Source of the DNA: an uncultured Hippea sp.
Lineage (GTDB): Bacteria > Campylobacterota_A > Desulfurellia > JAADFJ01
Direction of reading: 5' to 3'
NCBI GenBank assembly: GCA_913009315.1
Contig: CAJVZA010000008.1
Coordinates: 1-40,406 of the forward strand
DNA: 40,406 nucleotides
The position numbers were made by a program, and so were the translations under genes. Positions within the stretch are counted from its first letter, which is position 1, and every line of letters begins with the position of its first letter. The notes below the pieces were generated by a model, which was given only the letters and a program-made list of their open reading frames with translations, was not told the origin of the DNA and did not search any database. Positions 1 through 40,406 of the stretch are shown here, piece after piece.

Positions 1-81
1 GTTTTCCCTGTATGATTTTACCAATTCGGCATAGTGATAGGTTTTGTTATTCTTCTTCCTTGGTGTCACCTTGACAAACAT
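1..81 (-). mobile_element. 5' end of an IS1634-like transposase, cut by the window edge
   Basis: Reading the minus strand from an ATG at 81 gives an open frame to the window start, beginning MFVKVTPRKKNNKTYHYAEL and continuing VKSYREN. This basic N-terminus followed by a Tyr-rich strand and 'xLVxSYRE' resembles the start of IS1634/IS4-type transposases. A good ribosome-binding site (GGAGGTG) lies just upstream on the minus strand. Only 27 codons are visible, so the family call rests on a short N-terminal match from memory and the element boundary is not defined. A contig ending inside an IS copy is typical of short-read assembly breaking at a repeat. Confidence 0.5.
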
Positions 82-311
82 AGTCGCACCTCCAACATGA
101 GTCTATACCACTATATTAATCCTAAATAACTATGAAGTCAAGACACAACAGCTATATATTAATTATATATTTTATAGGTCTATACTACAGTTAATCTATA
201 AACGTTGTTATATAAGGCTTTTTGGATGTTTTATAGGGATTATGGTTGAAGATCGGTTTTAACTGTTGCATCTTCTTTGATATGAAAGTCAAATAAAGGG
301 TGAGATTTTAT
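82..311. other. Non-coding gap between the IS end and trpF
   Basis: About 230 AT-rich bases. The octamer GTCTATAC occurs at about 101 and about 178, and an AT-rich near-palindrome lies around 152-170. These could belong to the IS terminus, but no defined inverted repeat can be fixed without the other end. A weak GAAGAT...ATCTTC inverted repeat lies near 248-275, downstream of trpF on the minus strand. It has no convincing T-run, so no terminator is called. Confidence 0.3.
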
Positions 312-899
312 TCAGCAGGTAATTTCTCTATCTGCTTCTTGAAAAGCAGCAATAAACTCCTTTATTTTTAAGTGGTTCTTTATGCCCGGGGATAATTCCA
401 GTGAGCTTGAAAGATCCACTGCATATGGTTTGACTATTTTGAAAAGACTGAAGATATTCTGTTTATTCAGACCTCCCGAAACGATAATTTTTCCTGGAGC
501 GAGAGTCTTTAACGATTTCCAGTTAAAGCTTTTTCCTGTTCCGCCAATGGCAGCACTGTCAATTAAAACATACTCATTGGAATGGCATTCCGATATCATC
601 TTATAAGAAACAGCTCTTATCTTTTTGATTCTTGTTTCGACATTATTGTTGCCGTGTATCTGTATTACGCTGAATCCGGCATCTTCCACCATTTTTACTA
701 AATGATTACTTGGATCTACGCAAACTGCCACGGTAGCAATAAAGGGAGAGAGGCGCTTAATAATATCCGTAGATTTTTTGATGCTTATATTTCTAAGGCT
801 CTTTTCATAAAGAACAAAACCAAGTGCATCTGCTCCATTATCCGAACAAAACAGTGCGTCATTAAGATTTGTTATTCCGCAAATTTTCAATTTTACCAT
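312..899 (-). CDS. trpF: Phosphoribosylanthranilate isomerase
   Basis: 195 residues, the usual length for monofunctional TrpF. It converts N-(5-phosphoribosyl)anthranilate to CdRP in tryptophan biosynthesis and is cytoplasmic. The N-terminal KICGI motif carries the catalytic Cys at residue 7. Other TIM-barrel landmarks are 'IQIHG', 'GGTGKSFNW', 'IVSGGL' and a phosphate-binding 'DLSSSLE' near the C-terminus. It is the last gene of the minus-strand operon and starts 1 base after the trpC stop codon, consistent with translational coupling to the preceding pathway enzyme. No trpD, trpE, trpB or trpA is present in the window, so the rest of the pathway must lie elsewhere. Confidence 0.93.
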   Translation of the reverse strand: MVKLKICGITNLNDALFCSDNGADALGFVLYEKSLRNISIKKSTDIIKRLSPFIATVAVCVDPSNHLVKMVEDAGFSVIQIHGNNNVETRIKKIRAVSYKMISECHSNEYVLIDSAAIGGTGKSFNWKSLKTLAPGKIIVSGGLNKQNIFSLFKIVKPYAVDLSSSLELSPGIKNHLKIKEFIAAFQEADREITC

Positions 900-900
900 T

Positions 901-1692
901 TTAGCGGCAATTTGTTTGCAAAATTAAATTATTAAGAACGTCAATTCTATTTTGCGTCTTCATCAGAGAACTTCCTATAAGAAAGTTATGAAAACCGGCA
1001 TTAAGGAACGGATCAAGATCGGTCCTTGTTGCGATGCCGCTTTCTATTACAACCTCTCTGTCGGAAGGGACGGTTTTTGCGATTTCTATTCCTCGCTTTT
1101 TGTCAATTGCAAAACTTTTTAAATCTCTATTATTTACGCCAATAATAGCGGCACCGGCTTTCAGTGCTCTGTTGAGATCATTAGATGATTCAACCTCGAC
1201 AAGAGCTGAAAGACCAAGTGATTCAGTTAAGTCCAGAAAATTATTCAGCTGTTTATCGGATAATATTCTTACAATCAAAAGCACAAAATCGGCACCATAT
1301 ATCCTTGCTTGATAAATCTGGTATTCGTCAATAATAAATTCTTTCCGTAAAATCGGAAGTTCGGTCAGTTGTCGTGCTTCTTCCATATCTGTTATTTTTC
1401 CGTCAAAAGCGGCGTTGGTCAGTACCGATATTGCAGCGGCGCCTCCGATCTCATAATCTTTTATGACATCCGAGAGTGCATTGTCGGATATTTCACCCAA
1501 TGATGGTGATTTACGTTTGTACTCCGCAATTATATGAATACCTGTTTTATTAAGTAAATTGAATATATTTATTGGTTCATAGCTTGCATATGAGAGTGAT
1601 CTTTTCATAACCGATTCACTAATCTGCGCCTTATCGAATTCTATCTGCCTTTTTGTATTGTTGATAATTTTGTCAAGCATTTTTTCTGACAA
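901..1692 (-). CDS. trpC: Indole-3-glycerol phosphate synthase
   Basis: Converts CdRP to indole-3-glycerol phosphate, the step after TrpF. Family motifs are 'AEYKRKSPSLGEI' (usual AExKxxSPSxG), 'LRKEFIIDEYQI', 'LIVRIL', 'VEV', 'IIGVNNRDLKSF' and 'VIESGI'. The start is ambiguous. AGGAGG at 1701-1706 is well spaced (8 nt) from a TTG at 1692, chosen here, and 20 nt from an ATG at 1680 that matches the family's usual 'MLDKII' N-terminus. A longer TTG start at 1713 would swallow the ribosome-binding site. Either plausible start overlaps the lgt stop codon, so the two genes are translationally coupled. Confidence 0.93.
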   Translation of the reverse strand: MSEKMLDKIINNTKRQIEFDKAQISESVMKRSLSYASYEPINIFNLLNKTGIHIIAEYKRKSPSLGEISDNALSDVIKDYEIGGAAAISVLTNAAFDGKITDMEEARQLTELPILRKEFIIDEYQIYQARIYGADFVLLIVRILSDKQLNNFLDLTESLGLSALVEVESSNDLNRALKAGAAIIGVNNRDLKSFAIDKKRGIEIAKTVPSDREVVIESGIATRTDLDPFLNAGFHNFLIGSSLMKTQNRIDVLNNLILQTNCR

Positions 1693-2449
1693 AAAAGTAA
1701 CCTCCTGCAGCAATCATGGGTATACTTAAAAGCTGCCCCATAGAAAGACCGGCTATTATAAAACCAAGTTGTGGATCCGGCTGTCTCGTAAATTCAACAA
1801 GGAATCTGAATACCCCGTATAATAAGATAAAAAGCCACATCAGTTTACCTTCTTTTGCCAGCAGAGAATGCTTTGAGACCTGCATAATTATCAACAATAC
1901 AATGCCCTCTAAGAATGCTTCATACAGTTCGGACGGATGACGGGGCAACGGTCCGCCATCAGGAAATACCATTGCCCATGGCAGATTCGATACCCTGCCG
2001 TAGAGCTCATCATTAATAAAATTAGCAATACGTCCAAAAAATAATCCTACCGGAGCTATAGCAACAGTTTCATCTGCAAGCTTATAAAAACTAATATGAT
2101 ATCGTCTGCAGAACAAAAGACCGGCAATTACTAAACCGGTTGCTCCGCCATGAAATGACATTCCGCCTTGCCATACTGCTAACATACTTAGCGGATGAGC
2201 CAAATAGTAAGGCAAGTTGTAGATAAGTATATATCCTATTCTGCCTCCTAGAATTATGCCTAAGATCGCATATGTAATGAGCGTATCTATCCGTCCTTCC
2301 GCTTCCAGTCCAAGCCTTTTTCGGCGGCTTTTTCTGGATATATAGAAATACCATGCGAAAAAACCTATCAGATAGGCTACTCCGTACCATCTTACTGCAA
2401 ATGGTCCTGCATGAAAAATTACAGGACTGATATCAGGATATTGGATCAT
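1673..2449 (-). CDS. lgt: Prolipoprotein diacylglyceryl transferase
   Basis: 258-residue integral inner-membrane enzyme that transfers diacylglycerol from phosphatidylglycerol to the lipobox Cys of prolipoproteins, the first step of lipoprotein maturation. Features are the 'PVIFHAGPFAVRWYG' N-terminus, several hydrophobic helices, 'GGRIGYILIYNLPYYL', 'WQGGMSFHGG' with the catalytic His, the 'GLFFGRIANFINDELYGR' Lgt signature and 'RHPSELYEAFLEG'. It overlaps the upstream SPOR gene by 17 bases and the downstream trpC. Coupling of Lgt with trp genes looks like operon packing rather than shared function. Confidence 0.96.
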   Translation of the reverse strand: MIQYPDISPVIFHAGPFAVRWYGVAYLIGFFAWYFYISRKSRRKRLGLEAEGRIDTLITYAILGIILGGRIGYILIYNLPYYLAHPLSMLAVWQGGMSFHGGATGLVIAGLLFCRRYHISFYKLADETVAIAPVGLFFGRIANFINDELYGRVSNLPWAMVFPDGGPLPRHPSELYEAFLEGIVLLIIMQVSKHSLLAKEGKLMWLFILLYGVFRFLVEFTRQPDPQLGFIIAGLSMGQLLSIPMIAAGGYFFVRKNA

Positions 2450-3125
2450 AAATGAACGGTTTTATATGAAAACTGTTTTGAATTTTTTTCGCAATACGAT
2501 TGAGTTCTGTTTTGGTACCTCTGAAATTAATAATAACTCTGTAGAAGACTCCTTTCTTGTTGGAAACCTTTCTAATATGAGCCTTCATTGCCTCAGAAGC
2601 AACCTTTTTAAGCATACGTATGGCGGAAGACTTGTTTCTAAAACTTCCTATTTGGATTGCCCAGTTTTTAATCTTTTCTTTCTTTATGTTTTTTGTACCA
2701 CTTTTTCTTGTGATTGCATACTTACTTTTTATAACAGTAGGTGGCTTGACAGCTTCAGCAGAGGCAGTTTTCTCAGGTGACGGTATGACCTTTTGTTTGG
2801 GTATTATCTTATTTAAAGGGCTGCTGGTCTCGGCCGGTGTTGATGTTTCGGCTGCGATCTGTTTACTGCTGCCCACAATCACAATTTTTGGCCCTATTGT
2901 TCCTTCATTTTGTGAAGTGGTAGTCTTTTCTTCCTGTGAAATAACGGTTTTACTCTTTTTATTATGGTTAAGATATGTATTTATAAAGGAAAATGCAAAA
3001 AATCCAATCCAGATACCAAGCAAAAAAGTGAGTACGGCAACTAAGATACTCATTTTCATGCTAATCATTTTTGGTTCTTTTAATTCATTTAAGCTGTCTT
3101 CAATGGTTTTTCTCTCTTTGGTCAT
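2433..3125 (-). CDS. Membrane-anchored SPOR-domain protein
   Basis: About 230 residues. A short cytoplasmic N-terminus is followed by one transmembrane helix (about residues 26-48), then a long Lys/Ser/Thr/Pro-rich linker. A C-terminal SPOR domain starts at 'KNWAIQIGSFRNKSSAIRML' and continues through 'GVFYRVIINFRGTKTELNRI'. SPOR domains bind denuded septal peptidoglycan, so a role in cell division or envelope remodelling is likely, as for FtsN/DedD-type proteins, but the exact orthologue cannot be named. GAGG with 8-nt spacing supports the ATG at 3125; an in-frame GTG at 3131 overlaps the argS stop. Confidence 0.85.
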   Translation of the reverse strand: MTKERKTIEDSLNELKEPKMISMKMSILVAVLTFLLGIWIGFFAFSFINTYLNHNKKSKTVISQEEKTTTSQNEGTIGPKIVIVGSSKQIAAETSTPAETSSPLNKIIPKQKVIPSPEKTASAEAVKPPTVIKSKYAITRKSGTKNIKKEKIKNWAIQIGSFRNKSSAIRMLKKVASEAMKAHIRKVSNKKGVFYRVIINFRGTKTELNRIAKKIQNSFHIKPFIYDPIS

Positions 3126-3127
3126 TC

Positions 3128-4708
3128 TCACATCCTCTCAGGGTGGCTTATCCCTAATGTTTTTAAGCCATCTGCAATAATATATGATGCTATATCGCAC
3201 AAACGCAACCTTGAACTTATCATATTTTTTTCACCCCCTAAAATTCTAACTTCATGATAGAATTGATGAAACAATTTTGCGATATCAAGAAGATAGCTTG
3301 ACAGATAGAATGGATCAAGCTGCAGCGCAGATTTGGCAATCGCATCTTTATAACAGGCAAGCTCTATCATCAGTGCTCTTTCAAGTTTTCCAATATCTCC
3401 CGCAAGAAGCGGAGTTTTGTTGTTATATTTTACCTTCTGTTCAAGAGCCTTTTTGAATATACTGCGTGTTCTTGCATACGCATATTGAACATAAAAAACC
3501 GGATTCTCGGATACTTGTTTTTTTGCAATCTCTACATCAAAATCAAGATGACTTGTCACTTTTCTTGTTAAAAACAGGAATCTGGCGGCATCCGGATTTA
3601 CTTCATCGATCAATTCTTTCAGAGTAACAAATTGTCCCGATCTCGTTGACATAGAAAACGGTTCTCCTTCACGCAGAAGATTGACTATTTGAACAAGTAC
3701 AACCGATAATCTCTCGGGGGCAATACCGATTGCTCTGCATGCCGCTTTCATTCTGCCTACATATCCATGATGATCGGCTCCCCAGACATCAATCACCTTG
3801 TCAAATTTTCTAATAATAAATTTGTTGTAGTGATAATAGATATCGGAAGCAAAATAGGTTAAATCTCCATTTGATTTTTTCAATACTCTATCTTTGTCAT
3901 CTCCAAACATTGATGATTTAAACCATATTGCTCCACCTTCCTCATAAATTAACTCTTTTTGCTGCAGGAAATCAAAAAGCTTTGATATGTTACCGTTATC
4001 AATCAGCTCTCTTTCACTGAAAAAATTATCCATTGTTATCGAAAATTCTGCAAGATCTTCTTTTATTCCTTCCAATATTATATCTGAAGCCTTTGCAGAT
4101 ATCTGTTCTGTTGTATCAGTTCGATCTATTTTATCCGCAACATCGGAGATATAGCTTCCTTTATAGCCGTCATCAGGGATAGCTTTGCCATCCATTACTG
4201 CCCTAACCGATTCGCCCAAAAGGCGCATCTGCCTGCCTCTATTGTTTAGATAATATTCTTTTTTGACGCTATAACCGAATTTTGAAAGAATTTTTGCGAG
4301 CGAATCTCCAACGACAGCTCCTCTTGCATGACCTATATGCAGAGGACCGGTTGGATTTGCGCTGACAAATTCGACCTGAACTATTTGATTTTTGCTTTCA
4401 AAGGTTGTTAGTTCTTTGCTTAGAAACTGCCTGTCAAGCCATGTTTCAAGTTCTCTGTCAGATACTCTGATATTGACAAAACCACCTTCGGTATCAGCAG
4501 TTTTGATAAGAGGATCATCAATTGCCGCTGCAAGTCTCTCCGCTATTTTCGAGGGATTTTGTCTTAGTTGTTTAGCAAGACCGAAGGCAATAGGTGTTGA
4601 GAAATCGCCAAAACCGGATGGAGGAGACTGGATTGCAATATCAGGTGACTGTTGTCCTGTTATTTCTGAAACAGCTCTGCCGAGTATAGTTTTGAGAGCT
4701 GCTATCAA
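3128..4708 (-). CDS. argS: Arginyl-tRNA synthetase
   Basis: 526-residue class I aminoacyl-tRNA synthetase charging tRNA-Arg. The N-terminal additional domain includes 'PPSGFGDFSTPIAF'. The HIGH signature is at about residues 124-127 inside 'ANPTGPLHIGHARGAVVGD'. The KMSKS counterpart is the diverged 'FSMSTRSG', a common substitution in ArgRS. The C-terminal anticodon-binding DALR domain ends with 'LRLCDIASYIIADGLKTLGI'. It overlaps tatA at its start and the SPOR gene at its end by a few bases, as expected in this compact operon. Confidence 0.97.
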   Translation of the reverse strand: MIAALKTILGRAVSEITGQQSPDIAIQSPPSGFGDFSTPIAFGLAKQLRQNPSKIAERLAAAIDDPLIKTADTEGGFVNIRVSDRELETWLDRQFLSKELTTFESKNQIVQVEFVSANPTGPLHIGHARGAVVGDSLAKILSKFGYSVKKEYYLNNRGRQMRLLGESVRAVMDGKAIPDDGYKGSYISDVADKIDRTDTTEQISAKASDIILEGIKEDLAEFSITMDNFFSERELIDNGNISKLFDFLQQKELIYEEGGAIWFKSSMFGDDKDRVLKKSNGDLTYFASDIYYHYNKFIIRKFDKVIDVWGADHHGYVGRMKAACRAIGIAPERLSVVLVQIVNLLREGEPFSMSTRSGQFVTLKELIDEVNPDAARFLFLTRKVTSHLDFDVEIAKKQVSENPVFYVQYAYARTRSIFKKALEQKVKYNNKTPLLAGDIGKLERALMIELACYKDAIAKSALQLDPFYLSSYLLDIAKLFHQFYHEVRILGGEKNMISSRLRLCDIASYIIADGLKTLGISHPERM

Positions 4709-4917
4709 GCCTCTTCCTTCTTTTTATCATTTTTCATATTTTTTTCTTCCGTTCCCCTTTCTTCGATTGCAATCTCGTTCTCTGTATCTTTAAGAGATTT
4801 TTTGAAATTCTTTAAACCTTTTCCGAGACCGGAGCCTATTTCAGGCAGCTTTTTTGCCCCAAAAATTACGACTGCAAGCAAAAGAATCGGTATAAGTTCC
4901 TGCCAACTTGGTAACAT
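4705..4917 (-). CDS. tatA: Sec-independent translocase subunit TatA
   Basis: 70 residues. One N-terminal transmembrane helix ('LIPILLLAVVIFGAKKLPE') is followed by the FGxKKLPEIGSGLG hinge, an amphipathic helix and a charged tail. This is the classic TatA/E organisation. It would polymerise to form the twin-arginine translocation pore. No tatB or tatC is seen nearby. A strong AGGAGG precedes the ATG. It sits 10 bases after lysS and overlaps argS by 4 bases. Confidence 0.93.
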   Translation of the reverse strand: MLPSWQELIPILLLAVVIFGAKKLPEIGSGLGKGLKNFKKSLKDTENEIAIEERGTEEKNMKNDKKKEEA

Positions 4918-4927
4918 ATCTATCCTC

Positions 4928-6394
4928 CTATTTTTTTGGACGCATCTGCGGAAACAGAATTACATCTCGTATTGAATTGGACCCGGTTAATATCATAACC
5001 AGCCTATCTATCCCTATGCCCTCTCCGGCTGTCGGCGGAAGGCCGCATTCAAGTGTTTCTATATAATCATAATCAACTTCACCCTCTTTTGCTTTAGCCT
5101 GTTCTTCAAGCCGTGCTCTCTGATCGACAGGGTCAGATAGCTCGCTGAAGGCGTTTGCAATTTCCATACCCCCGATATAAAGCTCGAATCTGTCTACAAA
5201 ATCGGGGTTTTTTTCAGATCTTCTTGCAAGAGGTGAAACGGCAACCGGAAAATCAGTTATAAATGTAGGGTTTATAAGTTTGGGTTCAACCGCAACATCA
5301 AATATTTCCTCCAAAAGTTTAGCATGAACCATTGAATGAGAAACCGGCTTACCGAGCTGAACAGCTTTTTCATAAGCGGCGTCTTTGTTTTTAATGACTT
5401 CCCCGTCTATTTCGCCAATCTCGACAATTGCATCATAGAGGCCTATTCGTTTCCACGGTTTTGCGAAATCAATCTGATTGCCGCTGAAGTTTATTGATTC
5501 TGCATCAATCGCTTTTGCCGCATAGCCGATAAGCTGTTCAGTAAAGTTCATAAGACCGAGATAATCCTGATATGCATAATAAAACTCTATCATGGTAAAT
5601 TCAGGATTATGAGCTAAATCCATTCCTTCATTTCTGAAATTTTTTGAGAGTTCGTATATTCTCTCAAGACCTCCCACAATTATTCGCTTTAGATAAAGTT
5701 CCGGAGCTATGCGCAGATATAGATCTATATCAAGTGCATTATGATGAGTTATAAACGGATTTGCAGTTGCTCCACCCGCAACGGGCTGCAAAACAGGTGT
5801 TTCAACTTCAACAAAATCGTTGTTGTCCAAAAACTCTCTAATTGCTTTGATAATTTTTGCCCGCTTTCTGAAAACAGCAGTTGATTCGGCGTTCATAATG
5901 AGGTCAAGATAGCGTTTTCTATAACGAAGCTCTTTATCTTTAAGCCCATGCCATTTTTCAGGGAGAGGTCTTAGAGACTTCGTTAAAAGCGTAATCGAGT
6001 TTGCGTTAAGTGTAAGTTCTCCGGTATGAGTTATAAAAAGGGTACCTTTAATGCCCAGTATATCGCCTACATCTGCACGTTTTGCAACAAAAAACTGCTG
6101 CTCATCAAGATTGTCTTTTTTGCAATAGACCTGAAGCATTCCTTTTTTGTCGGATAGTTTATAAAAAAGTGCCTTGCCGAAGGATCTTTTAAACATTATT
6201 CTTCCCGCTATCGTAAATTCAATATCAGGTATATCCTCCGGAGCGACATTTTTATACTGATCGGCTATATCGCCAAGTGATACTGAGGGTTTGAAGTTGT
6301 TGTTGTAGCAGGATATTCCTCTTGACTCGAACTCCTCTCTCTTTTTTAATCTGCTTTTGGTTGCTTCAATTAGTTTTCTTTCTTCTAAACTCAT
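4928..6394 (-). CDS. lysS: Lysyl-tRNA synthetase, class II
   Basis: 488 residues, full length. The N-terminal OB-fold anticodon-binding domain includes 'IAGRIMFKRSFGKALFYKL'. The class II catalytic core follows, with motif 2 'IYELSKNFRNEGMDLAHNPEFTM' and motif 3 'GLPPTAGEGIGIDRLVMILT'. 'ETPVLQPVAGGATANPF' is the LysRS active-site segment. It charges tRNA-Lys in the cytoplasm. It lies 8 bases downstream of prfB, a prfB-lysS pairing found in many bacteria, which supports a single translation-related transcript. Confidence 0.97.
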   Translation of the reverse strand: MSLEERKLIEATKSRLKKREEFESRGISCYNNNFKPSVSLGDIADQYKNVAPEDIPDIEFTIAGRIMFKRSFGKALFYKLSDKKGMLQVYCKKDNLDEQQFFVAKRADVGDILGIKGTLFITHTGELTLNANSITLLTKSLRPLPEKWHGLKDKELRYRKRYLDLIMNAESTAVFRKRAKIIKAIREFLDNNDFVEVETPVLQPVAGGATANPFITHHNALDIDLYLRIAPELYLKRIIVGGLERIYELSKNFRNEGMDLAHNPEFTMIEFYYAYQDYLGLMNFTEQLIGYAAKAIDAESINFSGNQIDFAKPWKRIGLYDAIVEIGEIDGEVIKNKDAAYEKAVQLGKPVSHSMVHAKLLEEIFDVAVEPKLINPTFITDFPVAVSPLARRSEKNPDFVDRFELYIGGMEIANAFSELSDPVDQRARLEEQAKAKEGEVDYDYIETLECGLPPTAGEGIGIDRLVMILTGSNSIRDVILFPQMRPKK

Positions 6395-6402
6395 TATCTC
6401 TC

Positions 6403-7456
6403 CTACAAAAATTGATCAATATCGCCGGAGAGAACCGCTTCCGGATTATGACTTATTATTCCTGTTCTGTGGTCTTTTACCATCTTGTAAGGAAATAATA
6501 CATAAGATCTAATCTGGCTTCCCCATTCATTCGCCTTTTTATCAACCATTCCCGCCTCTTTCTCTTTTCTCTTTTTATTTTCCCTTTCATAAAGCCTGGA
6601 TTTTAATATCGTAAGCGCAGTCGTCTTATTCTTGAACTGCGAGCGTTCATTTTGACATGTTACTACAATTCCTGTCGGCAGATGGGTTATTCTGATAGCA
6701 GAATCCGTTTTGTTGACATGCTGACCTCCGGCTCCGCTTGATCGATATGTATCTATCTTGAGATCTTTTTTATCAATATGAGTATCAACTTCATCGGTTA
6801 CCTCAGGAATAACGACAACCGAAGCAAACGATGTATGTCTTCTTTTAGAGGAGTCAAACGGTGAAATTCTTACCAATCTGTGTATACCGCTTTCGGTTTT
6901 TAAGCGCCCGTAAGCATATTTGCCTTTTATAATAACTGTTGCCGCCTTTATGCCCGCTTCAGCTCCGGCTTCTTTATCGGTTATCTCGACCTTGTATCCA
7001 TATTTTTCCGCCGCTCCAATATACATCCCCAGAAGCATCTGAGCCCAATCGCATGCTTCAGTTCCTCCTGCACCGGGACGTATGGTAATAATGGCATTGG
7101 AAATATCCATTTTATCGGTAAATTTCAATATTCTTACTGCGTTGTCAATCTCCGCCTTTGTTCTTGCAGACAATTCCTTGATTTCAGAATAGAGACTGCT
7201 GTCTCCGAGTTTAATAAACTCATCAAGTGTATTAAGACTGCCGGCAGCTTTGTTGAAAAGTTCAAGTTTAAAGGCAAGATCGCCTTTCTGCTTTGATGCA
7301 GATTTCATAAACTCCATATTTTTCCAGTTGTCTTGATTGCTTAATTTTTCATCTATTTGTTTTATCTGTTTCTCGAAAAGATCGATGTCAAAGCAACCTC
7401 CCAAGCTTATCAATCCGTTTTTTCATCAGTTCTACTTCACTGATAATTTCTTCCAT
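6403..7456 (-). CDS. prfB: Peptide chain release factor 2, made by programmed +1 frameshift
   Basis: RF2 terminates at UGA and UAA. The first 22 codons start at an ATG at 7454-7456 (GGAGG 4 nt upstream) and end at an in-frame TGA at 7388-7390. Skipping one base at CTT|T joins them to the main frame from 7389. The result is 350 residues, normal for RF2, whereas the main frame alone lacks the natural N-terminus. The recoding signal is textbook: GGGAGG, a 3-nt gap, then CTT TGA C. The main frame carries the UGA-reading tripeptide in 'SPFDSSKRRHTSF' and the catalytic 'GAGGQHVNKTDSA' GGQ loop. It is the first gene of the minus-strand operon. RF2 level should autoregulate through the stop codon. 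Confidence 0.96.
7387..7402 (-). promoter_or_regulatory. RF2 programmed +1 frameshift site
   Basis: On the minus strand the order is an SD-like GGGAGG (7402-7397), a 3-nt TTG spacer, CTT, TGA, C. This is the same arrangement and spacing as the classical prfB recoding site. Slow decoding of the UGA when RF2 is scarce lets tRNA-Leu slip +1 onto UUU. Confidence 0.95.
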
Positions 7457-7491
7457 TCTTCCTCCTAACATTATAGAAACATCTAAACCAT

Positions 7492-7519
7492 ATCGTATAA
7501 GACTATTAAAAAATTGCAA
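7492..7519 (-). promoter_or_regulatory. Candidate promoter for the prfB operon
   Basis: On the minus strand TTGCAA (7519-7514) is followed after 16 nt by TACGAT (7497-7492). Each box matches the sigma70 consensus at about 4 of 6 positions. It lies about 35 bases upstream of the prfB ATG. Visual match only. Confidence 0.3.
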
Positions 7520-7686
7520 CTGATAAAGATCGGATATTAAGGGATTGACTATTAAACGGATTCCTTATATTGCTATCATCTTTTAGGTACTAAACGCAAT
7601 CTCAACGATACAAGAAAGTATTAGATACAAGACAGGTTCTTGCCGCCGTAGTTACAATTGCTGCGTTAAGATTCCGGCGCAGTCAA

Positions 7687-7748
7687 ATAATGAGACCGCT
7701 GCACAGTAAACAGATTCACAGTTGTTTATTATACAGTGGTCTCATAAT
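7687..7748. repeat. Imperfect inverted repeat around GGTCTCAT
   Basis: The left arm (7687-7701) and right arm (7734-7748) pair at 13 of 15 positions. The 13-mer GTGGTCTCATAAT of the right arm recurs exactly at 8405-8417, just after the gene that follows. It could be an operator pair, a transcript hairpin or the ends of a small insertion. Confidence 0.55.
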
Positions 7749-7883
7749 GTTTTACTTGTCTGCCCTTTGAATAGCTTCATAATAGTTATATCTATCAATT
7801 CTTTGATTCGGCAGAGTTGCTTTCTCTCTGCAACCTATGTAAAATATAATGATAGCTACAATATTAGAATGACAGGAGGAGAA

Positions 7884-8396
7884 ATGAAATATCCTGAGCT
7901 TGACTCACTTTCAAAAGATGAACTAATAGGAATTGTTGAGGATGAGGCGAAGAATTGGCTGGCTCACGACGGACTTTGGTTTCAGGCTGTTGAGCGTCGT
8001 TTCGGAATTGAAAAGGCCATAGAGCTCGACAAAGAGGCATGGAGTTATTTTACCGTAATAGAGGCAAAAAGAATTATGAAACGCCTTGGATTACCCGAAG
8101 AAAGCGGGCTTGACGGATTAGAAAAAGCGCTGACATTCAGAATGTACAGAAGAATCAATGATCAGGAGATTTTATGGGAAAATGGCGCTCTTATACTAAA
8201 GATGACAACCTGCAGGGTTCAGGCCGCAAGGGAAAGAAAACAGATGGATTATTTTCCCTGTAAACCGGTAGGTGTCGTCGAGTACGGTAAGTTTGCTGAA
8301 ACAATAGACAAAAGGATTAAGACTGAATGCATTGCATGCCCTCCGGACAAAATCGAACGCAATTTTCACTGCGGATGGAAATTTTCGATTCAATAA
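7884..8396 (+). CDS. Cys-containing DUF6125-like protein of unknown function
   Basis: 170 residues, soluble, no signal peptide. AGGAGG at 7874-7879 with 4-nt spacing selects the ATG at 7884 over an in-frame ATG at 7869. The N-terminal helical part ('LSKDELIGIVEDEAKNWLAHDGLWF', 'IELDKEAWSYFTVIEAKRIMKRLG') precedes a C-terminal part with spaced cysteines ('MTTCRVQAARERK', 'YFPCKPVG', 'TECIACPPD', 'NFHCGWKF'). This layout resembles the DUF6125 / L-2-amino-thiazoline-4-carboxylate hydrolase-like families of anaerobes; the assignment is from memory. The cysteines suggest metal binding or thiol chemistry. It stands alone on the plus strand with repeat copies on both sides. Confidence 0.6.
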   Translation: MKYPELDSLSKDELIGIVEDEAKNWLAHDGLWFQAVERRFGIEKAIELDKEAWSYFTVIEAKRIMKRLGLPEESGLDGLEKALTFRMYRRINDQEILWENGALILKMTTCRVQAARERKQMDYFPCKPVGVVEYGKFAETIDKRIKTECIACPPDKIERNFHCGWKFSIQ

Positions 8397-8404
8397 TTTG
8401 TGCG

Positions 8405-8417
8405 GTGGTCTCATAAT
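8405..8417 (+). repeat. Exact copy of GTGGTCTCATAAT downstream of the DUF6125-like gene
   Basis: GTGGTCTCATAAT is identical to 7736-7748. The two direct copies are 669 bases apart and bracket the DUF6125-like gene. This copy begins 8 bases after its stop codon and lies 42 bases before the next start. Confidence 0.6.
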
Positions 8418-8458
8418 CAAACATTTAAGGTGCTGCTTTGAAAAGAGGAAAAAATAAA

Positions 8459-9421
8459 ATGTCAAATGACAATACAATGTTGAAAAAATTGGAGATTACG
8501 GCTCAAAATTTGCGCAGTAAAATAGCTCTTCTCGTAGAGGGCGATAAGCGAGTTACCCGGGCTGTGCACACAATAATAGAAAAGAAAATAGCCGTTCCCG
8601 TTTTAGTTGGAAAAAGAGCTGTGATAGAGAATGAGTTTTCAAGCAAAGATCTTATGCAATGCGAAATTGCCGATACGGACGAATTAAAAGAGCAGTTTAT
8701 CGAAAAATACAAAAATCGCATCAGAAATTCTCATCACTATTCAGAGAATTCTGCTTATATAGCTGCAATGCTTGTTGAAACCGGATATGCGGCCGGAGCT
8801 GTAGGTGGAGCTGACTGTCCTACTGCAGATATGGCAAGAGCGGCTTTGAAAATTGTCGGAACAGTTAAAAACTCTCCTATGAGCGGAGCATTTTTGATGA
8901 TTTCGGAGGATAAAAAGATAGGCTGCGATGGGGTATTTATATTTTCCGACTGTGCAGTTATGCCAAGACCGACATCTTATCAGTTGGCCTGCATCACGAA
9001 CGACGCAGCTGATCTGGCAAAATCAATAGGTATCGACCCAATTGCGGCTCTGCTTTCTTACTCAACAAATTTAAGCGCCAAAGGAGAAGAGGTTGACCGC
9101 ATCAGAGATGCACTGAAGTTTCTCAAAACAAGTAAATTTACTGTGGATGGAGAGATGCAGCTTGATGCAGCCATAGTTCCTAAGGTTGCAGAGAAGAAAT
9201 ATCCCGAAAGCAGCGTAGCCGGAAATGCAAATATTCTGATATTTCCCGATTTAAACAGCGGAAATATAGGATATAAGCTGGCTGAGAGAATAGGCAAAAT
9301 GAAGGCTATCGGGCCGCTTTTTCTCGGTATAAAAAAGCCGTTCAATGATCTTTCGAGAGGCTGTTCAAGCAGTGATATTGTGAATTTAGTTGCCGTAACT
9401 TCAGTTATGTCATGCCATTAA
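8459..9421 (+). CDS. pta: Phosphate acetyl/acyltransferase
   Basis: 320 residues of the PTA_PTB family, converting acetyl-CoA plus phosphate to acetyl-phosphate plus CoA (or the reverse for acetate assimilation). The C-terminal half carries Pta hallmarks: 'SDCAVMPRPTSYQLACI', 'VDGEMQLDAAIVPKVA', 'AGNANILIFPDLNSGNIGYKL' and 'IGPLFLGIKKPFNDLSRG'. Length matches short Pta enzymes without regulatory domains. AGAGGA lies about 9 nt before the ATG at 8459; a TTG at 8438 in frame is less likely. No ackA is nearby, so the acetate kinase partner is elsewhere or absent. A phosphobutyryltransferase role is a less likely alternative. Confidence 0.85.
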   Translation: MSNDNTMLKKLEITAQNLRSKIALLVEGDKRVTRAVHTIIEKKIAVPVLVGKRAVIENEFSSKDLMQCEIADTDELKEQFIEKYKNRIRNSHHYSENSAYIAAMLVETGYAAGAVGGADCPTADMARAALKIVGTVKNSPMSGAFLMISEDKKIGCDGVFIFSDCAVMPRPTSYQLACITNDAADLAKSIGIDPIAALLSYSTNLSAKGEEVDRIRDALKFLKTSKFTVDGEMQLDAAIVPKVAEKKYPESSVAGNANILIFPDLNSGNIGYKLAERIGKMKAIGPLFLGIKKPFNDLSRGCSSSDIVNLVAVTSVMSCH

Positions 9422-9577
9422 AAAGTCTTTAACTGTCAACTTTCCTGCCTCAGCTGCAGAAAAACTGATACGGCAGGGTTAATTTATCATTTTTCCTCTC
9501 CAAAAATCGGCGTAATTGTGCATCAACGAAATTGAATATTTTACGATAGAGTAAGTCCGAAAGAATGAGTAAAATCG

Positions 9578-9664
9578 CTGCTTCATAAAAGCGCTCGTTC
9601 ATGGCGGGCCGATTGAATAAAACTTCAGTAAGTCTTCAATATTCCGATGACTTTTATGAAGCAG
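9578..9664. repeat. 14-bp perfect inverted repeat, 87-bp element between convergent genes
   Basis: CTGCTTCATAAAAG at 9578-9591 is exactly complementary to CTTTTATGAAGCAG at 9651-9664. Between them is a smaller ATTGAA/TTCAAT pair. It sits in the 3'-3' gap between pta and the sensor gene. No T-run marks it as an ordinary intrinsic terminator. It could be a bidirectional RNA hairpin or a MITE-like insertion. Confidence 0.55.
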
Positions 9665-9667
9665 ATG

Positions 9668-12487
9668 CTATGTCAACTTCTTTCCGGCACTCCTCATTAT
9701 CCTCATTTTCTTTTCAGTATCATACAGCGGGTGTTGATTTTCCGGAAAATCTGAGCTTGTCAAATGAAATTTTATCTCCGTTCTTTCGAGTGTTTCTATT
9801 ATTTCAGCGCTGATTTTCTCAATACTATCTTCTTCTATATCTTCTTTGAGTATAATAAATGCAAATGAATCGCCCCCGTGTCTTGCAAGATTTCTAAATC
9901 CGTATTTCGTTTGTATTTTATCCAGGCTATCAACCATGTCTCTTATTGCTTTATCACCTGCGGCTGTACCCTTCTCACGGTTTATCCCCCCAAGATTCAT
10001 TAGATCAATTAAAAAAAGTCTAAATGGACGATTTTCTTTCTTAAAAACAGCTACTCCGCTTTGAAAACCTTCGGGCCGAAGTAGTCCTGTTCTGTAATCA
10101 ATATAAAAATAAATATCGCGCCAGATATCAAGCTCAGGATATGTAACCTGTGCTTTAGAATATGTATTTTCATATTTTTCTGCATACCTTCTCAATTCAT
10201 CGAAATGATCTATCGCAGCGGCCGCTATTTCAGGATCAAGCTGTTTCCCCTGTCCCTGTATAATCAGCTGCCGTGTCTGCTCGTCGCTAAAAGGGCCGCG
10301 ATAGGGTCTTGTTGTCAAAACGGCGTCTATTACATCAGCAACCGAAATTATGCGTGCCAGATACGGAATATCGGTACCTTTAAGTCCGTCGGGATAACCG
10401 TTGCCATCCCATCTTTCATGATGGCCTCTTATAATTGGAACCAAAGATTCAAAATGTCTTACAGATTTAATAAGGTTTGCCGAAATAACAGGATGAAGTT
10501 GTATTATGCGGTACTCTTCCCGTGTCAGCTTTTCGGGTTTGAGCAGTATCATGTCAGGTATTCCCATCTTTCCAATATCATGAAAGAGGGCAGCCGTTTT
10601 AAGTGCATCAATCTCTGATGTACCTAAACCGCAAATTTTGCCCAAAAATTCTGAGTATGATGCAACCCTCTCGCTGTGGCCCCGAGTATATGAATCGCGT
10701 ATTTCCATTGATGATATCAAAAGCTTTGTCAATTGAGTATCTATCGAACTAAGAAGCGATTCATTGGCTTTTATTATGTCATAATTGATCAGCTCAAGCA
10801 AAACATTCTGCGCAACAATCCTCAGGGACAATGATTTTATTTCAAGATCTTCGGAGTTTTTGTAAAAAGAACCTAACACGCCGTAGTATCTTTCTTCGGT
10901 TTTTAGTGATTCTGCAAGCAGAAGCAGATTCTTTTCTTTAAATGTAAACGGCATGCACTCTCTAATCTTCTTTTTTTTCATATTGATAAAAAGTGCGGCG
11001 TATCCTGCCGTATCAACAGTTTTTCCTAAACTATCCAAATCAATCGGATGATTCAGATTACTGATATGAAGCAGATCATCGGCTTTATCATAAAAAAACA
11101 TGGTGTCTGCATCAAGTGCAGCTTTTGCCCTGTTAAGAATCAGCTGCATTGTAGTTTCTCTATTGCTTACCCTCCCACTTCTGCATATATCTGCAGCCAA
11201 TTTTCTTATTCTTTCTTTAAAATCCTGTAATCTTTTTATGCTTTTTTCTTTTTCATATAGGTTTATAATAATTTGCCCAAAAAGCTCAAATTTTTGTATG
11301 TCTTCTTTTGTAAACCGGTAATTTGTAAAACAATTTGCAGAAAATTGACCGAAATAGTTTCCCGATTCATCATAAAGCGGCATTCCCATAAATCCGCGCA
11401 AGCCTGCATTTTTCCACTCTTTGTGTGCATCTGGATATTTTTCATAACGATTGATTACTATAGTTTTTCTTTCAGCCTTTGCCTGACCAGCGGCATGTTG
11501 ATCCATGGTAATCCAATACTTTTTATCCAGCGGATTAATAAATTGATATTTCGGTCGCATATAGTAATATTTATAAACCAGAAATCCTTGATTATTTATT
11601 TGTGACATTCCGACTGTATCTGCATTTATCACCTTAGACATTATCTCTAATGTTTTATTCGGATCAAATGTGCTCATTTTTGATAAAAGCAAAGCAAGAT
11701 CCAATGTCTGCATAACATTATTCTTATCCTGTTTGTGAAATCTGGCGAAGACAATAACAATAATAATCGATAAAATAAATAGTAAAACAAGGAGCATAAG
11801 CATTTTTGAAAGAACGGCATCTACATCGTGAGTATTTTGTCTATACGCTTCGGATGATTGGGTGTTAAGTCGTCGAAGAATTTTGTTTTTTAAAACTTCT
11901 GCCTGCGCAACAACAGACGCTGAAATATGAGCAATCTGCTCAGCATCATTAACATCATTTGACAATATGCGTTTGTTTTCGGAAGGAATATTTTCTGCAG
12001 CGATAGCATCCTTTAAGTCACTTATTTTTTTATATGTCAAAAAACCGTGATTTGTCGTAAAACCACGATAATTTTTGATAACATTGAATATTGTCCGATT
12101 GTTATTTTTTATGTAATTACCGATATCATTTCTTAATTTTTTTACAGCATTATAATAATTTTGACGCAGCATCTCAATTTGATTAATTTTCTCTCCAAGC
12201 AGATTAAGATTACTTTTAAGCTGTGTATCGCTTATGCGATTTTCTAACAAGCTAATCAGTTCCGTAAGCTCTTTTTTCTTGCTGTCATTATCGATAAAAA
12301 TATCAGTGTATGTCTGCTGTTTGGTAAAAAGTTTATTGTCATGTTGTTCGATGAAGCGATTATTAAGTTTGCCAATAGAGATTAGATCATAAATTATGCT
12401 GACAAAGCCTATCAGGATTGAAACAGAAAAAAGAGCAATAACAAACATTCTAAACAGCTTTTTATTCAAAAAATTATGGCTTTGCAT
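9668..12487 (-). CDS. Membrane sensor with GAF, HD-GYP and degenerate GGDEF domains
   Basis: 939 residues from the ATG at 12487; a longer frame runs through the divergent LUD gene and is rejected. Order: TM helix (about 12-34), helical periplasmic sensor region, TM helix (about 229-250), two GAF-like regions (about 262-412 and 427-572), HD-GYP domain (about 582-767) with HDIGK at 636-640 and the GYP motif in 'HHERWDGNGYPDGLKG', then a C-terminal GGDEF-like domain. The active-site motif of the last is GGDSF (about 871-875), so diguanylate cyclase activity is doubtful, while the HD-GYP residues look intact. Likely a c-di-GMP phosphodiesterase tuned by periplasmic and cytoplasmic signals. There is no strong ribosome-binding site at this start; an ATG at 12511 is an alternative. 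Confidence 0.88.
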   Translation of the reverse strand: MQSHNFLNKKLFRMFVIALFSVSILIGFVSIIYDLISIGKLNNRFIEQHDNKLFTKQQTYTDIFIDNDSKKKELTELISLLENRISDTQLKSNLNLLGEKINQIEMLRQNYYNAVKKLRNDIGNYIKNNNRTIFNVIKNYRGFTTNHGFLTYKKISDLKDAIAAENIPSENKRILSNDVNDAEQIAHISASVVAQAEVLKNKILRRLNTQSSEAYRQNTHDVDAVLSKMLMLLVLLFILSIIIVIVFARFHKQDKNNVMQTLDLALLLSKMSTFDPNKTLEIMSKVINADTVGMSQINNQGFLVYKYYYMRPKYQFINPLDKKYWITMDQHAAGQAKAERKTIVINRYEKYPDAHKEWKNAGLRGFMGMPLYDESGNYFGQFSANCFTNYRFTKEDIQKFELFGQIIINLYEKEKSIKRLQDFKERIRKLAADICRSGRVSNRETTMQLILNRAKAALDADTMFFYDKADDLLHISNLNHPIDLDSLGKTVDTAGYAALFINMKKKKIRECMPFTFKEKNLLLLAESLKTEERYYGVLGSFYKNSEDLEIKSLSLRIVAQNVLLELINYDIIKANESLLSSIDTQLTKLLISSMEIRDSYTRGHSERVASYSEFLGKICGLGTSEIDALKTAALFHDIGKMGIPDMILLKPEKLTREEYRIIQLHPVISANLIKSVRHFESLVPIIRGHHERWDGNGYPDGLKGTDIPYLARIISVADVIDAVLTTRPYRGPFSDEQTRQLIIQGQGKQLDPEIAAAAIDHFDELRRYAEKYENTYSKAQVTYPELDIWRDIYFYIDYRTGLLRPEGFQSGVAVFKKENRPFRLFLIDLMNLGGINREKGTAAGDKAIRDMVDSLDKIQTKYGFRNLARHGGDSFAFIILKEDIEEDSIEKISAEIIETLERTEIKFHLTSSDFPENQHPLYDTEKKMRIMRSAGKKLT

Positions 12488-12539
12488 TGAAAAGAATGAT
12501 ATTATATGCATCAAATAAATCAAGAGGAGGAGAGAAATT

Positions 12540-13181
12540 ATGCCTGAGAAAACAATATGGAGAAAGAGAGCGGAAACGGTAATCCGAAATCTCAAACTGC
12601 GCGGTATCAACAGTGTATATTTTGAGGATAGCGAGGAGGCGAATGAATTTATTGCAGATGCAATCAAAAAAGGGGCAACTGTCGGTCTCGGAGGTTCTAC
12701 GACCATAATTGAAACAAAACTTATAGATAAGCTGCGCACACTTCCCATCAATCTGTTGGACCGCTACAAAAAGGGAATAACAAAAGAGGAAGTTGACAAA
12801 ATGAGACTCGATTCGCTAACAAGCGATATTTTTATCTCAAGCGCAAATGCAATTACATTATCCGGGCAGATCGTCAGCTGTGACGGTGTCGGCAATCGCG
12901 TTGCAAGCATGCTTTTCGGTCCCCGAAAAGTAATTTTAGAGATAGGTGCGAACAAAATCGTCAATAATTTATCGGAGGCAATAGAGAGGATTCACAATGT
13001 CGCAGCACCTCAAAATGTAATACGTTTCAACGGAAATGCTCCCTGCGGCAAAACTGGAATATGCGATGATGCGCATTGCAGATATCCGGAACGATTTTGC
13101 AATGATTGGGCCATAATAGAAGGACAAAACGATTCTGACAGAATTACAGTTGTTTTTGTGGCAGGGAAGCTTGGATTCTAA
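12540..13181 (+). CDS. LUD-domain (LutC/YkgG-type, former DUF162) protein
   Basis: 213 residues, cytoplasmic. The LUD fold is recognised from 'GATVGLGGSTTIIETKL', 'DIFISSANAITLSGQIVSCDGVGNRVASMLFGPRKVI' and a Cys-bearing tail ('NAPCGKTGICDDAHCRYPERFC'). Relatives include LutC of lactate oxidation and many stand-alone anaerobe proteins. With no lutA/lutB neighbours, a lactate role is only a guess. The start is well supported by AGGAGG 9 nt upstream of the ATG. It is divergent from the HD-GYP sensor, with 52 bases between starts, so the two could share a regulatory region. Confidence 0.82.
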   Translation: MPEKTIWRKRAETVIRNLKLRGINSVYFEDSEEANEFIADAIKKGATVGLGGSTTIIETKLIDKLRTLPINLLDRYKKGITKEEVDKMRLDSLTSDIFISSANAITLSGQIVSCDGVGNRVASMLFGPRKVILEIGANKIVNNLSEAIERIHNVAAPQNVIRFNGNAPCGKTGICDDAHCRYPERFCNDWAIIEGQNDSDRITVVFVAGKLGF

Positions 13182-13449
13182 TGAATTAAAATTATCTCTG
13201 CCAACCCATAAACGATCATCTTGAGAGCCCTAAGTTGTTTTTCCCTGCATTGCAAATCCCGGCAATAGTCCTGCTGCCGCTGCCTGCAATCTGCGTCTTG
13301 CTATGAAGTTATTCAAGAATATAGAACTTGCTGTGAAAAACATGGATTTAGCAATACTACCACATAATTTTCGTTAAATGTATCCAATATCTACCTCAAA
13401 TAATGGAAAAGATTTGCCTCAAAAATAACTTTCTCCCATTACGGCTTTT

Positions 13450-13501
13450 ATTCCAGGATTATCTTCTATCGGATTCGGACTCTCAATCGGATTCCTGGAA
13501 T
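13450..13501. repeat. 9-bp inverted repeat with internal ATCGGATTC direct repeat
   Basis: Arms ATTCCAGGA and TCCTGGAAT are fully complementary with a 34-base loop that contains ATCGGATTC twice. No U-tract follows, so a terminator is not called. It lies about 40 bases upstream of the apgM promoter and could be a regulator site. Confidence 0.45.
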
Positions 13502-13543
13502 TAGCAGAGTCATCCTTAAACTCATCTTACGCATAACGTACTA

Positions 13544-13572
13544 TTGTAATTTTACTATGTTTAGATTACAAT
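13544..13572 (+). promoter_or_regulatory. Sigma70-type promoter upstream of apgM
   Basis: TTGTAA (13544-13549), 17-nt spacer, TACAAT (13567-13572). This leaves a leader of about 70 nt before the apgM ATG. Good visual match with ideal spacing. Confidence 0.5.
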
Positions 13573-13650
13573 ATATTAAAGCTCATATTCCGGAATAATC
13601 AATGAGCATTTAAGATTTTACGGTTAAGTTATAGTGGGGTGTATAAATTA

Positions 13651-14805
13651 ATGAAATATGTTTTGTTTCTCGGCGATGGCATGGCAGACCTGCCTATGAA
13701 AGAGCTGGATGGACTGACTCCGCTTGAATATGCCAAAACGCCTGCCATAGACAGGATTGCGCTGTATGGTGAAGTCGGAATGCTTAAAACCGTTGCAAAA
13801 GGGTTCGAGCCCGGTTCTGACGTCGCAAATCTTACAATTCTCGGTTATGATACAAGACAATTTTACACAGGACGGGCACCGCTTGAGGCTGCCGGCATCG
13901 GGATACAGCTTGGTTCCAATGATGTGGCATACAGATGTAACTTTACGAAGATGGACGGCAAAAGAATGCTTGACTATTCAGCCTGTCATATTAATGATAC
14001 GGCTGCAAAAATTGTTGCGGAGCGGCTTAAAAACGAACTAAACATACCGGGAGTAGAGTTCTATCATGGAACGAGTTATCGCAACATTATTATATGGCAT
14101 AATGGAAAATTGGCGCATTGCACGCCGCCTCATGACATCAGCAACAAACGGTATAGTCCATTTCTGCCTCAGGGTGAGGGCGCCGATTTACTTAAGGAAA
14201 TTATGAACAAAGCCCGCCAAATTATCAAAGAGATGGGCAATTCTGATATAACGGATATTTGGATATGGGGCGGAGGCACAAAACCTCAGCTCGAAAATTT
14301 TAAAAAAAGAAACGGGGTTGGCGGATCCGTTGTCAGTGCAGTGGATCTTGTCAGAGGAATAGGAAAGCTTGCCGGTCTTTATGCTCCCAAGATAGAGGGC
14401 GCGACGGGTGTTATAAACACAAACTATGAAAACAAAGTAAAAAGTGCGCTTTCGCTGCTCCAGAAAAATGATTTCTTGTTTCTCCACTATGAAGCTGCGG
14501 ATGAGGCGGGTCATTCAGGCAATGTTAACGAAAAGGTTCAGGCTATTGAAAACTTTGATCATTTGATTGTTGAACCGGTTATGAATGAGCTTCCATCTTT
14601 TGGAAAATGGCGTGTAGCCGTACTTCCGGACCATGCCACACCCATAAAACAGAGGACGCACAGCAAACAGACCGTTCCTTTTGCTATTTTAGACAGCGAT
14701 ATGCCCAAAAACAGCGGGTGTAATTTTAATGAAAGAGAGATTGAAGAGAAAACTTCGATAACGATTGATATCGGATGGAAATGGATGGGAAAATTTTTGA
14801 GGTAA
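13651..14805 (+). CDS. apgM: Cofactor-independent phosphoglycerate mutase, archaeal (ApgM) type
   Basis: 384 residues of the alkaline-phosphatase superfamily, interconverting 3- and 2-phosphoglycerate. N-terminal 'KYVLFLGDGMADLPMKEL' holds the metal-binding Asp; 'GFEPGSDVANLTILGYD' holds the nucleophilic Ser; 'YTGRAPLEAAGIG', 'HYEAADEAGHSGN' and 'VLPDHATP' supply further metal ligands. Some members of this family have been proposed to act as homoserine kinase, but gluconeogenic neighbours (fbp here; gap, pgk and tpiA further on) favour the mutase role. The ATG at 13651 has GGGG about 11 nt upstream; an in-frame GTG at 13639 overlaps that ribosome-binding site and is rejected. Confidence 0.9.
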   Translation: MKYVLFLGDGMADLPMKELDGLTPLEYAKTPAIDRIALYGEVGMLKTVAKGFEPGSDVANLTILGYDTRQFYTGRAPLEAAGIGIQLGSNDVAYRCNFTKMDGKRMLDYSACHINDTAAKIVAERLKNELNIPGVEFYHGTSYRNIIIWHNGKLAHCTPPHDISNKRYSPFLPQGEGADLLKEIMNKARQIIKEMGNSDITDIWIWGGGTKPQLENFKKRNGVGGSVVSAVDLVRGIGKLAGLYAPKIEGATGVINTNYENKVKSALSLLQKNDFLFLHYEAADEAGHSGNVNEKVQAIENFDHLIVEPVMNELPSFGKWRVAVLPDHATPIKQRTHSKQTVPFAILDSDMPKNSGCNFNEREIEEKTSITIDIGWKWMGKFLR

Positions 14806-14807
14806 AA

Positions 14808-15058
14808 ATGGGGTAAGACCTATTGATCTGCAAAATGTAATAGAAAAAATTTCAGGACAGGAAAGAATACAGCAGATGGCTTATGCCGGTCAGGAGATTG
14901 CATCGGATTTTTCAAAAAAGATAGAGAAAAAAGAACTGAAAAAAAGATTAAGCAGTGTTAATGAAACAGACAGAATTGTTGAGGTATTCAACAGCGGCAA
15001 TAAAGAGAGAAAACAGGAAAAGAAAAAGAAGGATAACCGAATAGATATAATTGCTTGA
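14808..15058 (+). CDS. Small conserved-type hypothetical protein with a disrupted or non-standard start
   Basis: A charged, helical protein of about 80 residues. The frame reads 'VRPIDLQNVIEKISGQERIQ' and then 'MAYAGQEIASDF', ending in a Lys-rich tail, and closes 9 bases before fbp. GAGGT at 14799-14803 precedes an ATG at 14808, but that ATG reads ATG GGG TAA; the coding frame differs by one base across GGGG at 14810-14813. Either one base is missing (sequencing or a real frameshift) or initiation is at a rare codon (ATT 14822, CTG 14828). The first standard start in frame is the ATG at 14876, without a ribosome-binding site. Proteins starting (M)xRPIDLQ are common as small unknowns in anaerobes (from memory). 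Function unknown; the spacing suggests co-transcription with fbp. Confidence 0.5.
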
Positions 15059-15067
15059 GGAGACATA

Positions 15068-15988
15068 ATGGCAAAGCTGATATATTTAATGAGACATCTA
15101 AGAGAATCAGGCACGGACAGGAAGCTGCAGCAATTGATTTTAGAGCTCTCCGAGGCTTCAAAATATATTGCTCATGCTATCAAAACGGGTGAAATGGGAT
15201 ATGCCGGAACAAGCAATCTTTACGGAGAATATCAGCTTACTCTTGATGTGCTTGCAGATAAAATCATCAAGGAAAGGCTTGATCATACCGGATTGGTATC
15301 ATATATGATATCCGAAGAAATGAATGGCGTTACCTCATCGCATAAAAATTCTATGGGTCCTTATTCGGTATGCTACGACCCGTTAGACGGTTCATCTTTA
15401 ATCGATGCAAATCTTTCAATCGGAACTATAATATCGGTAATGCCGGGAAAACAGATACTCCAGCCGGGCAAAAATCAGGTTGCAGCCTTATATTTTCTGT
15501 ATGGTCCGCGGGCTGCACTTATATATACAGTTGGCAACGGCACTCATCTTTTTGTGCTGAATGACGCGTATGAATATATCTTGCAGGAAGAATATATTAC
15601 TCTCAACGGATTCGGCAATACATATGCTCCGGGAGGATTAAAACAGAAATGGACTTCCAAACATGCTATGTTTATACATTATCTTGAAGACAACGGTTAT
15701 AAGTTGAGATACAGCGGAGCATTTGCTGCAGATATCAATCATCTGATAGCAAAAAAAGGCGGAGTTTTTACCTATCCGGCTCTGAAAGATGAAGAAAGCG
15801 GAAAACTGAGACTGCTGTTTGAGCTGTTTCCTATGGCATTTATCATAGAACAGGCGGGAGGAGCTGCTTCAAACGGTACTATGAGAATACTTGATATAGA
15901 ACCATCTGATTTCAGTCAAAGATCCCCAATCTATATCGGTTCAAAAAAAGAGGTGAGGATAGCAGGCAAATACCTGAAAAAGATATAA
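15068..15988 (+). CDS. fbp: Fructose-1,6-bisphosphatase, class I
   Basis: 306 residues. Hydrolyses fructose-1,6-bisphosphate to fructose-6-phosphate, the committed step of gluconeogenesis. Motifs: 'ISEEMNG' (metal-binding Glu pair), DPLDGSS at residues 104-110 (Mg2+/substrate signature), 'RYSGAFAADINHLIAKKGGVFTYPA' and 'PMAFIIEQAGGAASNG'. GAGGAG 6 nt before the ATG gives a clear start. It follows the small hypothetical gene by 9 bases and shares its transcript with apgM. Slightly short compared with typical class I enzymes of about 330 residues. Confidence 0.93.
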   Translation: MAKLIYLMRHLRESGTDRKLQQLILELSEASKYIAHAIKTGEMGYAGTSNLYGEYQLTLDVLADKIIKERLDHTGLVSYMISEEMNGVTSSHKNSMGPYSVCYDPLDGSSLIDANLSIGTIISVMPGKQILQPGKNQVAALYFLYGPRAALIYTVGNGTHLFVLNDAYEYILQEEYITLNGFGNTYAPGGLKQKWTSKHAMFIHYLEDNGYKLRYSGAFAADINHLIAKKGGVFTYPALKDEESGKLRLLFELFPMAFIIEQAGGAASNGTMRILDIEPSDFSQRSPIYIGSKKEVRIAGKYLKKI

Positions 15989-16077
15989 AGAAGTAATTTT
16001 TGGTACTTGAAATGATCTCTTTTCGGTTGATCAAATTCTTAAAAAGTTAGTTGTTCAAATACTAATAAAAATAATAT

Positions 16078-16106
16078 TTGACAAATCTCTCAAATATACT
16101 TAAAAT
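16078..16106 (+). promoter_or_regulatory. Strong sigma70-type promoter of the rplU operon
   Basis: A perfect -35 TTGACA (16078-16083), exactly 17 nt, and -10 TAAAAT (16101-16106). The rplU ATG is at 16141, leaving a leader of about 28 nt with AGAGGTG 6 nt before the start. Nothing resembling a long L21 leader RNA fits in so short a leader. Confidence 0.75.
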
Positions 16107-16140
16107 AATGTTTCTTATAAAAAGATTTAGAGGTGAACTT

Positions 16141-16431
16141 ATGGATAATTATGCAGTTATAGAAAGCGGAAGCAGGCAATATCTTGTAAAGCCGCAGCAG
16201 GTCATAAGAGTAGAGAAGATTGCAGGCGAGGCCGGAAGCAAGGTAGTTTTTGATAATCTGCTCTCAGAGGGCGGCAAAGATGTGACTGTGGAAGCAGAGA
16301 TACAATCTCAGTTGAAGGACAAAAAGATCACTGTTTTTAAAAAGAAAAGAAGAAAAGGATACAAACGAAAGCAGGGTCACAGACAGAATTTAACAGAATT
16401 AATCATAACTAAGATTAGCATAGGAGAATAA
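16141..16431 (+). CDS. rplU: 50S ribosomal protein L21
   Basis: 96 residues. '[24 protein letters not shown]' and the basic C-terminal '[23 protein letters not shown]' are diagnostic. L21 binds 23S rRNA in the large subunit. The start is the ATG at 16141, well placed behind AGAGGTG; an open frame extending back to 16078 runs over the promoter and is rejected. First gene of the long plus-strand operon. Confidence 0.97.
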
Positions 16432-16432
16432 T

Positions 16433-16687
16433 ATGGCTCATAAAAAAGGAATGGGCAGCAGCCGCAACGGAAGAGACAGTGCGGGTAGAAGACTTGGTGT
16501 AAAGGTTGGTGACGGGCAATTAGTTACTGCAGGATCTATTTTGATTAGACAGAGAGGCACTCCTTTCGCGCCTGGAATCAATGTGGGCCGCGGCAAGGAT
16601 GATACGCTTTTTGCTAAAATTACAGGGAAAATTAAGTTTGAGCATAAGGGATATAAAAAACGAGTCTCAGTTTATCAGGTTGCATAA
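16433..16687 (+). CDS. rpmA: 50S ribosomal protein L27
   Basis: 84 residues with the standard [21 protein letters not shown]-terminus, '[21 protein letters not shown]' and a basic C-terminus. The N-terminal tail reaches the peptidyl-transferase centre. It has no cleavable Firmicutes-type N-terminal extension. It starts 1 base after the rplU stop codon, with AGGAG upstream. Confidence 0.98.
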
Positions 16688-16730
16688 ATTTGGAGAATGT
16701 TTTTTGAATGCTCATAGTTTTACATAGTCG

Positions 16731-17681
16731 TTGGAGTTTTCTTTTATAGATCATGTTACAATAACGGTATCCTCGGGCAAAGGCGGCAGAGGTGCCGTAA
16801 GTTTCAGACATGAAAAATATATTCCCAGAGGCGGGCCTGACGGCGGCAAAGGAGGAGACGGAGGCGCTGTAATTATCAAGGCGGATACCAATACTCATCT
16901 GCTCCGATCATTCAGGTCAAAAAAATTTCTCAAAGCTCAGGACGGGCATCCGGGACAATCAAAGAATCGAACAGGCAAAGGAGGAGAAGATCTCGTACTG
17001 CCGGTTCCTCCATGGACTATTATATTTGATGAACAGAACAATCTGATAGCTGATATGTTTAAATGCGGCAGTCTTGTGATTTGCAAAGGCGGTAAAGGCG
17101 GTCTTGGTAATTCAAGTTTTGCAACATCTGTAAGGCAAAAACCTGTAAAATATCAGGAAGGGCTGCCCGGTCAGACAAAAACGATAAAGCTGATGATCAA
17201 AATGCTTGGCGACGTAGGTATAGTAGGTTTCCCGAATGTAGGCAAATCAACATTCATAAGCAAAATCAGTGATGCAAAACCGGAAATAGCAGACTATCAC
17301 TTTACCACCATCAACCCGCATCTTGGAATGGCAGAATATGACGATAAAGAGATTTTGTTTGTCGATATACCGGGAATTGTTGAGGGAGCAAACAGCGGAA
17401 GAGGATTGGGCCTGAGATTTTTATCGCATATAGAGAGATCAAAAATATTGCTTATTATGCTTGATGGAACAGATGACCCGATAAAGCAATATGCTGTTCT
17501 GATAAATGAGCTGAAAAAATATGGAAAAGGAATATCTGAAAAGCCTAAGGTAATCGTTGTAAATAAGATTGATCTTATGGAGAAATGTGAGCAGTATTTT
17601 GATTTTCCTGTTTTTTACATTTCCGCTCTTAAAGCAACCAATATCGATAAGCTTTTGGAGTTTATTGCCGGCTTGATATAA
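16731..17681 (+). CDS. obg: Obg-family GTPase
   Basis: 316 residues. The Gly-rich Obg domain ('SSGKGGRGAVSFRHEKYIPRGGPDGGKGG') is followed by the G domain: G1 GFPNVGKST, G2 'FTT', G3 'DIPG', G4 'NKID', G5 'SAL'. It lacks the C-terminal OCT extension, so it is a short Obg. It assists 50S maturation and links ribosome state to growth. The start is odd: the only standard codon in frame after a TAG at 16725 is TTG at 16731, with no Shine-Dalgarno sequence; GGAG at 16732-16735 instead sits about 10 nt before an ATA at 16746, where homologues usually begin with 'FID'. Start coordinate uncertain. Confidence 0.93.
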   Translation: MEFSFIDHVTITVSSGKGGRGAVSFRHEKYIPRGGPDGGKGGDGGAVIIKADTNTHLLRSFRSKKFLKAQDGHPGQSKNRTGKGGEDLVLPVPPWTIIFDEQNNLIADMFKCGSLVICKGGKGGLGNSSFATSVRQKPVKYQEGLPGQTKTIKLMIKMLGDVGIVGFPNVGKSTFISKISDAKPEIADYHFTTINPHLGMAEYDDKEILFVDIPGIVEGANSGRGLGLRFLSHIERSKILLIMLDGTDDPIKQYAVLINELKKYGKGISEKPKVIVVNKIDLMEKCEQYFDFPVFYISALKATNIDKLLEFIAGLI

Positions 17682-17682
17682 A

Positions 17683-18765
17683 GTGAGAATAGTAGTAAAA
17701 ATCGGCAGTTCGGTTTTGCTGGATGAAGACGGAAAAATAGAGACTCGTCGATTAAAAAACATTACTGATCAGATAAGCGTTCTGGAAAAAACAAATGATG
17801 TTCTGCTTGTTTCCTCAGGTGCGATTGCTGCCGGAACAGCCGTCTTGAATGTTGAAAAACAACCTGGTAATATCATTCGTCAGCAAGCGTTATCGGCAGT
17901 TGGTCAGCCGTATCTTATTTCACTTTATCAAGAGCTGTTCAGCAAAGACGGAACAAGAATTGCTCAGGTACTTTTGAGCAGGGATGATCTGGCAAACAGA
18001 AGACGCTACCTGAACGCAAAAAATACCCTTTTGAATTTAATAAAGATGAAGGTTGTTCCGGTTATCAACGAGAACGATACTGTAGTTGTATATGAACTTT
18101 GTTTTGGCGATAATGATAACCTTTCAAGCCTGGTTGCAAATCTTATAGAAGCTGATCTGCTGATTATACTTTCGGATATCGACGGAATATATAATGATGA
18201 TCCGAAAATTAATCCTGACGCCAGAATAATAAAAAATATAAGCAATATTGAAAATTTGAATATCAAAACAACAGAGCACATCTCGTGTTATGGTACCGGA
18301 GGAATGAAAAGCAAGATTGATGCAATCAAGCGCGCTTCTTTGAGCGGAATTAAATCTATTGTTGCAAATGGAAAAAGAGATGGAATAATTCTGGATATAG
18401 TGTCGGAAAGACATTCCGGAACAACTGTTCTGCCATCAAGAACGCCTCTTCAGGCAAAAAAATATTGGCTTCTTTATGATGGTGTTTCGCAGGGCAGGGT
18501 ATCTATTGACCGCGGCGCATATAATGCTATAAATTCAGGTAAGTCTCTCCTTCCGGCAGGTATCAGGAAAATAGAAGGCGGCTTTCAAAGAGGCGACATT
18601 GTTGATATAATCATAGATAACAGGTCGATTGGAAAGGGTATAATAAACTATAACTACGATGAGGCAATAAAAATTATTGGAAAAAACAGTGCCAGGATAT
18701 CTAAAATTTTAGGTTATAGTTACGGAGATGAGATTATAAGAAGAGAAAACGTAGCATTTCTGTAG
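17683..18765 (+). CDS. proB: Glutamate 5-kinase
   Basis: 360 residues. Phosphorylates glutamate gamma-carboxylate, the first step of proline synthesis. The amino-acid kinase domain shows 'VVKIGSSVLLDEDG', 'LLVSSGAIAAG', 'VPVINENDTVV', 'FGDNDNLSSLVA' and 'YGTGGMKSKIDAIKRA'. A C-terminal PUA domain starts near 'GRVSIDRGAYNAINSGKSLLP'. The start is a GTG 1 base after the obg stop, so translation is probably coupled. Proline feedback inhibition is expected of the family. Confidence 0.95.
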   Translation: MRIVVKIGSSVLLDEDGKIETRRLKNITDQISVLEKTNDVLLVSSGAIAAGTAVLNVEKQPGNIIRQQALSAVGQPYLISLYQELFSKDGTRIAQVLLSRDDLANRRRYLNAKNTLLNLIKMKVVPVINENDTVVVYELCFGDNDNLSSLVANLIEADLLIILSDIDGIYNDDPKINPDARIIKNISNIENLNIKTTEHISCYGTGGMKSKIDAIKRASLSGIKSIVANGKRDGIILDIVSERHSGTTVLPSRTPLQAKKYWLLYDGVSQGRVSIDRGAYNAINSGKSLLPAGIRKIEGGFQRGDIVDIIIDNRSIGKGIINYNYDEAIKIIGKNSARISKILGYSYGDEIIRRENVAFL

Positions 18766-18773
18766 GAGGAGTA

Positions 18774-20015
18774 ATGACAAATATAAATGAGGCGGTTAAA
18801 GCTTCAAAGAGCGCATCAAGAAAGATCTCTTTGGTCGGCAGCAGTGCAAAAAACCGTTTTTTGGAAAATCTCGAAAGACTCCTTGATAAAAACAGAGAAA
18901 AGATCCTACACGAGAATAGCATAGATATAGAAAACAACAGAAAGAGATTAAGCGGCGCAAAAATCGACAGACTTATGATTAACGATGAGAGAATTTCGAA
19001 AATTATCGAATCTGTTAATATGATAAGAAAGATCGAAGATCCTGTAGGTAGAATCAGCTCCGGCAAAAAGCTTCCGAACGGACTGCTTCTGCTGAAAAAG
19101 CAGGTCCCGATCGGACTTATAATGATTATCTATGAGTCACGCCCGAATGTTACCATAGATGCCGCAGTTCTATGTCTTAAAGCGGGCAACGGAGTAATTT
19201 TAAAAGGCGGGAAAGAGTCAATTAACACAAATAGAATACTTTCCGGTCTGCTTAAAGAAGCGCTGCGAATTGCTGGAATAGATGAGAATGCAGTATATTT
19301 TGTGGATACAACAGATAGAAAGGCAACGGCATCGCTTCTTGAAATGGATGACTTAATTGATCTGGTTATACCGAGAGGCGGAGGTTCGCTGATAAAATAT
19401 GTATCTGAAAACAGCAAAATACCGGTCATAAAACATGATAAAGGCCTGTGCCATATTTATGTTGACAATCAGGCAAGTTTATCAATGGCAAGAAAAATAG
19501 TTTACAACGCAAAGGTAGAAAGACCGGGTGTGTGTAATGCTGTCGAAACCCTTCTTGTAAATTCAGATATTGCGGAGAACTTTTTGCCGGAGATGGCAAG
19601 AGAACTGATTTCTGCCGATGTTACCCTTTTGGGCTGCGAAAAGACGGCTCAAATCATAGATGTTGAGCCTGCCGATGAAAATGACTGGCGGACAGAATAT
19701 CTTGATTTAACGCTTTCAATAAAAATTGTTGATAGTGCTGATGAGGCGATAGATCATATAAATCGATACGGTTCGCACCATTCAGATGCCATAATTACCG
19801 ATAACTTTTCTAATGCGATGAAATTTACGGATGAAACAGATTCCGCTGCGGTTTATGTAAATGCATCAACACGATTTACTGACGGAGGGCAATTCGGTAT
19901 GGGAGCAGAGATAGGCATATCGACCAACCGCCTGCATGCAAGGGGACCAATGGGAATAGAAGAGCTTACTATATATAAATATATTATTATAGGAAATGGT
20001 CAGATAAGAGATTGA
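18774..20015 (+). CDS. proA: Gamma-glutamyl phosphate reductase
   Basis: 413 residues, full length. NADPH-dependent reduction of gamma-glutamyl phosphate to glutamate semialdehyde, the step after ProB. Aldehyde-dehydrogenase-like motifs: 'PIGLIMIIYESRPNVTIDAA', 'LKAGNGVILKGGKES', 'VIKHDKGLCHIYVD', the catalytic Cys in 'ERPGVCNAVETLL' and 'FTDGGQFGMGAEIGISTNRLHARGPMG'. AGGAGG precedes the ATG by 4 nt. It follows proB by 8 bases. Confidence 0.96.
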   Translation: MTNINEAVKASKSASRKISLVGSSAKNRFLENLERLLDKNREKILHENSIDIENNRKRLSGAKIDRLMINDERISKIIESVNMIRKIEDPVGRISSGKKLPNGLLLLKKQVPIGLIMIIYESRPNVTIDAAVLCLKAGNGVILKGGKESINTNRILSGLLKEALRIAGIDENAVYFVDTTDRKATASLLEMDDLIDLVIPRGGGSLIKYVSENSKIPVIKHDKGLCHIYVDNQASLSMARKIVYNAKVERPGVCNAVETLLVNSDIAENFLPEMARELISADVTLLGCEKTAQIIDVEPADENDWRTEYLDLTLSIKIVDSADEAIDHINRYGSHHSDAIITDNFSNAMKFTDETDSAAVYVNASTRFTDGGQFGMGAEIGISTNRLHARGPMGIEELTIYKYIIIGNGQIRD

Positions 20016-20575
20016 AGATAGGAATATTGGGCGGAAGGTTTGATCCGATTCATATAGCTCATATAAGAGCTGCAATAGAATTCTATGAGCAGATCAATCT
20101 TGACAGACTTATCGTAGTGCCGGCAGGAGTTCCAGCCCACAAAAAGGTTGTCGCTTCGGCAGAGGATAGATTTCATATGACTCAATTGGCGTTTAAGACA
20201 CTGAAATTTGCAGAAATTGATGATTATGAGATAAAAAGCAGAGAGACCTCTTATACGGTAGACAGCCTCAAGCATTACAAAAAGAAATACCCCGGATCTA
20301 CGCTTTTTTATCTTGTCGGACTGGATGAATTTATAAATATACGGACATGGAAAGACTGGAGTCTTTGCCTTGAGCTTGCCCGTTTTGTTGTTGTGGAAAG
20401 GCGTACAAACTTTCAATCGGCTGATGTGGAAGAAGATTGTGAAAGAATTGGCATGCGAACGCTTGATATCTCGTCATCGGAAATTAGAATGATGATTGAA
20501 CATGGGAAAATGGTCGACTATCTGCTTCCTGAGGCAGTTAAATGTTATATTGAACAAGAGGGACTTTACAGATGA
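20012..20575 (+). CDS. nadD: Nicotinate-nucleotide adenylyltransferase
   Basis: 187 residues. Adenylates nicotinate mononucleotide in NAD synthesis. N-terminal 'GILGGRFDPIHIAHI' is the nucleotidyl-transferase GxFDPxHxxH signature, with Ala where Gly is usual in HxGH. 'RDSxS'-type C-terminal motif is present as 'DISSSEIRMMI'. It starts at a TTG that overlaps the proA stop (TTGA). The proA-nadD-rsfS order is widespread in Gram-negative bacteria. Confidence 0.93.
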   Translation: MKIGILGGRFDPIHIAHIRAAIEFYEQINLDRLIVVPAGVPAHKKVVASAEDRFHMTQLAFKTLKFAEIDDYEIKSRETSYTVDSLKHYKKKYPGSTLFYLVGLDEFINIRTWKDWSLCLELARFVVVERRTNFQSADVEEDCERIGMRTLDISSSEIRMMIEHGKMVDYLLPEAVKCYIEQEGLYR

Positions 20576-21273
20576 ATAGCGATAAATTGATAATAGAGAA
20601 AATAGAAAAAGTTTTAGACGACAACAAAGGTGAAGAGATTACAACCATAAAAATGTCTCCCGGAAAATCGCTTTTTGATTACAGTGTAATTGTAACGAGC
20701 CAAAGCAAAAGACATTCGGAGAGTCTTGCCGATAAAGTGATTTATGAGTGCAAAAAGTTAGATATAAAAAATATTAAAGTTGAAGGAGATAAAGATTCCG
20801 ACTGGATACTGCTTGATCTTGGCGGTATAATGGTCGATATTTTTACAAAAGAGGGAAGAGAGCGCTACTCGTTGGAAGATCTTTGGAAAGATCATGAGAT
20901 GCAAAAATTAGAGCACGGCGGGGTGAGATTTATGGATATGGATATAGAGAAGAAAAATGCAATAATTTTAAAAAACCGTTTGCAATCGTTGTATGAAGAA
21001 CTGAAGATGGTTGAATCCTCACTTAAAAAGGTGAGACACAAAGAGATAATCGACAAAGCAACATCTACCGAATCCACACTGATATCAGGCATCGAATATG
21101 AAAGAAAAAATCAGGAGATTCGTGCAATTAAAAATGCCTTGAATAGAATGCATGAGGGAAGCTATGGTATCTGCATTGAATGCGAAAAGAGGATCGATGA
21201 GAGCAGACTTGAAATTATGCCTACGGCGAAATTTTGTATGGAATGCAGAAGCAGACATGCAAATAAGGCGTAA
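20572..21273 (+). CDS. RsfS ribosome-silencing factor fused to a DksA/TraR-type zinc-finger protein
   Basis: 233 residues in one uninterrupted frame. Residues about 5-108 are RsfS (binds L14 on the 50S subunit and blocks subunit joining): 'SLFDYSVIVTSQSKRHSESLADKV', 'DWILLDLGGIMVDIFTKEGRERYSLEDLW'. Residues about 121-233 are a DksA/TraR-like module: helical region, then 'GSYGICIECEKRIDESRLEIMPTAKFCMEC' with a C4 zinc site (C201, C204, C222, C225). Normally these are separate genes. An internal ATG at 20932 (M121) has GGGGTGA about 5-6 nt upstream, so a free DksA-like protein might also be made. It starts 4 bases inside nadD and overlaps comF by 17 bases. What the fusion does is not known. Confidence 0.88.
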   Translation: MNSDKLIIEKIEKVLDDNKGEEITTIKMSPGKSLFDYSVIVTSQSKRHSESLADKVIYECKKLDIKNIKVEGDKDSDWILLDLGGIMVDIFTKEGRERYSLEDLWKDHEMQKLEHGGVRFMDMDIEKKNAIILKNRLQSLYEELKMVESSLKKVRHKEIIDKATSTESTLISGIEYERKNQEIRAIKNALNRMHEGSYGICIECEKRIDESRLEIMPTAKFCMECRSRHANKA

Positions 21274-21949
21274 TATCGGTTCGCAGATTTTATCTGTCTT
21301 TTTTCCCGAGAAATGCTATATATGCGGGGTAAAAGCCGAGATGTTATGTGAAGACTGCAAAAAGAAATTTGTTATCCCTGTTACAAGATGCATTAAATGC
21401 GGAAGGGCGCTTCCTGAGGCAGATGCCGACTATATTTGTCAGCACTGCTTTACCGAGAAGCCTGTATACGATGGCGGAATTGCCTTCTTTAAATACACGG
21501 ATGCTGTAAAATCATGGATTCATAATATTAAATATGGAAAAATGAGTTATCAGATCAGAATTTTGGATATCTATAAAGATCAAATTTCAAAGGCTATCGA
21601 CGAGTTCAATCCGGATCTTTTAGTTCCTATTCCGCTTACAATGGAACATGCATATCTTAGAGGATTCAATCAATCGCTCATTGTTGCTCAAAGAATTGCA
21701 AAATGGATAAAACTGCCTGTTTGTCATGCACTCAGGAAAACGAAATTTACAGAAAGCCAGACGGCAGTTGACGCCGGCAGAAGAAAAAGAAATGTAAAAG
21801 GCAGCTTTTCGGCTTCGAAAAAAATTCGGGACAAAAGGATATTACTGATAGATGATGTTTTTACAACAGGTTCAACAATCGGCGAAGCAGCCAAAACATT
21901 AAAACAATATACTGATACTGTCTACTTTTTTACGGTAGCCGGAACATGA
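21257..21949 (+). CDS. comF: ComF-family phosphoribosyltransferase-like protein
   Basis: About 230 residues. The N-terminal zinc-ribbon region has cysteine pairs CYIC, CEDC, CIKC and CQHC (residues 20-64). The PRTase domain follows: 'LVPIPLTMEHAYLRGFNQSLIVA', 'TESQTAVDAGRRKRNVKGSF' and the PRPP loop 'ILLIDDVFTTGSTIGEAA'. Homologues are linked to DNA uptake (ComFC/GntX); the substrate is not established. The ATG at 21257 is chosen because the frame upstream of it is the out-of-frame shadow of the zinc finger gene. Confidence 0.9.
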   Translation: MQIRRNIGSQILSVFFPEKCYICGVKAEMLCEDCKKKFVIPVTRCIKCGRALPEADADYICQHCFTEKPVYDGGIAFFKYTDAVKSWIHNIKYGKMSYQIRILDIYKDQISKAIDEFNPDLLVPIPLTMEHAYLRGFNQSLIVAQRIAKWIKLPVCHALRKTKFTESQTAVDAGRRKRNVKGSFSASKKIRDKRILLIDDVFTTGSTIGEAAKTLKQYTDTVYFFTVAGT

Positions 21950-21958
21950 GGAGGATAG

Positions 21959-22972
21959 ATGAGCAAGATTAATGTTGCAATTAACGGTTTTGGAAGAATA
22001 GGAAGAATGACATATCGCGCAATGAGTGCCAATGAAAAGATAAATGTTGCGGCAATCAATGATCTTACAGATCCAAACACATTGGCTCATCTTTTAAAAT
22101 ATGATTCGGTTCACGGCGTATTTGATAAAGAAGTAAGAGCGGATAAAGATACTCTCATAGTCGGTCAAAACAGAATAAATATCTTCAAAGAAAGAGATCC
22201 GGCTAAATTGCCCTGGAAAAGCCTGAACATCGATGTTGTTGTAGAGTCAACGGGATTCTTTAGAACAAAAGATCTCGCTTCAAAACATCTTGAGGCAGGA
22301 GCAAAAAAGGTAGCTCTCAGCGCACCGGCAAAGGGAGGCGCCGTTGCAACGGTGGTATTGGGTGTGAACGACAGCAGGGAGCTTATAGAAAACGAAAAAA
22401 TACTGTCAAACGCATCATGTACCACGAACTGTCTGGCTCCGGTAATGAAAGTTCTCATAGATAATTTCGGCATAGAGTCGGGCTTTATGACCACCGTTCA
22501 TTCCTATACAAACGATCAAAGAATACTTGATTTTCCGCACTCTGATTTGAGAAGGGCGCGCTCAGCGGCAATCAATATTATTCCGACATCAACCGGTGCG
22601 ACAATAGCAACCGAGATTGTGCTTCCCGAACTCAAGGGCAGGCTTGACGGAATATCGGTAAGGGTGCCGACGCCGGACGGATCGTTAATAGATCTTTCAT
22701 TTGATGCAAAAAATGAACTGACAATTGAAAAAATAAATGAAGCAATGCGGAGAGCAGCTGCCGGATATATGAAAGGCATATTGGAATATTCGGATGAACC
22801 GCTTGTTTCAAGCGATATCGTAGGCAATCCGTATTCAGCCATTTTTGACTCTCAGTTTACCAGAACGGTCGGAAAAAAGAGCGGCAGAATTATCGCATGG
22901 TATGATAATGAGTGGGGATATTCATCACGTCTCGCAGAACTTATCGAAAAGATGGGAAGCTCCATAAAATAA
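21959..22972 (+). CDS. gap: Glyceraldehyde-3-phosphate dehydrogenase
   Basis: 337 residues, class I NAD(P)-dependent GAPDH of glycolysis/gluconeogenesis. N-terminal 'VAINGFGRIGRMTYRA' binds the dinucleotide; the catalytic Cys lies in 'ILSNASCTTNCLAPVMK'; 'HSYTNDQRILDFPHSDLRRARSAAINIIPTSTGA' and 'WYDNEWGYSSRLAELI' complete the signature. GAGG with short spacing precedes the ATG. First of a gap-pgk-tpiA run, with the pgk ATG sharing one base with its stop codon. Confidence 0.98.
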   Translation: MSKINVAINGFGRIGRMTYRAMSANEKINVAAINDLTDPNTLAHLLKYDSVHGVFDKEVRADKDTLIVGQNRINIFKERDPAKLPWKSLNIDVVVESTGFFRTKDLASKHLEAGAKKVALSAPAKGGAVATVVLGVNDSRELIENEKILSNASCTTNCLAPVMKVLIDNFGIESGFMTTVHSYTNDQRILDFPHSDLRRARSAAINIIPTSTGATIATEIVLPELKGRLDGISVRVPTPDGSLIDLSFDAKNELTIEKINEAMRRAAAGYMKGILEYSDEPLVSSDIVGNPYSAIFDSQFTRTVGKKSGRIIAWYDNEWGYSSRLAELIEKMGSSIK

Positions 22973-24156
22973 TGCTTTCTATAAACGATATAGTCATTGC
23001 CGAAAAATCGGTTTTTATAAGATGTGATTTTAATGTTCCGATTGATCAGGATGGGCAGATAAATGATGACAGACGAATAAGAGAAGCACTTCCGACAATC
23101 AGATATGCTGTTGATGAACGGGCTAAGGTTATACTTGCATCTCATCTTGGAAGACCTGACGGATATGATAAAAGCCTCAGTTTGAAAAATATCCGCAGAC
23201 GACTTGAAACGCTGCTCCATACCAACATTGCTCTTGCTCCTGATTGTGTTGGAGAAGAAGTTGAGAAAATGATAAAAAAGATGAAGCCGGGGGAGATTAT
23301 TTTGCTTGAAAATCTCAGGTTTCATAAGGGAGAGACGCAAAATGATCCTGCCTTTGCGCAATCATTGGCAAGACTTGCTCAGATTTATGTCAACAATGCC
23401 TTCGGCACATCGCACAGAAGACATGCATCAATATTTGGAATGCCGAAAATTATGGATGTTGCCGCAGCAGGATTTCTTTTGAAAAAGGAGATAAGCTATT
23501 TCAAAAAGGTTTTGGATAATCCAATCCGTCCGCTTGTTTCAATTTTGGGAGGAGCAAAGCTAAAAGATAAAATAGGTGCAATTAAAAATCTTCTGGAGAT
23601 TTCAGATAAAATTCTTATCGGCGGCAAAATGGCGTTTCCGTTTATTGTCGGTCTCGGCAAAGATATTGGAATGAAGTACGATGATGAAATTACAGAAATC
23701 GTAAAAGAGATTTTATCTGCGTTGAAGACAAGCAAGAAGAGGTTTTATCTGCCGGTAGATGTAGTTGCAGCAGATAGCATAACAAACAGTACGGCAATAA
23801 AGATAGTACCCATAGAAGAGATTCCTAAGGGATGGTACGGGGTGGATATCGGTCCTGCAACCGTAAAACTTTTTGGAGAAGCACTTGCAGACACCAGAAC
23901 AATCTTGTGGAACGGCCCTATGGGAATATATGAAAACGATCTGTTCTCGCGGGGAACTTCAAGTATTGCTCACTATGTGGCTGATTCCTATGCACTTACC
24001 GTTGTGGGAGGCGGCGACACGGTGGATGCGATATACAGGGCACAGGAAGCCGAAAATATGAGTTTCGTTTCAACCGGAGGCGGAGCTGCGCTTAGACTTA
24101 TAAGCGGAAAAGAATTGCCGGGATTGGCGGTTTTAGAGGAAAAACAGAATGCATAA
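22972..24156 (+). CDS. pgk: Phosphoglycerate kinase
   Basis: 394 residues. Transfers phosphate between 1,3-bisphosphoglycerate and ADP. Motifs: 'SVFIRCDFNVPIDQDGQINDDRRIREALPTI', 'ILASHLGRPDG', 'EIILLENLRFHKGE', 'SILGGAKLKDKIG', 'ILWNGPMGIYE' and 'VVGGGDTVDAI'. The start is the ATG at 22972 overlapping the gap stop (TAATG). A longer in-frame start inside gap is rejected because residues before it have no family counterpart. The 3' end overlaps tpiA by 8 bases. Confidence 0.98.
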   Translation: MLSINDIVIAEKSVFIRCDFNVPIDQDGQINDDRRIREALPTIRYAVDERAKVILASHLGRPDGYDKSLSLKNIRRRLETLLHTNIALAPDCVGEEVEKMIKKMKPGEIILLENLRFHKGETQNDPAFAQSLARLAQIYVNNAFGTSHRRHASIFGMPKIMDVAAAGFLLKKEISYFKKVLDNPIRPLVSILGGAKLKDKIGAIKNLLEISDKILIGGKMAFPFIVGLGKDIGMKYDDEITEIVKEILSALKTSKKRFYLPVDVVAADSITNSTAIKIVPIEEIPKGWYGVDIGPATVKLFGEALADTRTILWNGPMGIYENDLFSRGTSSIAHYVADSYALTVVGGGDTVDAIYRAQEAENMSFVSTGGGAALRLISGKELPGLAVLEEKQNA

Positions 24157-24880
24157 GCCTATTGTGGCAGCGAACTGGAAAATGAATCTAACAAAAAAAT
24201 CTGCCGAAGATTTGATAGCAAAACTTAATAAATTTGTGTATGAAGACGTAGAAGTGATAATTATGCCGCCTTTTACGCTGCTTGATATGGCCGCCTCTAT
24301 TGCGGACAATCGAATAAAACTTGGGGCGCAGAACTGTTACTATAAAAAAAACGGAGCGTTTACCGGAGAAATCTCCCCCGATATGCTTGTAGATATTGGA
24401 TGCAAATATGTTATAGTAGGTCATTCTGAAAGAAGACATATTTTTGGTGAAACAAATGACCTTCTGCGTAAGAAACTTGCCGCATCAAAGCAAGCAGGCC
24501 TGATTCCTGTATATTGTATAGGAGAAACCCTTGATGAAAAAAGGAAAGGCGAAAAAGAGTCGGTTTTATCTGAGCAGCTGAACATAATCGATAATCTGTC
24601 TATGCCGCTGATTGTAGCTTATGAACCGGTTTGGGCCATAGGTACAGGCGTTGCAGCTGAAGTTGTTACGATAAGAGAAACGATTAAACTGATAAGGCAA
24701 AAGTTGAGGGAAAAGAGAGTGAAGGCGCCTGTTCTTTATGGAGGAAGCGTAAAACCGGATAATGCAAAGGAGATTGCATCTGAGACTTTAATCGATGGGG
24801 CGCTTGTTGGAGGCTCCGGCTTGAATGCAGACTCCTTTTTGCAAATTATAGATATTTTTAAAGAGGTAAGAAAATGTTGA
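24149..24880 (+). CDS. tpiA: Triose-phosphate isomerase
   Basis: 243 residues, interconverting DHAP and glyceraldehyde-3-phosphate. Catalytic landmarks: 'AANWKMN' (Lys11), 'GHSERRHIF' (His), 'YEPVWAIGTG' (Glu base and flexible loop) and 'LYGGSVKPDNA'. Typical length. It is translationally coupled to pgk at its start and to secG at its end by short overlaps. Confidence 0.98.
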   Translation: MHKPIVAANWKMNLTKKSAEDLIAKLNKFVYEDVEVIIMPPFTLLDMAASIADNRIKLGAQNCYYKKNGAFTGEISPDMLVDIGCKYVIVGHSERRHIFGETNDLLRKKLAASKQAGLIPVYCIGETLDEKRKGEKESVLSEQLNIIDNLSMPLIVAYEPVWAIGTGVAAEVVTIRETIKLIRQKLREKRVKAPVLYGGSVKPDNAKEIASETLIDGALVGGSGLNADSFLQIIDIFKEVRKC

Positions 24881-25224
24881 CTTTATTGATTTTCGGACAG
24901 TTTTTTTTGAGCATACTGCTCATAGGTATTATATTGATGCAAAAGGGCAAAGGAGCCTCAATGGGGGTATCCTTCGGAGCCGGAGCAAGCGAAACGGTAT
25001 TCGGCAGCAGAGGTCCTTTGCCGTTTATGGCAAAACTGACCTGGGTTCTGGGCATTCTGTTTGTTGTTAATGCATTTCTTATCAACAATGCGTTGATAGG
25101 AACGCGCACCAAATCGGTTACCACCAATACACAGATAATTCACAAAAAGGCCAAAAAATTGCCGACTCTGCCGATAAATCCAAATATCAAAATACCTGCA
25201 AAAAGCGGCAAAACCACTAAATAG
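24874..25224 (+). CDS. secG: Protein translocase subunit SecG
   Basis: 116 residues. Two hydrophobic helices (about 3-24 and about 52-75) flank the conserved 'ILMQKGKGASMGVSFGAGASETVFGSRG' loop, then a basic Lys/Pro tail. SecG associates with SecYE in the inner membrane. The tpiA-secG pair is a common bacterial arrangement. It overlaps tpiA by 7 bases. Confidence 0.94.
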   Translation: MLTLLIFGQFFLSILLIGIILMQKGKGASMGVSFGAGASETVFGSRGPLPFMAKLTWVLGILFVVNAFLINNALIGTRTKSVTTNTQIIHKKAKKLPTLPINPNIKIPAKSGKTTK

Positions 25225-25281
25225 TCCCTATATTCGTATTATGAGCCTGAGATTCTGCCTGACATTAGTTAAGAGGTGAAT

Positions 25282-30168
<4,887 letters not shown>

Positions 30169-30214
30169 TATACTGAACCTCGAAAGGATATTTTTTCATG
30201 CAGAAGGAAAGCGT

Positions 30215-30382
30215 ATGAAACGAAAAAGTTACAGTAAAAAATTAAAGATATGGATTACCTGCAGGGCAATCAAGGATCAGGAGACGACAAACCGGATTGT
30301 GTCGGGATGCGGAATGTATCCAAATCAAATCGGCAGCAGAAATAAACGGCTGCAATTCGATGAAGAGGTTTTCCGCCAATGA
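30215..30382 (+). pseudogene. Remnant of an IS3-family transposase OrfA
   Basis: 55 codons starting MKRKSYSKKLKIWI, with 'AIKDQETTNRIVSGCGMYPNQIGSRNKRL' following in two parts. This matches the pattern of IS3-family OrfA helix-turn-helix proteins (MKRKRYSxEFKxxVxLEALKxxxTxxELAxxxxVHPNQIxxWKKQL, from memory), with many helix residues altered and the frame ending right after the HTH. No OrfB follows. Its TGA overlaps the ATG of the MutS-like gene by 4 bases (ATGA), so the remnant could now supply a ribosome to that gene. Decayed IS material here supports mobility of the MutS-like pair. Confidence 0.65.
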
Positions 30383-31914
30383 CTTTTCATAACATATTAT
30401 TTGAAAAAGCTGAGGACAGTATAAAAGGAGAAACACTCGAAGCGCCCGCTTTTTTTGTTGATTTAAATCTTGATCAGATTATAGATGCCATCACGGCCGA
30501 CAAGCAGGAATATAACTTAAAACCATTTTTTTATACTTCTTTGAGCAATATCGACACAATTAAGTATCGCCATGAAATAATGCAGGATCTTGAAAATCAA
30601 GCTCTGTTCGAAAACATAAAATTATTTGCACAAAAAATGCGTACAATGCGGGAATATCTTGCGCGGTTAGATAAACTTTATTACAAATATCTGAAGGAAA
30701 GATGGTTTTTGGATGCTGTAGAAATTTATTGTGATTCCGTTAATAATCTATTGCATGATTTATCTCTTGCAGATTTGAAATCGCGCGGATTGTCGGCTTT
30801 TCGTGAATATTTGACGAATTACACCAATTCAGATCGTTTTATCTTGCTTCAGACGGAAATGAAAAAGATAACGGCCGATTTATCGGAAATAAAATACTGT
30901 CTGCTTATTAAGGGAAACCATATTAAGGTTCGCAAATATGAATCTGAAATTGATTACAGTGCGGATGTTGAAGAAACATTCCGAAAATTCAAGCAGGGAG
31001 CGGTAAAAGATTATAGAGTCAAATTTCATGAATCACCGGAAATGAATCATGTTGAAGCGAAAGTACTGGATTTGGTAGCCCAGCTGTATCCCGACACATT
31101 TTTTAATCTCGATAATTTTTGTACGAAAAATGAAAATTATTCGGATAAGACAATCGGTATTTTCGATAGAGAAATACAATTTTACCTTGCCTACTTAGAG
31201 TTTATTGCAGTAATTAAACAAACCGGATTGAAATTCTGTTACCCGCAGATTGTTACCGCAAGCAAAGAAGTTTATGATTATGAAGGATTTGATTTAGCTT
31301 TGGCCTATAAATTTAGTGCAAAAAAATCATCCGTTGTGTGCAATGATTTTTATCTGAAAGACAAAGAACGCGCATTTGTAGTAACCGGTCCGAATCAGGG
31401 CGGCAAAACAACCTTTGCCCGCACCTTCGGACAGCTGCATTATCTGGCCGGCATAGGCTGTCCGGTTCCTGGCAGAAAGGCGCAGCTTTTTTTGTATGAC
31501 AAGCTCTTTACGCATTTTGAGAAAGAAGAGAACATCAAAAATCTGAGGGGCAAATTAGAAGATGATTTAGTCAGAATTTACGATATTCTAAACAGAGCCA
31601 CTCCTGACAGTATTATCATAATGAATGAGATTTTTACCTCGACAACATTGGCAGACGCTATTTTTTTGAGCAAAAAGATAATGGAGAAAATAACACAGCT
31701 GGATTTACTGTGCGTTTGGGTAACATTTGTAGAAGAATTGGTTTCTTCCGGCGATAAAACCGTAAGTATGATCAGCATGGTTGTTCCCCAAAATCCGGCG
31801 ATACGAACATATAAAATTCAAAGAAGACCTGCTGACGGACTTGCCTACGCTCTCTCAATTGCCGAAAAATATCGACTCACATACAATCATTTGAAGGAGC
31901 GCATAAAATCATGA
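30379..31914 (+). CDS. MutS-like ATPase, first of a tandem pair
   Basis: 511 residues. The N-terminal two thirds are helical, like MutS core/lever domains ('NIDTIKYRHEIMQDL' is the usual motif after the connector). The C-terminal MutS ATPase has Walker A GPNQGGKTT at 337-345, 'GCPVPGRKAQL', a Q-loop/signature region 'LFTHFEKEEN...GKLEDDLVRI' and Walker B 'SIIIMNEIF' at 411-419. The Walker B Asp is Asn416 while catalytic Glu417 is kept. It lacks the MutS N-terminal mismatch-recognition domain (no F-x-E) and the MutS2 Smr domain, so ordinary mismatch repair is unlikely. It overlaps the next MutS-like gene by 4 bases, suggesting a heterodimer. Confidence 0.82.
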   Translation: MTFHNILFEKAEDSIKGETLEAPAFFVDLNLDQIIDAITADKQEYNLKPFFYTSLSNIDTIKYRHEIMQDLENQALFENIKLFAQKMRTMREYLARLDKLYYKYLKERWFLDAVEIYCDSVNNLLHDLSLADLKSRGLSAFREYLTNYTNSDRFILLQTEMKKITADLSEIKYCLLIKGNHIKVRKYESEIDYSADVEETFRKFKQGAVKDYRVKFHESPEMNHVEAKVLDLVAQLYPDTFFNLDNFCTKNENYSDKTIGIFDREIQFYLAYLEFIAVIKQTGLKFCYPQIVTASKEVYDYEGFDLALAYKFSAKKSSVVCNDFYLKDKERAFVVTGPNQGGKTTFARTFGQLHYLAGIGCPVPGRKAQLFLYDKLFTHFEKEENIKNLRGKLEDDLVRIYDILNRATPDSIIIMNEIFTSTTLADAIFLSKKIMEKITQLDLLCVWVTFVEELVSSGDKTVSMISMVVPQNPAIRTYKIQRRPADGLAYALSIAEKYRLTYNHLKERIKS

Positions 31915-33482
31915 AGGCTTTTTTGATGTATAGAGATCGTGATTTTGATCTGCAGCAGAAATTACCTTCGAATGAACAGGCGCTGATACAAGACCTGGAA
32001 TTAAACACGCTGTTTGGCGCTATGGCGTCCGATGACAAATTCTTATTTGAAGTTGCGGAAAAAGCTGTTTTATCAAGTTTAAACGATTTGAATACGATAC
32101 AATATCGTCAAAATATTCTTAAGGATTGCATAAAGAATTCTTCTGTTGTCAGAAATATCTATGAAATAGCCGTTCAGGCAATTAAAAGTGAGAAAAAAGT
32201 ATATTTTGGATTTTTCAGCAAATATCCCGGTGCAATACTCAGCAGATCGATAGAAGTGCTGCAGATATTTGTAGACATGCTCAAAAAACTTAAGAAAGTG
32301 TCCGATGAACATGCTGATAAATTCGAGTCAGAAGGTTTTACGACATTTTTCGCTGTTCTCAATAAAGAACTTGATGATGAATATTTTGACAGAGTCCAAA
32401 ATCATCTAAGAGAATTAAAATTTCACGACGGAGTTTTGATAAGCGCCGAATTGGAAAAAGGCAATAAAGGTACCAATTATATACTTCGCAAACCACACGA
32501 CAAAAAACAGAGTTGGGTGGACCGAATCTTTGCCAAAAAGCCTCCAGTTTACAGTTTTACTATCAGCGATCGCGACGAAAGCGGCAATAAAGCGCTATCG
32601 GAATTAAGAGACAGAGGAATCAATCTTGTTGCCAATTCGCTTGCCCAGTCAAATGATCATATTCTCAGTTTTTTCAACATGTTGAGGGCTGAATTGGCTT
32701 TTTACGTTGGTTGTTTGAATTTACACAGCCGGCTTGCTCAAATAGAAGAACCAATCTCTTTTCCTTTGCCTGCAATTTTAGGCGAATTGCGACATTCTTT
32801 TAAGGGTTTATATGACTTATGCCTGGCTTTGAGCATACGGCGCAAAATTGTCGGCAATAATGTGAATGCCGATGACAAGAGTCTTGTGATAATCACAGGC
32901 GCCAACCAGGGCGGAAAATCAACCTTTTTGCGAAGCATCGGTTTGGCGCAGCTAATGATGCAATGCGGAATGTTTGTTCCGGCGGAGTCTTTTTGTGCCA
33001 ATGTCTGCAGCGGCCTGTTCACACATTACAAAAGAGAAGAAGACACCGCTATGAACAGCGGAAAGCTGGATGAAGAACTCAGCAGAATGAGCGATATCGC
33101 AGATAATATAACTTCAAATTCCGTGTTATTGTTTAATGAATCGTTTGCCGCGACAAACGAAAGAGAAGGCTCGGAAATCGCAAGGCAGATAATCTGTGCA
33201 TTGTCGGAGAAAAAAATTAAAATCTTTTTTGTTACGCATTCATACGAATTTGCTCATGGTTTTTATGATAAGAAAATGAAAAATGTCATTTCTCTGCGGG
33301 CTGAAAGGCAAACCGATGGGAAAAGAACCTTTAAAATTATCGAAGATAAGCCGCTGCAAACCAGTTATGGAGAAGATATATATAATAAGATATTTGGAGC
33401 AGACACTAAAGGTGCTTCTAAATCTGTTAGTGCAAATTGCGGACAAAATAAGATAGATCGAGAAAACGAATCCGTATTATAA
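31911..33482 (+). CDS. MutS-like ATPase, second of a tandem pair
   Basis: 523 residues, same architecture as its upstream neighbour but clearly diverged. 'LNDLNTIQYRQNILKDC' opens the core domain; Walker A GANQGGKST is at 330-338, 'QCGMFVPAESF' follows, 'GLFTHYKREEDTAMNSGKLDEEL' is the signature region, Walker B 'SVLLFNESF' is at 404-412 with Asn409 in place of Asp, and the H-loop is 'FFVTHSYEF' (439-447). Both partners share the NE Walker B, so this is a family trait, not a mutation. The overlap (ATGA) with the first gene fits equimolar production. Function unknown; a DNA structure-sensing or defence role is speculation. Confidence 0.82.
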   Translation: MKAFLMYRDRDFDLQQKLPSNEQALIQDLELNTLFGAMASDDKFLFEVAEKAVLSSLNDLNTIQYRQNILKDCIKNSSVVRNIYEIAVQAIKSEKKVYFGFFSKYPGAILSRSIEVLQIFVDMLKKLKKVSDEHADKFESEGFTTFFAVLNKELDDEYFDRVQNHLRELKFHDGVLISAELEKGNKGTNYILRKPHDKKQSWVDRIFAKKPPVYSFTISDRDESGNKALSELRDRGINLVANSLAQSNDHILSFFNMLRAELAFYVGCLNLHSRLAQIEEPISFPLPAILGELRHSFKGLYDLCLALSIRRKIVGNNVNADDKSLVIITGANQGGKSTFLRSIGLAQLMMQCGMFVPAESFCANVCSGLFTHYKREEDTAMNSGKLDEELSRMSDIADNITSNSVLLFNESFAATNEREGSEIARQIICALSEKKIKIFFVTHSYEFAHGFYDKKMKNVISLRAERQTDGKRTFKIIEDKPLQTSYGEDIYNKIFGADTKGASKSVSANCGQNKIDRENESVL

Positions 33483-33485
33483 AGA

Positions 33486-33506
33486 CGCAAAAAGGGTTTT
33501 TTTGCG
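33486..33506 (+). terminator. Candidate intrinsic terminator after the MutS-like pair
   Basis: CGCAAAAA (33486-33493), a short loop, TTTTTGCG (33499-33506), 3 bases past the stop codon. The stem is A:T-rich and the T-run is inside it rather than after it, so efficiency is doubtful. Confidence 0.4.
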
Positions 33507-33579
33507 GAATTATTTGGCAGAGAGCAACTGCAAAGAAAAGAGGCTTTATCAACAGGCTCTTGAGAGATTGTTGATAAAT

Positions 33580-33641
33580 GTCATTGCGAGCGAAGCGAAG
33601 CAATCTAATGAGACTGCTTCGGCCTTCGGCCTCGCAGTGAC
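33580..33641. repeat. REP-like palindromic element (TCATTGCGAGCGAAGCGAAG type)
   Basis: The 62-base element begins GTCATTGCGAGCGAAGCGAA and ends CTTCGGCCTCGCAGTGAC; the ends are complementary with one mismatch and an inner GCTTCGGCC/GGCC... arm extends the stem. This 'cattgcgagcgaagcgaagcaatc' type is a well-known dispersed palindrome in several bacterial groups (general knowledge). Confidence 0.7.
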
Positions 33642-33652
33642 AGAAGGAAAAA

Positions 33653-33734
33653 GTCATTGCGAGCGCAGCGCGGCAATCTCAAAAAACGTTGGCAATAAAG
33701 GGATTGCCGTGCACCTTTCGGTGCTTACAAAGAC
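33653..33734. repeat. Second, degenerate REP-like element
   Basis: It begins GTCATTGCGAGCGCAGCGCG, clearly related to the element at 33580-33641, and contains GGCAATCTC paired loosely with GGGATTGCC downstream, plus GCACCTTTCGGTGC, a perfect 5-bp hairpin. It lies between the MutS-like pair and the 22-bp repeat at 33736. Confidence 0.55.
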
Positions 33735-33735
33735 A

Positions 33736-33757
33736 AATAGGAGTTTTTCAACAGCCT
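33736..33757 (+). repeat. Left copy of the 22-bp direct repeat bounding the cassette island
   Basis: AATAGGAGTTTTTCAACAGC plus CT, identical to 38775-38796. This copy is extended by TGTTGAG into a near-palindrome (CAACAGCCTGTTG). The two copies enclose about 5 kb containing all four island genes and all three attC-like elements. Confidence 0.75.
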
Positions 33758-33783
33758 GTTGAGACGCGACCCCTATTTTTCCT

Positions 33784-33916
33784 CAACAACCGGGTATATG
33801 AGGCGTTGGGCGTTTCGAAACACCTGACTTTCAATTTACTACGCAGTTTATTTGATGTTAAAATGTTCATATTTAGCGCTATCTGCCCAATTTTTTATAT
33901 TGCGTGTTGCGGTGTC
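33784..33916 (-). repeat. attC-like element 1 (downstream of DUF2130 gene)
   Basis: About 133 bases with imperfect inverted arms: CAACAACCGGGTATATGAGG then CGTTGGGC on the plus-strand left, and GCCCAATTTTTTATATTGCG then TGTTGCGGTG on the right. It shares with elements 2 and 3 the internal ACTTTCAATTTACTACGC (33827-33844) and the outer flank CGTTTTTATTC (33916-33926), whose TTA is the stop codon of the adjoining gene. Arm complementarity is weaker than in element 3. It is the terminal element of the array on the minus strand. Confidence 0.62.
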
Positions 33917-33920
33917 GTTT

Positions 33921-35159
33921 TTATTCTTCAATCTTTTTGTCTGATAACTGTAAAACATTTGATGTTTCTAATTCTTTACCTGCAATTCCTTTTATTGAAC
34001 CGAATAAAGCTGAAATGTTTTCTTGAACAACCCAAATCTGTTTTTCTCTGGAAGCCCAAATTTTATACATTGCTTTCTTTTCCGAATTAAGTTGCTCAAT
34101 CATTCCGTCATAGTTCTCAACAATTCTCTTAATATTCTGAACAAATTCGTTACTTGTCAAATAATTATAAAGCAATTCCATTTTGTCGCCTTTATTTTCT
34201 TCGGAAGTTTTTACGGAATGTGTTTTAATCAACATTTCTCTTAAAACGAAAGAAAGACTTTTTGCTTCGTGAAATCCACAAATCCAAACCCCATTTCTTT
34301 CTCCAAATCTGTCCATATCATTTGGTAAAGTTTGTGTAACTAAAACAGCAATGTCAGCTTTACAAGTAACTTGGTCTTGTTTTAATTTATCAATCCAATC
34401 ATTCGCAAAATTCTTTGTTCGTTTGCTCTCATAAACAATAGTGCCACATTCTTGTTGTACGGAATTAACAACTGTCTGTATACTATCAGCACCGCGTACT
34501 CCTTTTGGAACTTCTTGAATAGTGTCAAATGGGTATGTTTTTGCAAGTAAATCTTCAAGCGCTAATTCTTGAACTTCACCTTGTAACTGCATTGAACCTT
34601 GCTCCGCTTTTCGTTTCATTTCTTCTGCAAGTTTCTTGTTATCATCAATTTGTTTAAGTAGTTTAATTTTCTCTAATTCAAAACTTTCCCGTTCTTTAGC
34701 TCTGGCTTTTTCTTCTATTTCTTTTTGTTTTTCAAGAAACTGTTTCTCCATTTCAAGATTTAAGTCTTCTTCTTTCTCTTTTAATTCTGCTTCTTGTCGC
34801 ATTAAAGCGACTTCCTTTTGTTTAAGATTTTTATTTTCTTCTTTACGTTTCTTGTTTTCTTCTTCAAGAGATTTAATCTTATCTTCAAAGTTTTCAAATG
34901 CAGACTTCTCAATTTTTTCTTTCTCTGCTGTTAATTTCTTTTCTACTGCTGATTTTAAAAACTCGTCTTGCTTTTGCTTATCTTTATCAAATTCATCTTT
35001 CTCTTTTTCGAGTTTTTTCTTTTCTTCATTAAATCTATCAGCTTGTTCTGAAACTTTTTTTTCATATTCAGCTTTATAATGAGCTTCTAATTTACCTGAC
35101 AAAGCTTCTTCAACATCAAAACTGTGTCCGCAATTCGGACATTTTATTTTATTGTTCAT
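33921..35159 (-). CDS. DUF2130 protein: zinc-binding motif, long coiled coil, nuclease-like domain
   Basis: 412 residues. CPNCGH at 7-12 gives one CxxC zinc-type motif; residues about 28-195 are a Lys/Glu-rich coiled coil; the C-terminal domain carries 'GADSIQTVV' (Asp225) and 'IVYESKRTK' (Glu244-x-Lys246), fitting the PD-(D/E)XK-like pattern predicted for DUF2130. Such proteins are uncharacterised and often near mobile or defence genes. It lies alone between two attC-like elements, so it is a single-gene cassette. The TAA stop is formed by the conserved element flank. Much more AT-rich than the housekeeping genes. Confidence 0.82.
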   Translation of the reverse strand: MNNKIKCPNCGHSFDVEEALSGKLEAHYKAEYEKKVSEQADRFNEEKKKLEKEKDEFDKDKQKQDEFLKSAVEKKLTAEKEKIEKSAFENFEDKIKSLEEENKKRKEENKNLKQKEVALMRQEAELKEKEEDLNLEMEKQFLEKQKEIEEKARAKERESFELEKIKLLKQIDDNKKLAEEMKRKAEQGSMQLQGEVQELALEDLLAKTYPFDTIQEVPKGVRGADSIQTVVNSVQQECGTIVYESKRTKNFANDWIDKLKQDQVTCKADIAVLVTQTLPNDMDRFGERNGVWICGFHEAKSLSFVLREMLIKTHSVKTSEENKGDKMELLYNYLTSNEFVQNIKRIVENYDGMIEQLNSEKKAMYKIWASREKQIWVVQENISALFGSIKGIAGKELETSNVLQLSDKKIEE

Positions 35160-35177
35160 ATTTTCCTTTTTTTAAAT

Positions 35178-35313
35178 GCACCACAACGTTCAGTATATGA
35201 GGCGTTGGACGTTTTGGAACACTTAACTTTCAATTTATTACACTGTTTATTTAATGCTATAAACCTCGATGTTAGCATATTACCCAAATTACACATAGCT
35301 TTTGTTGTAGGGC
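35178..35313 (-). repeat. attC-like element 2 (between MBL and DUF2130 genes)
   Basis: 136 bases. Plus-strand left arm begins GCACCACAAC and contains AGTATATGAGGCGTTGGAC; the right arm ends TTTTGTTGTAGGGC. Outer ends pair as GCMCYACAAC / GTTGTAGGGC. It shares ACTTTCAATTTATTACAC (35226-35243) and CGTTTTTATTC (35313-35323) with the other elements, and its left half is strikingly close to element 1 (GAGGCGTTGG, then ACTTTCAATTTA, then GTTTATTT). Confidence 0.68.
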
Positions 35314-35331
35314 GTTTTTATTCATTTCTGT

Positions 35332-36636
35332 TTATATTTCTCTTGTTTCTTCGTCCTTTAATTCTACTATTGGCTCATTAAATATGTCCTTATATTTCGC
35401 TCCTTCAAATGTATGAATTGGCACAATATTTTTTGGTTTTATCGCGTCAACCATTTTTTTCAATGTCTTGATGTCAGCGTGTCCGCTTGTATGTATTTTA
35501 TGAATAGAGAATTTCCGATTTGTTAAGTAGTCAATAAATTTCTTTGTGTTTGATTTTTGTAAATATCCTTCCCACATAGAATAAATGAGATTTCCGCCTT
35601 CTATTCCGTTTACTCTGTCTAAATCTATTTGCATTGACGGTCTAACAATCATTACAATCTTTTCTGATTGATTATTAATTTCTTCTTTTGTTATTTTGAA
35701 TTTCGTGAATTGATACAAGATTTTTTCATTTCCTTCTCTTGATAATCTGTCGCTTGTGTATTTAGGAAACATCACTTTTAAATTTTCAAAATCATCTGAT
35801 GGATAAGGAATACCAGCATATTTTGATAATTCTTTCAGAACTTTTGCTACATAAACATCTACAACAAATATTTTTCCAGTCCGTTTACAAGCCCTATAAA
35901 TTGAAGTTAATCTGTCAATATTTTGACCAGAAGTATAAATCAAGTTTACTTTTCCTTTTTGTTTGAATACTTCAACTAATTCATTTTCAGTTTCAGGTTC
36001 TGTTTTAAATGGTTTATTATCTCTGCTAATTGTTGTGCCTTCAAGAAGCAGGTAATCAACATTCTGAGGTGCATTGTGAGTAAACCAATAAAATGCTTTT
36101 GCTTTTCTGCCGTGAGAACGAAAGTCACCCGAATAAAACAAACTTTTTCCGTCTGCTTCAACTAAAAACGAATAAGCATCAAACGCTGAATGGTCAGCCC
36201 AATATGGTGTAACTGAAATGTCGCCTATATTAAAAGTCTTTTCTTTTTCAAAGAAGTTCGTGTTTTTTAGATATATTTCTTGCGGTGTAAATAAATTATT
36301 GAGCTCAATTATTTTATGGGTTGCTTCACCCAAATAATACTGAACATTATCGTTTATAAAGTTTGTTAAACCGTAATGGTCTTGATGTGGATGCGAAATA
36401 ATTACACCGTTAATTAAGTCTTTAGAACTATCATAAAGTCCTTCAATATTTGGTAAAATACCTTTGCTAACTAACTCACTTGTTTTTAAAGTTTTGTATT
36501 TTGCAAAATCAAATTCTCTTCCGTCTTTTTCAACTAATGGCATACCAAAGTCAAGTAGGATTCTTGTGCTTTCAGTCCAAATCTCTACGCAAGAACCTCC
36601 TATTTCTTTTGTCCCGCGATGGATTTTAAATTTCAT
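35332..36636 (-). CDS. Metallo-beta-lactamase-fold hydrolase, RNase J/beta-CASP-like
   Basis: 434 residues. MBL metal motif HPHQDH at 82-87, 'WADHS' (His149), 'YSGDFRSHG' (Asp171), and the C-terminal 'HTSGHAD' (382-388) plus 'PIHTFEG' (His408), the arrangement seen in RNase J and related beta-CASP enzymes. RNA processing or degradation is therefore likely, though a DNA substrate cannot be excluded. The central region is diverged from housekeeping RNase J and the protein is shorter. Its start overlaps the upstream PD-(D/E)XK-like gene by 4 bases; both sit in a single cassette between attC-like elements 2 and 3. A functional pair is inferred. Confidence 0.82.
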   Translation of the reverse strand: MKFKIHRGTKEIGGSCVEIWTESTRILLDFGMPLVEKDGREFDFAKYKTLKTSELVSKGILPNIEGLYDSSKDLINGVIISHPHQDHYGLTNFINDNVQYYLGEATHKIIELNNLFTPQEIYLKNTNFFEKEKTFNIGDISVTPYWADHSAFDAYSFLVEADGKSLFYSGDFRSHGRKAKAFYWFTHNAPQNVDYLLLEGTTISRDNKPFKTEPETENELVEVFKQKGKVNLIYTSGQNIDRLTSIYRACKRTGKIFVVDVYVAKVLKELSKYAGIPYPSDDFENLKVMFPKYTSDRLSREGNEKILYQFTKFKITKEEINNQSEKIVMIVRPSMQIDLDRVNGIEGGNLIYSMWEGYLQKSNTKKFIDYLTNRKFSIHKIHTSGHADIKTLKKMVDAIKPKNIVPIHTFEGAKYKDIFNEPIVELKDEETREI

Positions 36637-37484
36637 AATTTTATTAAATAATCATTCCAAATAGCAAGACCACAATTAAATATTTCAATTTGACTATTAA
36701 AAGAAAGTGCTTTTAATTTAGATTTATCAAACAAACTACTATTTGGGTTATAGTCGATTAAGGCAACAATAAATTTTGCATCTTCGATTTTATCTGAAAT
36801 TTTTAATGTTTTCAGGGCATCTAATCTCTCTTTTGATTGATTTATTAAACCTAATTCAATTTTTAAGTTTTTCAGATATCCTGTTTCAGATGCAATTCCT
36901 GAAATATTACTTTTTGCAGCATCGTAATATTTGTCAATCTGCTGATCAATATCTGATATATCAGGATTTAGAGAATATTTGACTTCAATAAATGTCAATG
37001 GCGCAGTTTGATTTCTTTTTCGATTTTTTCTACTCCAAAAGAACCCACTCAAATCAAATCTTGAATTATTAATATTGTCTGCATATTGTCTGTCTGTTAG
37101 AAATATTTCGCTATTGACATTCTTGTTTAAATTATTGCTTCTTATCAATAACTGTTCATATTCAATTTCCAAAGTTGGTCGTTTCGATTTAACACTTATA
37201 ACATTGTTCTTTATTAAAGGAATATTGTCCAAGTAATTATTAACATCGGTTGCTGATGATAAAGTCAACTTTGACAAACTCGTTCCTTTTTGAAATTTCT
37301 TATGAATTTCGAAAGTTCCATTTTCATTGAGTTTTAAAATAGAGTTTCCTTTAAAATATATGTTGATATACCCATCTCTTATTTCAAAATCTAAGGTGGT
37401 ATCATTTATGACATAATCTACAATTGAATGGAATAATCCACCTTTTTTTAATTCTAATACAAAATTTCCGTCTAATACTCTCAT
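36633..37484 (-). CDS. Unknown protein with a PD-(D/E)XK-like motif
   Basis: 283 residues, no signal peptide or membrane helix, AT-rich codon use. The N-terminal half is beta-rich and unrecognised. Residues 142-185 read 'RFDLSGFFWSRKNRKRNQTA' followed by 'PLTFIEVKYSLNPD' and 'IDQQIDKYY': Asp144, Glu167-x-Lys169 and a following Gln give the pattern of a PD-(D/E)XK nuclease core, with a basic stretch between. No known family is named from sequence alone. It is first in a two-gene cassette and overlaps the MBL gene by 4 bases. Confidence 0.7.
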   Translation of the reverse strand: MRVLDGNFVLELKKGGLFHSIVDYVINDTTLDFEIRDGYINIYFKGNSILKLNENGTFEIHKKFQKGTSLSKLTLSSATDVNNYLDNIPLIKNNVISVKSKRPTLEIEYEQLLIRSNNLNKNVNSEIFLTDRQYADNINNSRFDLSGFFWSRKNRKRNQTAPLTFIEVKYSLNPDISDIDQQIDKYYDAAKSNISGIASETGYLKNLKIELGLINQSKERLDALKTLKISDKIEDAKFIVALIDYNPNSSLFDKSKLKALSFNSQIEIFNCGLAIWNDYLIKL

Positions 37485-37516
37485 AGTTTATTCCTTATTC
37501 TGCGGTTTCTTCAAAT

Positions 37517-37651
37517 GCCCTACAATACGCAATATGAAAAGTTGAGCATTTTAAAACTCCAAACTTTCAATTTACCACACCTTTCATTAATTGTTAGTTC
37601 GTTCACATCTACCATTTTCCGTCCAATTTTTTATATTGCGTATTGTAGTGC
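37517..37651 (-). repeat. attC-like element 3, long hairpin between the PD-(D/E)XK and agmatine-deiminase genes
   Basis: 135 bases with 31-base arms: left GCCCTACAATACGCAATATG... (37517-37547) and right ...TATATTGCGTATTGTAGTGC (37621-37651). By hand 26 of 31 positions are complementary, including an uninterrupted 16-base run around the ATACGCAATAT core. The 73-base centre contains ACTTTCAATTTACCACAC (37563-37580). Flank CGTTTTTATTC is at 37651-37661. The best-preserved member of the three. Confidence 0.75.
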
Positions 37652-37655
37652 GTTT

Positions 37656-38507
37656 TTATTCTTTTATCGTCCAAGTCGTACAATTTAATAGTCCGCCAAA
37701 AAATCCTATTTCATTATAATTGATTGTCTCTATTATTCTGTTTGGAAAAATTGATTTAAATAATTCAAGAACTTCTTTGTCCTTATTTCCTTCAACTTCA
37801 AACACCGGCAGCAAAATCAAATTGTCAACTTCCAAATAGTTTACATAGCAACCAATTGCATTGTAAGGATATTTTTTGTTTATTTCTCTATTTTCAAAAA
37901 ACGGTATGTCGATATATTTAAGATTATGATTTTTGCAGACTTTATTTATTCCATCTATCCAATATTTGTATTCTTGATTTCGATCATTCCCAAGAATTGT
38001 GTTTTGGTCAACGAAACGAATCATTCCGTCAGCGTGACCAGTCATATCCGTATTTATCTGGGGAATAATGATTATTTCAGCATTAAGCAAGTTTTCTAAT
38101 TCTCTAATAAGTTTTGACTTGTCTGAATATTCAGGGTTTTCATCAAAAACCCTGTCACTGATAATTGCTTTATTGCTCCAATTAACAACATTCCCACCGT
38201 CAAGATTGATGTTTGAGAATTTAGGTTCAATTTTATTCGCTTTACAAACTTTGCTTGGGTTTGATTGAAGTCGCAAATCATTTTTCAAATAACTCGGTTC
38301 GTATCTAAATTGTATAAATTCTTCGTTGTCGATTTGAATTGGCATATAATCTCTACACCAAATATCTTTTGTTGATTTTAGAAACTTATATTTTATGTTT
38401 CTTGTCTCTAGAATATGGATTAATTGATTACAGGTTTTCTCAAAACGTTCATCGATTTCAAGTCGATCTGATAAGTAAACAGTATTTGTATTTCTATTTT
38501 CAAGCAT
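37656..38507 (-). CDS. Agmatine deiminase / peptidyl-arginine deiminase-like protein
   Basis: 283 residues of the PAD_porph family, which deiminates agmatine or arginine residues. Catalytic features: 'WCRDYMP' (Asp53), 'NLDGGNVV', 'TDMTGHADGMIRFVD' (His158, Asp160) and the nucleophile in 'GFFGGLLNCTTW' (Cys276). It is shorter than typical agmatine deiminases (about 340-370), and the terminal motif GGLLNCTTW differs from the usual GGGxHCxT, so the substrate is uncertain. No putrescine-pathway partner is adjacent. The TAA stop is formed by the conserved attC-like flank, marking it as a cassette gene. Confidence 0.8.
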   Translation of the reverse strand: MLENRNTNTVYLSDRLEIDERFEKTCNQLIHILETRNIKYKFLKSTKDIWCRDYMPIQIDNEEFIQFRYEPSYLKNDLRLQSNPSKVCKANKIEPKFSNINLDGGNVVNWSNKAIISDRVFDENPEYSDKSKLIRELENLLNAEIIIIPQINTDMTGHADGMIRFVDQNTILGNDRNQEYKYWIDGINKVCKNHNLKYIDIPFFENREINKKYPYNAIGCYVNYLEVDNLILLPVFEVEGNKDKEVLELFKSIFPNRIIETINYNEIGFFGGLLNCTTWTIKE

Positions 38508-38510
38508 TTC

Positions 38511-38741
38511 TTAGAAATTTTGTCCATTCAATTTGTTTTTTTCATTATAAAATCTTGCAGGTATTGTTAAAGCCTTAAAGTAAATTCCATTTTTGAAACA
38601 ATATTCCTTAATAATCTCTATTTGATTATTCATATTTGGAATGTCAGTAAATGTTTTCCTTGTAAAACATATTTTTTTGAGATTTTTCAGTCTTTCAATT
38701 TCATTTTTTATATTCTACCATTTAGTAACTTTATTGTCCAT
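38511..38741 (-). pseudogene. Small ORF with an in-frame TAG at codon 9, upstream of the agmatine-deiminase gene
   Basis: A 76-codon frame from the ATG at 38741 to TAA at 38511, interrupted only by TAG at 38715-38717. The remainder reads 'NIKNEIERLKNLKKICF' and 'TRKTFTDIPNMNNQIEIIKEY', then '...FKALTIPARFYNEKNKLNGQNF', which looks protein-like. It stops 3 bases before the deiminase ATG. Family unknown. Most simply a decayed or truncated gene; translation from the internal ATG is possible. Confidence 0.35.
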
Positions 38742-38774
38742 GAAATCACTATTGTAATATAACTCCTTAAAGAT

Positions 38775-38796
38775 AATAGGAGTTTTTCAACAGCCT
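38775..38796 (+). repeat. Right copy of the 22-bp direct repeat bounding the cassette island
   Basis: Identical over 22 bases to 33736-33757 (AATAGGAGTTTTTCAACAGC then CT). It is followed by CTATTG rather than the palindromic TGTTGAG of the left copy. Confidence 0.75.
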
Positions 38797-38868
38797 CTAT
38801 TGTTCTAACCCTCATAACTATCTCCTTTGTTTTCTCAAATTTTCTTTATCGGCCTATTTGCACATTCT

Positions 38869-40167
38869 TCAAAACTCGTTAGAGTTTAAGTGGCGGGTAG
38901 TTGACAACATATAGTATTCTTTGCTTAAAAGAAAATCCTGCAGCGGACAAAACAACACATCCGTGTTGTCAATCCTGATTTTATCTCTTAGTTTTAGATT
39001 AACTATAATTGCCCTTTTTGGAGAATATTTATGAATAAAACTTCTCAGCGACCTATTTACGGTTGGCTTAACTAAATTTCTATACTTTACTTCTATTGGT
39101 AAAATATCTTGTGTGGAATCAATAATAAAATCTACCTCCGCCTTCTCTTTAGTGCGCCAGAAATGTATACTTTTAGAGCTCCATCGGATTTTTTCTTTAA
39201 TAACATTGAAAATCATATTTTCGAAAGCAAGTCCAAAATTATCTGTCTTTCCAAACCTTTCAATGCTGTAATTTCTTAATCCTAAATCATAAAAATAATA
39301 AACCGGCGATTTAACGATCTCTTTTTTTATATTTTTAAAATACGGGGTTAACTTTTGCAGAATAAAGGTTTTTTCTCCATACCAAAGATAGTTTTTAAGG
39401 GTTGGGAGAGAGATGTTTAATTCACCGGCAATTTTGGAATAATTAAACAATTCACCAATCTGGGCAGATGATATCTTTATTAAATTTGAAAAAGCGTCAA
39501 TTCTATGTAGATGAAGCAATACGGAAATATCCTTTTCCAAATAACTGCGGAAAATTTCATCCATAACTTCTAATTTCTCCCTTATGGTATCAGATACAAT
39601 AACTCTCGGGTACCCTCCAAAATTCAAATATTCACGCAATAAAAGAAATATTTCATCACTCTCTATTTCAAAAAAACTTTCCAGTTTATTCTCATACTTA
39701 TAATCAGTTTTAAAATCAATAAATTCAATAAAGGAAATCGGCCTTAATTCAAAAAGTTTTTTTCGTCCAACTAATGATTCGTGTATTTTTTCTTTAAGCT
39801 CTAAACTTCCGGATCCGGAAACTATAAATTTATATGGTAAATTAGAATCATATATCCCTTTTAGAAAAAGTCCGGCATTTTCTTTTCTTTGTATTTCATC
39901 GATAAACACAAAACCCCTATTGTTGCCAATTTCTAATTGAATTTTTCTAATCAATTCATTTTGATTTACAAAATATTTTTTATCCGCCTCTCTATCCAAA
40001 TTAAGAAATAAAGTGCTCTCTTTCTTTGATATTAATTCATTTTCCAAAAGCAGCATCAATGTAGTTTTTCCAACCTGTCTAGGACCGACAATTAAAGATA
40101 TCTCCTTGCTATTTAGATGTTTATAGAGATCTTTATATAAATTCCTTTTTATCAATTTTTTATACAT
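38869..40167 (-). CDS. AAA ATPase with DUF4143 domain
   Basis: 432 residues. The AAA_14-type ATPase domain has Walker A GPRQVGKTT at 28-36, Walker B 'FVFIDEIQR' at 86-94 and sensor-like 'FIVSGSGSLELKE'. 'GRKKLFELRPISFIEF' is a hallmark of this family. The C-terminal DUF4143 domain includes 'VYYFYDLGLRNY', 'AFENMIFNVI' and 'WRTKEKAEVDFIID', a PD-(D/E)XK-like segment (Glu-Val-Asp...Glu-Val-Lys in 'LPIEVKYR'). Widespread, multicopy and of unclear function in bacteria and archaea. It stands outside the 22-bp repeats and is probably an independent accessory gene. Confidence 0.9.
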   Translation of the reverse strand: MYKKLIKRNLYKDLYKHLNSKEISLIVGPRQVGKTTLMLLLENELISKKESTLFLNLDREADKKYFVNQNELIRKIQLEIGNNRGFVFIDEIQRKENAGLFLKGIYDSNLPYKFIVSGSGSLELKEKIHESLVGRKKLFELRPISFIEFIDFKTDYKYENKLESFFEIESDEIFLLLREYLNFGGYPRVIVSDTIREKLEVMDEIFRSYLEKDISVLLHLHRIDAFSNLIKISSAQIGELFNYSKIAGELNISLPTLKNYLWYGEKTFILQKLTPYFKNIKKEIVKSPVYYFYDLGLRNYSIERFGKTDNFGLAFENMIFNVIKEKIRWSSKSIHFWRTKEKAEVDFIIDSTQDILPIEVKYRNLVKPTVNRSLRSFIHKYSPKRAIIVNLKLRDKIRIDNTDVLFCPLQDFLLSKEYYMLSTTRHLNSNEF

Positions 40168-40284
40168 GCTTTTACTTTAGCCCCACTTTTTTCAAAGTCA
40201 AGTTATAGAAAACTCGGCTTCTTTGGAAACCCTGGGACGAATCTTCCGCACAAATTTCACCACAAATCTCAATAAAACCAATAC
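40168..40284. other. Short non-coding tail before the adapter
   Basis: 117 bases upstream of the DUF4143 ATPase gene. It would carry that gene's promoter on the minus strand, but no clear -35/-10 pair stands out. Sequence reliability falls towards the adapter at 40285. Confidence 0.4.
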
Positions 40285-40406
40285 AGATCGGAAGAGCGTC
40301 GTGTAGGGAAAGAGTGTAGATCTCGGTGGTCGCCGTATCATTAAAAAAAAAAAAACATAACATATCAATAGTTATATAATCTTCACAACTACAACCGCAC
40401 AACATA
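40285..40406. other. Illumina TruSeq adapter, poly(A) and chimeric contig end (artefact)
   Basis: AGATCGGAAGAGCGTCGTGT begins at 40285 and the match to the reverse complement of the TruSeq universal adapter continues to 40342 (...GCCGTATCATT). It is followed by 13 A residues (40343-40355) typical of read-through past the adapter. The remaining 51 bases (40356-40406) are of unknown origin and need not belong to this genome. Translated on the minus strand this gives the notorious artefact peptide NDTATTEIYTLSLHDALPI. Confidence 0.98.

Follow-up and report, generated by a model that had tools for sequence, protein, structure and literature searches.

An in-frame fusion of RsfS with a DksA-like protein, conserved in three species of an uncultured Hippea lineage

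A 40,406-nucleotide stretch of DNA from an uncultured Hippea sp. (the window) contains a gene that appears to merge the ribosome-silencing factor RsfS with a zinc-finger protein of the DksA/TraR type. This locus raises the question as to whether two starvation factors, one acting on translation and the other on transcription, are truly encoded in one frame, and if so, how this gene arose and what it produces. The original prediction, made from the letters of the window, was a single 233-codon frame with an additional start codon at position 20932.

One frame for two domains

The forward strand of the window indeed contains an uninterrupted frame of 233 codons followed by a TAA stop, which can be divided into the following elements.

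20572–21273, + strand: fused rsfS-dksA gene (open frame; the same in two further species, G001 and G002)
20599–20886, + strand: RsfS domain, residues 10–105 (Pfam profile, alignment, published uL14-contact residues)
20893–20943, + strand: linker, about residues 108–124 (elevated dN/dS, low pLDDT)
20944–21156, + strand: DksA coiled coil, helices 125–157 and 162–195 (AlphaFold, alignment to E. coli DksA)
21157–21258, + strand: C4 zinc finger of DksA (Pfam profile, four cysteines)

Both predicted domains score above the Pfam cut-offs: RsfS (PF02410) with 93 bits (cut-off 21.6, E = 1.4e-26) across residues 10–105, and zf-dskA_traR (PF01258) with 44.2 bits (cut-off 24.9) across residues 196–229. 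All four zinc cysteines are in place (C201, C204, C222 and C225), as had been claimed. The NCBIfam model for rsfS (TIGR00090) also exceeds its curated cut-off (98 versus 56.9 bits). The equivalog models for DksA score below theirs (NF033459, 61.5 versus 105; TIGR02420, 47.5 versus 115.5), and the second half therefore belongs to the DksA/TraR superfamily, as judged from its sequence and fold, but is not certified as a DksA orthologue by these models.

The source genome of the window (1.74 Mb, 87.6% complete) is fragmented into 96 contigs, which could favor the idea that two normal genes lost the stop codon or frameshift separating them through an assembly or sequencing error. However, two further species of the genus, from separate assemblies, contain the same uninterrupted frame with 94% and 79% identity, neither of which is broken by a frameshift or stop, and all indels among the three frames are multiples of three. 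Since three assemblies would have to share the same error, we can eliminate this possibility as having negligible probability, and with it the indel that the original prediction had named as its refutation. Among the three species, the RsfS and DksA domains are under strong purifying selection (dN/dS 0.01–0.17), while the linker evolves fast (0.43–0.76).

Previous studies on RsfS from E. coli and S. aureus identified Glu70, Trp77, Asp81, Arg95 and Tyr98 as the residues that contact uL14 (PMC3400551, PMC7125091, PMC9503621). An alignment in which split homologues were entered as read-through rows (A2) places the same residues in the fusion as E71, W78, D82, R96 and Y99, each number one higher. 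In the uL14 encoded by this genome, the RsfS binding site likewise retains its T, R and K (site from PMC3400551). In the DksA half, the tip motif E158-x-x-D161-x-A163 corresponds to D71-x-x-D74-x-A76 of E. coli DksA, with the second aspartate and the alanine kept and the first aspartate replaced by glutamate. Judged by these residues, both halves look functional, with the glutamate at the DksA tip as a point against. The closest solved relative of the second half is the short-form DksA from Agrobacterium (2kq9, E = 3e-14; PF01258), which shares the coiled coil, the D-x-A tip and the C4 zinc finger. The fusion differs from this type by the first tip acid, by the RsfS in frame upstream and by scoring under the NCBI equivalog cut-offs.

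The AlphaFold model shows two well-defined domains (mean pLDDT 83.8) separated by residues 115–121, for which pLDDT is under 50; residue 125 begins the first DksA helix. The long antiparallel coiled coil ahead of the zinc finger matches that in 1tjl and 5vsw. Foldseek pairs the RsfS half with RsfS in 50S structures (6sj6, 9ss4), and the DksA half with free and polymerase-bound DksA (1tjl, 5vsw, 7khi). In known DksA complexes the coiled coil inserts into the channel of RNA polymerase while the globular domain stays outside (PMC4370453). Because the model places the N-terminus of DksA at the base of the coiled coil, an N-terminal RsfS on polymerase-bound DksA seems sterically plausible.

Compared to RsfS from other bacteria (RsfA, YbeB; iojap family, PF02410, TIGR00090), the fusion shares the whole domain and the position of its gene after nadD. 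It differs in that rsfS has no stop codon of its own and is extended by about 128 C-terminal residues, most of which belong to DksA. This architecture suggests that RsfS tolerates a C-terminal partner of 128 residues. Each domain is ordinary in itself; what is new is their joining.

Family searches identified the fusion as the sole RsfS and the sole DksA in each of the three genomes, and at most one RsfS above cut-off per genome across the phylum. Since the three genomes are 87–94% complete, the assemblies could lack a further copy of rsfS or dksA. The genome also encodes a RelA/SpoT homologue. A second zinc-finger match above cut-off in G002 (C196, L053) was considered as a standalone DksA and rejected, as it belongs, by inspection, to an FmdE-like protein. 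The same arrangement, an FmdE-like protein with a C-terminal zf-dskA_traR finger, occurs in several genomes of the phylum, and many of the PF01258 matches of approximately 225–235 residues in these genomes may be similar proteins.

Origin and distribution of the fused gene

The fused gene is flanked by two genes on the same strand.

20012–20575, + strand: nadD (named from sequence and conserved gene order; 4-base ATGA overlap with the start of the fusion)
21258–21949, + strand: comF-like gene (name and start by inspection; its probable start lies within the end of the fusion)

The end-to-start overlaps among these three genes (20012–21949) suggest translational coupling along the operon.

In a sister family (f2: G003, G005, G007) the gene order proA-nadD-rsfS-dksA-comF is the same as in the fusion operon, but here rsfS ends in TAG, and dksA follows with its own strong Shine–Dalgarno (SD) sequence at the matching junction. 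The start codon of this dksA lies at the place that matches the internal ATG at 20932, and the two junctions are alike (G005, TAGGTAGGGAGGGTTTATGGAT; fusion gene, CACGGCGGGGTGAGATTTATGGAT). Split rsfS and dksA genes that neighbor each other in frame also occur in 13 out of 77 genomes of the phylum of G029, and in 2 out of 18 genomes of the phylum of G298. These split neighbors are the same gene pair in the same order after nadD and are often in frame with each other, as in the fusion; unlike the fusion, they are separated by a stop codon and a separate start. Given a sister family with the same operon and a TAG between the two genes, the fusion most likely arose through loss of the rsfS stop codon in an old operon. 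Homologues with a stop codon between the domains, which had also been named as a possible refutation, are present in the sister family and other phyla, but they likely mark the ancestral state instead of an error in the fusion gene. Neighbors in the order nadD-rsfS-dksA can thus turn into one gene.

Several variations of this neighborhood were observed. In G018 (L015, 1501–2656) an rlmH-like gene is inserted between rsfS and dksA, giving the order nadD-rsfS-rlmH-like-dksA-comF. In the phylum of G029 (L006, L038–L043), the gene after nadD-rsfS-dksA is conserved and encodes a TPR-like protein with an apparent membrane anchor. In the DksA-like protein encoded next to rsfS in G298 and G463 (L035, L044), only one of the four zinc cysteines remains (GICEESDEP...ARYTVAAQ), which resembles cysteine-poor DksA variants.

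A search for the same domain pair elsewhere gave open frames in G001 and G002 and only split genes in other groups. Among approximately 876 distinct genomes, which sample species thinly and part of which were searched at a strict cut-off that gave no matches, no open RsfS-DksA fusion was found outside this genus. The statement that no such fusion had been described agrees with a limited search of the open literature, in which we found none. Two starvation factors that are encoded as separate neighbors elsewhere are joined here in a fusion that is rare and conserved. This merger, of a factor that silences translation with one that regulates transcription in starvation, is fixed in a genus in which we found no separate copy of either.

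A probable second start codon at the domain boundary

The ATG at 20932 is located in the disordered linker just ahead of the first DksA helix and is preceded by GGGGTGAG. Two elements are assigned to this site.

20916–20925, + strand: internal SD-like sequence (GGCGGGGTGA region; anti-SD match, strongest of the in-frame starts)
20932–21273, + strand: predicted free DksA, 113 residues (internal ATG; matches the dksA start of the sister family)

Assuming the usual anti-SD sequence in place of that in the 16S rRNA of this genome, the internal ATG has pairing energies of −9.9, −9.9 and −7.6 kcal/mol in the three species, the best of all in-frame starts and stronger than those of the first ATG (−6.3, −6.3 and −5.0 kcal/mol). 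This result supports the start signal that had been pointed out at this position. A rough start score that includes local folding ranks the first and the boundary ATG as the top two of 11–18 in-frame starts in every species, and the SD of ATG 20932 ranks second among 57 internal ATGs in nine neighboring frames. The genome of the window contains a second in-frame ATG at 20938. In G001 a 6-base repeat is lost, with the SD and one ATG kept. In G002 the linker residues have changed, and an SD is retained with similar spacing, although it is weaker than in the other two species. This conservation is seen among three species that share descent. Synonymous recoding of the linker gave no significant result: 11–23% of the codings that preserve the amino acids afford an equally strong SD, so codon choice alone is no proof of selection for this start.

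Based on these signals, we surmise that the gene probably has a dual output, namely the RsfS-DksA fusion and free DksA. The composite gene would have formed by loss of the rsfS stop with dksA directly downstream in an ancestral nadD-rsfS-dksA-comF operon. Translation from 20572 would produce a normal RsfS head, which binds uL14 and keeps the 50S subunit free, joined through a flexible linker to an ordinary DksA with its coiled coil reaching into the secondary channel of RNA polymerase. If the old dksA ribosome-binding site and the ATG at 20932 still work, free DksA would be made as well. Each domain would mainly keep its usual job, all RsfS would carry a DksA tail, and the supply of the two factors would be tied. 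As a whole, we consider this explanation reasonably likely; we infer that the internal start is used, that both domains are active and that their two jobs are independent.

Alternative readings and known parallels

The gene could also produce the fusion only. In this case, with the stop codon gone, the internal start would be a relic without function, RNA polymerase would accept the full-length protein by its DksA end and RsfS would be a passive passenger. This scenario would explain the open frame conserved in three species and an SD that is not significantly stronger than in synonymous codings, and it agrees with the steric plausibility of an N-terminal partner (PMC4370453), given the position of the DksA N-terminus in the AlphaFold model. 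On the other hand, the boundary start remains the strongest of the in-frame starts, at similar spacing, despite changes in the linker residues, and we consider a fusion-only product unlikely, though worth weighing against dual output.

The original prediction also proposed that translation and transcription control are joined in one factor. The predicted product does join them, but nothing requires that they are physically coupled. In such a coupler, one molecule would bridge free or maturing 50S subunits and RNA polymerase, or switch between them, such that silencing and stringent control titrate each other. A single chain carries both predicted binding surfaces in seemingly intact form, and no other source of RsfS was found in the genome. 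In contrast, the linker of approximately 15 residues is disordered and poorly conserved and does not resemble a shaped joint, and free DksA made from a retained start would dilute the fusion. Physical coupling of this kind seems improbable. A related version, in which one starvation factor links or titrates 50S silencing against RNA-polymerase control and free DksA from the internal start sets the ratio of coupled to uncoupled protein, is a shade less doubtful. A disordered linker that evolves fast, together with the preserved start for free DksA, fits two independently working domains better. In either case, the gene provides a natural object for testing the consequences of tying ribosome silencing to RNA-polymerase control.

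Cleavage into RsfS and DksA after synthesis is very improbable: the linker is disordered in the AlphaFold model and the RsfS-like N-terminal part of fungal Atp25 is indeed cut from its C-terminal part (PMC7560712, PMC8893259), but the linker sequence differs among species, and no candidate protease or site is known.

Atp25 (RsfS-like plus M-domain) is nevertheless the nearest parallel for an RsfS fusion, with precedent in fungal mitochondria. As in our dual-output model, an N-terminal RsfS is joined to a different gene-expression factor, and one gene gives two products. Unlike the fusion described here, Atp25 is eukaryotic, its C-terminal partner is unrelated to DksA, and it is cleaved on mitochondrial import. 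The nearest parallel for internal initiation, and the one case that a literature search on bacterial internal starts brought up, is SctQ (YscQ), where one bacterial frame produces the full-length protein and a C-terminal product (YscQ-C) from an internal start (PMC4295842). The proteins are unrelated to the fusion, and the internal start is demonstrated in SctQ and predicted in the fusion.

Follow-up and report, generated by a model that had tools for sequence, protein, structure and literature searches.

A three-cassette array with probable integron attC sites in the genome of an uncultured Hippea sp.

The window, which is the whole analysed stretch of 40,406 nucleotides from an uncultured Hippea sp. 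(contig C8), contains four minus-strand genes that alternate with three repeated elements, as listed in Table 1. All of these genes face one way and each element starts at or just past a stop codon; both features had been described in a first-pass annotation of this DNA and are seen directly in the sequence. The annotation had also placed an element after each transcription unit and counted four genes. The recurrence is right, but the four genes form three cassettes, because the gene of a 283-residue protein and the MBL-fold hydrolase gene overlap and one element is common to both.

Table 1. Positions of the array features in the window, with the elements read as attC sites.
Feature	Position	Strand	Boxes or context	Evidence
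Dispersed (MITE-like) repeat at the array end	33560-33787 (within 33500-33790)	minus		66 matches in own genome
Element 1 (attC site 1)	33781-33914	minus	3' end of DUF2130 cassette; R'' CACCGCAAC, R' core GTTGAGG, crossover G^TT, L''/L' TTGGGC/GCCCAA (read from sequence)	profile without own genome E=1.3e-27; covariance model 107.5 bits
DUF2130 gene, 412 aa	33921-35159	minus	cassette-borne	Pfam PF09903 E=4e-66
Element 2 (attC site 2)	35178-35313	minus	3' end of two-gene unknown+MBL cassette; R'' GCCCTACAAC, R' GTTGTGG	profile without own genome E=2e-21; covariance model 100.9 bits
MBL-fold/RMMBL (beta-CASP-like) hydrolase gene	35332-36636	minus	cassette-borne	Pfam PF12706 and PF07521
283-aa unknown protein gene	36633-37484	minus	same cassette as MBL gene, overlapping its start	
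Element 3 (attC site 3)	37517-37651	minus	3' end of PAD cassette; R'' CACTACAAT, R' ATTGTAGG	profile without own genome E=1.1e-14; fold z -4.1/-5.0
PAD_porph/agmatine deiminase-like gene, 283 aa	37656-38507	minus	cassette-borne	Pfam PF04371 E=7e-23
End of the same dispersed repeat (AATAGGAGTTTTTCAACAGCCT)	38776-38798	plus	other side of the array	sequence read and family membership

A broken open reading frame with an in-frame TAG lies at 38509-38760 ahead of the PAD gene and may belong to the PAD cassette. In another genome (L150:5304-7362), a 75%-identical MBL gene overlaps the gene of another small protein, which has an IELKYEG motif. The 283-residue protein encoded ahead of the MBL gene in the window gave no match in Pfam and NCBIfam and no credible match in the PDB; no relatives of its gene were found in plasmids, and none of it or of the DUF2130 gene in viral contigs. 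Its FIEVKY motif suggests, as we presume from our own reading, a PDDEXK-type nuclease. The overlapping genes at 35332-37484 are possibly an MBL and nuclease pair with an exchangeable partner.

The dispersed repeat family (CAACAGGCTGTTGAAAAACTCCTATTTG ... TCATTGCGAGCGAAGCG) adjoins both ends of the array, and elsewhere it lies at contig ends. The contig is artefactual at its right end, where positions 40287-40345 hold an Illumina adapter sequence (AGATCGGAAGAGCGTCGTGTAGGGAAAGAGTGTAGATCTCGGTGGTCGCCGTATCATT) followed by poly-A.

The first-pass annotation located three related elements, and their positions and relatedness were borne out. The elements are mutually alike far beyond chance and are among the top direct-repeat families of the window (70 nt at 84% and 67%, and 126 nt at 71%). 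A profile HMM was trained on 27 elements taken exclusively from other genomes to avoid circularity; it recovers the three elements at E-values of 1e-27, 2e-21 and 1e-14, and the same profile gave zero matches at E<10 in ten shuffled windows. A search of the window against Rfam gave no match at the gathering thresholds. The common motifs and inverted ends GCMCTACAAY/RTTGTRGKGC, also described earlier, are present and can be read directly. The triplets AAC (in R'') and GTT (in R') occur in elements 1 and 2, as had been claimed, and in most family members, and element 3 carries AAT/ATT. In place of the strict RYYYAAC/GTTRRRY boxes, the elements carry CTACAAC, CCGCAAC and CTACAAT.

Public genome contigs were scanned for the internal motif TAAATTGAAAGT-N(10-26)-CCAACGC, where 17 spacings were allowed. 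The scan returned 54 stretches, among which 28 loci (30 copies) are the same element, all with the 17-base spacing. Their consensus is YAAC-AATG-TATATAAGGCATTGGGCG ... CGCCCAACGCCTCATATA-CTCACC-GTTR. The elements stand behind quite different genes, on contigs some of which reach 90-170 kb, in MAGs named Bacteroidota, Chlorobiota, Melioribacteraceae, Calditrichaceae, Latescibacteria, Neomarinimicrobiota, Campylobacteraceae and others. With the covariance model, nine sites were found in the own genome, eight in a congener (G001) and five in G010, and most of the other relatives tested in the class had none. In the congener, a DUF2130 gene likewise lies between attC sites, and the sites also bound a DUF6602 gene, a hydrolase gene and a WYL regulator gene. 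The neighbours at the 28 loci and in the congener thus differ: the search that the first-pass annotation had proposed, for the same elements beside other genes, was positive, and the outcome named there as a refutation, constant neighbours in relatives, is not what is seen. In viral contigs, the attC pattern gave only chance matches inside genes.

Two further observations were made on the distribution of the sites. At L015 (G000:C50, 1-2000), a family site with the canonical GTTAGGT lies, by reading only, between PhzF-like and Vsr-like genes. Both the own genome and another family of the class (L176, L179) have attC sites and a MazF-like gene near the same hydrogenase-subunit-like gene; this likeness is either a shared hotspot or chance.

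In integrons, the crossover takes place between the G and the TT of the R' box; the TTNNN with which a cassette starts therefore stems from the R' box of its own attC site and has to be complementary to the R'' box of that site. The complementarity of R'' and R' was therefore scored at seven variable positions for 14 cassettes between neighbouring sites, the ends of which were read by eye. It amounts to 6.0 of 7 positions within the own cassette, compared to 2.2 of 7 for all other pairings, and none of 200,000 permutations reaches this value. The unknown+MBL cassette of the window has 7 of 7 complementary positions and the DUF2130 cassette 5 of 7, although the window alone discriminates weakly because its cassette ends are all alike. 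Such cassette-specific complementarity is what an IntI crossover at G^TT predicts. The failure of the strict RYYYAAC/GTTRRRY boxes, which the first-pass annotation had correctly recorded, is explained in the same way, since the positions concerned follow the cassette. According to a published comparison, the conservation of attC sequences is restricted to the AAC and GTT triplets (PMC3607928), and the strict form is not treated here as a defining requirement for attC.

One cassette is found in two contexts. The C-terminal 107 residues of the MBL protein have an 81% identical counterpart in a Chlorobiota MAG (L064), with the identical R'' box CGCCCTACAAC; there, the cassette end precedes a YhcG/DUF1016 gene, which is another next gene than in the window. 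Within the own genome, contig C38 starts with an MBL cassette end, the attC of which is 89% identical to element 2, and then the array ends. At GTTGAGG, this diverged attC runs into the end sequence that is also present on C8. The identity of this shared end (GTTGAGGAAAAATAGGGG) on C8 and C38 is at most a possible sign of recombination, because the dispersed repeat begins a few bases further on.

The stem of the family, consisting of R, an unpaired spacer, L and an inner stem, is paired in 85% of the cells and shows 26 double changes, compared to 8.7 after shuffling and 6-8 in slid controls. The z-scores of the folds were determined against single-base shuffles. In a native family member (L050), the bottom strand folds into an R stem, an unpaired spacer and an L stem with one unpaired base (z -4.9). 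The bottom-strand fold proposed as a check by the first-pass annotation is thus canonical in this member, but less good in the window, where elements 1 and 2 fold weakly and element 3 folds without the spacer. The claim of three hairpins holds for element 3 (z -4 to -5 when folded single-stranded within the array), which has a long, near-perfect outer stem and lacks the central unpaired spacer; in the array state, the folds of elements 1 and 2 do not surpass those of shuffles (z ~0 to +1.7). When elements 1 and 2 are rebuilt as native circles, the R stems are regained (-14.6 and -14.5 kcal/mol, top strand), and the L parts, where the boxes are mismatched, are still poor. The unpaired spacer directs the strand choice (PMC8946536).

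The folds also bear on whether the elements could be dispersed repeats or transcription terminators that settled behind genes and were never recombination sites. Their location directly past stop codons and the strong hairpin of element 3 would suit this explanation. However, terminators predict neither the complementarity between the gene-unit start and the box that follows the unit nor an asymmetric spacing that is conserved. The folds of elements 1 and 2 are weak, and the repeat dispersed through this genome differs from the elements in sequence. We consider this explanation extremely improbable.

The first-pass annotation had noted no integrase in sight. This is right for the window, and a genome-wide search for IntI gave no place on C8; neither an integrase nor an attI stands beside the array. 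For the genome it does not hold, because contig C14 carries an IntI, the sole recognisable one of the genome, broken into three frames by two frameshifts, in which the IntI-specific patch LPQALERKYPNANKEFKWQFLFP is intact. A Pc-like promoter, TTGACT-17-TATAAA, points towards the end of this contig, which ends at ...AATAAAGAGTTA (...GAGTTA) with an attI-like GTTA ~160 bp beyond IntI. The nearest intact relative among those fetched belongs to a Campylobacteraceae genome (G066) that carries the same attC family, with identities of 57% over 200 residues and 75% over 59 residues. In other members of the class, XerC/D-type relatives matched the profile mostly in two separate blocks. In the congener G001, a C-terminal remnant of IntI lies directly ahead of its array. 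Among the contigs fetched, none has an intact IntI adjoining this attC family, and one weak covariance-model match of 34 bits was found on L110, which has a broken IntI; since no contig joins the two, the link between an intact IntI and this attC family is inferred.

The first-pass annotation had left room for a different cassette-shuffling system, in which attC-like sites are served by another recombinase. The deviation of the R boxes from RYYYAAC/GTTRRRY is compatible with such a system, as is the fact that no IntI was found beside any array of the family. Against this, the AAC/GTT triplets, L box, unpaired spacer and G^TT junction all fit attC, and IntI scores above the curated cut-off in 4 of the 26 genomes with the attC family, in addition to the broken copy in the own genome. 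With R-box positions that are cassette-specific and self-complementary and a decayed IntI in the genome, a separate system is unneeded, and we regard it as very improbable.

The three elements are very probably integron attC sites and the genes integron cassettes, by means of which bacteria exchange single genes; together they form a three-cassette CALIN-type array. The first-pass reading of integron cassettes or a CALIN-like cluster is upheld by the varied neighbours, the G^TT complementarity, the MBL cassette in two contexts, the covarying stem and the decayed IntI. A CALIN is defined by at least two attC sites within 4 kb with no intI beside them, and the window has three sites 1.4 and 2.3 kb apart. 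A complete integron has an intact intI adjoining attI and the array; here, IntI lies on C14 with two frameshifts.

In the integron mechanism, the bottom strand of attC would fold into a hairpin with an R stem, an unpaired spacer, an L stem with an extrahelical base and a variable end. The integron integrase would cut the R' box between G and TT, excision would release a circle in which the leading bases, TT(N), pair with the circle's own R'' box, and insertion would join the circle to attI or to another attC. We infer that an IntI of the lineage, since decayed, assembled the array, and that the genes of the array presumably serve accessory functions. The array is probably immobile in cis, because the folds of two of its sites are weak and the third is devoid of the unpaired spacer; it may now be moved rarely, or only by an integrase in trans. 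For CALINs, movement of cassettes in trans is still possible (PMC9668308).

A stricter form of this CALIN reading, which refines rather than contradicts it, is that the former attC sites now make up a dead fossil that no integrase can move. The two frameshifts in IntI, the mismatched L boxes of elements 1 and 2, the absent spacer of element 3 and the dispersed repeats adjoining both array ends speak for a fossil. However, the R stems of sites 1 and 2 are restored when the native circle is restored, and C38 holds another MBL cassette end, whose diverged attC meets the shared end sequence at GTTGAGG. A dead array is a serious possibility, from which we lean away only slightly.

The CALIN-type array in the window is a good but ordinary example of integron cassettes with attC, and no rule of integron biology is changed by it. 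A lineage with a small genome and few relatives is here seen to have an integron cassette array together with a decayed platform. The sequence-conserved attC family offers a means of retrieving cassettes from metagenomes across phyla, and strict-box searches would miss such arrays because the R''/R' pairing is cassette-specific. A broader proposal is that cassettes are passed around among many phyla of uncultivated bacteria, and perhaps archaea, by one attC family that is conserved along all of its 135 bp, the normally variable end included, and that this family is recognised by one IntI lineage of which a broken copy is present here. We put this forward tentatively and consider it somewhat doubtful.

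Among known systems, the integrons in archaeal and environmental MAGs (PMC9668308) are mostly CALINs on short contigs, and the family described here likewise occurs in contigs binned as archaeal (L047, L050). The binning of these short contigs is, however, unsafe: an identical attC-bearing sequence is found in a Heimdallarchaeota MAG (L047) and in a Saprospiraceae MAG (L081), one of which is misbinned. The own genome resembles that of a host of a sedentary chromosomal integron in its IntI remnant, Pc-like promoter and attI-like GTTA at a contig end, whereas its IntI is broken and unlinked to the array in the assembly. Compared to the CALINs of IntegronFinder (PMC9024848), the sites come from a family of long elements (~135 bp) whose terminal part is conserved, and their R-box letters are non-canonical; the array itself agrees with them in having three attC sites in one orientation within the 4 kb spacing, cassettes of one or two genes, and no adjoining intI.
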